A stretch of 64,000 nucleotides of DNA from Sphaerolaimus hirsutus. Its lineage: Eukaryota > Nematoda > Chromadorea > Monhysterida > Sphaerolaimidae. This document shows positions 1 to 64,000 of the stretch, piece by piece. The stretch lies in assembly GCA_964036195.1 (NCBI GenBank), contig OZ038453.1:20311206-20375205 (forward strand). The letters run 5' to 3'. A program made the translations under genes and the position numbers. The notes beneath the pieces were generated by a model. That model had not been told where the DNA came from, ran no database searches, and was given only the letters and a program-made list of their open reading frames with translations. Position 1 is the stretch's first letter. Each line of letters begins with the position of its first letter.

Positions 1-306
1 AAATGGAAAAAATTTGCCTGCAGAAAACCGAAACGGAAATTTGTCACCCTAAGCATGCCTGCAAACCAGATTGTTGAAAGTAATCAATGTTTTCAAAGTT
101 AATGTAAAATATTCATTTTTAGTCACTCCTGAGTGCAGAAAACGTATAGTAGAATTTTTTACTTTTATTTCCATGGGAAAATGTAAAAGTAAGTATTTTT
201 GAAAACGATGACCATAATTTTCACTAGAAGTCACCCTTAACCCCAATTTTCATCCTTTTTGCCACTGCACACATGAAGTTGTGCATACACTGTAGCGTCT
301 GCCAAG

Positions 307-563
307 CAGGGTTGGTTTTAGTAAAATTATTTTTACTGAAACTGCAGTAAAATTGTAAATAAATTATATTTTATTTTTTCTTCAATTTTCCATTTTATTT
401 TTATTTTTTTATTCTTCAATTTTCCATTTTATTATTATTTTATTTTTATTTTTTATTCTTTGTGACCAGGATTAGTTTTTGTGAAATTCTTTTTACTAAA
501 ATTGTAGTAAAATTGTATAAAAATTGTATTTGATTTTTTTCTTCTGAGATTTTGCCAACCCTG
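307..563. mobile_element. hAT-like element, CAGGGTTGG ends, TAAAATTTT array
   Basis: Ends CAGGGTTGGTTTTAG and TTTGCCAACCCTG, flanked by the 8-bp direct repeat CTGCCAAG. The interior is (ATTTTATTTTT)-rich with AAATTG steps and is non-coding. Same family as 32316-33447. Confidence 0.8.
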
Positions 564-627
564 CTGCCAAGTAAAACCAATAATTATCCAAAATTTAGTT
601 GACACAATTTTTGATGTCAACTAGTGT

Positions 628-1108
628 CAGGGGTATTCTAGTTTTCGGCCCTCCTGGGTGTTGGATAGATAGCAAATCACTCCTCCGGAGGGATAGATAG
701 CTGAAAATTTTTCTGGGGGGGGGGGGGTTCGCGGGGGCTCAATATATAGGCATAGAAGGGAGGAAAAGGAGAAAAATTGCTGAAAGTAGGTGAAAAATGG
801 CTAAAAATGGGTATATAAGGACATATAGTACTAAAAATAGCTCAAAATAGGCAGTTAGATGCACGAACTAGTGATTTTGGAGGTGAAAATCTATATATAG
901 GTATGAAAATAGCGATTTTGAGCGAAAATTAGGGTATAGTTTCCCAAAAATTGCTCCAGATAGGTAGATAGCTGGCCGATTGGGGGGAAGGGTTTAGGGG
1001 ATAGTAGCCCAAAATTTTGCCTCCGGGATAGATAGATAGCTGAGCGGCCTCTGGAATAGATAGATAGCTGGGCGATTTGGGGGGGGAACCCCCCCTTTCC
1101 TACCCCTG
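628..1108. mobile_element. hAT-like element, CAGGGGTA ends, GATAGATAGC steps
   Basis: Flanked by ACTAGTGT on both sides and inserted in an AGTTGACA-type MITE. The interior repeats GGATAGATAGATAGCTG and runs of G. Non-coding. Relatives at 27621, 28592-29385 and 43058-43530. Confidence 0.8.
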
Positions 1109-1251
1109 ACTAGTGTGTGTGTGACAAGATATAATTGATGACAATTTTTGATGTCAACTTTATGACAAGTTATAATTAGTTACATTCTCTGTACAGCATC
1201 AACTTCGGTCAATAGACAATAGTGATTATGTATATTGGATAGGGTTGGCAC

Positions 1252-2181
1252 TAGGGTCGAAATGGAATCCCGATCCCGATCCCAAAACATTTCAGGATTT
1301 GGTGGTCCCGATCCCGATCCTGAAACCTCAATCCTGATCCCGATCCCGAAATCTCAAAAGCCAATCCCAATCCCGATCCAGAAACTTTCAAAATCACAAT
1401 CCCGATCCCGAAAAAATTTATACAATCCCGATCCCGATCCCAGAAAATTTGGTCAACCTCATTAAATGCCCTTTTTGCATTAATAAATTTTAACCAATGT
1501 CCACTTTATGCCTCTTTTCTGGCATCCAGACGTGTTTTTGAGCCTGTTTTGTGAAAACATTGGCAAAAAACGTGTATATTAGAATGTTTTCAAAAATGCC
1601 ATTACCGATCCCAAAAAATGCCAATCCCGATCCCGAAAGGTCAATCCCGATCCCGAAATCTCAAAAACCAATCCCGATCCCGATACCAAAAGGTCAATCC
1701 CGATCCGATCCCGAGATCTCAAAAACCAATCCTCGTTTATCTTTGCATTTCAGCATTTGAGATTTTATCCTATTGCTGAATGTTTCCGCATGAAAAAGTG
1801 TACGCATCTTTTGAATGCTGAAATACATGCTGAATTGACAAACCGCCTAATTTTCAAGAGTACGGACGATTTGAGTTCAGCAAGTTTTTTTCTATTCAGC
1901 ATTTAATTCGGCATTTGTCAAAAACGTGCGTATGCCGAATATTTCGGCTTCAGTGTGCGTAGCGCCATTGTTTCACTTTTTTTAATTTTCACTATTTTTT
2001 CTGGGATCGGGATCCCGGACTTAGGAGATTCTCGGGATCGGGATTTGAAAGTTTTCAGGATCGGGATCGGGATTAGTATTTTTGGATTTCGGGATCGGGA
2101 TTGGGGTTTCGGGATCGGGATCGGGACTGCTAAATCCCGGAATTTCACGGGATCAGGGATCGGGATCCCGTTTGAACCCTA
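1252..2181. mobile_element. CGGGAT-array element (TAGGGTTCGAA-type ends)
   Basis: Left part is an array of CCGATCCCGA, right part the inverted array CGGGATCGGGAT, ending TTTGAACCCTA. It matches 46060-46529, but no clean 8-bp duplication is visible, so its ends may be rearranged. Confidence 0.65.
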
Positions 2182-2199
2182 GTTTTGAGTCAACATTTC

Positions 2200-2440
2200 G
2201 GGTACTTTCTGATGTTATTTGTTACATATCTAGATAACCATACAATATGACTTGCAAGATCACAAGCGAAACAAACACTTTCCATCCAAAAACCCTCCCA
2301 CAAACACACCAACCACCCAGACGTAACGGACACATTTTTCTACGGCCTGCGCGCCCAGCTCCATCCAGGAAACGCCTATTCTACTGGCGCCAACGCCAGC
2401 AATGAGTGAAGAAAATAAGCGGGAAAGGCTATGGACTACT
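2200..2440 (+). pseudogene. Relic third copy of MBD exon 5
   Basis: The stretch from cctccc and the acceptor cacccag resembles exon 5 and its upstream intron. It reads VTDTFFYGLRAQLHPGNAY, then ANASNE and TGA. No partner exons lie nearby, so this is a partial duplicate or decayed exon. The cut after 2182 follows a CGGGAT-array element. Confidence 0.65.
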
Positions 2441-2544
2441 CCGGCGGTGTAAATATCACTATCAGATTTTCTTGTTTTCCGTTGTTTTCCATCTGCTTAT
2501 ACTTATTTTCACTTTTAAACACAATAAAAAATGAAGGGTTTCAC

Positions 2545-4259
2545 TAGGGTTGGAAAAAAAGTTTTTTTTAACTTCACGTTTTTTAAAAAACAACGTTTTT
2601 TAATAAAAAACGTTTTTTCAAAAGCTCCCAGATATGACCTTGTGTCAACATATATTTATAGGTATATCAGGCAGTGGCAATACTCTGTGATGTTATATAT
2701 GAGTAGTATATTGTATATGGTTGGAAAAAAATCAATTTTTTATATGCCTTGTTTTTTTAAATCAATTTTTTTAAATTGAAATCAGATGTTTTTAAATCGT
2801 CCAAAATGGAGGTATAGGGCCCCCACACGCTAGTTGACATCGACACCAAATGTCAACTGGTGCCGATCCCGATTCAAAGCTTGCTCACGAGCCGACGATC
2901 GACGTTCAATTCAAACGCATGCTTTGAATTGGGAACGGAACCAGTTGACATTTGGTGTCGATGTCAACTAGCGTGTGTGGGGCCATAGAGGAAAAATATG
3001 TGAATTTTAAGTGTCAGACAATGTATTGTTATGTCTATTGTGGTCATATTATGACTGGAGTCATGGGATAGTATTATAAGCAGAGATTTTTTCAAAAATA
3101 TCCATTTTTATGTTGACTTATTGTTACGTATATCGCCTTTTGTCAAACGTTCGTGACTTTGAGTGAAGTTCAGCATGGAATAGTGCTTAAATAAGGTTGT
3201 AAGAGAAGGCTAATACATTGACAGTTATGTTACACTCTGTAGAAGTATGTGGGAGCACATTGGCTGCATATTTTATAGCATAGCACGGCTTTGTTACGTG
3301 GTAACATGAATAAATGAAAGCTTTTACACTAAAATGACTCCAAAACCCATGAAAACACAACCAATGGTAATATGTATGAGAAATCGCGCGCCTGCGCGCA
3401 AAAAATTTGCAGAATACCTAGTGCAAGTTTACCAAAAAATTTGCCTTTTGATTTTTTTAAATTAAAATCAGTTTCCACCCTTTGATTTTTTTTAAAATCA
3501 GGTTTAAAGAAAAAATCAGTTTAAAAAATCAAGTGCCAACCCTATAAATGACCATATAATGGCTGAAGAGCCATGGGATAGCATTATAAATGGTGATTTG
3601 TGTCAAAAATATCCATTTTTGTCAACATTTCCGTGTATCACCTTATAGTTGAATGTTCGTGACTTCAGGTAAAGTTTGGCACGGGATAGTGATCAAACAA
3701 GGTTATAATAGGATGTTGTTACTTTGGGGGTTAAGTTACAGACTGTGGAGGTACATGGAAGCACATTACCTCAATATTTTACACTACAGCAACATTTGAT
3801 GGCTTATTTACCCATGGTAGCACATGGATGCTTTGATACAAAAAATGCCACAAAACCAATGAAAACAACCACCAGTGCTTTGTGTGTAAATGCGTGTTTG
3901 CGCGCAAAAATTTTGCAAAATACCTTGTGCTTGGTATACTCGAGGTACATGATACTCTGCCGTCGCACTGATTTATGTCTCGCGTTGGAAACGTGCCAGT
4001 GATTGTTAAGTCATGCGATTTCCGTAAAAAGATGAAAAAATTAATCGATGTGAATATGTTAATGAATAACATTATAACAACAATCAATTTTGTCATCTTT
4101 TTATGAAACTCGCACGCGCTAACCATCGTTGGCACACTTCCAGCGGGAACCACGCGTGCAGGGTGTAAAGTAACCGGAGTATACTACAAATTTTGACCTA
4201 TGTTTTTTTTAAAAACGTTTCAGACGTCGTGTTTGTTTAAAAAACATTAGCCAACCCTA
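2545..4259. mobile_element. hAT-like element of the TAGGGTTGG family with nested elements
   Basis: Flanked by GGTTTCAC. AAACGTTTTTT arrays sit at both ends around the conserved family core. A second variant with ATTGATTTTTT arrays (about 2717-3545) and an AGTTGACA hairpin (2818-2984) lie inside. Confidence 0.8.
2818..2984. repeat. AGTTGACA-type inverted-repeat MITE
   Basis: Ends GGCCCCCACACGCTAGTTGA and its inverse. The whole element nearly folds on itself. Flanking ATAG may be the target duplication. Confidence 0.65.
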
Positions 4260-4619
4260 GGTTTCACTCCAAAAGTGCATGCCCACAAATTTACATTTTT
4301 TTTATATTGTACTTTAAAGTTTGGAACAGGCCAGGCACCGCCAGGCCTGTTTGAGTGACAAAGCTTCCCCATACTTTGAGCGACAAATCTCCCCCAGCTT
4401 TGTCGCTCAAACATGCCACTGTCGGGCTGGACCAATACTTTAAAAATGATTTTGAAAATCAGTTTGTGAATATATTTGTGTAACGACTTCTTATTCTTGA
4501 TTTACTTTTGCAATGAGAACCATCAAATGGAGTAAATAATGAAGTAAAAGAAAAAAACATATTTATGAGTTGTTTCTTTTACTGTATCGATCCACTCCTT
4601 GTTTAAAATCTCTGGTGAA

Positions 4620-6942
4620 TAGTGATGTAAAGGCACCGGTGCCCCGGTGCTGGGCACCGAAGGGCACCAGCACCGGTGCTGGTGCGGTGCCATTGCAATC
4701 TTCAGGGGTGCCATGCCGGTGCCATTTTTTTCAGAATAGCACCGGTGCTGGTGCGGTGCGGTGCCATTTTTTTGCCGGTGCCAAAGGTGCTAGCACCAGG
4801 GCCAAAGTAAAAGGCACCGGGAAAGGCACCGGCCAAGGCTTCATGTGCTGTGCAATTTTGTCCATAGTATGTGCTTATTCATATTTCAGAAAACAGCGAT
4901 ATATTTACCCAACCGTTTTTGCCTATTTTGTAAACCTCCCATCAAATAAATATACCTACTGTGAAATCCATTATACCCGATACGTGATCTGATGAGCGAA
5001 TCTAAAATTTTGTTGAATTTTAAATCATTTTTATATTTTATATTTATCTTACTTTTTTGTTCAAAATTTGTTGTCAGTTTATGACAGAGATAGTTCCATT
5101 CTCTGTACAGCAACGACTCCGATCAGTAGACAATAGTGGCTATGGACATTGTAGTGAATTAAATATTTTATCTTTCATTTGTAATCATTGTAATTGCTTC
5201 ATAAAAGCGATTGCCACTAGTGATGTAAAGGCACTGGGGCACTGGTGCCCCGGTGCTGGGCACCGAAGGGCACCAGCACCGGTGCTGGTGCAGTGCCATT
5301 GAAATCTTCAAGGGTGCCATGCTGGTTCCGGTGCACTTTTTTTCAGAATAGCACCGGTGCTGGTGCGGTGAGGTCCATTTTTTTGCTGGTGCCAAAGGTG
5401 CTAGCACCAGGGCCAAAGTAAAAGGCACCGGGAAAGGCACCGGCCAAGGCTTCATGTGCTGTGCAATTTTGTCCATAGTATGTGCTTATTCATATTTCAA
5501 AAAACAGCGATATCTTTACCCAACCGTTTTTGCCTATTTTGTAAACCTCCCATCAAATAAATATACCTACTGTGAAATCCATTATACCCGATACATGATC
5601 TGATGAGCTAATCTAAAATTTTGTTGAATTTTAAATCATTTTTATATTTTTTATTTATTGTTGTGATTGTGTGGTCAGTGGTGGGTATTTTCTCCCCTAT
5701 ATCATGGAGGTCAGGTAGTCTTGTGGGTTGTAGGTTGTGTTTGAGGTTGCTCTCTGTTGTTGTATGAAGACTGGAGTGGTTGGCTTGGTTTGAGAGTTCA
5801 GGTGTCCAGGTTCAAAGATGGGTGTTTTCTTTTATTGGTTGAAGTTCAAGTATTTCACCAATGTTATAATGGATGAACTAGATTGTGGATGAATTGATTG
5901 ACTGGAGCAAAAGCCTCTACTTATATATGGCTGGCTCAGTATATAAATAGAACATTAATGTGTTCAATCCTACTAATGTAGGTCCACAGATGGTGTTAAG
6001 TGGCCATGCATTCAATCCTACACACTAAGCATGAAATTGTCTACCATAAGATACCTATATGCAACACAGGTAATTACATGAATATAATGCCTAGACTGAA
6101 TGTGTGAAATTATCCAGCTAGTTCATAATTGCTTTTCACACATGCAAATCACTTTCAAATCACATCTGTTGGCATACATAAAAAGGTTTTAGTAGCTCCA
6201 AAGAAACATGTAACAGCTGCTATGTTTATGAATGGATTGGAATTGTGCATGCATCATAGATAGCTACCTATGTACATGCACATATACCCAAGGTGTGTTT
6301 ATGCATTAGGTACCATGTACTTATTCACTACTGCTTAAATACAGCCACATGTAATTGCCCTTATACTTAGAATAATTATTAAAAGAATGTATTTATATTA
6401 TCACAAATATATCACTTGCTTTTTATTGCCAAGATGGCAACATTTATCTTACTTGTTTGTTCAAAATTTGTTGTCAGTTTATGACAGAGATAGTTCCATT
6501 CTCTGTACAGCAACGACTCCGATCAGTAGACAATAGTGGCTATGGACATTGCAGTGAATTCAATATTTTATCTTTCATTTGTAATCATTGTAATTGCTTC
6601 ATAAAAGTGATTGCCTTATCATTCTGATCATTTTAAGTGCTCCACCATCAAAATCGGTTGAAAATTCATGGAAATATGCACTTCCAAAGGTGAGACCACT
6701 GAGAAACTGCCCGATATTTACTTCAGAAATTCCAGCCCGGTGCGGTGCCTTTCGGTGCTAGCACCGGCAACCCGCGGGTGCCCTTCGGTGCCGGTGCCAT
6801 TTTTTCCAAAAGGCACTGGTGCTGGTGCGGTGCGGTGCCATTTTCTGGCCGGTGCCCCAGGGTGCCAGGTGCCCTTTTCATGCGTTGGCAAAGGTGCCGG
6901 TGCGGTGCGGTGCCATTTTTCCCGGTGCCTTTCACATCACTA
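4620..6942. mobile_element. hAT-like element, TAGTGATG ends, CCGGTGCC arrays, partly duplicated
   Basis: Flanked by CTGGTGAA. Starts TAGTGATGTAAAGGCACCGG and ends with the inverse. The first 599 bp (4620-5218) are repeated in tandem (5219 onward), each unit starting exactly at TAGTGATG. The second unit carries a solo LTR. Confidence 0.8.
5659..6442. mobile_element. Solo LTR of a retrotransposon
   Basis: Begins TGTTG, ends CAACA, is 784 bp long and is flanked by TTTAT on each side. The first tandem unit shows the empty site atttatctta. Contains TATA-like tatataaata. No internal coding region remains. Confidence 0.65.
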
Positions 6943-8852
6943 CTGGTGAATCCCCATAAAATTCCTACAAATAAAAACTGAAAAAAACAACGATAGAAAA
7001 ACAAATCAAATATCGATTGCACACATTGAAGCCGGATAAGTGGTCGCACACATTTTTGGCATCGAAAATGTCCTCGTAAACGACAAACGCCGACAAATAC
7101 CCCTCGTTTCCGGTGTCGAACCTCTGAAAAGGAATTTGGGAATTTCGCAGTTTATTGGAATCGGGAAGCCTTAGGCCTCTTTTAGGCCTTTAAAGGGGCG
7201 TTGTCAGCGGCCTCGTTAAAGGGGCTGGCGACAAGAAGTACAGCGACAGCCTCTGACAACTAAAAAAGTGTGATCTAGTGTGCATGAGCACACAATGTAA
7301 ACACCTGCCCGGACAAGTTCACCACCCATTTTTTTATTTCACTACAGATGCGATATCTCTGGCTATGGGAGTGGTAAATATAAAGCTAATATTTGGTGGG
7401 TATATAGTCCTAACACCCCGCTACTCCGTATCAATGGGGGAAGGTGCGGCGACTCACTGCAAATTTTTTTGATGTGAATGCAAAAGTGGAAATTTTGTTC
7501 CCGTGATGATGTGATTATGACATCATAATTTTCACCCCAAATAAATTTCCTTATAGAGGCATTTTAGAGGTCATGTTGTTTACTTAACTTTGAACCTTGG
7601 ACCCTTTCCTAGTGAATTTTGTAAACCAACTATATAAGTGTGAAACAAAAAATTGGTTTAAAGTGAAATTTTTGGTCTGCTGTTTTTGGGATGCGGTGGA
7701 TGCCCTACAGAAAAAAACATAAATGAGCAGAACTAGGGTTCAAATCTGACTCAATTTTCAATCAGGCATTTTCGCACAACATTTTTTCTAATGCAGTTTG
7801 GTGGCAAACTTGTTTGGGACACTTGGGTTGTTTGAAAAAAATGAACAACTGTGCATGCAGCAACACATACTGTAGTGGGTCACTGGCAGGCAGCCATACT
7901 GGTGTATTGTAAGGGGGTTGTTGGCAAGACATCTCCCAAATTTCAGCATTATACCAGCCTCACAGCTGGAGATATGACCCTTGAAGTGTAGCTAATAAAG
8001 TGGGTGGTGAACTTGTTTGGGACACCAAAAAAGCCAAAAAAATTGTTGCGTATAGGGCAACCCACCCTGTAGTGAGTCGCCCCACCTCCCCCCATCGAAG
8101 CAGAGTAGGGGGGTGTTACAACTCTATATATTCAAAGTTTCAGCTTTATAACACCCCCATAGACGGAGATATTACATATGAAGTTAAATAAAAAATTGGG
8201 TGGTGAACTTGTCCGGGAAGGTGTTTATATAATTTGATGTTTGTCTTAGGCAGTGAGGCTGATCAAGTCATGATTGATTGAGGCTACACATATGTAAAAT
8301 ATTTCATATGTATCACACAAAAATGGCAGAAAAATTTCATTTTTTGTCATCACAGTCTCAGAGTGTAAAAGGCGCCTAAATATGATAAATAGGCTGAAAT
8401 TGGCAAACATAGCAACTAGCAAGGATAAAAGTTGCAAAATGGAGCATGTTTTAGTGATTTTAAGCAAAACAAACATACATGTACTATACGCAACCAATAA
8501 CTTGGACGTCGGTCAAGTTGACAAAAGAATGATCTTATGATATCTTGGCTGCTTGCCGGTTGGCAGCCGGTCAAAAATTTCGAAATCGCTATAATAAAAA
8601 ATAGTTAAAAAAAGGTGGCATTAGGTGTTTGATAAAATATACACAGAAAAAAGCAATTATGACTGTGAAAATTAGCTCAATTGAGCAAGTTATAGCGATT
8701 TCCAGTAAAAATCAGGGGAAAATCGCTAGAAAAAGAATACGCAACCGCTGAGTTGGACGTGGGCCAACGCATTTTACGTGACCCGCTCCGTTATATTCCA
8801 TTAGGTATCAGAATCACATCACAGACTGCAACCTTCTAAACTGCTATGTGAT

Positions 8853-9474
8853 TAGGGTGTCAAATTTCCGTTTTCCGTTTTCCGTTTCCGTTTTCCGCAG
8901 GCAAATTTTTTCCGTTTTCCGTTCCGTTTTCCGGCTGCTGAAATTTTCCGTTTCCGTTTTTCCGGCTCATTTTCCGTTTTCCGGCTCAATTTTCAGTTTT
9001 TCCGCCTTTTTTCCGTTTTCCGCCTCAATTTCCAGTTTTTCCGCCTTTTTTCCATTTTTCGCCTCAATTTTCCATTTTTCCGCCTCATTTTACCCTTTTC
9101 TGGCTCAACTTTCTGTTTTCTGATCAGCCAAACTGGTAAAAATTCGTGCAGATTGTCAATGATGTAAAAAATTTTCTGTTTCCAGCAAAATTACTGCAAA
9201 TTTTTTCCACTTCCAGCAAAATTTCAGAAAATTTTACCCGTTTTCCGGCAAAATTTCAGCAAGTTTTTCCATTTCCGTGCAAATTTGATTTTTCCGTTTC
9301 CGCTTTTCCGGCCTCCTTTTCCGTTTTTCGGCCGCTGAAATTTCTTTTCCGTTTCCGTTTCCGTTTTCCGCCAAGTGCAAATTTTTTTCCGTTTTCCGTT
9401 CCGTTTTCCGGCCGCTGAAATAATTTTTCCGTTTCCGTTTCCGTTTTCCGTGAAAAAAATTTTTTGACACCCTA
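8853..9474. mobile_element. hAT-like element, TAGGGTGTCAA ends, TTTCCG array
   Basis: Flanked by TATGTGAT. Almost the whole element is a degenerate TTTCCGTTTTCCG array; unusually, it runs in the same direction through both halves. Non-coding. Same family as 42169-42720. Confidence 0.82.
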
Positions 9475-9677
9475 TATGTGATCTTGCGCGGCTACTCTAA
9501 TCATTTTTGAGATATTTTCACTACGTATCCAAATATTGCGATTCGTGTAAAATGATAAAATTACAGTAGAAATTCGGAAATTCGTCGAATAATCGAGAAA
9601 AAGTTCATTTCCCCCGCCCAAAACATCCGTTCCACCCCACCGGTTCCATTTCAGCTCGCAATTCCACCGTTCCAATA

Positions 9678-9786
9678 ATGGAAAGCCCGCCGTACATCGA
9701 TTTGGGCGCCGATTGTCAATTCATCCAGACTGAAATCGGTGTGCTTATGGATCGAGCGACTGCGGGGGACAAGGAGAATGTTCAAG
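9678..9786 (+). CDS. MBD gene exon 1 (start codon)
   Basis: Begins MESPPYIDLG and ends in phase 1 at AAG/gttaat. ATG is in the context ataATGg. Short acidic N-terminus with no recognised domain. Confidence 0.6.
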
Positions 9787-12700
9787 GTTAATATGGATTA
9801 ATCGATTTCGAGGTTTTTGGGTGGATTTTTTACCTGACAATGTTGGGTAACGGGATTTGTGTTTTCCATGCGCTGAATTGGGACAGTTTTGTCTCTTTGG
9901 CAGCGTGCCAATTTAAGAGCCCAAAGTTGCGCAGATGCATGAGATAGCCGACGGTGGGGTCTTGCTGTGAACCTTTCGGTATTGTAACAATTTTTTTGCG
10001 GTAAACGGTATGTTTCAATCAATCACTCGTATTATCCAAAAAAAATTGATCAACCGCAGTTCCCGCACCGACACCGATGGCACCGGCACCGGAAATGTCC
10101 GCGCCGATAGACCGAGCATCGAGGAACACTGTGGTCTGGTTCAGGGAGGACGTGTCTCTGTGGAAATTGGGTGGGTTGAGTGGTTTTGGACGTTCACTGT
10201 CTTGTGATTTTGATTGAGAGTTTGGGTAAAATCGCTTAAACTTTGGCCAGGTTTTTAGCCAGGGGTCTTATATGTTTGGACACCTGTGGGGGTGCCGATA
10301 GAATATAAATCGCTTCTCCGGGTATTATATTTTCGCTGAGACATTTTCGTGGGGGGGGGTTCACTGGATTTATATATAGGTGTTTTCAGAATAAAGGCTC
10401 CATAAAAGGGAGAATAATCGTTAAAAATAGGGGAAAATAGCCAAAAATTGTTATCGATCCAGGTAGTTAGATAGCTGGCCGAGTTTGTGTTGACCCCAAT
10501 TCCACCCCCTGGACACCCCTCATCACACCAACCCCCTAACACCCCCAACACCCCCATCATTCCCCAGGCGTGGCACTGGAAGTCGACCAACAAGAGCACA
10601 TCTACGACACGCTCGGCTTGACCGCCGATCGCCCGCCCGCCGCCAGCGAAAAATTGGTGCTCGATTTGCAGCCGCTCGCCTTGAAAGTGGTTGGGTTTAT
10701 TTTTTTTTACATTTCTGTTTATTTGTTCGTGGTAGTTTTGATATTTGAGGATAAGTGACGAGTTTCATTCCAAAAATGCACAAGCGCCAAATCCAGAAAA
10801 ATCTAGTTGAGCGCGGATTTGACTTCCACATATAGTTTTTCACATTTTAAAAAAATGAGGGTTATGGTCCATTTCGTTTCCGAGATACAGTGGTACGGTT
10901 TTTCAGAAGAAACAAATTAACATTGAAAGTGCGCATATCCATCTCAGATCCCCTATGAAAAACAGAACTTTCATGACTAAAGTGCACATCTATCTCGGAC
11001 CACTGGAGTTTCATTTCATAAGTGCACATATCCAAAACAAAGTTTCATTTTCAAAAGTGCATGCGTGCTCCGGATCGCTCGCGAAGAGTCGGCCGGATTT
11101 CCACTACAAAAAAAGTTTCATTTCCAAAAGTGCACATGTGAATTTCCAAAGCTATTTTGCTCTGTATATCAAAAATGTGTGTATATATAGATCAGAAAAT
11201 TTAGATCGAGGTACTTTTCGACATGAGCTTTTTAATGACAGACTCAGTTTACCTCCACGATGCAAAGTTTAGCATTTATTTCACTTTGAATTGCAAATAT
11301 TCAAGTTTTAGTCCCTATTTTGGATGTTTTACAAAATATGACAACTCCCAAAATATTTGCCAGCCGACAAAATTTTGGGAATGGAAAAATGTAGACACAT
11401 GTTCAAGGTATCTGAAAAGTGCGGGGCAAGCTTTGTCGCCCAAACATAGCTCTGTCGGGCCACTGCCAAACTTTAAAATGCAATTTTGAAAAATCAAAAA
11501 ATGTGGATATGTGCACATTTGGAATGAAAGTCTTCAAGTATCGATGAGTACTGAATGACAAAGGTTAGCATGCTATGGACATTTTTTCTAGCCGTGAAAT
11601 CTGGCCAATTTCCTCAGCTGAACAAGGGTTTGACTGATTCTATTTACTTTTTCTATAAGATGTTGAAATTTAAACCATTTGGAAACCGTTTTGTGTGTTT
11701 GTTAAAAGTGAAAACCCTAGTTAATTAACTATTTAAAACAAAGTTTAAATCCACGGTCAAATCCATTTCATACTATCCTAGCGTGGGGATGGCAGGTGTT
11801 TTTTGACCGTTTTAAAAAACGGCATCGAAACCGTTTTTTAAAAGAAAAAAACAGCAGCCGAAATTTTTAGTACTAAGCACTAGGTATTTTGCAAAATTTT
11901 TGCGCGCCAGCGCGCAATTTCACATTGAACATTGACATTGGTTGTTGTTTTCATTGGTTTTGTGGCTTAGTGGCATTTTTGGCTTTGTGGCATTGGCTTT
12001 TTTAGTGTGTAGGCTTCCATTTGTTCATGCTATTGTGTAATAATAAGCCGTGATATGTTAGTGTAGTATATAATATCCAGCAAATGTGCTCCCACTTACT
12101 TCTACAGTGTGAAAAATCATTATCAATGTATAAGCCTTTTTTAACCTTATTTAAGCACTATTCCATGCAAAACTTGACTTGACGTCACGAACATCGAGGT
12201 GATATACTTAACAAGTCGACAAAAAATGGGTATTTCTGACAGAAATTACCACTTATAATGCTATCCCATGGCTCCACAGCTATTCTATGGCTATATTTAA
12301 CATCACAGAGTACCGATATACCTGTATATGTGTAGACCCATAACCATACCTGGGAGCTTTATATAAAAAAACGTTGTTTAAAAAAAACGGTTTTAAAAAC
12401 AGGGTAGTTAAAAAGCAGTGTTGTGCCATCCCTATCCTAGCGTATATTTCCCATTTTTCACACTCAAAAAACACATTTTTCCTTGCACAGGTGCACCTTT
12501 CCAGTCTACGAGATTTCTGCAAATTCTTCAACAGGGCTTACCGGCACATTCCTCAAGTCACTGGCACTGTTAGTTTTTTTGGTGGGGGTCCTAGAAGTAA
12601 GCGTAAAAGCACACAGGGCGTTTCGGTTCGCATTTTTAAGTGAAAAAGTCTCGCAAAAAGTGCTAATTAATTAATTAATTTTATTGTTTCAATCATTTCC

Positions 12701-15700
12701 GCTAATTTTATCGGGATTGGGATCTTCAAAATTCTGGACTGGTGCTTCGGAATCGGGATCCCTTTCGAACCCTAGTGCCATGTTTGTATCTTTTGACATC
12801 TTTAATTGACATGTACACTGCAAACAAGGACTTATCCAGGGGGTGGGGCTGCAGCCCCCCCCCCTTTTAGGGTTCAAGCGGGATTGACTTTTCGGGATCG
12901 GGATCGGGATTCACTTTTTGAGATTTCGGGATCGGGATTAGGGTTTCGGGATCGGGATTGGTATTTTGAGATTTCGGGATCGGGATTGGCCGGGATTGGG
13001 GTCACGGGATCGGGATTGGGATTGGCATTTTTTCGGGATCGGGATTGGGGTCTAGGGATAGAGATTTTCGTCACTGTTCTGGCATTCACAGTTGTTCATA
13101 AAGGTCTCAAAACACTGTTGGATGCCAGAAAAGGGACATAAAATGGACGCTGGGGGTTTGCGTTCACATTTTTGCATGCAAAAATGTCATTTTTTTACTT
13201 TTTATAATTTCCACTATTTTTTCCGGGATCAGGATCCCGGACTTCGGAGATTCTCGGGATCGGGATCGGGATTTGAAAGTTTTCGGGATCGGGATCGGGA
13301 TTGGTATTTTTGGATTTCGGGATCGGGATCGGGATTGGGGTTTCGGGATCGGGATCGGGACTGCTAAATCCCGGAATTTCACGGGATCCGGGATCGGGAT
13401 CGGGATCCCGTTTGAACCCTACCCTCTTCCCGGGCGAGACATATAAAAGTTGCTGAAAATGCAACTTTTAGTACAACTTTTAAAGGTGTACTGTAAAAAA
13501 TTTGTACTCACAATTTTCTTTTAAATAGATTAAATGGCCGGGTTGTCACTAGAGATGTACGTATATTTTCATACATATAAGCGATTTTTGGCGCCAGTGC
13601 CAATGCCAATGGCGCCATGGCGTGGCGCCTATGAATGGCGCCAGCGTCATGACGCCATTCCGCCACTACACAGGAAAATACAAAGGGGCTGAGCTAGGGT
13701 TGGAAAAAAACGTTTTTTAACTCGATGTTTTTTTTAAAAAACAACGTTTTTTTAATAAAAATCATTTTTTTTAAAAGCTCCCAGATATGACCTTGTGTCA
13801 ACATTTATAAGTATATCAGACAGTGGCAATACTCTGTGATGTTATATATGACCATATAATGTCTGTTGAGCCATGGGATAGCATATTATAAGTGGTGATT
13901 TGTGTCAAAAATATCCATTTTTTGTTGATACGTTCGTATATCGCCTTATAGTCGAATGTTCGTGACTTCAGGTAAAGTTTGGCACGGAATAGTGATGAAA
14001 CAATGTTATAAAAGGAGGTTGTTACTTTGGGAGTGAAGTTACACACTGTGGAGGTACATGGAAGCACATTACCTCAATATTATATACTACACCGACATAT
14101 GACGGCTTATTAACCCATGGTAGCATGTAAATATAAATGGATACTTTGATACTAAAAATGCCACAAAACCAATGAAAACAACCACCAATGTCAATTTGTG
14201 TGTGAAATTGCGCGCTTGCGCGCAAAAATTTGCAAAATACCTAGTGCTTAGTACTAAAAATTTACTAAAAATTTCGGACGTCATGTTTTTTTAAAGGTTT
14301 CTTTTAAATAAAAAACGTTTTGAAAAAAACATCGGCCAACCCTAGGCTGAGTCCCCCGCCCGCCCCCCGTTCGCCGGGCTCCGTAAACAAGCAGCCCCCC
14401 ACTCCAAAATCCTGGATACGTCCCTGACAGCAAATGTCAACTGGTTCCGTTCCCAATTCAAAGCTCGCGTTTGGGCGTCGATCGTCGGCTCGTCAGCAAG
14501 TTTTGAATCGGGACCGGCACCAGTTGACATTTGGTGTCAATGTCAACTAGCGTGTGTGGGGCCTTGATATTTAGTGAACCCATTGATTGTACTGATTGTT
14601 AAAATATATTTAAAAAAACTAGGTAAATAACATGATCAAATTTTTAGAAGTATTATCATTTCCTCTAAATGAAGGGTGTGCTTCTAAAAGTACCGATCTA
14701 CAAAAAAAACGATTTTGAGATAATCGCGATTGGATGTTTGGAGTATGCAATACCCATACATGAGTATCAGGTATAGGTATTTGGGGTATGGGTATTTTGG
14801 TACTATTGTTGGGTATCCACATGAATGGATATAATTGTTGATAATACGCATAACACTAGCTATATAAAATGTTGTAATAGTGATAGCCTTAATTTACTGT
14901 AGATCGGTAGTTTTATAGGCACAATTGGGAAACTTTATTGTGCAAATATTGTGCAAATAAAAGTACCGATCTACATCCAGATCGGTACTTCAAGAATTAC
15001 CAAAAAAAATTGTGCATTTGAATGTACCGATCTAACATCTGTACTTTCAGAAGCACAAATTATTTCATTGTAGATCGGTACTTTTATCAGTTCAAAAAAG
15101 CACAAAATAAGTTTGTGCTCTGAAAAAGGCCGATCTGATATCGGTACTTTCAGAAGCACAAAAAAATAATGTGCAGATGGGTACTTTTAAAAGAACAATT
15201 TTGGACAAAATGTGTAGATCAGTACTTTGTAAGATACAAAAGCTGAAAAAGCTTGTAGATCGGTACATTTCGGTAATTAAATTAAATTTCGGTAATTGTA
15301 TTTTGCCATTTTTTTGACATTTTACGACCCCCATATCTCAGAATTTATTTTCACACCTTCCCACTTTTTTTAAAAATTTTTGAAGCGCTTTCCTATGGGG
15401 ACCCCAAAAATGGTCCCAACTCAAAATTGAAAAATTTGTAGATCGGTACTTTTAGAAGCACACCCTTCAAATGGAGCTCAATAAAGAAACTCTGCAATTT
15501 CCAGCCGGAAACTTCAGCGAACACTAGAAGCCCACAGGAATATGAAACCATAGTAAAAACTACAGTCGCTCTAGCCGCCGCCAGAGCTAATGCGGCGGCA
15601 TATGAAAGTTGGAATGAAGCCAGTTCTGGGGACGCCTGGCTGCGCTGGGCCAGGGCCAATTTGCATCGATTCAAGGATTTGTGTGAGTTTTTTTTAAACT

Positions 15701-18700
15701 GTGTTTTTAGACTTGGTGTATATATAGATTTTGCTGTTCGATGTTGTATTTATATCAAGGTGTTTGTTATATGTATTTTTTTGTATCCCCCAGCCCCAAG
15801 TTTATAGTTTTTAGTCAACGTTTTTTAAGACCCGTTATTTTCTGAAGAACAACATCTTGTAAATAACTGTTCTTTTTTAAAAAACTACAATATGTGGTTA
15901 TGACGAGTGAACATGTAAAGGTAAATACATCAAACAAATGGTACTTTGTGATGTTGTTGCACATAGCCATACAATCGCTTGCAATAACACTAGCAAAACA
16001 GATCCATTCACCCCCAAAAACCCTCCCCCAAACACACCAACCACTCAGACGTCACGGACACGTTTTTCGACGGCCTGCGCGCGCAGCTGCACCCAGTAAA
16101 CGCCTATTCCACTGGCGCCGGCGCCAGCGTGAGCGCCACAAGGGCGCCAGTGAAACGGGCCTACACTGAACAGGATATACAGATGCTGCAGGTGTGTCGG
16201 TTTTGGTGTTGGAGGTGTGAGTTTGTGAGAATGTGTGGAAAGTGAAGTTGTGGGTGATGGGTATGTGGCGAGTTTGGAAAGTAGATCGGTGAATATATCA
16301 GCAAAATTTGAAAGAAAATGAAAAAAGTGTCTGAAAATGGGTTTAAAAAGTTAAAAGTAAATAGGTATATATTGAGGTAAATACATACACCCCAAAAAGT
16401 AATTGTGAAGGTTCAAATAGGCAAAAAGATCACAAATAATTTTTTTTTGATCCCGAAGATGATTCGAACACATCCCACTTTCTTCACACTTACTCAATCA
16501 CTTAATTTCAGGTGCCCTTGGACGCGGGCTGGCGCCGCGAAGTGTCTATCAGGAAAACTCAAGGCGATACTTCTAATCCAAGGTCGAAAAAGGGTGACGT
16601 GTATTACAGGCCGCCCGCTTGTCTGCCTGGAGCGAAGAAACTTCGCAGTACGGTGGATGTTGGAAAGTGGAGTTAGTTTGCGTTTTTGAAACTTGACCGC
16701 AGTTTAGACACTTTGACACTTGGCATGGCCGGAGTTTTTTCAAATGTTTTTTAAACAACGTTTTTAAATAAAAAAGGATAACATCGAAACTAGGGTTGGC
16801 CGATGTTTTTTTAAACGTTTTTTTTTTAAAAAACATGACGTCCGAAATGTTGTTTTTTTTTAAAAACATCGGCCGAAATTTTTAGTACTAAGCACTAGGT
16901 ATTTTGCAAAATTTTTGCGCGCAAGCGCGCAATTTCACACACAAATTGACATTGGTGGTTGTTTTCATTGGTTTTGTGGCATTTTTAGTACCAAAGTATC
17001 CATTTCTATGTGCTACCATGGGTTAATAAGCCGTCATATGTTGCTGTACTATATAATATTGAGGTAATGTGCTTCCATGTACCTCCACAGTGTGTAACTT
17101 CACTCCCAAAGTAACAACCTCCTTTTATAACCTTGTTTCATCACTATTCCGTGCCAAACTTTACCTGAAGTCACAAACATTCGACTATAAGGCGATATAC
17201 AAACGATATGTCGACGAAAAATGTATATTTTTGACACAAATCACCACTTATAATGCTATCCCATGGCTCCACAGCCATTATATGGTCATATATAACATCA
17301 CAGAGTATTGCCACTCTCTGATATACCTATATATGTTGACACAAGGTCATATCTGGGAACTTTAAAAAAAAACAACGTTTTTATTAAAAAAACGTTGTTT
17401 TTTTAAAAAACATCGAGTTAAAAAAACGTTTTTTTCCAACCCTAATCGAAACCGTTTTTTTAAATATTCCAGACGTTTTTTCGGTTAAATCGGTTCCCTT
17501 TGAACCATATGTATACTCGGCGGTCATCCCATTTAGTATGGAAATCTACCATAACCAGTTGAATAAAAACACCTTAACCCATCGGAATAATGAACCAAAA
17601 ATTATAGTTTTTTCATCATAATATATCGTTTTTACTATTTAAAAATTAAAAACGCAATTTATCACAGGATTTTATTCATTAAATTATGGTAGAATTCTGC
17701 ACATACTTTGCGGTCCGCCTAAGTAGAAACTCAATTTACAAAACAACCCCCTTATTTTACAGTGGCTGAACATCCCGACTGCGGGCTGGAGCTAAATGTC
17801 AACTTTTCTTTCAATGATAACGTCCGCACCGGGCACAGAAATGAGAATGTTCATATTGCTGGGGCTCATGGTGTTAGTGCCCATAAATCCTAGTGATTTT
17901 GTGTTTTTGTAAATGTTTTTTTTGTTTTTCAATTTTTTTGGGGAAGTATTTTTGATGTGGGTTTGTTTTGGTATCGGCGCCTGGTAGGCGCAATTTTTTC
18001 TAGTTTTTTTTTGCATTTCTTTGTTAGCTTTGGCAAATAGGTTTCATCTGTAGAATTGTGATATACCGAGTGGGGTGCATATAAATACTTTGCACAGAAT
18101 CCTACCATGAATAATGAATAAAATATTGTGATAAATTTCGTAATTTATTATTCCATAGTGGAAACGAAATATTATGATGAAAAAACTGCATAAATTTCTG
18201 GTTCATTATTCAGATGGGTTACAGTAGGTTTCCATATATACTAAGTGTGATGTACTTTTTTATTTTGTTGTGCTCTTGCAATGGATTTCTCGGATTTTCA
18301 CGTGTGCAAAAGTTTCAAAGGGGTTTTTTAATGCCGGAAGTACTTAAGTAAATTCTGAAAATCCAACGCAAAGAGTTCCAGTGCGGGGATTCCACAATCG
18401 GATCGCAAAAATAGTTTTTTTTCCATGTACTACAGTATTGGAAATGATCAAAATTCATTTTCTAAACGTTTTCTGCGAGAACAAGTCTTTTTGAATTTAC
18501 TGTTTACGAATATGCTTGTTAATTTTGTTCACACTTACTTAGAATGGTTGGAATGTTGAATCTATTTACGTTTACCTAGATTTCTTCCTGAAAATCAACG
18601 TGTGCCACCCCCGAAACCCTGAAAAATGTTAGAAAAGAGGTTTTATGGTTTAACATTTTGCAGAGCATTTACATGACGTTTGACATTTTACAGGGTGTTT

Positions 18701-21700
18701 TAGAAGGCATGGAGTGGCCCCTGGTGCCATTTGACGCTGTAAATATGTGTATACTTTACAGACTTTTGTCTCGAAAATCGACACTTCGTTTGGACCCAAT
18801 TCCGCATGTCTACATGTTACAGAAATTCTAAATGATAAAATTATTGGCCGAAAAGTGCTTTTTGAGGTTATCTGAAACAGTCCCCGAAAAAGCAACTACC
18901 GACCACAAATTTGTTGTTTGTCAAAGTAATTATGTTGTTTCTGACAGACTGCGGGATTGGATTTTTTCTATAAAAAATTTCTAGGCTGATTTTACAGTAG
19001 AAATGTAAAAGTTAAAAATGTAAATATTTAGATACTTGTCAGAGTTGTTTTCGCGTTTCTTAATTCATATCGAATTGTAACAAACTTTTTGTATATGCTA
19101 CATTTTTTCCTGGTCATCAACAGTAATTTTTTGTGATTTCACATTGCTCGGTATTTCGGTGATCATTTACTTTCGTCGCTTATATAATAGCTATCGAGTT
19201 TTTATATGATTAAAAAATATATACTTGTCGTATTACTTATCCTCATAAATGTTTGGTTATCAAATGTACAAATGCATAAATTCATTCAAATGTCTGCATT
19301 ACACAATACCTTATTCAGATTCGTACCAAACTAAACTAAAACGCCCGCATTTACTCCCACTAAACATCTCAGCTCTCCCTCTAGACATCTCCAATCCGCA
19401 CAAAGATGTCTGACGAGATTCTCGAAGATGGAGTGGGCCACACGGAGTCGGTGGAGACGTCTTTCAATGTGGGGGATGAAAATGGGGATGCGGGGTGCAG
19501 CCAAGTTAGAGGGGGGTGTAATTTGCGCTTTTATTTGGCTTGTCTTTTTGTGGGCCTTTTTATGTGTCTGACCCGCCTTTATCGATGATTATTGTCGCGT
19601 TTTGGGTACATAAATGTGATTTCGCGTTAACTCTAAATGTGTGCCCTTTGGGCTGGCTACACGTTCTTCCGACCAGAGATATATGTTTACATCATTGGGC
19701 TGTTTATAAATAAATGTGGAAATTCCGATGGATCAAACTTCTACATGCCACAGCTGAAAGCCCGCAATTTCCAATTCCAGGCTCAATTTCATCTTTTTTT
19801 CCAATCCAGAAACCAAGAGAAAAATAGGGCTAATCAAATTCAACCCCTGTTTTAAATTCCCATTCAAATAACACTTCAAACCCCCCACAGGCCGCGAACG
19901 ACCTGAAAACAGATNNNNNNNNNNNNNNNNNNNNNNNNNNNNNNNNNNNNNNNNNNNNNNNNNNNNNNNNNNNNNNNNNNNNNNNNNNNNNNNNNNNNNN
20001 NNNNNNNNNNNNNNNNNNNNNNNNNNNNNNNNNNNNNNNNNNNNNNNNNNNNNNNNNNNNNNNNNNNNNNNNNNNNNNNNNNNNNNNNNNNNNNNNNNNN
20101 NNNNNNNNNNNNNNAAATCACCACTTATAATGCTATCCCATGGCTCCACATACATTATATGGTCATAACATCACAGGGTATTGCCACTGTCTGATATACC
20201 GATATATGTTGACACAAGGTCATATCAAAAAAAACATCGAGTTAAAAAAAAACGTTTTTTTCCAACCCTATTTGGGGTATGGGTATTTTGGTACTATTGT
20301 TGGGTATCCACATGAATGGATATAATTGTTGATAATACGCATAACACTAGTTATATAAAATGTTGTAATAGTGATAGCCTTAATTTACTGTAGATTGGTA
20401 GTTTTATAGGCACAATTGGGAAACTTTATTGTGCAAATAAAAGTTCCGATCTACATCCAGATCGGTACTTTAAGAATTACCAAAAAAAATTGTGCAGTTG
20501 AATGTACCGATCTAACATCTGTACTTTCAGAAGCACAAATTATTTCATTGTAGATCGGTATTTTTAACAGTTCAAAAAAGCACAAAATAAGTTTGTGCTC
20601 TGAAAAAGGCCGACCCGATCGGTACTTTCAGAAGCACAAAAAATAATGTGCACATAGGTACTTTTAAAAGAACAATTTTGGAAAAAGTGTGTAGATCAGT
20701 ACTTTGTAAGATATAAAAGCTGAAAAAGCTTGTAGATCGGTACAGATCGGTAATTAAGTTAAATTAAATTTCGGTAATTGTATTTTGCCATTTTTTTGGC
20801 ATTTTACGACCCCCATATCTCAGAATTTATTTTCACACCTTCCCAATTTTTGAGAATTTTTTTGAAGCGCTTTGCTATGGGGACCCCAAAAATGGTCCTA
20901 ACTCAAAATTGAAAAATTTGTAGATCGGTACTTTTAGAAGCACACCTAGGGTTGGAAAAAAAACGTTTTTTTTTAACTCGATGTTTTTTTTAAAAAAAAA
21001 ACGTTTTTTTTTTAAAAAAAACGTTTTTTTTTAAAAAGCTCCCAGATATGACCTAGTGTCAACATATATAGGTATATCAGACACTGGCAATACTCTGTGA
21101 TGTTAAATATGACCATATAATGGCTGTGGAGCCAAGGGATAGCATTATAAGTGGTGATTTGTGTCAAAAATATCCATTTTTCGTCGACATATCGTTCGTA
21201 TATCGCCTTATAGTCGAATGTTCGTGACTTCAGGTAAAGTTTGGCACGGAATGGTGATCAAACAAGGTTATAAAAGGAGGTTGTTACTTTGGGAGTGAAG
21301 TTACACACTGTGGAGGTACATGGAAGCACATTACCTCAATATTATATATTACAGCAACATATGTCGGCTTATTCACCCATGGTAGCACAGTGAAATGGAT
21401 GTTTTGATACTAAAAATGCAACAAAACCAATGAAAACAACCACCAATGTCAATTTGTGTGTGAAATTGCGCGCTTGCGCGCAAAAATTTTGCAAAATACC
21501 TAGTGCTTAGTACTAAAAATTTCGGCCGATGTTTTTTTTTAAAAAAAAACATTTCGGGCGTCATGTTTTTTTTTTAAAAAAAACGTTTTTTTAAAAAAAA
21601 AAACGTTTTAAAAAAAACATCGGCCAACCCTAAGCACACCCTTCAAATGGGGCTGAATAAAGAAACTCTGCAACTTCCAGCCGGAAACTTCAGCGAACAC

Positions 21701-24700
21701 TAGAAGCCCACAGGAATATGAAACCATAGTAAAAACTACAGTCGCTCTAGCCGCCGCCAGAGCTAATGCGGCGGCATATGAAAGTTGGAATGAAGCCAGT
21801 TCTGGGGACGCGTGGCTGCGCTGGGCCAGGGCCAATTTGCATAGGTTTAAGGATTTGTGTGAGTTTTTTTTAAGTGTGTTTTTAGACTAGGTGTATATTT
21901 TGATTTTGCTGTTCGATATTGTATTTATATCAAGGTGTTTGTTATATGTATTTTTTGTATCCTCCCAGCCCCAAGTTTATAGTTTTTAGTCAACGTTTTT
22001 TAAGACCCGTTATTTTCTGAAGAACAACGTCTTTAAAATAACTGTTCTTTTAAAAAAAAAAATACAAAATCTGGTTATGACGAGTGAACATGTAAAGGTA
22101 AATACATCAAACAAATGGTACTTTGTGATGCTGTTGCACATAGCCATACAATCGCTTACAATATCACTAGCAAAACAGATCCATTCACCCCCAAAAACCC
22201 TCCCCCAAACACACCAACCACTCAGACGTAACGGACACATTTTTCGACGGCCTTCGCGCTCAACTACACCCTGCAAACGCCTATTCCACTGGCGCCAGCG
22301 CCAGTGTGAGCGCCACGCGCGCGTCAGTGAAACGGGCCTACACTGAACAGGATATACAGATGCTGCAGGTGTGTGGGTTTTGGTGTCGGGTTGGAGTTTG
22401 TGAGAATATGTGGAAAGTGAAGTTGTGGGTGATGGGTTATGTGACAGGTTTGGAAAGCAGATAGGTAAATATATCAGCAAAATATGAAAGAAAATGAAAA
22501 AGGGTGTCTGAAAATGGCTTTAAAAGGTAAAAAGTAAATAGGTATATATTGAGGTAAATACATATTTACACCCCAAAAAGTTATTGTGAAGGTTCAAATG
22601 GGCAAAAAGATCACAAATAATTTTTGCCTGGTTGTACTGCTGCCATGTGCAGTATGAGTGTATGTGTGTAAAGTAGGCAATTTTTTAATTTCTGGGCATT
22701 TCAAAAAGCCCTTTTCAAAAAGGCTGGTCCGAAAGGCCTTGAATGGTCACTTTTCAATCCCTAGTGACAAGTAAACTCCCACTCACAACTTTATTTCCTC
22801 TCTTACCACTCACAACTTTACACACCACTTCCCACTTTCTTCACACTTACTCAATCACTTAACTTCAGGTGCCCTTGGACGCGGGCTGGCGCCGCGAAGT
22901 GTCTATCAGGAAAACTCAAGGCGATACTTCTAATCCAAGGTCGAAAAAGGGTGACGTGTATTACAGGCCGCCCGCTTGTCTGCCTGGAGCGAAGAAACTT
23001 CGGAGTACGGTGGATGTTGGAAAGTGGAGTGAGTTTGCGTTTTTGAAACTTGACCGCAGTTTAGACACTTTGCCACTTGAGGCATCTAGTTCCGAATGTC
23101 GGTAAAGACCAAAGTGTAAAAAAATGAGTTAAGTGCGGATCTGTGATAAGTGCACTTATTTCTTCATGATAGCAAAAGAATTTTTTCAATATCTTATACC
23201 GTTCCTGAGATATATATATGCCGATTTTTAGAAAAAAACAAAAAAAATCATCCGAAACAGGGTATCTCCACCCTCAAATTGGAAAAAATTCACTCGAAAC
23301 AGGGTATCTCCAAAAAGAGCCACCAAAAATTTCACTCGAAACAGGGTATCTCCACCAACGGAAAAAATCATCCGAATTACGGTATAGATTTGAAGCAAAC
23401 AGTCCAAATTCCCATACAAAACAGAAAAAATCATCCGAATTACGGTATAGAATTCCAAACCAGTTTTTGAAAAAAATCATCCGAAACAGGGTATCTCCAA
23501 AAAGTCTTTGTCCGAAACAGGGTATCTCCACTGCTCTGGGTAAGAAATTTGCTCTCAAGTGGGGCCATGGGCCAGCAGAATGGCAGCACAACCGCCCAGG
23601 TGATCCCATGGACTCAGTGGAGATACGCTGTTTCGAGTGATTTTTTTGAAAAAAATCTCTCAAAACAGGGTATCTCCACTGAGTCTGCTGACCTGCTGTC
23701 AATCAAATCATTATAACTCTAGGTATATACGCCGGCCACAGGGTTGTAAATATGGAAAATGTAGAGAAATTTATAAGCTTTTCAAAAAGTTTTGGGCAAG
23801 GGTTCTCATTTGAAAATTGCCCGCTCGGGCCAACGTTGAAGTTTCAAATGCGATTTTGGAAAAACCTCAAATGATGGAGATACCGACATTCGGAACTAGA
23901 AGCCTCACTTGGCATGGCCGGAGTTTTTTCAAATGTTTTTTAAACAACTTTTTTAAAGAAAAAAGGATAATATCGAAACCGTTTTTTTAAAATATTCCAG
24001 ACATTTTTTCGGTTAAATCGGTTCCCTTTGAACCATATCTATACTCGGCGGTCATCCCACTTAGTATGGAAATCTACCATAACCCATTTGAATAAAAACA
24101 CCCATCGGAATAATGAACCAAAAATTATAGTTTTTCATCATAATATTTCGTTTTTACTATTTAATAATTAAAAACGCAATTTATCACAGGATTTTTTCAT
24201 CAAATTATGGTAGGATTCTGCACATACTTTGCGGTCCGCCTAAGTAGAAACTCAATTTACAAAACAACCCCCCTATTTTACAGTGGCTGAACATCCCGAC
24301 TGCGGGCTGGAGCTAAATGTCAACTTTTCTTTCAATGATAACGTCCGCACGGGGCACAGAAATGAGAATGTTCATATTGCTGGGGCTCATGGTGTTAGTG
24401 CCCATAAATCCTAATGATTTTGTGGTTTTTAAAAATGTTTTTTTTGTTTTTCAATTTTTTGGGGAAATTATTTTTGATGTGGGTTTGTTTTGGTATCGGC
24501 GCCTGGTAGGCGCAATTTTTTCCAGTTTTTTTGCATTTCTTTGTTAGCTTTGGCAAATAGGTTTCATCTGTAGAATTGTGATATACCGAGTGGGGTGCAT
24601 ATAAATACTGTGCACAGAATCCCACCATGAATAATGAATAAAATATTGTGATAAATTTCGTAATTTATTATTCCATAGTGAAAACGAAATATTATGATGA

Positions 24701-27700
24701 AAAAACTGCATAAATTTCTGGTTCATTATTCAGATGGGTTACAGTAGGTTTCCATATATACTAAGTGTGATGTACTTTTTTATTTTGTTGTGCTCTTGCA
24801 ATGGATTTCTCGGATTTTCACGTGTGCAAAAGTTTCAAAGGGTTTTTTTAATGCCGGAAGTACTTAAGTAAATTCTGAAAATCCAACGCAAAGAGTTCCA
24901 GTGCGGGGATTCCACAAACGGATCGCAAAAATAGTTGTTTTTTCATATACTACAGTGTTAGAAATGATCAGAATTCATTTTCTAATCGTTTTCTGTGAGA
25001 ACAAGTCTTTTTGAATTTACTGTTTACGAATATGCTTGTTAATTTTGTTCACAATTACTTAGAATGGTTGGAATGTCGAATCTATTTACGTTTACCTAGA
25101 TTTCTTCCTGAAAATCAACGTGTGCCACTCCCAAAACCCTGAAAAAAGTCAAAAAAGAGGTTTTCTGGTTTAACATTTTGCAGAGCATTTACATGACGTT
25201 TGACATTTTACAGGGTGCTTTAGAAGGCGTGGGAGTGGCCCCTGGTGCCATTTAACGCTGTAAATATGTGTATACTTTACTGCATTTGTGTCGAGAATCG
25301 ATTGGACCCAATTCCGCATGTCTACATGTTACAAAAATTCGAAATGATAAAATTCTTGGCCGAAAAGTGCTTTTGAGGTTATCTGAAATGCCATCTGAAA
25401 GGCTAGGGCCCATTCCGCATCAAAGCCCATTCCGCATGTAGACCCATTATAGACACATTATGCCTGCAGGGGTAAGAAAGGGGGGTGGGTAACACCACCC
25501 CAAACCGCCCAGTTATCTATCTATCCCTGACGCAATTTTTTTGGCCACATTCCCCTGAACACCCCCCCCCCACCCGCAAATTGCCTAGCTATCTAGCTAT
25601 CTGGACCGCTTTTGAGCAATGTTAACCTTATTTTAACCAAAATTCCCTAATTTTTATACTTCTTATAGATTTTCACATTCAAAATAACTAGGTCATGTGT
25701 TTCATTACCTATTTTCAACATGCCAGGTATAATTAAATGTGTTCCGGGTCAACATGCGGGATGGGTTTACATGCGAAATAGTGCACTGCGATCTGAAACA
25801 GTCCCCGAAAAAGTCCCCGCAAATTTTTTGTTTGTCAAAGTCAATATGTTATTTCTTACAGACTGCGGGATTGGATTTTTTCTAGAAAAATTCTAGGCTG
25901 AGTTTACAGTAGAAATGTAAAAGTTAAAACTGTAAATATTTAGATACTTGTCAGAGTTGTTTTCTCGTTTCTTAATTCATATCGAATTGTAACAAACTTT
26001 TTGTATATGCCTACATTTTTTCCTGGTCATCAACAGTAATTTTTTGTGATTTCACATTGCTCGATATTTCGGTGATCATTTACTTTCGTCGCTTATATAC
26101 ATAATAGCTATCGAGTTTTTATATGATTTAAAAAATATACTTGTCGTATTACTAATCCTCAGAAATGTTTGGTTATCAAATGTACGAATGTATAAATTCA
26201 AATGTCTGCATTACAGAATACCTTACTCAAATTCCTACCAAACTAAACTAAAACGCCCGCATTTACTCCCACTAAACATCTCAGCTCTCCCTCTAGACAT
26301 CTCCAATCCGCACAAAGATGTCTGACGAGATTCTCGAAGATGGAGTGGGCCACACGGAGTCGGTGGAGACGTCTTTCAATGTGGGGGATGAAAATGGGGA
26401 TGCGGGGTGCAGCCAAGTTAGGGGGGGGGGTGTAATTTGCGCTTTTATTTGGCTTGTCTTTTGTGGGCCGTTTTATGTGTCTGACTAGGGATGGCAAGCG
26501 CTTTTTAACGTCGCTTTTTTAAAAAAAGCGCTAGGGTCCCTGGCAAAAATTGTTGTACTTATGCGCTAGGTATTTTGCTGTTATTTTGTGCGCAAGCGCA
26601 AAATTTCACATGCAAATTACCACTGGTGGCTGTTTTCATTGGTTTTGTGGCATTTTTAGTGTCATTGCTTCTATCTCTGCATGCTATCATGAAAAATAAG
26701 TTGTGATATGTTAGTGTAGTATAGAATATTCAGCCAATGTGCTCCCAAATACTTCAACAGTGGGGAACATTAGTCTTAATGTATTAGCCTTCTCTCATAG
26801 CCTTATTTATAAGCACTATTTCATGCCTAACTTCACTCGAAGTCATGAAACATTCGAACTGCGATATACTAAATGAGTCAACATAAAATGAATTTTTTTT
26901 GGCAGAAATCACCACTGATCATGTTATCCAATGACTACACAGCCATTATATGGCTACCTATATATCATCACAAGTACTGCCACTTGTCTGATCTGTATAT
27001 ATTGATACAGAACCATATTTGGGAGGTTTTCAGGGTACGTCTCAACATTTTTTGAAAAAAAAAGCGAAAAAAGCGCGTTTTTTAAAAAAAAGCGGGGCCG
27101 TTAAAAAGCGCTTTTTTCCATCCCTATGTCTGACCCGCCTTTATCGACGATTATTGTCGCGTTTTTGGGTACATAAATGTGATGTCGCGTTAACTCGAAA
27201 GTGTGCCCTTTGGGCTGGCTACACGTTCTTCCGACCAGAGATATATACTTACATCATTGGGCTGATTATAAATAAATGTGGAAATTCCGATGGATCACAT
27301 TTCTACATGCAACAGCTGAAAGCCCGCAATTTCCAATTCCAGGCTCAATTTCATCTTAATTTCCAATCCAGAAACCTAGAGAAAAATAGGGCTAATCAAA
27401 TTCAACCCCTGTTTTAAATTCCCATTCAAATAACACTTCAAACCCCCCACAGGCCGCGAACGACCTGAAAACAGATTCTGAGAAACCGGTGGACACCCCA
27501 AAACCAAAGAAACGCGTGGCCAAAAAATCAGTGGCTCGACCCCAGAAACCCCCCGCTGAGACGAATGGAAATGATGTTGACAAAGTTGAGAAGTGTGAGT
27601 TGACTGTAGTTGATTTTACGCAGGGGTTTAGTGAATTTGGACCCCTTTAGGGGTTCATGTGGATTGTAAACCGCTCATCCGGAGGGAATGCTGGAAATCT

Positions 27701-30700
27701 TTGGCGGGGGCTTATATAGGGTTTTTTCAAGGCGTAGAAAGACAAATGAGAAAAATCGCTAAAAACAGTTGAAAAATGACTAAAAGTAGTTTTTTAAGCA
27801 CATGTATGGCCGAAAATGGTTGAAAATAGGCAAAAATTTCACGAATGATAATGATTCCGAAGTCACGATAGTGATTTTGATAGTGAACAAACTATAAAAT
27901 GTATTAAAATTAAATTGGGGCGAAATTTCTCAAAAATGGCTCCAGATAGATAAATTAGCTCGTCGATTTTTTTAGGGTAGGGGAGGGGTTCGAAGGATAG
28001 TACAGAACAGGGACGTATCCAGAATTTTCGAGCGGGGGGGCTGCTTTTTTACGGAGCCCGGCGAGCGGGGGGAGGGGCTCAGCCCCCGATGTATATATAC
28101 GCCGACGGGCACAGTTTTGACAGCAATTTTAGCAATTTGTGCCTATGGGGACCGATCCACTGACAATTAAATATATGTTTGACGGGGTGTATGCGCGCTT
28201 GCGCGCAAAATTTTGGCAAAAAAACCCCCTTGAAAAATGTATAGGTGTAGTCGCATTTCCCGCGATTTTTTATGTCTCACCCCGGGAACGGGGGGGGGGG
28301 GGCTGCAGCCGCCCCCCCCCGCCCCCCCCCTGGATACGTCCTCGGTACCCAAATATTTTGCTCCGGGCGTTCAATAAGTAGCTGGAGCATTTTGGGGTTC
28401 TTTAAAAACCTTCTTTTTTTAAATACAGCCCCCGTGGAGATCGGAGATAATTCCGCTGAGCGCGGTACCGATGATATGAATATGGGTGGAGATGCACAAA
28501 CTCTACCACTGCAGGGTTTGTTTCATTTTCCCTAGTTTTCGTTGATTTTGATGGGTTGAAGTGGTTTAAGTGAATATTGTAAATATTTATCAGGAATAGG
28601 AAAGGGAGGGTGGTAACCCCAAACCGCCCAGCTATAAAAAGGTACAAACATTTTTCAAAAATCGCTCCAGATAGATAGATAGCTGGACGATTTGGGGGGG
28701 GGGGTTTAGGGGATAGTAGCCAAAAAATTTGCCTCCGGGATAGATAGATAGCTGAGCGGGCTTCCGGGATAGATAGATAACTGGCGGATTTGGGGGGGGG
28801 GGGGTGTAATCCCCCTCTAGGGTGGCAGAATTTACCGTACCGTACCGCATTTTTGGAAAATTTACCGTACCGTACCGTTTACCGCACTTTTTGGAATTTA
28901 CCGTACCGCGTACCGCACTTTTCAGATTTACCGTACAGTACGTTTACCGCAGAAAAGAAAATTTACCGTGCCGTACGGTTTACCGCAGGGCTGTACCGTC
29001 TGCCACACCCCCCCTCCTCAAATCGCCCAGCTATCTACCTCTGGAGCGATTTTTGAGAAATTTGACCCTAATTTTCGCTCTAAATCGCTAATATTCATAC
29101 CTTTTTAAAGATTTTCACCTTCAAAGTCACTAGTTCTAGTGTTTTATTGCCTATTTGAACTTTTTGGACTATGTGCTCATATACTCATTTTTAGCTATAT
29201 TTCCTATACTTTTAGCGATTTCTCTCCCTTTTCTTCTTTCTAAACCTTGAAAAAGCCTATATATTGAACTCCCCAATCCCCACAACCCCCCACTAAAAAT
29301 GTTTGTTTCAGCTATTTATATATCCGGAGGGGCGATTTCTATCTATCCAACCTCCCGTAGGGTCAAAATCTGGCCTACCCCTGCTAATTATGTAAATATG
29401 TATGCAACGTTTGAAAGAATCATAAGTAATGGATATCTTGTCCTAAATAAGCTAGACCAAAGCGAAACCAATCTACATATTTGTCATGATTACCGTATAT
29501 ACTCGAATGAGGCCCCAGGGGAGTTATTGTATCGTCAGAAGATTTGGAGGAGGAGTTATTCAAGGGGGGATGTTATTCAAGGAGGGAGTTATTTTTTCTC
29601 AGAGCTTGCACTTTTTCCTTGCGTGAATGGATTCCATCAACTTATGTAATCCAGGTATTAAACAGTTTAAAAACAACAAATACGAGGTTTTTATGCTAAA
29701 CTTAGTGTTCATTAGCATCTGAATCATTCTAATACACATTGTGGATACACACATAAAATACCCAGAGGGGGGGGGGGAGTTTTTCAAGGGGATGAGTTAT
29801 TTTCTCCTTATCTGGCCAACAGGGGGAGTTATTCAAGGGGGGGGGGGGGATTTATTCAAGGATATACGGTATTTGATTTTTTTAGTATAGTCATGTCACA
29901 TTTGATATTTGATTCATGTTTCAAATTAGATATGGTGTATTTTCCGCGCAATTTGTGCGGACGATACACGAACATTTTACAGCTACTCGAAAATTTACGT
30001 GTTCGGAAAAATTCGATTTTACAACGATTTAATTCGCATTTCTTTGTTTCATCATAAAAATATTATTCCGCATAGCAGCGGACAATTCCGCACTTGGCGC
30101 CGTGCCAGGAATATCGTCCATCACTGCGGAATCTACTCCATCGGCGCCGAAAAAGCGCAAATTGCTCGGACCAAAATCTGCGCGCATTGCGAAGGGGCTG
30201 CCTGTGGCCGACCCGGTCGCCGGTAAATTTTTTTGGTCGATTTGTGTTTAAAAAATGTTTTATGTGTGTTTAAAAAAATCGAGCTTGTAAATTTTCGTTT
30301 TTATGAGTACACTTGCAATTTTTGTCAACATTTCACCATTGAATTTTGTCGCCACTTTTTCAGATGAAATTTTGGACGTGGGTGGACGCGATGAATCCGC
30401 CGATCAAGTTGCCGATAATTCCGCTGATCATTCGCCGGAAAACGAACGAAAAAAGCACAAGAAGGAAAAACGTGAAAAGGGTAGGTGGTGTTTACAGGAA
30501 AATTAGTGACGGCAAAACTTATTTTAAAAAAGTTTCATATTTCAAGAAAAAGTTGCATATTTGCGAGAAAAGGCAGTGAACTAACTATTCATACTAACTC
30601 TAGCGTACACACGTGCCAAGTTTAGGGTTGGAAAAAAACGTTTTTTTTCAACGCCATGTTTTTTTAAATAATAAAAACGTTGTTTTTTAAATAAAAATTG

Positions 30701-33700
30701 TTTTTATTAAAAAACGTTGCTTTTATTCAAAGCGCCCATATATGGCTTTGTGTGAACATATATAGGTATATCAGACAAGTGACTATACTCTGTGATGTTA
30801 GACATGACCATCTAATGGCTGTGGAACCATGGGATAGCATTATAAGTGGTGATTTGTGTCAAAAATAGGGTTGGAAAAAAAACGTTTTTTTTAACTCGAT
30901 GTTTTTTTTATTTAAAAAACGTTGTTTTTTAAAAAAAACGTTTTTTTTAAATAAAAAACGTTTTTTTCTTAAAAGCTCCCAGATATGACCTTGTGTCAAC
31001 ATATATAGGTATATCAGACAGTGGCAATACTCTGTGATGTTTTATATGACCATATAATGTCTGTAGAGCCATGGGATAGCATTATAAGTGGTGATTTGTG
31101 TCAAAAATATCCATTTTTCGTCGACATATTGTTCCTATATCGCCTTATAGTCGAATGTTCGTGACTTCAGGTAAAGTTTGGCACGGAATAGTGATCAAAC
31201 AAGGTTATAAAAGGAGGTTGTTACTTTGGGAGTGAAGTTACACACTGTGGAGTTATGTCAGAAGCACATTACCTCAATATTATATACTACAGCAACATAT
31301 GACGGCTTATTAACCCATGGTAGCACATAGAAATGGATGCTTTGATACTCAAATGCCACAAAACCAATGAAAACAACCACCAATGTCAATTTGTGTGTGA
31401 AATTGCGCGCAAAATTTTTGCAAAATACCTAGTGCTAAGTACTAAAAATTTCTAATTTCGATGTTTTTATTAAAAAAACGTTTCGGACATCGTGCTTTAA
31501 AGAAACAAACACATTTTTTGAATAAAAACGTTTGAAAAAAACATCCGCCAACCCTAGCCAAGTTTCAGATAATTTGTTTAAGGTAATTTACATAATAATT
31601 TCAAAAAATGGAGCGGCGCTCTTCTATTAGAAGAAATACGGTATTTACCTCCCAACACCAAATTTATATCGTTCCAAATTTACCCCCCCCCCCCCCTCCT
31701 CGCAGATCGCAACTCAGAAGAGTACAAGAAACGGAAGGCGTTGAAAAAACAATTGAATGACAGAAAATCGCTGCAGGATGAACACTCCAGAAAAATCGAC
31801 AAACACATTAAAAACAAAAACAGGCACAGTGAGGGGTTCAAGTGAGTTGACTACTGATGTCAGTCCCAGACCCTGTGATGTTTAAAGTGTCTAATGTTAT
31901 GTAAAATGTCAATAAAAATACAAGATCTCGTTACTCAATTTTGCATGACAATTGACACTTTACTTTACATTTGTCATGACAATTGACGGTTTGCATTACA
32001 TTTGACATTTTACTTCACACTTTACAGGTTCTGGGACTGCCCCCACGGGTCTCGAAGATCTGGATGTTGTGTTGGGGTTTTTATAAATAGTAAATTTCTA
32101 ATTAAACGGCTGTTTTCGAGCGTTGTAAAAGTTAAGAACGAAAATTATACAAATATAAAATTTTTGACAGGTGATAAGTGGGCGAGTAATTCGGTATCCT
32201 GTAAAGTGTTTAGTGAAGTGTCAAATGTCGTGTAAAATGTCAATCAAAACAAAAAATATTTATTACATGACAATTGACACTTTGCATGACAATTGACAAA
32301 TTTGTATGCCATTAGCAGGGTTGGCAAAATCGCAGAAAAAAATAAAAATAAAATAAAAATAAAATGGAAAATTTAAGAATAAAATAAAATAAAATAAAAT
32401 GGAAAATTTCAAAATAAAAATAAAAATTGTATAAAAATTCAAATTTTTGTAAAATTTTTGTAAAATTGTATAAAAATTCATATTTTTGTAAAATTGTATA
32501 AAAATTCATATTTTTTGTAAAATATTTTTCTTGATGCTTGAGTTTCTACGTGTTTATTCGTGGAACCCAAGCTTTGTAAAGTCTCAAATGTCATGTAAAA
32601 TGCCATGCAAAGTGTCAATTGTCATGGAAAATAACTAGTAAAGTGTCAATTGTCATGACAAATATAAATTAAAGTGCCAATTGTCAAGCAAATTGTATCC
32701 AGATTTTATGTTTTGTATCAAAATCTTACATTCTGTATCCAAATGTGGATACATAAACATAAGATTTGGATACAAAAACATAAGATTTGGTTATACAATT
32801 TACATTTTCCATGACATTTGACATGACACTTGACATTTGCATGACAATTGACACTACTTTACATTTGTCATGACAATTGACACTTATAATGACATTTTAC
32901 AAATGTGCCCAGCACAGTCCAGGGGCCAGATCCAGAAAATGAGAAGTGAGAAGTGAAATGGCAAAGACAAAGTAAAAGCGCAAAGGCCAAGCAGCTGCCT
33001 TCAGCCTTTCTGACTTCGCCTTTGCTCTCTTACTTCGCCTTTGTTATTTCACTTCTCACTTCTCAGTTTGCGGAACTGGCACCAGCAGTCCTTTAAAAAA
33101 TGCAAACCATTGTTATCAATAATTGTAAGTTTACACTTGCTGCTAGCTAACAATACCTACTGCATGCAACTTTTGTAAAGTAATGGAAAAATTTGTCACA
33201 AGATTTCATGTATAATGTCTAATGATGAAGTTTTTCTGGCATTGCATGCATGATTCTGATTTTTTGTAAAAAATTTGTAAAATTAATGTAAAATTTTTGT
33301 AAAATGGGTCATTTTATTTTATTAACGACTTTTGGGAATAAAATAAAATAAAATAAAATGAAAGAAGAATAAAATAAAAATAAAATAAAATTTTTATACA
33401 ATTTTTATACAATTTTACTAAAATCAATTTTTATAAAACCAACCCTGGCCATTAGTGATGACATTTGACACTTGACTTAACACTTTCCAGAGCTTTGAAC
33501 TGGCACCAGAAATAAAATTAGTGCCGATGAAAAAATGAAAAATAGAAAACCCCTGAAAAATCCCCCCCCCCCCCGCAGACAGGAGAAATCGGCAAAACGT
33601 CACTTCCTACCCTCTCCAACGAAACGTCGCAAATCCGTAGCCTACAACAAAGACAATATCGACCTTTTGCATATCCCGCTGGATATGGGCTGGACCAGGG

Positions 33701-36700
33701 AATTGTCCATTAGAGCGCAACCGGCAAAGAAATACGGGGACGTTTACTACTGGCCCCCCGGGCGTGGCAAGAAACTGCGGTCCATGAAGGATCTTGAAAC
33801 TTGGCGTTAGTTTGGGGGGTGCCACTTTTTTAGGGGGGTTTAATTTTGCTGAAATTGTCTGTACCGTGCAAGGTAAATCAGAATTCCCGCTTCCACTTAC
33901 AATTCCCGATGTTTTTTTCCTATGCGATATATGCCGCCTCAAATATCTAGTGCCAGTTCCGCGAATTGAGAAGTGGAAAGTTAAATGGCAAATGCGAAGT
34001 AAAATGGCTAAAGTGGAGTGTAATGGCAAGTAGATTGGCAAAAGCGAAGTGAAAAAGGTTTCTCGTCGCTTTTGCCATTTTACTTCTCAATTCACTACGC
34101 TTTTGCCATTTTACTTCACATTTGCCATTTTACTTCTCACTTCTCAATTTGCGGAACTGTCCCCTGTCCCTGACCACTGCCACCCTTTCAGTGTGTATCT
34201 CACTTGAAAAGTGCTGTTTTATCGTTCACAAAGTTCCGTATTTGAAAAAAATAAGAAACTTTTTTCCAGTGACCGAAAATCACCGACAGGCCGGCGAACT
34301 GGAACTGAAACACTTCAGTTTCCGTGACAAAATTGAAGATTTGGAACACGACAATTTCCAAGTGCATCGAGTCGACGGACGTTCCGAAGCAAAGACTGCA
34401 ACAACGGGAAAATCGCCAAAGACGCCAAAAAGCAGTTCCAGTAGCAGCGCGAAATTGTCAGTTATCTTTTCCAGAATGTCTCCCATTTAAGTCAAATTTG
34501 GACACTTTTTGACAAATTAAAAAGTTGAAAGAAGTTTGGTCTACATTGGGAAAATGGTTAAATCCAGCAGATAACAACTATCCAGAAAGTCGATAAATCC
34601 ATTGTGGACAGTGATGGTAGATGGCAGATTCCTCTGTATAGCGTGCGGTCATTAAACCTTTTTATTTTTTTTGCAGATTACTGAACTGATTTTACTCCCC
34701 CCCCCCGTTTTTGCAGCAAAAGCAAAGATATCGTGAACGACAGTGACAGTGATAGCGATGGGCTGAAACATGCTAAAATGGATGGTACGTTATTTTTGTG
34801 TCAGTTGAGTAATGAATGCTTTATACCGAGGACGTAGCCAGGGGGGGGGGGCGGGGGGGGCGGCCGCCCCCCCCCCTTCCCGGGTCGGACCAAAAAATAT
34901 GCCCAAAATGGCACTTCCATCAAGCGATTTTGTCGGCAGTTCGAAAAAATTTTGCGCGCGAGCGCGCATTTCGGCACCGCACAGTATATTCTGGTCATAC
35001 TTAGGTTTAGGACCAAAAAAACACTCAAAATGTGTTCCGTTCGCTGTATATGTATGTAAAATACATACATGTACAGACCCATTTGGCGCCAATGCCAACG
35101 CCAATGGCGCCATGGCGTCGCGCCTACGAATGGCGCTGGCGCCAAGGCGCCATTCCCTTACCACAGCGGTCAAATTTTGGGGGGGGGGGCGCCGCCCCCC
35201 CCGTTCGCCGAGCTCCGTATACAATCCGCCCCCCCCGCTCAAAAATCCTGGCTACGTCCCTGCTTTATACCATTTGAGTGAACGCGCAAGTATTTATTTT
35301 TTATGTGTTTGACTGCTGTGCATCTAAGAATATTTAAGTCGTGCTTATAAGTAGTTTTTTATGATAAGATTCCGCCGCTATGGGTCGCAAATGGGTAGCA
35401 AACAGCCAAAAAGAGGTATCGCTAAAACCTTCATGCTACTCATCATACCAGCTTGCATAAAACAGTAATTAAAAAAGAAAGAATTTTTGCCTGGGCACAA
35501 AATGCATCGCCGCAGTGAGGGCGCGCGCGAGCAAAATTCACGAGTGGGCGGAGCGTACAAGAAACGAGAAGCTGCACGAAGAATGTGCGTTCCCTGTATA
35601 AAGCTAATTATACTTTTTACCAGTATTTTTGTGTAAACAAAATGATCTAAGCTCCATCCACCGGGACATTTTAAAAAAGTTTTAAATAATAGTTCGAACA
35701 ATTTTCAACGGAAAACCCAGACTCTTTTCAACACAATTGACCCCACCGATTTCAGATGACTCGCTCGCGGATTTTAGCTTGGATGCTATTGCGGCTTCTA
35801 CACCGGCCACCGATAAAAGTTTGTTGCTGTTTGTAAAAGTTTGTATTCAATGCTGGGCCATGATAATATTTATGGAGATGTTATCATGTACTAGTTGCAC
35901 AAGTGACAAAACTTCTACATCTCTTTCACGCAAGGGCCAAAAATTTGTAAGAAAATCATTCATATTTATGTGATAATTAAACCCTCAAAAGAAAAAACCC
36001 ATAATTTATCAGATCATATAATGAGCGTCATTTTCCAAGTCATAAATCTCTTTGGATTTGAGTGGTATGCCATTGGCAAAATGCTTGATAACAAAGGGTT
36101 ATTGACAGAATGTTGAGTGACGTTTATGTTATAAAGTTTACTTTTCATGTTACTAGTTGACATTGGAATTTTTATTATTCTAAGTGTTGACATTGGAAAA
36201 TATTTATTGATATGTTATTCTGTGCGGAAGGACCGGACCTTATCTTGGCTGTCCCTTATGTATGAGTAAAATTTTAAAAATGCTCATGCATTGATCCGCT
36301 CTATTATTAATTAAATTAAATTAAATTGTTGCGTAGTTTTTTAAAACTTTTCAGGAATTTGCATGCGGAAAATCTAATTTGAAAAAAAAATCTTTTTCGA
36401 CGCTGGGAGTTTATTTTTTTAATGTTTAGATTGTGCCCGTTATCTGTGTTCAAGGGGTATACACTTTTTCTGAAAGCCGGACATTTGGAGGGAACCTGTA
36501 ATAAGAGGGCGGATAAATCGAGCTAAGGTCTCCCACTATCAGAAATGTGTCGACTTTTGGATGTAAAAATATTTTTCAAATTGCAATCATATTTTCCCAT
36601 CAAATTTGCTAAGCTATTTTACCATCTGTAAATCCTTTCAATTTCAATCAATTTTTTTTTTTTTCAGAACCGTCAAAAAGGGTTGCGAAAAAATCGGCCG

Positions 36701-36717
36701 GGCGTCCCAGGGAGTGA
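9678..36717 (+). CDS. Two-MBD-domain, AT-hook chromatin protein (multi-exon gene, 18 exons)
   Basis: Predicted nuclear methyl-CpG/DNA-binding protein. Using one copy of the duplicated exons 4-9, the exons sum to 2244 nt, an open frame of 747 aa plus TGA. The order is: acidic/Pro-rich N-terminus; Ala-rich helix with EYETIV (exon 4); first MBD at about residues 222-315 (exons 6-7, PLDAGWRREV...GDVYY...KKLRS, then LNVNFSF); basic NLS-like stretches (PKKRK in exon 11, KKHKKEKREK in exon 12); second MBD at about residues 578-660 (exons 14-15, PLDMGWTREL...GDVYYWPP...KKLRS, then LELKHFSF); Ser/Asp-rich linker; C-terminal AKKSAGRPRE, an AT-hook core. The FSF segment after the MBD is like TAM/BAZ2-type domains. 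No SET, bromodomain or PHD was found. All introns used are GT-AG. The start at 9678 has the context ataATGg. A poly(A) signal lies at 37378. It could instead continue into the downstream Tudor gene, but the codon phase argues against that. Recognition is from motif memory only; orthology is not assigned. Confidence 0.72.
10060..10170 (+). CDS. MBD gene exon 2
   Basis: Acceptor accgcag, donor g/gtgggt. Encodes a Pro/Ala-rich segment (VPAPTPMAPAPE) followed by VVWFREDVSLWKL. Phases 1 in and 1 out fit both neighbours. Confidence 0.6.
10260..10520. mobile_element. G-rich CAGGGGT-family fragment
   Basis: Starts CAGGGGTCTTATAT and carries the ggggggggttcactgg and GATAGCTGG patterns of this family. 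It lies in the intron before MBD exon 3; the right end is not resolved. Confidence 0.45.
10568..10689 (+). CDS. MBD gene exon 3
   Basis: Acceptor ccccag, donor gtg/gttggg. Encodes GVALEVDQQEHIYDTLGL and on to LQPLALKV. It ends in phase 0, which fits the start of either exon 4 copy. Confidence 0.6.
10760..11532. mobile_element. GAGTTTCATTCC TIR element
   Basis: Ends GAGTTTCATTCCAAAAATGC and its inverse (gcacatttggaatgaaagtc). The interior repeats 'tttcattt(c)caaaagtgcac' steps. Shares its body with 38304-39034. Intronic, non-coding. Confidence 0.65.
11784..12434. mobile_element. hAT-like element, TGGGGATGG/CCATCCCTA variant
   Basis: Flanked by TCCTAGCG. Contains the TAGGGTTGG-family core in reverse orientation with AAACGGTTTT-like arms. 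Intronic in the MBD gene. Confidence 0.8.
12868..13421. mobile_element. CGGGAT-array element
   Basis: Ends TAGGGTTCAAGCGGGATT and CGGGATCCCGTTTGAACCCTA. A long CGGGATCGGGATT array surrounds a short core containing ctggcat. Flanks CCCCCTTT/CCCTCTTC agree at 6 of 8. Confidence 0.7.
13695..14344. mobile_element. hAT-like TAGGGTTGG element
   Basis: Flanked by GGCTGAGC/GGCTGAGT. Standard family core of about 480 bp between AAACGTTTTTT arms. Confidence 0.82.
14427..14563. repeat. Right half of an AGTTGACA-type MITE
   Basis: Ends ...GTCAACTAGCGTGTGTGGGGCC. Its other half was separated by the insertion at 12825-14426. Confidence 0.5.
14671..15468. mobile_element. GAAGGGTGTGC TIR element with GTAGATCGGTAC array
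   Basis: Ends GAAGGGTGTGCTTCTAAAAG and its inverse, followed inward by repeated GTACCGATCTAC / GTAGATCGGTAC in both directions. AAAT flanks. Present in both A and B; in B a hAT-like element sits inside its right end. Confidence 0.7.
15505..15682 (+). CDS. MBD gene exon 4, copy A
   Basis: Encodes PETSANTRSPQEYETIV followed by an Ala-rich helix and WLRWARANLHRFKDL. Acceptor ttccag, donor t/gtgagt. Nearly identical to 21681-21858. Confidence 0.65.
16049..16191 (+). CDS. MBD gene exon 5, copy A
   Basis: Encodes VTDTFFDGLRAQLHPVNAY and on to YTEQDIQMLQ. Donor cag/gtgtgt. It differs from copy B mostly at third codon positions, and a relic third copy lies near 2.33 kb. Confidence 0.65.
16512..16671 (+). 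CDS. MBD gene exon 6, copy A: first MBD core
   Basis: Encodes PLDAGWRREV, GDVYYRPP and KKLRSTVDVGKW. The residues aligning with MeCP2 Arg111, Asp121, Tyr123 and Arg133 (the known DNA and methyl-C contacts) are Arg, Asp, Tyr and Arg. The donor here is gttagt; copy B has gtgagt. Confidence 0.75.
16791..17444. mobile_element. hAT-like TAGGGTTGG element, only in copy A
   Basis: Flanked by ATCGAAAC. Copy B at about 23975 shows the uninterrupted site (atatcgaaaccg). Core in reverse orientation. Confidence 0.88.
17763..17872 (+). CDS. MBD gene exon 7, copy A: end of first MBD/TAM
   Basis: Encodes AEHPDCGLELNVNFSF and on to ENVHIAGAHG. The LNVNFSF segment matches the segment that follows MBD cores in TAM-type proteins. 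Donor ggt/gttagt keeps phase 0. Confidence 0.6.
19385..19504 (+). CDS. MBD gene exon 8, copy A
   Basis: Acceptor ccctctag, donor caa/gttaga. Encodes TSPIRTKMSDEILEDG and an acidic Gly/Asn-rich stretch ending GCSQ. No domain recognised. Confidence 0.55.
19891..19914 (+). CDS. MBD gene exon 9, copy A, cut by the assembly gap
   Basis: Only AANDLKTD is visible after acceptor ccacag; the rest lies in the N run. It is identical to the start of copy B exon 9. Confidence 0.55.
19915..20114. other. Assembly gap (200 N)
   Basis: Exactly 200 N, a common placeholder for a gap of unknown size. It falls where copy A of exons 4-9 ends and just before copy B. The sequence after the gap starts inside a TAGGGTTGG-family element. 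Confidence 0.98.
20115..20270. mobile_element. End of a TAGGGTTGG element after the gap
   Basis: Begins inside the family core and ends TTTTTTTCCAACCCTA, followed by tttggggt. The same tttggggt is uninterrupted in copy A, so this is a further copy-B insertion with its left end in the gap. Confidence 0.75.
20947..21632. mobile_element. hAT-like TAGGGTTGG element, only in copy B
   Basis: Flanked by AGCACACC. Copy A at 15456-15466 has the single uninterrupted agcacaccc. This gives a proven insertion with an 8-bp duplication. Confidence 0.92.
21681..21858 (+). CDS. MBD gene exon 4, copy B
   Basis: Same splice sites, length (178 nt) and protein as copy A exon 4. A hAT-like element sits 48 bp upstream in the intron (20947-21632) and is absent from copy A. 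Confidence 0.65.
22226..22368 (+). CDS. MBD gene exon 5, copy B
   Basis: Encodes VTDTFFDGLRAQLHPANAY. Against copy A there are about 10 synonymous and 3 replacement changes (Val/Ala, Gly/Ser, Pro/Ser), more divergence than in the flanking introns. Confidence 0.65.
22869..23028 (+). CDS. MBD gene exon 6, copy B: first MBD core
   Basis: Same protein as copy A exon 6, with an intact gtgagt donor. The intron that follows carries an extra 828-bp inverted-repeat element not present in copy A. Confidence 0.75.
23079..23906. mobile_element. GAGGCWTCTAGTTCCG TIR element with GAAACAGGGTATCTCC array, only in copy B
   Basis: Ends GAGGCATCTAGTTCCGAATG and its inverse, with ACTT flanks; copy A has the empty site. 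The interior carries repeats of CGAAACAGGGTATCTCC in one direction and its relative CGAATTACGGTATAG. Non-coding. Confidence 0.75.
24284..24393 (+). CDS. MBD gene exon 7, copy B
   Basis: Same as copy A exon 7 (AEHPDCGLELNVNFSF), including the ggt/gttagt donor. Confidence 0.6.
25401..25790. mobile_element. Element with GGGCCCATTCCGCAT ends, only in copy B
   Basis: Flanked by ATCTGAAA; another ATCTGAAA plus TGCC precedes it. Copy A has a single ATCTGAAACAG. Contains a CAGGGGTA-type fragment. Confidence 0.65.
26297..26416 (+). CDS. MBD gene exon 8, copy B
   Basis: Same reading as copy A exon 8. A hAT-like element (26486-27126) lies in the intron just downstream and is absent from copy A. Confidence 0.55.
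26486..27126. mobile_element. hAT-like TAGGGATGG element with AGCGCTTTTT arms, only in copy B
   Basis: Flanked by TGTCTGAC; copy A at about 19565-19575 keeps the intact tgtctgacccg. Same core as the TAGGGTTGG family, but the arm motif is AAGCGC rather than AACGTT. Confidence 0.9.
27453..27594 (+). CDS. MBD gene exon 9 (complete copy)
   Basis: Acceptor ccacag, donor t/gtgagt. Encodes AANDLKTDSEKPVDTPKPKK, then RVAKKSVARPQKPP and NGNDVDKVEK. A basic Lys/Pro-rich, probably disordered linker after the first MBD. Ends in phase 1. Confidence 0.65.
28008..28344. mobile_element. CAGGGACG-family element
   Basis: Starts cagggacgtatccaga, ends tggatacgtcctcg; flanks GTACAGAA/GTACCCAA partly agree. Long G and C runs. 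It interrupts a CAGGGGTT-family element that starts at 27621. Confidence 0.6.
28429..28515 (+). CDS. MBD gene exon 10
   Basis: Acceptor atacag, donor g/gtttgt. Encodes PVEIGDNSAERGTDDMNMGG and on to LPLQ. The GDNSAER motif resembles ADNSAD in exon 12, so the two may be old internal duplicates. Confidence 0.5.
28592..29385. mobile_element. CAGGGGTAGG-family element with nested TACCG-array element
   Basis: Right end ggcctacccctg; left end degraded (caggaatagg). Inside, 28818 to about 29010 is TAGGGTGGCAGAATTTACCG... with repeated TTTACCGTACCGTACC and the inverse CTGCCAC end. Confidence 0.6.
29490..29871. repeat. TACCGTATA foldback with GGGGGAGTTATTC array
   Basis: Begins taccgtatatactcgaat and ends ggatatacggta. 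Arms made of (gggggagttattcaa) steps. Intron of the MBD gene. Confidence 0.6.
30109..30222 (+). CDS. MBD gene exon 11 (nuclear localisation signal)
   Basis: Acceptor tgccag, donor g/gtaaat. Encodes ISSITAESTPSAPKKRKLLG and on to ADPVA. PKKRK is an SV40-type monopartite nuclear localisation pattern. Confidence 0.6.
30364..30480 (+). CDS. MBD gene exon 12
   Basis: Acceptor tttcag, donor g/gtaggt. Encodes DEILDVGGRDESADQVADNS and ends RKKHKKEKREK. Acidic start, strongly basic end. DEILDV echoes DEILED of exon 8. Confidence 0.6.
30623..31556. mobile_element. hAT-like TAGGGTTGG element with its first 245 bp repeated
   Basis: Flanked by GCCAAGTT. A second TAGGGTTGG end starts at 30868 in mid-core, and the element then runs to one right end only. 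Inserted in a sequence related to the 41577-41981 foldback. Confidence 0.82.
31706..31841 (+). CDS. MBD gene exon 13 (charged helix)
   Basis: Acceptor tcgcag, donor aa/gtgagt. Encodes RNSEEYKKRKALKKQLNDRK and IDKHIKNKNRHSEGF, a highly charged likely helix or coiled-coil linker. Confidence 0.6.
31860..32045. repeat. CAGTCCCAGACCCTG TIR element
   Basis: Opens cagtcccagaccctg and closes acaggttctgggactg. The interior is degenerate AAAGTGTCAATTGTCATG steps. Relatives at 40165-40395 and 43565-43700. Confidence 0.55.
32316..33447. mobile_element. hAT-like CAGGGTTGG element with AAATAAAAT array
   Basis: Flanked by GCCATTAG. Arms of (AAATAAAAT) and TTTTTGTAAAATT. It encloses TGTCAATTGTCATG steps and a 32925-33095 GGCCAG element. 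Non-coding. Confidence 0.8.
32925..33093. repeat. GGGGCCAGTTCCGCAAA TIR element (AGAAGTGAAATGGCAAA arms)
   Basis: Opens CAGGGGCCAGATCCAGAAAA and closes TTTGCGGAACTGGCACCAG. Same family as 33949-34165, 62781-63033 and receptor introns 2 and 8. Confidence 0.65.
33579..33805 (+). CDS. MBD gene exon 14: second MBD core
   Basis: Acceptor cccgcag, donor c/gttagt. Encodes SPTKRRKSVAYNKDNIDLLH, then PLDMGWTRELSI, KYGDVYYWPPGRGKKLRS and MKDLETW. Arg, Asp, Tyr and Arg align with the MeCP2 contact residues. Similar to but clearly diverged from exon 6, so this is an old internal domain duplication distinct from the recent A/B copies. Confidence 0.78.
33949..34165. repeat. GTGCCAGTTCCGC TIR element
   Basis: Opens tagtgccagttccgcgaatt and closes aatttgcggaactgtcccc. 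Arms of AAGTGAAATGGCAAA. Lies in the intron between MBD exons 14 and 15. Confidence 0.65.
34270..34456 (+). CDS. MBD gene exon 15: end of second MBD and Ser-rich tail
   Basis: Encodes LTENHRQAGELELKHFSF, DKIEDLEHDNF and a Thr/Lys/Ser-rich stretch. LELKHFSF corresponds to LNVNFSF of exon 7, so both MBDs keep the same two-exon layout. Confidence 0.65.
34717..34784 (+). CDS. MBD gene exon 16
   Basis: Acceptor tttgcag, donor g/gtacgt. Encodes KSKDIVNDSDSDSDGLKHAK; Ser-Asp repeats are typical CK2-type acidic stretches. Confidence 0.55.
34827..35262. mobile_element. hAT-like CAGGGACG-family element with GGCGCC palindromes
   Basis: Flanked by CTTTATAC. Ends cgaggacgtagccagg and cctggctacgtccctg. 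Includes GGCGCCATGGCGTCGCGCC-like hairpins. Intron of the MBD gene. Confidence 0.8.
35756..35818 (+). CDS. MBD gene exon 17
   Basis: Acceptor tttcag, donor a/gtttgt. Encodes DDSLADFSLDAIAASTPATD. Small acidic exon. Confidence 0.5.
36668..36717 (+). CDS. MBD gene last exon: AT-hook and stop
   Basis: Encodes KPSKRVAKKSAGRPRE then TGA at 36715-36717. GRPR flanked by basic residues is the AT-hook core. A weak donor (ga/gtgatt) just before the stop could let the gene continue, but the next exon is then read out of frame. Confidence 0.55.
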
Positions 36718-37377
36718 TTGAAATGAAAGTAAAGAACGCTTTTTGTGTTTGGTATGTTGTTGTGCGGGAGTCTTACTTATGGGTCATTTTATGATGTGTC
36801 GGTGAATTTTGTTGTTTTCATGTAAAGTTAGTACTTAATAATTGTTTTGTTCTGCAATGACTGGGGCAGTGCTTGCGATATACAACTGAAAATTGCAAAC
36901 ATTATAAATGTAAATTGTAGAATGTTAATTTACAAAATGTATTTTAATGTACATGTATTAGGTATATAAAAATTTGCTCAGAAAACACACTGTCCCAATC
37001 ATTTTGAAACAGTTTGAGCGTAAATTTCATCGGTGATTTTTCAATTAATGTTACTGTTTTTATCGCTGTGCTTTATACTGTTTTCTAAATGACAATTATC
37101 TCGTGTCCGTAGTTGAAGTATCATACTTGCCGATTGAATTGTTCCCCACAGTTTGAAATTGAGTTTGTGAAGTGAATTCAATAAGTGTCGTGAAAGTGTA
37201 AAAATTATGCTTTTAAGGGTACACCGTACATTCACTTTGAAAAAATTGTTTGTCCATCTTGTAATGCTGGTTTTATGATGTTTTCTAATGTTACTTCGAT
37301 AGTGAACTTTTCAGTGACTTTGCGTGTTCTGTTAGTAACTATGTTCTCTTTTGGTTATATAAATCTGGTCAGTTCTA

Positions 37378-37383
37378 AATAAA
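37378..37383 (+). terminator. Candidate poly(A) signal of the MBD gene
   Basis: AATAAA about 660 bp after the stop, in AT-rich sequence and before the next gene. Fits a single 3' UTR exon. Confidence 0.35.
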
Positions 37384-37789
37384 ATACGCTGGTTCAATTG
37401 TGAATTACATGGCACCTCCCCGGAGTTTGAATAATTGAAATTTCTCTCACTTCCGTTCGGTTAATATTTCGTACATCACCGTCGATTTACGTTGAAATTT
37501 TGGCATCCCGTCAACATATCAAATGCGCACTGATCGCTAACGATGGCAAAAAAAGATTCGAAAATTCGAAAACATTTTCGATTTTTTTTCGGAATTTTCG
37601 AATTTTTATTTCACCCCTGGAAAAAAACACTTAAAATCGATTTGTTTTTCAGAAATTCGAAAATTCGAAGATTAGTTTGGGGAAAAATTCAAAAATTCAT
37701 TTTAGAAAAACACTCAAAAATTTAAATACTTTTTTCCGGATGGTTTGCCATCGTTACTGATCGCACGGATTTTCCCGAATGAGTCCCCA

Positions 37790-38117
37790 GGAATTTTTTC
37801 GTCAGACTTTTTAGACTGGGGGGGGGGAGTTATTTTTCCATCACAATATTTTCAAAAAAATGCATTGTCAATTTACCGTGAAAATCGGGTAAAATAAGTT
37901 TCATAAATCATTAGTGAAAGTACAAAATCCACAATTTAAGCTACAAAATCAATATTAGTGATCACCCACCGCAGAAATTTTACAGAATACCTACAAATAT
38001 AAAACAGTGACGGGGGACTTCCTATGGGGGAGTTATTCGAGGGGAGGAGTTTTTCCTCACTTGCCTAACAGTGGGGAGTTTTTCGAGCAGCTGGGACTTA
38101 TTTGAGGATATACTGTA
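37790..38117. repeat. GGGGGAGTTATTC foldback between the MBD and Tudor genes
   Basis: Left cccgaatgagtccccagg, right gaggatatactgtata. Related to 29490-29871. The remaining intergenic sequence (37384-37790) shows only AT-rich bases with AAATTCGAAAA steps. Confidence 0.5.
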
Positions 38118-38186
38118 TAAAGAACTTATTTCTTTTACTTAAAACTCGGTAAATATAGTTCCAAATTTTTATCATATGCACAGAAA

Positions 38187-41100
38187 ATGGTGACCGGTCC
38201 CGGTGCGCACAAAATGATACCGAATTTGTTGGACCCGGGCCAATGCGTAAATGTTGCCGTTGAACAGGTTTATTTTGATGTTTCTGTTGAGGGTCTATTT
38301 GGGGACTTCCGTTCCAAAAGTTCACAAGCGCCAAATCCAGAAAAATCGAGTTAAGCGTGTATTATCAGCGTGTAACAAAATCAGCATTATAGTCCATTTC
38401 GTTCCTGAGATACGGTGGTACCGATTTTCAGAAAAATCACAATTTTCATATTGAATGTTCACATATCCATCTCAAATCCCCTATGAAAAACAGAAGTTTC
38501 ACGTCGAAAGTTCACATATCCATCCCAGACCACGGGAGTTTCATTTCATAAGTGCATATATCCAAAAAATAGTTTCATTTCCAAAAGTGCACGCGTGCTC
38601 CGGATCGCTCGCGAAGAGCCGGCCGGATTTCCCCTACAAAAAAAAGTTTCATTTCCAAAAGTTCATACGTGAATTTCCAAAAATATTTTGCTCTATAAAT
38701 CGAGTACGGGTAAAAATATAGATCTGTCTATTTAGGTTTGGGTACTTTTCGAATAGGGCTTTTCAGTGGTGTAATTGGTTTTGCCCTGCGATGCACCGTT
38801 AGAAAGTTATTTACATTTCAATTTCAAATTTTCAAATTTACTCCTTATTGTGGGTGGTTTACAAAATATGACATAACTCCCAAAATATTTGCCGGCTGAC
38901 AAAAATTGTAGACAAATGTCCGAGATATCTGAAAGGTGCAGGGCAAGCTTTGTCGCCCAAACATGGCGAACTTTAAAATGCGATTTTGAAAAATCGAAAA
39001 ATCTGGATATGTGGAAACTTTTAGAATGAAAGTCTCCATTTACCTGTCTTTCCGTTTTACCCAACTTTTGGCGCATTTCCAGGTGATAAATCCGGGTGTG
39101 TTGGTTCTGCGGCGTGGCGACTCTGCGCATGTCGTTTTACAGCATCACATCAATGAGTGAGTTAATTGTATATGTTAATTATGTATATTTAATTGTAATC
39201 TGTATAAAACTATACAAACTAAAACGTAACCTTCACACATCCATAAATTGATCCAAAAATTATAACGCATCAAAATAGCGCCATTCGCAGATTCGGCGCC
39301 AAAGCAGCGCCATTTTCACCGGGCGCCGTGTCCGTTGGCGCCTTGGTGCTGGCGCCAGAGAGTCTCCAGGGTGGTGTGGTGCGGAATTGGCATCGTGCCA
39401 TTGTGGTGCAATTCAGACAACTGGCCAGAGATAAATGTGGGTTTTACGGGTGGAGGTTGTCGTTTGTGGGGTTCGTTGTAGGTTTTTTGTTGATGCTGCT
39501 GTGATATTTTTTTCTTCACATTGGCACCATGCTAACAATTACTCGTGCCATTCTTGCACAGTGGTATGGTAGAAAAATTTGCCGTCTTTATTTGGCAATG
39601 ATTTTTTTTCATTTGCAAGAGGTGTATTTTTTCGGCTATGCGTGGTGGTGTTATCGTTGGAACGCTGCCAACATGACACATAAATACAAGTGCGTGCAGA
39701 GCATGAAGTCATTGGAACTATAATTTACCCCCCCCCCTTCAGCATTCGCCCAAATATCCTACCTGGATCTCATTCCAACTTCACAAAGCAACTTGCCATG
39801 GATGTGCACTTCACTTTTGCGAAATATGCCAGCGGATTTGCAGCACGTCAGGCGCCATTGCCAGAGCGTTTTGGTGCAAAGTGCGCGGAAAAGTGCAACT
39901 TTAAAGTGCGATAGAGTTTGGTCGACCGGTGCTTGCAGACTGTTCAGGGATATGATGTACAAATTGATTGAAGATGGGTGCCAGTTTTATGCGGAGAGAG
40001 ATTCCGCTCAGGGGAGGGATCGTTTTTTGAAGGTGGGGAAATACTTATAACTGTGAATATGACTACCGTATTTCCTCGAAATACCCCCTCCCTTGAATTA
40101 ACCCCCCCTCGAAATACCCTCCTCAATATTTCCACTCTGAAAAAATAAACCCCTTGGTGGCAATCCCAAGCCCAGTAAAGTGTCAAATGTAAAGTCAAAT
40201 GCAAAGTAAAGTGTGAAATGTAAAGTCAAATGCAAAGTAAAGTGTCAAATGTAAAGTCAAATGCAAAGTAAAGTGTCAATTGTCATTCAAAGTTCAGTAA
40301 TAAAATCTTTTCTTTTTTGTTTTGATTGACACTTTACTTTGCATTTGACTTTACATTAGACACTTGACTTGTCACTTTACAGGGCTTGGGACTGCCCCCT
40401 GGTGGTATTCCGAGGAAATACGGTATTACTGACATATAATTCGTCATAAGGATATTCTTTAAGTTGAAATAAGTATACATAGAAGTCATGGCAATTTTAC
40501 ATCCGTTGCCATGGTTGTACAAAATACCGCACCGGAAAGAAGCATGGTCAAATTCTGGACCAAATGCTTGACTTTTACCGTACCATAATGCGTGTAATGG
40601 TTCATACGGTATCTCGATACCAAACAATTAAATAAAAAATGGCAAAATTCCCGGACGTTTCCATTCCAATCCCTTAAATCCACGAACCCCAGCTACTACA
40701 AAATTCACAAAATTAATCAAAGTTGTAATTTCTTTCCATCACTCAGGTTCGAATGTACTACAGTACCGCAGAGAGAAGCGACAAAAAAGTGTCCCTAATC
40801 AGCAAATTATTGCTCGAGTGCAAACTGGCAGAGGTGCCGATTTATGTATCGAAAACTTTTAGCAGTGCCGTAAATTTCTGTTGGCATTGCGATTGCATGT
40901 GTTACAAGGTTTGCGGGTGGGTTTTCATGGGTTGGGTTAGAAAATAGGGATACAACTTTAAAGTGGGCAAGTCGCAAATGGAGAAGGAAAAACATTTGAG
41001 AAATGAGTAATAAAATGAGAAGTGAGAAATGAAATGATAAGTAAACTGAGAAGTGTAAAGTGACATGATAAGTAAAATGATAAGTGAAAAGTGAAATGAG

Positions 41101-44100
41101 AAGAAAAAAGTTAAAAGCTAAATAAACTTGTTAAGCCTCTAATTTTCACTTCTCATCTCACTTCACTCCTCACTTCTCACCTCACTTCTCACTTTTCTTC
41201 TCACTTCCCATATACTTCCTCCCATCTCCCCTCCTGGAATCGATCCCCCAGGTCCCGTCAGTACTCATAAACCTGCTCCCAATGTCCCAATATTCACAAC
41301 AGGTACTGCATCGGGATGGAAACATGTGCTTCGACGCGGTGTGGCAGGTACGCGGACAGTCGCAAGTTGGTTCTTTGTGACCCTGTGTCTCTGCGCATGT
41401 AAACTCTCTTTGCAAATAGTAGCGGGCGAATAACCCCAGGACATCAAACATCCCTGGACATCCGCGCTTATAGCACACCTGCATGCGCGCATATGGCCGC
41501 AAACAGCCCCTGACCGTGAATGTGCGCCACTGACCGTGGTTCACCGCCTCGCAGGCTTATCGTTGTTGTCGCTGCTTTAAGCAGCGTTTACACTGCTACT
41601 TGTGCCGACAATTTTATAAGGGAAAAAGTTCCATAGTTTTGGAATAAAGTTGCATATATGCAAGAAAATGCAGTGAAGCATACTCACTAGTTAAGTGCAC
41701 TCACATGCCAATTTGTAGAAAAATCGTCCATGTCGTTCCAGAGTTATAAGCATTTCTATAAATATTTCACTTGTTGGTTCGGTTTTTTGGAAATATTCTA
41801 AAATGCTTATCACTCTGGAACGACATGGACGATTTCTCTGCAAATTGACATGTGAGTGCACTTAACTAGTGAGTATGCTTCACTGCATTTTCTTGCATAT
41901 ATGCAACTTTATTCCAAAATTATGGAACTTTTTCACTTTTTTAAAATTGTCAGCACAAGTCGCAGTGTAAACGCAGCTTTACGTGGCGCACACTATCGCT
42001 CCCACACAGCTCGCCCTTTCTCATTGCAGCATGGCAAACTCAATGGCGCAGTGCGCATCAGTTTACTGCCTGTAAACTGCAATTTTAGTAAACTCGTTTA
42101 TAAGCTTTGAATGCATTCTAGGTTAAAAGTGTGCGGTGTCTGTCAACAGCGGCGTTTTGCGGCCCATGTAGGGTGTCAACTTTCCATTTTCCGTTTCCGC
42201 TTTCCGCAGGCAAATTTTTTTCCGTTTCCGTTTCCGTTTTCCGGCTGCAAAATTTTTTTTCCGTTTTTCCGGCTCAATTTCCGTTTTCCGGCTAAAATTT
42301 CAGTTTTTCCGCCTTTTTTCCGTTTTCCGGCTCAATTGTCTGTTTTTCCAACTTTTTTTCATTTTCTGGCTCAATTCTCTGTTTTCTGTTTCAGCCAAAC
42401 TGGTAAACAATGCATGCAGGTTCCCAATTATGTGAATTGTTTTATTTCTAGTAAGATTTCTGCAAATTTTTTTATTTCAGGATAAATTTCTGCAATTTTT
42501 TTCCATTTCCGGCAAAATTTCAGCAAATTTTTTCCGTTTCCGGCATAATTTCAGCAAATTTTTCCGTTTCCGTTTCCGTTTTCCGGCCTTTCATTTTTCC
42601 GTTTTCCGTTTTCCGGCAGGTGCAAATTTTTTTCCGTTTCCGTTTCCGTTTTCCGGCAAGTGCAATTTTTTTTCCGTTTCCGTTTCCGTTTTCCGCCAAA
42701 AAGTTTTTGTTGACACCCTAGGCCCATGTAGATGTGCTATGAGCGCGGATGTCCAGGGGCGTTTGATGTCCACAGCTGCTGAAAATTTTCATTTGTCTGG
42801 GATAGAGATGCAATTTTTAAAGCGAGATAAATGTGTAAATAGATGGAAAATTAGCAAAATAATTTTGCATACCCTCTCAAAATACTCCCCCTCAGTCAGA
42901 ATCTAACCCATGTTAAATCTACGCTATTCACTCAGGAGCCAAGTAATTCCGAACATAAGAAGGGCCCTGAAAATGAAACGTGGCTAACCCCCAATCTTTC
43001 CTGTGTGGAGGAACGCCAAGGGGAGGCAGTTATTGCCCTGGTTCGTTTACATGGCCGCAGGGGTTTTGTAGATTTGCACCCCCGCGGGTGTTCATATAGA
43101 TAGCGAATCGCTCCCCCGGAGTGATAGATAGCTGAAAAATTTGCTGGGGGGGGGGTTCGCGGGGGTTTAATATATGGGGTTTTCCGAGGTATAGAAGGAA
43201 GAAAGGGGGAAAAATCGCTAAAAGTAGGTGAAAAATAGCTAAAAATAAGTATATAAGCACATATATAGCCAAAATAGGCGATAATGAGCATGAACTAGCG
43301 ATTTTGGAGGTGAAAAACTATAAAAAAGTACGAAAATTAGCGATTTTGAGGGAAAAGTTTTCAAAGATCGCTCCAGGTAGATAGATAGCTGGACGATTTG
43401 GGGGGGGGTGTTTAGGGGATAGTAGCCAAAAAAATTTGCATCCGGGATAGATAGATAGCGGAGCGGGCCTCCGGGATAGATAGATAGCTGGCGGATTTGG
43501 GGGGTAACCCACCCCCCTACTAAACCCCTGCATGGCCGTAAACTGGCGATTGACTTTTGGGCATCAGAACCCCTGGTGCCAGTCCCAGACCCTGTAAAAG
43601 ACCCTGTAAAGTGTAAACGACCCTGTAAAATGTCATGTGTCATGTAAAAGACCCTGTAAAGCGTCAAATGTAATCTAAAAGACCCTGTAAAGTGTCATGT
43701 GTATCCAAATCTTAATGCATCGTATCCAAATCGTTTGAACCCCCCCTTCGCGCACCCTGAAAATGTCATTTGATATTTGGTACATGTCTAGTAATATGTT
43801 AAAATGGGTTGGTGCCCAGCAAAAATATTATCTGATATTTTGTCTCCCTACGCTACTTATCTGACACTTTAAAAAGTGCCTTATTACGACCAGGTGTCCC
43901 AGCTGCGCGGCAAGGGGCTGGAGCCATCGAAACAGCCCGACCGGGTTTTTGCCCTTTTAGCGCCCGACGCAGGGCAATTGTATGACATTATGAAAGAAAG
44001 ACACGTGTTTTCTGCTCAATTGCATCGATTCTTTATGGATGAGAGAAATAAGGAGAGGTGTGTGAGAGCACTTTTGGATTGTTTTCGAATAACCACCCAG

Positions 44101-46050
44101 TGTCTATCAATTTAAGTAAAAGGGATTCTTATTTTTAGTTGTGTTTGAGTATATAGATTTGGACCTCTGTATGAAAAGAACGTTGGGACGCTAAGCCCAG
44201 AAAAGATTGTTGTTGTTTTTTGTTTGTTTTTTGCCTTTTAGAGAAATTGTTCGAATTTCGGTGGGAAGTAACTGTATATTCAACATTCATTTGACCCCGG
44301 CACTGTCTAGATAAATAATTTACACAGACATATCCGAAATATGATCAACTTTGGCTATTTTCCCGCGCAGAATGGCACTTCGCGAATACGAGAGCCTTCC
44401 CAGATATGGTTAGTGCACCCCTTCGTATTTGTAAGTGCCCTTCGACGAAATGGCCCAGTCCCGGTGTACATGTAAACCCAGTGCACATGTAGGCGCGTTT
44501 TCCCGCATTTTTCCATCACACTGATATTTTGTATGCAAATCGGTCTTCGTACGGTCAATTCTCTATAAAATACACCGAAATTTACATACATATCAACAAT
44601 CTTTGGCGCCAACGCCAATGTTGACAGCGCCATGACGCCATTCAGTCACCATATAGGTAAAAAATTTAAGGGGTTTAGCCTGGGCTCCGTAAACAAACAG
44701 TCCCCCCGCTCAAAAATACTGGATATGTCCGTGGCTACCCGAGAACCGGGTCTACATGCGCACCGGGTCTACATGCGCACCGGGTTTTGGTCGACGGAAT
44801 ATAAGCCCCGCCCCCATTCCCCAGGCGTCTACCTGCATCCGAACTTGGGTGCGCTGCGGTGCGAATTGATGTCCGCCCATTCGAATGATCGTCTGAACGT
44901 GACATTGATCGACTATGGCGCCGTGGCCGCACCTAAGCGTGACAGCCTATACTACGTGCCACGGAAGTTCTGCGCCGAGCGATTTCAACCGCGTGTGGCG
45001 CTCGTGTGCTGCGAGAGATTGGTTCCTAAGGGGCGGGATAGCGAGGGGCAGCTGTGGGTTTTGTTGTTGTTTTTGCGTTCGTTTGAACGATATCTAAGGT
45101 TTCTGGTGGCTTTTGACACGATAAGTGGATGTGTCAAGAAAAATGGTAAGTGATGAACGAAAGTAGTTATAAACGAAAGTCAAGTAAAGTAATGTGAAAT
45201 TCAAGTGCAAGTAAGTAAACAACTGGCATGTAAACATCGGGGTAATTTCTAAATGAATTTTTATAAGATATGAAGTTAAGACATACCCATCGCTAGATTA
45301 CCACTGAACAGTATTTTTCAATCGTCAACCGAAATGGTTTTAATATGTTTTTTTGTATCTTTTAATTTTAGGCGCTGGGACATTAGCTGCGAGCGAGCAG
45401 CTAATGAATTAATTGCTGCAAATTGCCATAAACCGTTGCCATTAAATAGTGTTCGATTGGGACACGACCAGAGGTTTGTCTTCTTTTTTTTTGTTGATAT
45501 TTTCTATTCTGTGAATTTCTGTTGTGAAATTGTTTCTATCGCTGATTTCTTTACTGATTATCTACTCATTTGAATACCCAATATCCTCGAATGAGACCCC
45601 AGGGGAGTTATTTTTTTCGCCAGAACTTTTTGAGGGGAGAGTTATTGAAGGGCTGGAATTATTCGAGAGGGTGAGTTTTCGTCAGAATTATCAGTAAAAT
45701 GCATGATTAATTTATGAATACTTTACTAATACTAATTTACCAATAAACACGTAAAAAAAATTTGTATTTACATCTGAAACTTTTCTACCCATCAAATAAC
45801 GGAGTGTTATTCGAGTGGGGGTGGTATTTTTGCCCACGTGGCTGTCAGCGGAGTTATTCAAGTGGGAGGACTAATTCGAGGATATATGGTACTTTTTCTC
45901 GCGCCACTTCAACGAAAACCTTAATATGTCCGTTGCAGTTTTCAACGCGACCCGAATTCGCGTGAACGGAACCGGCCGGTCATTTTCACTCGGGAAATTG
46001 GTGATTTAGCTGAAAGATTGTTGCGCACGGGTATTGTTGAAAGAATTTGA
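38187..46050 (+). CDS. Tudor-domain protein with two Tudor modules (10 exons)
   Basis: Exons 38187-38267, 39083-39156, 39291-39436, 39743-40032, 40747-40908, 41252-41347, 43894-44059, 44825-45053, 45372-45473 and 45939-46050 join in frame to 485 aa. The first Tudor (about residues 60-125) has GALVLAPE...NWHRAIVVQF; the second (about 340-400) has YLHPNLGALRCEL...LNVTLIDYG. Each is followed by the pattern of extended Tudor modules: RNMPADLQHV...LISKLLLECKLAEV for the first and AANELIAANC...EIGDLAERLLRTGIVERI for the second. Tudor modules of this type bind methyl-arginine tails, often on Piwi proteins; that role is inferred. The ATG has the strong context aaaATGg but could be internal if an upstream exon was missed. 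The exon 7 donor (t/gtgtga) is the least certain junction. A hAT-like element starts 10 bp after the stop. Confidence 0.65.
38304..39034. mobile_element. GAGTTTCATTCC-type TIR element in Tudor intron 1
   Basis: Ends gacttccgttccaaaag and tttagaatgaaagtc; body matches 10760-11532. Confidence 0.6.
39291..39436 (+). CDS. Tudor gene exon 3: first Tudor core
   Basis: Encodes EFGAKAAPFSPGAVSVGALV, then LAPESLQGGVVRNWHRAIVV. Gly-x-x-Val...Trp-x-Arg-Ala-x-Val is the Tudor strand 1-2 pattern. GGCGCC strings here are codons, but the same motif fills nearby transposon arrays. Confidence 0.65.
39743..40032 (+). CDS. Tudor gene exon 4: end of first Tudor and linker helix
   Basis: Encodes ISYLDLIPTSQ, NMPADLQHVRRHCQSVLV, then VWSTGACRLFRDMMYKLIED. 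Matches the post-Tudor part of extended Tudor modules. Donor aag/gtgggg. Confidence 0.6.
40064..40427. repeat. ACCGTATTTCCTCGAAATACCCC foldback with TGTCAAATGTAAAG insert
   Basis: Opens accgtatttcctcgaaat and closes with the inverse (gaggaaatacggta). A CAATCCCAAGCCC...GGGCTTGGGACTG element sits in its middle. Tudor intron 4. Confidence 0.7.
40970..41215. repeat. GAGAAGTGAGAAATGAAATGA array foldback
   Basis: Left half AAAATGAGAAGTGAGAAATG steps, right half the inverse (cttctcacttcactcctcac). Tudor intron 5. Confidence 0.55.
41577..41981. repeat. Near-perfect 400-bp foldback MITE (GCAGCGTTTACACTG ends)
   Basis: Left gcagcgtttacactgctact and right inverse. The arms pair along nearly the whole length around aaatatttcacttgttggttc. 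TTTAA/TTTA flanks. Tudor intron 6. Confidence 0.8.
42169..42720. mobile_element. hAT-like TAGGGTGTCAA element with TTTCCG array
   Basis: Flanked by GGCCCATG. Second copy of the 8853 family. Tudor intron 6. Confidence 0.85.
43058..43530. mobile_element. hAT-like CAGGGGTT element with GATAGATAGC steps
   Basis: Flanked by CATGGCCG. Ends CAGGGGTTTTGTAG and CTACTAAACCCCTG. Tudor intron 6. Confidence 0.85.
44825..45053 (+). CDS. Tudor gene exon 8: second Tudor core
   Basis: Encodes VYLHPNLGALRCELMSAHSN, VTLIDYGAVAAPKRDSLYYV, then FQPRVALVCCERL. LIDYG is the most conserved Tudor motif (aromatic cage strand). Acceptor ccccag, donor ct/gtgggt. Confidence 0.72.
45578..45892. repeat. GGGGGAGTTATTC foldback in Tudor intron 9
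   Basis: Opens aatatcctcgaatgag and closes ttcgaggatatatggta; related to the TACCGTATA group. Confidence 0.5.
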
Positions 46051-46059
46051 TATCATTTC

Positions 46060-46529
46060 TAGGGTTCAAACGGGATCCCGATCCCGAATCCCGAGAAATT
46101 TCGGGATATTTTGTGGTCCCGATCCCGAAACCTCAATCCCGATCCCGATTCCGAAATCTCAAAAAACGAACCCCGATCCCGACCCCGAAACTTTTGAAAT
46201 CCCAATCCCGATCCCGAAAATTTTGACTCAATCCCGATCCCGGAAAATGTACCAACTATTAAAAAAAATTTTTGCACTAAGAAATGCGACCATGAACCTC
46301 TAATGACCAATTTATGGCACTTCGGCATTCGAATCTTCTGGCATTCGTGCATGTTTTTAGACCTAATTTTGCGGTAAATTAGAGAAAATCCTTCAATATG
46401 AGAACTTTTTCTATGGTCCCGATCCCGAGACACCAATCCCGATCCCGAAATCTCAAAAGACCAATCCCGATCCCGAAATCTCAAAAAGCCAATCCCGATC
46501 CCGAAAAGGTCAGTCCTGTTTGAACCCTA
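46060..46529. mobile_element. hAT-like CGGGAT-array element just after the Tudor stop codon
   Basis: Flanked by ATCATTTC. Ends TAGGGTTCAAACGGGATC and CTGTTTGAACCCTA. Cleanest member of this family, and shows that the family makes 8-bp duplications. Confidence 0.88.
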
Positions 46530-46770
46530 ATCATTTCTGCCGCACCAAGTCTCAACTTTTCGTTTCCATTGTAAAAAAGCAACCCTTTCCGTATCTCATA
46601 TGATTATTTTTAGCAACCTTACCCAGGGGTGAATCGTTATTCGCCCAAACAATTTTTACCCCAACTTTTATATTGTGTTAAGATCCATGGGTAAGTGGTA
46701 AGTTATGAGTAAATTGGAGACTTAACGCGTTAGATTGATAAGTGACAAGCGTGTCCATCTACATGTTTAC

Positions 46771-48204
46771 TAGGAATGGCCAAAAAACGTTTTTTTACCG
46801 ACCGTGTTTTTTTAATAAAAAAAACGTTTTTTAATTAAAAACGGGGTTTTTTAAAAGCTCCCAGATATGGTTATGGGTCAACATATACAGGTATATCAAA
46901 CAATGCCAGTACTTTGTGATGTTATATATAGCCACAGAATTAGGGCTCGAAACTCGATTTTTTTCAAACTCGAGTTCGAGTCGCAATTCCAAATTTTTTC
47001 CGGTAGAGTCGGCGTCTCGAGTCAGGCAAGCCAGTGAAAGGTCGAGTCGAGTCTGGCAAAAATCTCGAGTCTCGAGTCGAGTCGGATGCATTACTTTTTG
47101 TTATGACCCTTGCAGAAATGTTTGATACTGGTTTCTCTTCCAATGTTTTCACACGTACTTAATGAAGTCTGAATGCCAACAGTGCATTTAAATATCAAGA
47201 TAAAGCAAAAACATAACTTTTTTATCACTCATGTTGCTACAAATAAAGTTGCAATTATAAAATCAGCCTGCGGATGGATAATTAACATCCTTTACAGCAT
47301 TCTTTGGATCAGTGCCAACATTGTGCAATGCAATTCAGGTGGTCTGTATACCATGGATGGTGTGTATTTCATTATGTAGAATTGTATGGTAAAAAGAAAT
47401 TTGAGTTTCAACACCATTCAATACATACGCCAAGCCAATTGACAATATATCACACATGTGGTATGGAAATGCGCGCTCGCGAGCAAATTTTTTGAAAAAT
47501 ATGTTAAAAAGTTCATATCAAAATCGATTTTTAGGACATTATTCAATGGAAACCCTGACTCGAAATTAGCCAATATTTCGAGTCGAGTCAGGCAAAAACC
47601 TCGAGTCTCGAGTTTGGGCCATATTTTTCCGGTCGAGTCAGATGAGTCGAGTCGGTACCCTGTTTTACCCTCGAGTCACGAGTCGAGTCGAGTCGAGTTC
47701 GAGCCCTACACAGAATGGCTGTGGAGCCATAGGATAGCATTATAAGTGGTGATTTCTGTCAAAAATATCCATTTTTGTCAACTTGTTTCGTATACCGCTT
47801 TTTGCCGAATGTTCGTGACTTCAAGTCAAGTTTTGCATGGAATAGCACTTATACAAGGTTATAATATCAGGCTAATGCATTGACAGTGATGGATCACACT
47901 GTGGAAGTATGTGGGAGCACATTGGCTGGATATTATATGCTACACTAACATATCATGGCTTATTATGACACAATAGCATGAACAAATGGAAGCTTTCACA
48001 CTAAAAAATGCCTCAAAACCAATGAAAAAAATCACAGATGGTAAAATGTATGTGAAATTGCGCGCTTACGCGCAAAAAAAATGCACAATACCTAGTACAT
48101 AGTACAAAAAAATTTGGCTGCTGTTTTTTATTTAAAAAAAAACAGTTTCGATGCCTCTGTTTTTTTATTTTAAAAAAGGTTTAAAAAAACATCGGCCATC
48201 CCTA
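46771..48204. mobile_element. hAT-like TAGGAATGG element carrying a nested element
   Basis: Flanked by ATGTTTAC. TAGGGTTGG-family core, interrupted by 46941-47708. Confidence 0.85.
46941..47708. mobile_element. hAT-like TAGGGCTCGAA element with CGAGT array
   Basis: Flanked by CACAGAAT, inside the 46771 element. Both arms are CTCGAGTCGAGT arrays; the centre is AT-rich and non-coding. Confidence 0.88.
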
Positions 48205-48433
48205 ATGTTTACTTGTTACTTTTAAGTTAACTCACATCACTTCTACCACTTATAAGTTCCTTACCACTTACCGTTCCCTTATGACATAACTTTTCTTGTC
48301 GGTAGCCCACTGGTAGCACGTTTGAAATAAAATTTGCGTGCTTATAAAATTTGTTACGTATTTCCACTTGTTTAAGCTGTATAAAATTTCATTCATGTAT
48401 TTTACAATATCCGCTTTCTGCTGATGCGCATAT

Positions 48434-48635
48434 TGTGCCTGCGCACACTAGTTTTCACACGAAATTTCGGAAACTCACAAATCAGCTTAGAACGCATTTG
48501 AGTTCTCTACAATGAGGTGGCCGTCAACTACAGTTGACGGAGATTAAAAATGACTCATTGTGGAAAACTCAAACACTTTTAATACTCATTTGAGAGCTTT
48601 CGAAATTTCGTGTGAAAACTAGTGTGCGCAGGGCC
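48434..48635. repeat. CACTAGTTTTCACA-type MITE
   Basis: Left gcctgcgcacactagttttc, right the inverse ending gcgcagggcc. Arms pair over 35 bp or more. Relative at 50734-50968. Confidence 0.65.
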
Positions 48636-48912
48636 GATCTCTTAAATTTATTTACGTGTGTAGAACATAAATATATTGAGTTTATAAATACGTTCATCAC
48701 GATGTTTTTTAATATTGTTTTCCTTTTACGACCGCCCACGCATCATTCTAAATTGTTCATTTAATAATCTTATCTTCCGTCGATGCGAGCAGGAAATTAT
48801 TTGCTTCCGTTCAGAGAAATTGATCTCTATTATTATAAATATAGGTAAAATATACCGTAATTATCTTGGGTTCAGCGTAAAATTGGCTTTGTTAATGTGG
48901 CGGAATGAAAAA

Positions 48913-49361
48913 TACCGTATTACCTCGAATTATCCCCCCCCTTGAATTAACCCCCCTCGAATTAACCCCCCCCCTCAAAATGAGCTGGGGAAATAATAAA
49001 CCCCCCCTCGAAATACCCCCCCCCCTTCGGAATGATGTACGTCATGTACATAATAAATACGTCATGTATGCAATGTACATGATGTATATTACGGTTAATT
49101 TGCATTCCAGCTACACATAGACTTAGTTTGTGTAGCTATCTACGTCTTTATGTCCAAATATATCCTGTTTGGACACATTTATTACCGCTTTTGGGTATGT
49201 AAATGCCTACTATTTACTACGATTCTTACGAAAATTTCTGACGAAATAATAAACCCCCCCCCCCTCGAATAACCCCCCCCCCCCCTCGAATTAACCCCCC
49301 CTCAAATTTTGCTGGCGAAATAATAAACCCCCATGGGGGTATTTCGAGGTAATACGGTAAT
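48913..49361. repeat. TACCGTATTACCTCGAATTA foldback with C-rich arms
   Basis: Opens accgtattacctcgaatta and closes with the inverse. Arms of (CCCCCCTCGAATTAA). Intergenic. Confidence 0.7.
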
Positions 49362-49845
49362 AGCGATTATGGAAGGTATTTTGACTGAAGCGAGTACGTT
49401 TTTACACATTTTAAACGGTAAATTAAGTGAAAAATTCAAGTTGGATGCACTATTTCGACTGGATTATCCAAATATTTTTAGATACCGGTTCTAACTATTT
49501 TAGCACCAAATACTTTTGTTGCTGGCGCCTGGCGCCATGCCCATGGAAAGCGTCATGGCGCTGGGGGGGGGGGGGCTGTGTTTCCATGGCGCCAGGGACA
49601 AAACGAACGCTTGATGCTGGCGCTGGTGCCAGAGAAAAAAGCGCCATGGCGCTTTTTGTGCTTGACGCCATTTTTCTCTGGCGCAGTTGGCGCTGGCGTG
49701 TGGTGGCTATTTTGGCGCTTGACGCAACAGTCCTGGCGCTTTTTGCATCACTATCGGGGGCCGTTATTCGATGGTCGTTTTCGGTTACTACGAAACGGCC
49801 GAATTAATTCCGATTCGAAATATAAAAAATTAGTACACTGCGCAA

Positions 49846-50067
49846 TGGGCCCACGCACGCTAGTTGACATGTGAAATTCGAGTCAACTCAATGTCAACTA
49901 AATAACACAAGAAAATGTTTAAAAGCACCACACTTAACAGAAACACTGCAAATTAAGTGTCATGATGTGAGATGAACCATGCTGTACCAGATGGGAAAGT
50001 TGAAATCATATAATTCACCAAAATTCAGTTGACACAAACGCAGTTGACGTCCAGTGTGTGTGGCGCC
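49846..50067. repeat. AGTTGACA-type MITE
   Basis: Left gggcccacgcacgctagttg, right cagtgtgtgtggcgcc. Contains further GTCAACT steps. Confidence 0.6.
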
Positions 50068-50166
50068 AATAAATACATATTTGCAACTTAGCTTACAGAA
50101 AGTTTGTTGATAATTTTCGCCAATTCCGCGCACTTAAAAATATGTGCACTGCTTTTGGCAGCGCAG

Positions 50167-50559
50167 CAGGGCCGTATCTAGGGGGGGGGGCTGCAGTGGT
50201 GAAACCAGAAAGTGGCCGAAAAATGCAACTTTTTCAACGTCAGCGTAAAAATTTTTCACCAGACGTAATGTATTAGTAGCAGATTTGCTCCCTGGCCGAA
50301 ATCTTTATAAATAACGCAAATGTGTGCTGTTTGCTGTATTTGTATGTATATTTACATACATATACAGCGTTCCATGGCGCTGGCGCCAACGCCAATGGCG
50401 CCATGGCGTTGCGCCTACTAGTGGCGCCAGCGCCAGTGCGCCATTCCGCCACTCTGTACGTAAAATTTTAGGGGGGGGGGGTGAGCCCACCCCGCTCGCC
50501 GGCCTCCGTAAACAAGCAGCCCCCCCCCCCCCCGCTCAAAAATCCTGGATGCGTCCCTG
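50167..50559. mobile_element. hAT-like CAGGGACG-family element with GGCGCC hairpins
   Basis: Flanked by CAGCGCAG. Ends cagggccgtatctagg and cctggatgcgtccctg. Confidence 0.85.
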
Positions 50560-50733
50560 CAGCGCAGAGATATGAAATAAAAATTAATTGCGATATTTAA
50601 TCTTCCGGTTGCGGGTGCAATTCACGCTGTGATTTTGTTTGCTTTACTGCCTTGAATGACCGTTTGGCATGTTCCCGGAGTGCACATGCGATACATTTCG
50701 CCCATGAAGTGCCATGCTTTTCTCTCTTGTATT

Positions 50734-50968
50734 GTGCTTACACACTAGTTTTCACAGTGACTTCGTGGGAAAACTGAATTTTTTTCAAATGCAGGTTAAT
50801 CAACATGGTTGAATTATTGAATTTAATTTAAATGTGAATTGAAATTAATGAAAGTTAAAATTTTAAAACTAAAACACATACAGCATACTAAAAGAGTAGG
50901 CTGGATGTGGCCATGTGGCCATTTCAGTTTTCACATCAGTCACGGTGAGAACTAGTGTGTGTAGGGCC
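50734..50968. repeat. CACTAGTTTTCACA-type MITE
   Basis: Left gtgcttacacactagttttc, right gagaactagtgtgtgtaggg. Intergenic. Confidence 0.6.
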
Positions 50969-50989
50969 ATCGGGTCTGTGTAAATAACG

Positions 50990-51718
50990 TACCGTATTTT
51001 CTGGGAGTACCCCCTCCCCCCGAGATACCCTCTAGAAATACCCCCCTCAAAATGGCCACTGAAAAGTTATGTAAAAGCGACATGGCGCTTGGAAATATCC
51101 TGCCGTGGTGCCATGATCTCTAAAAGCGCCATCTTTTTTTCGCAGGTTCCCGTATACTATACGAAACCGAAAGCAGTAGGGGATTTTATTACTCAGCCCG
51201 ACACGTTCTTGCCGGGAACTTAATACCATACCTTATTTCCTCGAAATACCCCCCCCCCTCGAAATACCCCCCCTATCGAAACCCCCCCTCAAAATGGGCA
51301 CTATGAATTTATAAACCCCCCTCGAAATACCCCCCAAATTGAGTGTATAGGGAACGTAAATGACAACAGCTGCGGTTTGTCATCCGGGCAATGCAGAACA
51401 CACGTGAAAACAATGACTGTATTATGTTAGAACAGTGTATATAAGGTCTACATAATTATATTTACAAGTCTATAGAGTGTTATAAATGGCGGTTTGTTGC
51501 ATTTTTCGACGTCTGCGTACGTTTCAAGCGACAATTTAGTAATAGGATCAAAAAAATTTCTGGCGAAATAATAAGCCCTCCCCCCCTCGAAATACCCCCT
51601 CGTTTACCCCCCCCCCCCTCAAAATTTCCACTCTTAAAAAATCAACCCCCCGGGGGGTAATTCGATGAAATACGGTATTTATGTCACGCTGGGGGTAATT
51701 ATTTCAAGAAAATACGGT
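50990..51718. repeat. Two CGAAATACCCCC foldbacks in tandem
   Basis: Contains four TACCGTATTT/AAATACGGTA ends, so it is at least two adjacent elements (boundary about 51230). No gene seen. Confidence 0.6.
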
Positions 51719-52205
51719 AAAATAGGTCGGGTTGCCCGATAAAATTGTCGGGCACATAAAATTTTATGCCCCGTTTTCGCACAAGCCGGTGCTCAATCTC
51801 AGAAATTCCCCTCCGTGCGGTTTGGGTGAAAACTCGCACTTTTAGTGGCCCAAGTCGCTTCCCTTGGGAATTTATCCGCTGTCTTCACTTTATGATATCG
51901 GAGATTTACAGCTTTAACATTTGTGCATGGGATTTGGAACTTTTCTTGGACACTTTCAATTTGTGCACGATTTAGATAAACGGACGGATAAATTTTCATC
52001 ACTTTGTGTAAAAAAAAATAATAAAAAAATAATTTCAAATTGGCCCAGCGGGTGCAATTTGGTGTGCTCGCGGAGCCGAAGGTGATAAAGCCATAATGTG
52101 CATGAATGATTGCTCGACTTTATGTGTTTCCACTGACCCGCGGAGTTTCGAGCTTTCAAATTCAGCCTCGCTGATCGGATACGATTCTGCGACTTGTCAA
52201 GTTTA

Positions 52206-52441
52206 CAATGGCGGGCCGCACACTAGTTGACACTTTTGTGTCAACTGGTCTGTGTCAAAACAGATTTTCGTTTCATGTGTCGCAGAGCGATCTCCAAATG
52301 CACAATGCACATGCGGCAATGTTGAAAAATAAACATTATGACAGGTGCATTGGACGATCACTCGGTGACACGTGAAGCTGAAATCTGAGTTGACACACAC
52401 CAGTTGACACACGTGTGTCAACTAGTGTGTGGTCCGCCGAT
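52206..52441. repeat. AGTTGACAC-type MITE
   Basis: Left gggccgcacactagttgaca, right inverse gtcaactagtgtgtggtcc. GTGTCAACTGG steps inside both arms. Confidence 0.65.
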
Positions 52442-52468
52442 AGTCAAAACGGTTGTGCTGCCAATCGA

Positions 52469-52923
52469 CCCACACACTAGTTGACATAAAATTAGTGTCA
52501 ACTAAATTTTGTTTGATTATGCGATTTCAACTTTCCGGTGTGATGTTAGTTAAGTTACCTAATATCGTGTAGTGATGGAATGGCGCCATGGCGCTGGCGC
52601 CCTTTGAGGGCGCCACGCCATGGCGCCATTGGCGCTTGGCGCCCTTTTTCTGTGGCGCCCTCGGCGCCTGGCGCCCACTATCTGAAAGGCGCCATGGCGC
52701 CATTGGCGCTTGGCGCCCGTTTTCCGTGGCGCCCTTGGCGCTTGGCGCTCAGTTTCCGAATGGCGCCATGGCGCCATTGGGGCCTGGCGCCCTTTTTCCA
52801 GGCGCTTTTCCATCACTAATATCATGACACTTAATTTTCATTGTTTCTGTTTAGTGTAATGCATAAAAAGTTTTTGTGTTATTTAGTTGACACGAATTTT
52901 TATGTCAACTTGTGTGTGAGCCC
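52469..52923. repeat. AGTTGACA-type MITE interrupted by a GGCGCC element
   Basis: Left acccacacactagttgacat, right gtcaacttgtgtgtgagccc. The 52570-52818 element sits in its middle. Confidence 0.65.
52570..52818. mobile_element. hAT-like TAGTGATGGAA element made of GGCGCC
   Basis: Flanked by ATATCGTG/ATATCATG. The 249-bp element is nearly all GGCGCCATGGCGCC-type palindromes. Confidence 0.82.
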
Positions 52924-53381
52924 AATGCGACGTGAATTTCCTCGTGCAACTTGTAAAAATTCGCATTTGTTGACATTTGTCAAGTCACATTAGACAGTGT
53001 TTGCGATCGGCCCCTGCCAACCTGTCACTCGCACACTTTGGTCATTTTCCACACTTGGGTGCAATATTGCATTATACCGTCACTCTCAAACTGCATAGCA
53101 GTGCTGGTGACTTTCTTAAGTTTCTCTTGTCTGTCACTGAATGCAAATTGTCACTTGAGTTTTTTCAATCTGATTTTTGGGTAGTCTGGTTTCAGTTTGT
53201 TTTGATTTGATTTAGTGTCTGATTGAGTTTTTGTAAGCGCATTACATTGGAGCATGTAGCTTTTTGGGATTTTTAATACGCTATTCATTTTTCTGAATGA
53301 AACACCACCATGACGTAGGTAATCGTTCATAAAATCAAAATTGATTTAAAAACGAAAAACGTTACCGGAGGAAAACATTCT

Positions 53382-54692
53382 ACCGTATTTCCTCGAAATA
53401 CCCCCAGGGGGTTTATTTTTTCAGAGTGACAATTTTGAGGGGGGTATTTCGAGGCGAGGTAATTCGAGGGGGGGGGGTATTATTTCGCCAGAAATTTTTT
53501 GAATACCCAGTACTAAAAAAGTATGCAGACGTAGGAAAACGCAACAAAAACCAACATGTACATGGTCGGGCTGAAAAGTCCCCGGGCAGTGCTCGCCATT
53601 CGCGCTAGTGGTAAGCTACGGTTATAAAATTTTAACACGTTAAGATATCAGGTGTTTTGAGTTTTCACCCAAAATTTCACACCTCTAGCTCCACCCACTG
53701 CGGAACTGTGGGGGTTAGAATTTCGGTCATTTTGTACTGATGTACAAATGGTGCTCTAGCTCAATGCTGCTTTAAGTTGTGATCATGAAACTTTTGCTAG
53801 TGTAAGCCACCAGTGTTGGCAATGTGCTGATAGTATTCAACACTTTCATCAACATCATTGCTTTTAAGGTAAAATTAATATGCAAATCAGGGTGATGTGC
53901 AAAAAAACGTGGGAACTGTGATGGATGTTTTTGGTGATCATCTGAGATCGTGTTGTATTGCAGTGATTTTAATGTTGTTTTGAAATGTGCAGTAAATTAT
54001 TATGTCAATTAAATTTCATTTGTGTTTCATTACCAATCTGTAGTGGACACATTACCTGTGTTCAACAGCAGTGTGCATGAAAAACGCCTCCTGTATTAAC
54101 CTGTATTGACCAACCGTAGAGGCAGAATGATGAATTTGGTAGTGAGAGTAGTGACAGTAATGGCAATATGGACTAGGCTTATGATATCATAGCTAATGTT
54201 GGTTAGTGCTGGCACATTGCCAACACTGGTAGCTAACACTAGCCAAAGTTTCATGATCACAACTTAAAGCAGCGTTGAGCTAGAGCACCATTTGTACATC
54301 AGTACAAAATGACCAAAATGTAACCCCCACAGTTCCGCAGTGGATGGAGCTAGAGGGGCGAAATTTTGGGTGAAAACTCAAAACACCTGATATATTAACG
54401 TGTTAGAATTTTATAACCGTAGCTTACCCCTAGCGCGAATGGCGAGCACTGCCCGGGGACTTTTCAGCCCGACCATGTATAAGAGGCTTTAGCCTTATAT
54501 AAGTATTTAGATGATATAAACCATGTTCTAACGTAACACAATCATTGTTTTTAACGTGTGTTCTGCGTTTCCCAAAGCTTTTGTCATCTACGTTCCCTAT
54601 ACACCGAATTTGGGGGGGGGGGGTATTTCGAGGGGGGTATTAATTCATAGTGCCCATTTTGAGGGGGGTATTTCGAGGGGGGGGTAATTTGT
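53382..54692. repeat. CGAAATACCCC foldback split by a second foldback
   Basis: Opens taccgtatttcctcgaaata; G-rich right arm ggggtatttcgaggggggta. The inner element 53562-54478 has about 270-bp arms starting catggtcgggctgaaaagtc with the inverse at its end. Confidence 0.7.
53562..54478. mobile_element. Long inverted-repeat element (CATGGTCGGGCTGAAAAG ends)
   Basis: Arms of about 270 bp are near-identical inverse copies. The central part is unrelated AT-rich sequence with no coding frame. Confidence 0.75.
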
Positions 54693-54952
54693 GTGCATAA
54701 GTATAATATCCTAATTTTTGATGCATACTCTGCGGTCCGCCGAGTATACATTTTACGTTTTCCTAGGTAAAATTGTGTAAAAAATTTTTAAGTAAATTTA
54801 TTAAAAATATTTAGCGTTGACAAAAATATATTTATTTTGAGATATCAAGTCATCGCAAATCTACATCCCGCAATTAATGCAGTATCAGATTAATGGTCTC
54901 ACATTCATGTTAATTTTACTTGTAAAAAATGTCTGTGGCTTGTAAAATGTCT

Positions 54953-55414
54953 TACCTTATTTCCTCGAAATACCCCCCGGGGGGTGATTGTTTCATAGTG
55001 GTCCCGAGAGGGGGGGGGTTAAACGAGGGGGGGTATTTCGAGGGGGGGGGGGTTATTATTTCACAAGAAAATTTTTGAAAACCAAGTACGAAATTGTCGT
55101 CTGAAACGTACGCAGACGTCGAAAAATGCAACAAAAACTGCCATTTATAAGGTTCTGTAGACTAATATTAGTATGTAGATGGTATTTACACTGTTCTAAC
55201 GTGACACCGACATTGTTTTAACGTGTGTTCTGCAGTACACAGAACACAAACTACAGTTATTGTCATGTACGTTCCCTTTACACTCAATTGGGGGGGGGGG
55301 GTATTTCGAGGGGGGCGGGTGATTGTTTCATAGTGGTCCCGAGAGGGGGGGAGGGGTCAAACGAGGGGGGGGGGGTATTTCGAGGGGGGGGGGGGTATTT
55401 CGAGGAAATACGGT
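54953..55414. repeat. CGAAATACCCC foldback, intergenic
   Basis: Opens ccttatttcctcgaaatacc and closes ggtatttcgaggaaatacggta. Homologous to 62172-62758. Confidence 0.65.
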
Positions 55415-55683
55415 AGTTTGGCACGTGATGTTGTATAATCTGCGATAAAAACTGACACGACAATTTGGCATGTAAAAAAATGCCTGAAGTTCGATTGACA
55501 GTTTTGACACGTATAACACGGAGTAATTTACATGTAAACCGTGAGCATGTAAAACATTAGGGATGTAAAGTTGAACACTCCTGACTGGTACCCTCTTTCC
55601 AGTTCAATTGACAAATTTTTTTAAATACAGGTGTTACCTCAAATTACACCTGTATTCTCTATGGCTTTAAGGTGATTACAAAC

Positions 55684-55932
55684 GGCATTTCCTCGACTTA
55701 CCACCGGGCGTAATTGTTTCAAAGTGCAAATTTTGAGGGGGTAAAACGAGGGGGAGTCGGTTCCAGGCAGGTGTTATTATTTCGTCAGAAATTTTCGTGA
55801 AATCTATAGTAAAGTATATGCTTTCCATTACCCAAAACCGGTCCAAATATGATTTGATAACCCCCTCGAATTAACCCCTCAAAAAAGTTTACTCTGAACA
55901 ACAACCCTGGGGGTATTTCGAGGAAATACTGT
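55684..55932. repeat. CGAAATACCCC-type foldback just upstream of the receptor gene
   Basis: Ends cggcatttcctcgactta and gtatttcgaggaaatactgta. It stops 60 bp before the receptor start codon and may hold promoter or 5' UTR sequence. Confidence 0.5.
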
Positions 55933-55993
55933 ATTTATCTGCTTCTACCCTTTCAGAAAGCAGGTCAAAATTCGCTAAATCAATAATTCCAAA

Positions 55994-56016
55994 ATGCTAT
56001 CAATTCTCTACGTCCT
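55994..56016 (+). CDS. Receptor exon 1: start and signal peptide
   Basis: aaaATGc, then LSILYVL across the gtgagt donor. With exon 2 it gives a hydrophobic leader MLSILYVLSLVLDSS. Confidence 0.65.
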
Positions 56017-59000
56017 GTGAGTGCCTACTTCAAACTTTCCTTCAAAATAAACTCACAAAATCACAAAACTTCACAAAAAAACTTCACAGTTCACTCGTAC
56101 TTGACAGCAGCGTGTACACCGCTTCACTGACAGATCACCGTTTGCAAAGTCACAACAAAATCGCCGAAACGATCGGTTCAAATGCGAACCCGGATTTTGG
56201 CGCGAGTAATGGCGCGGAAATGGACAGTGGCGCTGGCGCCATAGGCGCGTTGGCGCTGCACACTTCGAAGGAAATTGAGCACGATGCTCAGGTGTCAATT
56301 CCGCAAATGTACAAGTGACACGATTACTGGTAAATGACAAGTTAATTTGTTACTGAAAAAAGTTGTCACTTTTTAGTTCAAAGTTCACTTTGTGACTTTA
56401 CTGATCACTTACCACTTTTCGAGTCATTTTTTCTACTTTGTGGAATTGGCCTCAGGTGGAAAAGATCAGAAATGTGACGCATTTGCTGGAAAGCGTTTTA
56501 TTGGGCTATGATAAGAATCTCAGACCCAACGCATACGGTGTGTAAAACTTATGTCGCATTGCCAGTTGCACTTGGCAAAGTTCCAATTTAACGAGTTGCC
56601 CAGTGAGTTTCATTCGCAGCCGGCACCCGCGATATAGTGTCCATTGATATTTTGATCCGCTCCATGGGGCCCATTTCTGAAAGGGAGGGTTCCTTCGCTT
56701 TGGATTGCTACTTCAGACAATCTTGGAACGACCCCAGGTTGGTTTTGTGCAGCTTATTTTGCAAATTTCTTGTACCGTATTTGTTTGAATAATTCCCCAT
56801 CTGCATAATTCCCTCTTTGTTAGACGTGTGATGAAAAATTATCCCCCCCCCCCTTGAATAATTTCCCCCTGACGGCCTTACGATCCATTCCATGTGTTGT
56901 GTCCAATTTTAACAAAAACGGCATGTTATTGTGTTTCGTGTAATGAATTTAAGGTATATAAACATGCTTAAAAAATGTACGAAATAATTCCTCCCCTTGA
57001 ATAATCCCCCCTCATAAAAATCTGACGAAAAATAATTGCCGGGGGAATTATTCGAGCAGATACGGTATTTCTTTTAGCATAAATCGATCTGCGCAGGCTG
57101 CAATTTTCATCCGAATCCATGCAAGTGCTCTCGTTGGGCATGTCGATGCTGGACAAAATCTGGAAGCCGGACACTTATTTTTGGAACGGCAAGGGCTCTT
57201 ACCTGCACAAGTTGACGCAGCCGAATAGATTGGTATGTTGAGGTAATTGCAAATTAAAAGTAAGTGCGCCTTGAATAACTCCCCCACCAAATAAACCCCG
57301 CTGGGCTCTTATTCAAGACCATACGGTAGCACTTTCGAAAACAAATCCACAAAACAAAATATCGTCGCAGGTGCGCTTGAAAACCGACGGCACAGTGTTA
57401 TATTCTTCTCGGCTGACGATCGTGGGCAAGTGCAGCATGGATTTGCGAAATTTCCCTCTGGATGCACAGTTGTGCCCGTTGCTGGTGGGCGGTTTAATGA
57501 GCCCGACACGTTTTGTCGGGTTGCCCGATTTATTGGGGATTTTATGTATGGTAGGATTTAAATACAGTTCAATTAGTAAAAATTAAAATACAGAAAACTT
57601 AAGAACTGGGTTGACTTTTTTTGTCTGTAAACATGAATAGTAAAATCTAATCTCAGAAAATCTCAGAAAGAGAAAATATATTCAAATGATTGAATCTCTC
57701 TGAAAAACGCCCAGCAATAATGTAAATAAGTGTAAATCCGTTATTTATTTAATCTTCCCATAAATGAGATACTTATACTCGGCGGACCGCAAAGTATGCG
57801 CCCTAAATTACTCATGTCTGAGTCTATAACGCGCGAGCGGGATACTTATGTACGCACTTCACAAAAATGAAAAATATTCCAAAAAAGAAAAGGCGGAGTC
57901 ACGTGCAAGCAACGAATGTTTTTCTCCCGAAATGTTTTTTCGTTTTTTTTTGTGGAACAATTTTTCTTTTATTGACGATGACGTGGTGGAGTGTTTCCTT
58001 CAGAAAAATGCATAGCGTGCGGTCCGCGGAGTATACCTAAAATAAAATAATATAAATCTGCTGAGATTTTTGGAATGTCATGCGGCGTTATGCCCTATTC
58101 AATTGGCCAGCGTGAATACAATTTCGAATACCTATTTCAAATCATCGGGCTGCCTGAAGAAAAGGCGGGGCTTATTAAATTTCGTCCCTGATTGGCTCCT
58201 TCGCTTATACCAGTGAAGAAGTCTTGTACAACTGGACTAGACAGCCGTGTGTTTGGGTGTTTTTTATAATTGTGAGCATTTTTTAATCGCACTTGAGTGA
58301 CATTTTATGTTGATTTCAGGTTGCATAACCCCACGATTCAATGTGTTTCGTATAGAAATCTAAAGTACTGTCATCCACATGAAATTACACTTGAATTTGC
58401 ATAAACACATGCTAAAATGCGTAAATTTTTATAAAGGTTGCACCTCTTCTATCAGATACTGATGATGGATAGCAAATATGGCATAGGCCTAGTACTCATT
58501 TCAACCCATTGGTAATCTAAACCCGCTGCTCACATATACCACTTATTGGGGGTGTAGATGAGCTGCTCATCTATGCGTGCTAATTCCCTGCCCATTGCAC
58601 ATCTACGCTCCCCCAACTAGGGGTATAGATGAGCAGTGGGCATAATTAGATGATAAGTGGGTCTTGATATGCGATGGGTTTAGATGGCTATCACACAGGG
58701 TTGTGAATATGATAACAGATGCCTCAAACTTCATGCCTTTTCTTACTTTTTATACCTACTAATGTACCTTCTTGGCACAGTTCCAGCAACAACGAACCAC
58801 CAGTTTTGATCGAACGTGGCTCAAAAATGGCGCAATTTTCGGTCGCTTCAGTTCAAACTGACAATGGCCCGGCAGGTTTCAGAGACGAGCATTTTAGCTC
58901 CTTGGAAGTGCATTTCGTTTTAAGGAGATATATGGGCTATTTTGTGATCAATTTCTATTTACCCTGCACTATGGTGGTGTTATTGAGCTGGTGCCAATTT

Positions 59001-62000
59001 CAGAAGCGAAAAAGTGACAAGAAAAGTGGAAAGTTATGATTGGTTAGATAAGTGGCAGGCAAATTGATAAGTGACAAGTAAAGTTGTTAAAATAGTGAAA
59101 ATACTTGTGACTTATGAATGCTTGCCACTTGATTAACCAATAACGTTATTATTTACAATGTATACATTTTACCACTTTACCTGTCACTTGTTCACTTGCG
59201 AAATTGGCCCCAGGGTAGCTTTTTGGATCAATAGAGAGGCAACTGCGGATAGGATTGGATTGGGGGTGACTTCTGTTTTGACGATGACTTTTTTGAGCCA
59301 GGACAGTAGATCGGATGTGCCCAGGGTCCGTTTGGGAATGGCTGCCTCTTTCTTTCATCAATTGTTGCTTTTATTTGGGTAAAGATATTTCGAAACTTTG
59401 CCATTAAGCCGGAATTAGAGCTCAGCGTCGATTCGACGTGAAATGACGAAGTGAAATGACGTCGTGAAATTAATTACACGAGTGTGGATCATGCTACGGC
59501 TCTACAATTTTCTAAGGATAATATATGAATCAATACCTTAATCGTGTCCAATACTGAGTGTTATCGAGCCTGTAGCTGTACGCACAGAAACTCGGCACGC
59601 ACATAGCTGATGCCATGTGCGTGCCGAGTTTCTGTGCCTACAAAGTTAATGTGATTTTTCACATTCTCTTCTATTCTATTCCCTATGTAGCAGTAGTTGA
59701 CACCCGAAATTTTGCCAACCGTTACATCTGTTTTCTACATATTTGACTTTCGCGATTGTGAATGTAAAATATGTAGAAAACAGCTGTAACAGTTGATGAA
59801 ATTTCAGGTGTCAACTACTTCAACACACATGAAAATCCTGAACTCAGATGGCCGACTTGTCCGACAGGGCCCAGTTGTGTGCGTAACGGGCATCTGTGCG
59901 TGGCGGGTTTTGATTCTGTGCGTAACGGGCGCGTGTGCGTAACGGGTTTCTGTGCGTAATGAGCCTGGCCTGTGTTATCAGCCACAACTAGAGCGAATTG
60001 AAAAATTCAATTTTTATCATTTCACGTCATCATCATTTCACGTCACAGTGTCAGGGAACAACTTGACATTTCACGTCAGACTATTGCAAGCAGCAGTCTG
60101 ACGTGAAATGTCAAGTTGTTCCCTGACACTGTGACGTGAAATGATGATGACGTGAAATGATAAAAATTGAATTTTTCAATTCGCTCTAGTTGTGGCTGAT
60201 AACACTCAGTATTGGACACGATTAAGGTATTGATTCATATATTATCCTTAGAAAATTGTAGACCCGTAGCATTTCACGTCGAATCGACGCTGAGCTCTAA
60301 TTCCCGCTTTATCGATGCAGAATTTCATCATCAAAAGCAACTGACCGCATACATTGCAATCAAATCTACCATATCTCATCTGAATATACGACCAAACAAT
60401 TTTTTTCGTTAGATGACGTTACTCTCGGCATCGGTGAATTAGGCGCCGGTCAAAAATAGCGCCAAGCGCCAAAAGCGCCATGGCGTTTTTTAGTTTGGCG
60501 TTAGCGCCATGGCACTTTTACAACACTAGTCAGTAGATTGTAAATGTGGGCTGCCCGAAAAAATTTCTCGTGCCCACGAAAATTAAACCCGACCCGCAGG
60601 TATCCTACCCGACGGCACTGGACGTGTACATAATAATCTGTTTTGCATTTCTTTTTGCCGCCGTGCTAGAATTTGCCGCTGTGCACGTGCACACTAAATA
60701 CAATACTGGTGGGTTTAAAAAAACTTGTACCACTCCTTTTTACGACAGATTTTCGTTGTTTTTGAAAATATCTAGGTATTTCTAAAAACTTTTTTAAACA
60801 GGGGACCCGGAAACACGATATCTGGAACACGAGCGAGTGAATACCCGGCGCAGTTTCATACGCAGTGCCATGAGGCAGCACATGAGAAGGGTGGGGGTCG
60901 GTTTTTGGGGATCGGCGTTTTATTTTTTATTTTTTTAAAGGGAATATATGGTGGTCAATCTCCAATATTAGTCAACTTTGACAAAAATTGTCTGAGAAAC
61001 AGTGACAAAAGCCCCTAAATTTGTTGAAAATAATCAACCAGTTAACCAGAGTTCACACAATTCACTTAATTGGGCCCTATTCCAATTTGACACCATCTCA
61101 AAACTATTTTCAGACTACCCGCACTCAACAAGCTAACAAATCTAGCATGGGCGCACTTTTAGCCATGGCAACCAAAATCTCCATTCCAGCAGATATGGGA
61201 AACAAGCAAAATGTGTTTGGCGCATTGCCAAATGAAGGTGTAGAGAATGAAGGAAAAATTGAAACGCAAAGTAGCAGTGATGAAGAGAAAGATTGTAGAA
61301 ATGTTGAAAATCAATTGCATAATTCATTCACCCCTGTGAAAGTGCAGTGAGTTGGGACTGGGAGTTTATCTAAATATTGACATCAAAGTTGACATCAATA
61401 TTCGGGTGACATCAATAGCAATATCAATATCAATATCTAAACTCAATTAAATTTTGGTTGATTTTGTGATACAACATATTAACATAGTTAGTTTTGTATC
61501 GTGACACAATGTTCATCATTTTTGTCAAGTGTAATTCTCTAAAACAATTTTTGTATTATTTAGTTGGCATTCAGTTGACATTAATTTGCCATGTCAACTA
61601 GTGTCTGTGGGCCCTAACGTACACAAACAAGGAATTCCAAAAATGTCAATAATGACATCTTTTTAAAAAGCACTTATCCTTCACAAGCTGTGTTTTCGCA
61701 TAACCGATGCAAGCAGTCAACTTTGTGCAATTAAATTTGCACACTGCTCAGGCAAAAAGACGACCATTGCATGGTGTACAGGCCGTCGAGGCGCAGCACT
61801 TACTCGCACAAGGTAAACGTGTTGGTGATAGATTGCAGTTGTATTCCGCATTTTTCAGGTGTATTCTTCAGGGAGATAAGTGAGAAGAAAAGTGCTAAGT
61901 GACAAGTGAAGTTATAAGTGCTGAGTTAAGTGGCAAGTTATGTAGGGTTATCGTATTTTTCTTATAGAAGAGCGCCGTTCTACTCTTTTTCATCAACTTT

Positions 62001-64000
62001 TTGCCTGCCGTTCTATTGGAGGTGCCGTTCTATTGGAGGCTGCCATTCTATAGGAGGCTGCCGTTCTATTAGAAGAAATACGGTAGCTGTGATATAGATA
62101 TTAAAATTATTTCCATTTCCATTTTATGAATCAATAACTTGTCTATTGCCCACGTGACCAAAAACTACATACCGTATTTCCTCGAAATACCCCCCCCTCG
62201 AAATACCCCCCCCCTCGTTTGACCCCCCCCCCTCTCGAGACCACTATGAAACAATCACCCCCCCTCAAAATATCCCCCCAGTCAAGTGAGCATAAATATT
62301 TGATTGGCATCTACTTGTCAAGTGAGCGGAATTATTTGTGAAGTATCATATATTTATTTGTCAGCTGTCATGTTTTCCCTACTTGTCAACTGTCAGGTTT
62401 GTCAAGTGAGCATTGGCCCCCCAAATTGAGTGTAAAGAGAACGTACATGCCAAATACTGCAGTTTGTGTTCTGCGTAGTGCAGAACACACGTTAAAACAA
62501 TGTTGGAATCACGTTAGAACAGTGTTTATACCATCTACGTACTAATATTAGTATACAGGAGTTGATACATGTCAGTTATTGATGCAATTTTCTACCCCAG
62601 CGCACATCACAAACCACGATTTTGTACTAGGATTTCAAAAAATTTCCTGTGAAACAATAACCCCCCCCCTCGAAATACCCCCCTCGTTTAACCCCCCCCC
62701 CCTCTCGGGACCACTATGAAACAATCACCACCCGGGGGTATTTCGAGGAAATACGGTAGGACTTTTCTTAAAATACCTGGTGCCAGTTCCTCAAAATGAG
62801 AAATGAGAAGTGAAATGGCAAAGGCGAAGTAAAAGCGCAAGGCGAAGTGAAATGGCAAGTGAATTGGCAACTGAAATGGCAAAAGCGAAGAGAAAATACA
62901 TTTTATTTTTATTTCTTTTACTTCTCTTTTGCCATTTCACTTGCCAATTCACTTGCCGTTTCACTTTGCTTTGCGCTTTTACTTCGCCTTTGCCATGTCA
63001 CTTCTCACTTCTCATTTTTGCGGAACTGGCCCCCAGTTGTCAATTTCTTGTCAGTTTATAGACATCAACAAAATTGGTACACAATAAACATTTGTTCTCC
63101 TCAGAAAATGGCAGACTCAAAACAACTGTTGAACCAAAAGCAGCGCATGAGTAGCCCCACGTGTCTGGACATTCCGTCGACAAACCAAGGCACCCCACAT
63201 GCACATCGATACATGAAGTCGGTTTTCAACCAGAATGTTTTAAATTAAAGTTTTCGAACTATAGTATTTCCTCAAAATACTCCCAGGGGGTTTATTTTTT
63301 AGAGTGCAAATTTTGAGGGGGGTGTTGCGAGGGGAGGTGGCTTATTCGAGGGAGGGTTTATTATTTCTCCAGTAATTTTCAAGACGGATCGTAATAAACT
63401 TGAGGTTTTACATACCAAAAATTTGTAATAAACGTTATAAAACGGGATACATTAAACATATCAACGTAGATACCGTATTTCTTCGAAATACCCCCCTTGA
63501 AATACCCTCAGGTCTTTTCGCGCTGAGGAAAAAATACCCCCGCCCCCCTCGAAAAACCCCCGTCTGAAATGATGTACATCATGTATGCAATGTCTAAATA
63601 CCGTATTACCTCGAATTATCCCCCTTTGAATTAACCCCCTCGAATTAACCCCCCCCCCCCCTCAAAATGGGCTTGGGAAATAATAACCCCCCTCGAAATA
63701 TCTCCTGCGGCGGAATATTTCGAGGAAATACGGTAGTTACAAAAACTATTCAAAGCTTGCGTTGGCAACTACTGCTGGCCCCAAAAGTCTTGTCACTTCT
63801 CCCACCCACTAAACTCATATCCAACACAGAAAAGCCGCCCACAGCCGAATGGTCACCCCACCAAGTACTTCGCATCACTCTTTTAGCGCACTAGCGGACA
63901 GGCGCCACCGGCCCAGTATAGCCATGCGAATGCTGCAGACCGCGTCTAGACAAAATAGCGTCAAATTGATATATAGGAAATGGGTGTCCGATGGCAAAAA
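55994..64000 (+). CDS. GABA-A-type Cys-loop receptor subunit, GRD-like (3' end beyond window)
   Basis: Plasma-membrane ligand-gated ion channel subunit. Exons: 55994-56016, 56090-56291, 56456-56537, 56620-56737, 57097-57232, 57371-57484, 58191-58246, 58781-58990, 59214-59325, 60600-60708, 60802-60890, 61114-61346, 61752-61812, 63105-63217 and 63830-64000 (open). About 609 aa are seen. Order: signal peptide (MLSILYVLSLVLDSS); ligand-binding domain from LLGYDKNLRPNAYG through CYFRQSWNDPR and IWKPDTYFWN; Cys-loop CSMDLRNFPLDAQLC (13 residues between Cys); M1 GYFVINFYLPC; M2 with ATADRIGLGVTSVLTMTFL; M3 VSYPTALDVYIIICFAFLF; long M3-M4 loop. M4 is not in the window. ADR before M2 replaces the PAR/AAR of typical chloride channels. 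Splice phases agree throughout; only intron 6 lacks a normal acceptor. Confidence 0.88.
56292..56455 (+). mobile_element. Receptor intron 2, bounded by inverted repeats (candidate introner)
   Basis: The intron starts GTGTCAATTCCGCAAA and ends TTTGTGGAATTGGCCTCAG, an inverted pair that reaches both splice sites. Arms have the AAGTGACAAGT/CACTTACCACTT steps of the GGCCAGTTCCGC family. Confidence 0.65.
56773..57066. repeat. TACCGTATTTGTTTGAATAATTCCCC foldback in receptor intron 4
   Basis: Opens taccgtatttgtttgaataa and closes ttattcgagcagatacggta. Confidence 0.6.
57371..57484 (+). CDS. Receptor exon 6: Cys-loop
   Basis: Encodes VRLKTDGTVLYSSRLTIVGK, then the Cys-loop CSMDLRNFPLDAQLC and PLL. 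The family signature is complete. Donor ctg/gtgggc. Confidence 0.92.
57485..58190 (+). other. Receptor intron 6 with a non-AG 3' end
   Basis: Runs from ctg/GTGGGCGG to CGTCCCTG/att. GGCGGTTTAATGAGCCC near the start is inverted-related to GGGGCTTATTAAATTTCG near the end. Exon identity on both sides is firm, so the intron ends are not in doubt by more than a few bases. Confidence 0.6.
58191..58246 (+). CDS. Receptor exon 7 (no AG acceptor)
   Basis: Encodes IGSFAYTSEEVLYNWTRQ, which follows CPLL exactly as in the family (CPLxIGSxxY). The base pair before it is TG, and the nearest upstream AG is separated by an in-frame TAA. Donor cc/gtgtgt. Confidence 0.7.
58781..58990 (+). CDS. Receptor exon 8: pre-M1 and M1
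   Basis: Encodes ERGSKMAQFSVASVQTDNGP and on to LEVHFVLRRYMGYFVINFYL, PCTMVVLLS. GYFxxxxYxPC is the M1 signature. Ends in the middle of the Trp codon (tg/gtgcca). Confidence 0.9.
58991..59213 (+). mobile_element. Receptor intron 8, bounded by inverted repeats (candidate introner)
   Basis: Starts GTGCCAATTTCAGAAGCG and ends TTGCGAAATTGGCCCCAG. The whole intron is one element with AAAGTGACAAG arms; the GT donor and AG acceptor are supplied by its two ends. Confidence 0.7.
59214..59325 (+). CDS. Receptor exon 9: M2 pore helix
   Basis: Encodes VAFWINREATADRIGLGVTS and VLTMTFLSQDSRSDVPR. LGVTSVLTMT is the anion-type pore helix, while Ala-Asp-Arg at its cytoplasmic end puts an acidic side chain at position -1', as in cation-permeable members. 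Confidence 0.93.
59407..60309. repeat. Nested palindromes in receptor intron 9
   Basis: Outer arms (ggaattagagctcagcgtcg and inverse) of 110 bp or more enclose three further hairpins: about 59585-59640 (CTCGGCACGCACAT), about 59694-59820 (GTAGTTGACACC) and 59974-60203 (arms of about 105 bp). GTGCGTAACGGG is repeated at 59880-59960. Confidence 0.85.
60600..60708 (+). CDS. Receptor exon 10: M3
   Basis: Encodes VSYPTALDVYIIICFAFLFA and AVLEFAAVHVHTKYNT. The YPTALDVY opening is typical of GABA/glycine receptor M3. Confidence 0.92.
61114..61346 (+). CDS. Receptor exon 12: M3-M4 cytoplasmic loop
   Basis: Encodes a polar, variable stretch (TTRTQQANKSSMGALLAMAT, then QSSSDEEKDC). Acceptor tttcag, donor ca/gtgagt. 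The open frame fits both neighbours, but the loop is not conserved, so support comes from splicing and phase. Confidence 0.65.
61376..61616. repeat. AGTTGACA-type MITE in receptor intron 12
   Basis: Left side attgacatcaaagttgacat, right side gtcaactagtgtctgtgggc. Left end decayed. Confidence 0.5.
61950..62085. repeat. GTTCTATTAGAAGAAATACGG array
   Basis: Repeated GCCGTTCTATTGGAGGC steps closing with agaagaaatacggta. A related fragment lies at 31615-31650. Confidence 0.6.
62172..62758. repeat. CGAAATACCCC foldback in receptor intron 13
   Basis: Opens accgtatttcctcgaaatac and closes with the inverse. The middle matches 54953-55414, including acgttaaaacaatgtt. Confidence 0.7.
62781..63033. repeat. 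GTGCCAGTTCC TIR element, non-intronic boundary form
   Basis: Opens ctggtgccagttcctcaaaa and closes tttgcggaactggcccccag. Same ends and arm motif as receptor introns 2 and 8, but here it sits inside a larger intron. Confidence 0.7.
63474..63736. repeat. CGAAATACCCCC foldbacks in receptor intron 14
   Basis: Two overlapping units with TACCGTATTTCTTCGAAATA and TACCGTATTACCTCGAATTA openings and a closing gaggaaatacggta. Confidence 0.6.
63830..64000 (+). CDS. Receptor exon 15, running off the window
   Basis: Phase-2 continuation encodes AAHSRMVTPPSTSHHSFSAL, then SIAMRMLQTASRQNSVKLIY and RKWVSDGK. Still loop sequence; M4 must lie further on. Confidence 0.6.

What the first reader, a model, noticed from the sequence alone, without database searches (positions are those of the whole stretch)
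56292..59213. Two receptor introns are complete inverted-repeat elements (candidate introners)
Intron 2 (56292-56455) and intron 8 (58991-59213) start GTGYCAATTYC and end GRAATTGGCCYCAG. The inverted repeats reach both splice sites, so each element supplies its own GT and AG. The same ends and the same AAGTGACAAGT arms occur in elements away from splice sites (32925, 33949, 62781). This points to a DNA element that makes ready-spliced introns on insertion.
Basis: partly seen in the sequence, partly recalled or inferred. Interest (0 to 1): 0.86.

Follow-up and report, generated by a model that had tools for sequence, protein, structure and literature searches.

The report
Jumping DNA that becomes introns
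A short, very numerous jumping-DNA element in this animal genome has landed inside working genes, and the inserted copies appear to act as complete introns because the element brings the start signal and the copied landing site supplies the end signal.

Summary
Introns 2 (56292-56455) and 8 (58991-59213) of a GABA-A-type receptor gene are each one whole MITE copy. The family is large: 1,820 exact 5' ends genome-wide, control 0 and 1; 1,531 are preceded by CWG. The target duplication is CWG (3 bp): exon-CAG|GTGCC...GGCCC-CAG|exon.

Of 57 copies found by end patterns, I judge 4 to interrupt coding sequence with the frame restored by exact removal: granulin (Pfam reads across the junction), an acidic-repeat gene, and two in an INTS15 gene. 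Intron 8 looks like a gain: 32 of 37 paralogous matches read through its position.

Against: my codon test, retrained without each tested gene, leaves 2 of 66 copies at 5 or more instead of 5; L007 has an intron at or near the same place in a distant paralog; one INTS15 copy is CTG/CTG without a terminal AG; no RNA, sister species or transposase.

Verdict: introner-type introns made by a PIF/Harbinger-like MITE, a new family of a known kind. Host unidentified; no arthropod or chordate marker matched (one family each).

The parts
56289..56291 (+). left copy of the 3-bp target duplication (CAG), last bases of the upstream exon
   Evidence: target statistics
56292..56452 (+). MITE copy (161 bp) forming intron 2; GT is its first two bases
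56453..56455 (+). right copy of the target duplication (CAG) = 3' splice site of intron 2
58988..58990 (+). CTG left of the intron 8 element (differs from the right CAG at the W base)
58991..59210 (+). MITE copy (220 bp) forming intron 8, inside the TM1-TM2 coding region of the receptor
   Evidence: spliced protein aligns across the junction with GABA-A alpha-1; position uninterrupted in 32 of 37 paralogous matches
59211..59213 (+). CAG = 3' splice site of intron 8
32923..33082 (-). family copy without two-sided coding score, CAG/CAG on the + strand (CTG/CTG in element orientation)
33950..34163 (+). family copy without two-sided coding score, CTA left / CTG right
62780..63032 (+). family copy without two-sided coding score, CTG left / CCA right
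56456..56537 (+). receptor exon after intron 2 (VEKIRNVTHLLESVLLGYDKNLRPNAY...)
   Evidence: 3' border placed by eye
59214..59378 (+). receptor exon after intron 8 (VAFWINREATADRIGLGVTSVLTM...)
   Evidence: 3' border placed by eye

Best explanation
The two introns are insertions of a non-autonomous DNA transposon (MITE; median 223 bp with the target copy in 52 strict copies) of PIF/Harbinger type. It targets C-CWG-G and duplicates CWG. Inserted in sense into C-CAG-G of an exon, it yields ...CAG|GTGCC---GGCCC-CAG|G.... The GT is the element's first two bases, the pyrimidine-rich stretch is its right arm, and the AG is the second target copy. Exact removal returns the original exon, so the insertion is tolerated and kept as a new intron. 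Shown here: copy number, ends, target, reading frames restored by exact removal in several genes, and intron 8 missing from most paralogous matches. Inferred: cut-and-paste insertion by a Harbinger-type transposase, and actual splicing.
For: 1,820 exact 5' ends, control 0 and 1; 1,531 preceded by CWG. W equal on both sides in 19 of 24 copies with C-W on both sides (loci plus window); the same register tops both rankings of the scan (34 exact triplet matches against 20.0 expected, 66 copies). Independent support for coding on both sides: intron 8, the spliced protein aligns without a gap across the junction with GABA-A alpha-1; granulin, the Pfam domain (residues 20-57) spans the junction, E 1.2e-11; L073, the same CK[YF]R.SCY repeat stands on both sides; L007, both exons kept at 90-93% in a paralog; intron 2, codon score 9.1 with the receptor exons left out of training. 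All 7 cases judged coding carry stops in all three frames if retained; in 52 strict copies the stretch before the 3' end is AG-free for a median of 106 nt and 75% pyrimidine. Intron 8 position uninterrupted in 32 of 37 paralogous matches.
Against: No transcript data; splicing is inferred from frames. Retrained without each tested gene, the codon score keeps only 2 of 66 copies at 5 or more (intron 2; the CTG/CTG copy of L042), the other L042 copy has 3.8, and intron 8, L073 and L007 fall out of the top 14 (in one search, with their exons in training, 5 of 66 in sense and 0 in antisense). L024 scores higher in antisense (4.8) than in sense (3.4). The INTS15 Pfam match lies downstream of both junctions. 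L007 has an intron end at or near the same place in a distant paralog. W differs left to right in 5 of 24 copies, intron 8 among them. One copy in the INTS15 gene is CTG at its 3' end. AG lies only 15 nt (L042, 138 bp) and 32 nt (intron 2) before the acceptor in two cases. No transposase with these ends found.
Confidence: 0.82

Rival explanations
1. Old introns that were later filled or replaced by a MITE, so that the intron positions are ancestral and only the sequence is new.
For: L007: a distant paralog (38% identical) reads as an intron end (poly-C, then CAG) at or within about 5 codons of the same place, without the element; its upstream exon was not seen.
Against: A MITE landing in an existing intron would not end exactly at both splice sites in several unrelated genes. 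Intron 8 is absent from 32 of 37 paralogous matches. A downstream repeat of the L073 gene (35% identical) reads through the matching position.
Confidence: 0.1
2. Introns multiplied by reverse splicing of RNA (RNA-based introners, as proposed for fungi).
For: Similar introns lie in unrelated genes.
Against: Inverted ends and a 3-bp target duplication; 59 of 66 copies are not judged coding; CTG/CTG copies (10 of 66) do not look like spliced GT-AG introns.
Confidence: 0.03
3. Unspliced insertions that break the genes (pseudogenes or polymorphic knock-outs).
For: The CTG/CTG copy in the INTS15 gene has well-kept arms (87% identical, the median of 45 other strict copies) and no AG at its 3' end; L024 (90%) is also well kept.
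Against: Arms of intron 2 (53%), L007 (63%) and the 138-bp L042 copy (67%) are more worn than the 87% median while the flanking exons stay open; the receptor stays alignable with GABA-A alpha-1; the five INTS15 matches all lie at one locus.
Confidence: 0.05

Closest known systems
Introners of the DNA-transposon type (Gozashti et al. 2022, PNAS, PMC9860276; passages and section 11 seen)
   Same: Short elements with inverted ends and target duplications that coincide with whole introns in many genes; [quoted passage not shown]
   Different: Target CWG; most sampled copies are not judged coding here; [quoted passage not shown]
PIF/Harbinger (Tourist-like) MITEs
   Same: 3-bp CWG target duplication (criterion recalled; the one paper checked for it, PMC3579700, does not mention CWG), short inverted ends, high copy number.
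   Different: No transposase carrying these ends was found. 163 DDE_Tnp_4 matches exist (list cut); the 4 listed on C1 below 19.9 Mb are more than 100 kb from the nearest exact family end listed.
MITE-derived introns of the larvacean Fritillaria (recalled, not read)
   Same: Inverted-repeat elements forming introns in an animal, some with non-canonical borders.
   Different: Different host and ends; here 6 of 7 cases have GT-AG borders.

Membership tests
Introner (DNA-transposon type) | Similar sequences spanning whole introns in unrelated genes | tested here: met
   Receptor (2), granulin, L073, L007; INTS15 gene (2) on weaker grounds
Introner (DNA-transposon type) | Intron positions are new | tested here: inconclusive
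   For: intron 8, 32 of 37 paralogous matches uninterrupted, L073 repeat uninterrupted. Against: L007. Others untested, no sister genome
Introner (DNA-transposon type) | Copies are spliced from mRNA | not testable with these tools
   No RNA data; stops in all frames if retained
Introner (DNA-transposon type) | Terminal inverted repeats and target duplication | tested here: met
PIF/Harbinger MITE | 3-bp TWA or CWG target duplication (recalled) | tested here: met
   CWG left of 1,531 of 1,820 ends; W equal on both sides in 19 of 24
PIF/Harbinger MITE | Full-length relative with DDE_Tnp_4 transposase and the same ends | tested here: inconclusive
   163 transposase matches, none of the 4 comparable ones near exact family ends; only part of C1 could be compared
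hAT MITE | 8-bp target duplication outside the ends | tested here: not met
   Register scan of lengths 3-9: no such register among the top rows printed

The most novel reading that the evidence does not exclude
An animal lineage outside the groups reported so far carries a MITE family that may still be active and has made tens to hundreds of introns. It tolerates imperfect ends: CTG/CAG copies work, and a CTG/CTG copy in the only INTS15 locus found is removed as a non-canonical GT-TG intron (or through an in-frame AG 21 bases downstream).
Probability: 0.25. Interest if true: 0.85.

Novelty: new member of a known kind. Interest (0 to 1): 0.62.

Why it matters
How introns arise in animals is an open question, and animals supply few introner cases. 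Here donor, tract, acceptor and target can all be read from the element and its empty site, so single gain events can be dated and tested within one gene family. The C-CAG-G target is also what a proto-splice site looks like (recalled), which would give a mechanical reason for introns appearing at CAG|G.

Tried and rejected
Chance inverted repeats: rejected by shuffles. An 8-bp (hAT-like) duplication: not among the top registers. Intron 8 shared with all receptor paralogs: rejected. Harbinger transposase beside family ends: none of the 4 comparable C1 matches is within 100 kb of a listed exact end. Arthropod host: no Chitin_bind_4 match; chordate host: no Connexin match; the tool warns in both that nothing rang in its controls, so neither absence is proved. 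Two listings for the species by assembly size gave no match. The aa-composition ranking was too weak. The codon score was trained on exons of the genes it tested; the rerun leaving each gene out is much weaker and is the one to trust. Pfam was given 10 of the 40 junction-spanning frames: only granulin passed its cut-off; L073 (LAX, 24.2 against 27 bits) and L043 (Astacin, 17.1 against 22.5) stayed below. L075, L031, L055, L040, L047 and L070 were looked at as further introns and dropped, though L031 and L075 score as high as L042's weaker copy or L024. Exons of L042 had no PDB match, nor did L007 at a meaningful level. Receptor intron positions in other animals: nothing usable (listing only).

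Full report
What was claimed and what is there. Coordinates and ends are right. The local arm score of both introns exceeds all 1,000 dinucleotide shuffles, clearly for intron 8, less so for intron 2, whose ungapped end match is reached by 22 of 1,000. The product, joined by eye over the other introns, is a GABA-A-type receptor subunit: its best solved relatives are GABA-A alpha-1 chains (E about 4e-77), and it carries the ligand-binding and membrane domains.

The family. The exact pattern GTGYCARTTYCGCAAA occurs 1,820 times in the 348-Mb genome (926 forward, 894 reverse); read backwards it occurs 0 and 1 times. A pattern for a second subfamily, to which the two introns belong, gives 1,534 matches with up to 2 mismatches, control 0 and 0.

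Ends and target. Pairing the two ends in the fetched loci gave 66 unique copies: 27 from the loci, 21, 9, 6 in the window, 3; 52 of them start with GTG behind C-N-G. The 66 include some poor pairs, and many subfamily-B loci did not pair under my rule (9 unique copies from 30 loci). Left and right triplets are CAG/CAG in 24, CTG/CTG in 10, CTG/CAG in 9, CAG/CTG in 1, other in 22; loci were chosen with CAG at the right, so these totals are biased. In the sample not chosen for its right side (loci plus window, 33 copies), 26 have C-N-G left and C right; in 24 of these both middle bases are A or T, and they agree in 19 (11 AA, 8 TT, 4 TA, 1 AT). Genome-wide 1,531 of 1,820 ends are preceded by CWG; of the 27 whose letters were shown, 15 are CAG and 12 CTG. 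The same register tops the scan for longer duplications. I therefore read the element as GTGCC...GGCCC with a CWG duplication: the GT of the intron is the element's, the AG the target's.

Which copies are introns. I first used a codon score trained on 2.8 kb of exons of this genome: 5 of 66 copies scored 5 or more on both sides in sense, 0 in antisense. That set contained the tested exons. Retrained without each tested gene, 2 of 66 remain at 5 or more (intron 2 at 9.1, the CTG/CTG copy of L042 at 6.3) and 0 in antisense; above 3.6 there are 4 in sense and 1 in antisense; 12 to 16 of 3,964 random junctions reach 5. So this score alone does not carry the case. Independent grounds do for most: the receptor aligns across the intron 8 junction with GABA-A alpha-1; a granulin domain is read across the L024 junction (E 1.2e-11); L073 has the same cysteine repeat on both sides; both L007 exons are kept in a paralog. 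L042 holds two copies in one gene; Pfam names it INTS15 (34.6 bits, cut-off 27), but the match lies downstream of both junctions and the upstream exons alone had no match, so these two rest on open frames and scores of 6.3 and 3.8. The 5 INTS15 protein matches all lie at this locus. Of the 57 copies found through end patterns I thus judge 4 to be introns (L024, L073, two in L042); in the sample it is 1 of 27. The 7 cases in all (with introns 2, 8 and L007) are in sense, but only sense junctions were given to Pfam, and L024 scores higher in antisense (4.8 against 3.4), so orientation is not an independent test. All 7 have stops in every frame if retained.

Why it would splice. In 52 strict copies the stretch before the 3' end is free of AG for a median of 106 nt and is 75% pyrimidine between 60 and 12 nt before the element's end. 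Inverted arms explain it: a purine-rich left arm forces a pyrimidine-rich right arm. Two cases depart: AG 15 nt before the acceptor in the 138-bp L042 copy, 32 nt in intron 2.

Is the intron new? For intron 8 the test is the receptor's own family. Of 39 matches 2 are the gene itself; of the other 37, 32 read without a stop through the intron position, 4 contain stops, and 1 starts too close to tell. Two were read directly and are continuous. For L073 a downstream repeat of the gene (35% identical) reads through the matching position. For L007 the result is against: a close paralog is also split, and a distant one reads as an intron end at or within about five codons of the place. Intron 2, granulin and INTS15 could not be tested.

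Loose ends. One L042 copy is CTG/CTG: it is removed as GT-TG, or the first AG downstream is used (in frame, losing VKLDGEK), or it is not spliced. Intron 8 is CTG/CAG, so the right triplet either changed after insertion or was so from the start. Arms are worn in intron 2 (53%), L007 (63%) and the 138-bp L042 copy (67%), and near the 87% median of 45 other strict copies in the remaining four (80-90%). No transposase with these ends was identified.

What it is. It works like an introner of the DNA-transposon type and meets the structural criteria; splicing was not testable, and newness is supported mainly for intron 8. It fits PIF/Harbinger by its target (criterion recalled). Gozashti et al. (PMC9860276; passages and section 11) find introners in two taxonomic groups among animals and land plants and describe elements that carry the 5' site and co-opt the 3' site. 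Passages of PMC10597677 name Oikopleura as an early introner case and claim an introner-like intron in a bdelloid rotifer gene. My searches (capped listings with abstract starts) showed no paper on this family; that is not proof that none exists. One family each gave no arthropod or chordate match; the species is not identified.

Noticed in passing
window 59403-60312: A nested set of long, nearly perfect inverted repeats (116 nt at 98% with 2 nt between the arms; 75 nt at 99%; 43 nt at 95%) downstream of the exon after intron 8; perhaps another, larger inverted-repeat element.
   Followed up: no
L042 (C1:2399524-2401338), INTS15 gene: A family copy with CTG on both sides interrupts the coding sequence of the only INTS15 locus found; a candidate non-canonical GT-TG intron or a damaging insertion.
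   Followed up: partly
L101 and 163 matches in the genome: Many near-identical Harbinger-type (DDE_Tnp_4) transposase copies; most listed matches carry the same 4 TGA stops, and in the one read, L101, stretches with stops break the match, consistent with introns of their own; no end of this MITE family was found in L101.
   Followed up: partly
L022/L023; L037: Family copies also sit in near-identical, apparently duplicated flanks (L022/L023), and two copies lie next to each other in L037.
   Followed up: no
66 paired copies: Mismatched triplets are CTG left / CAG right in 9 and the reverse in 1, though part of the sample was chosen with CAG at the right; the asymmetry is unexplained.
   Followed up: no
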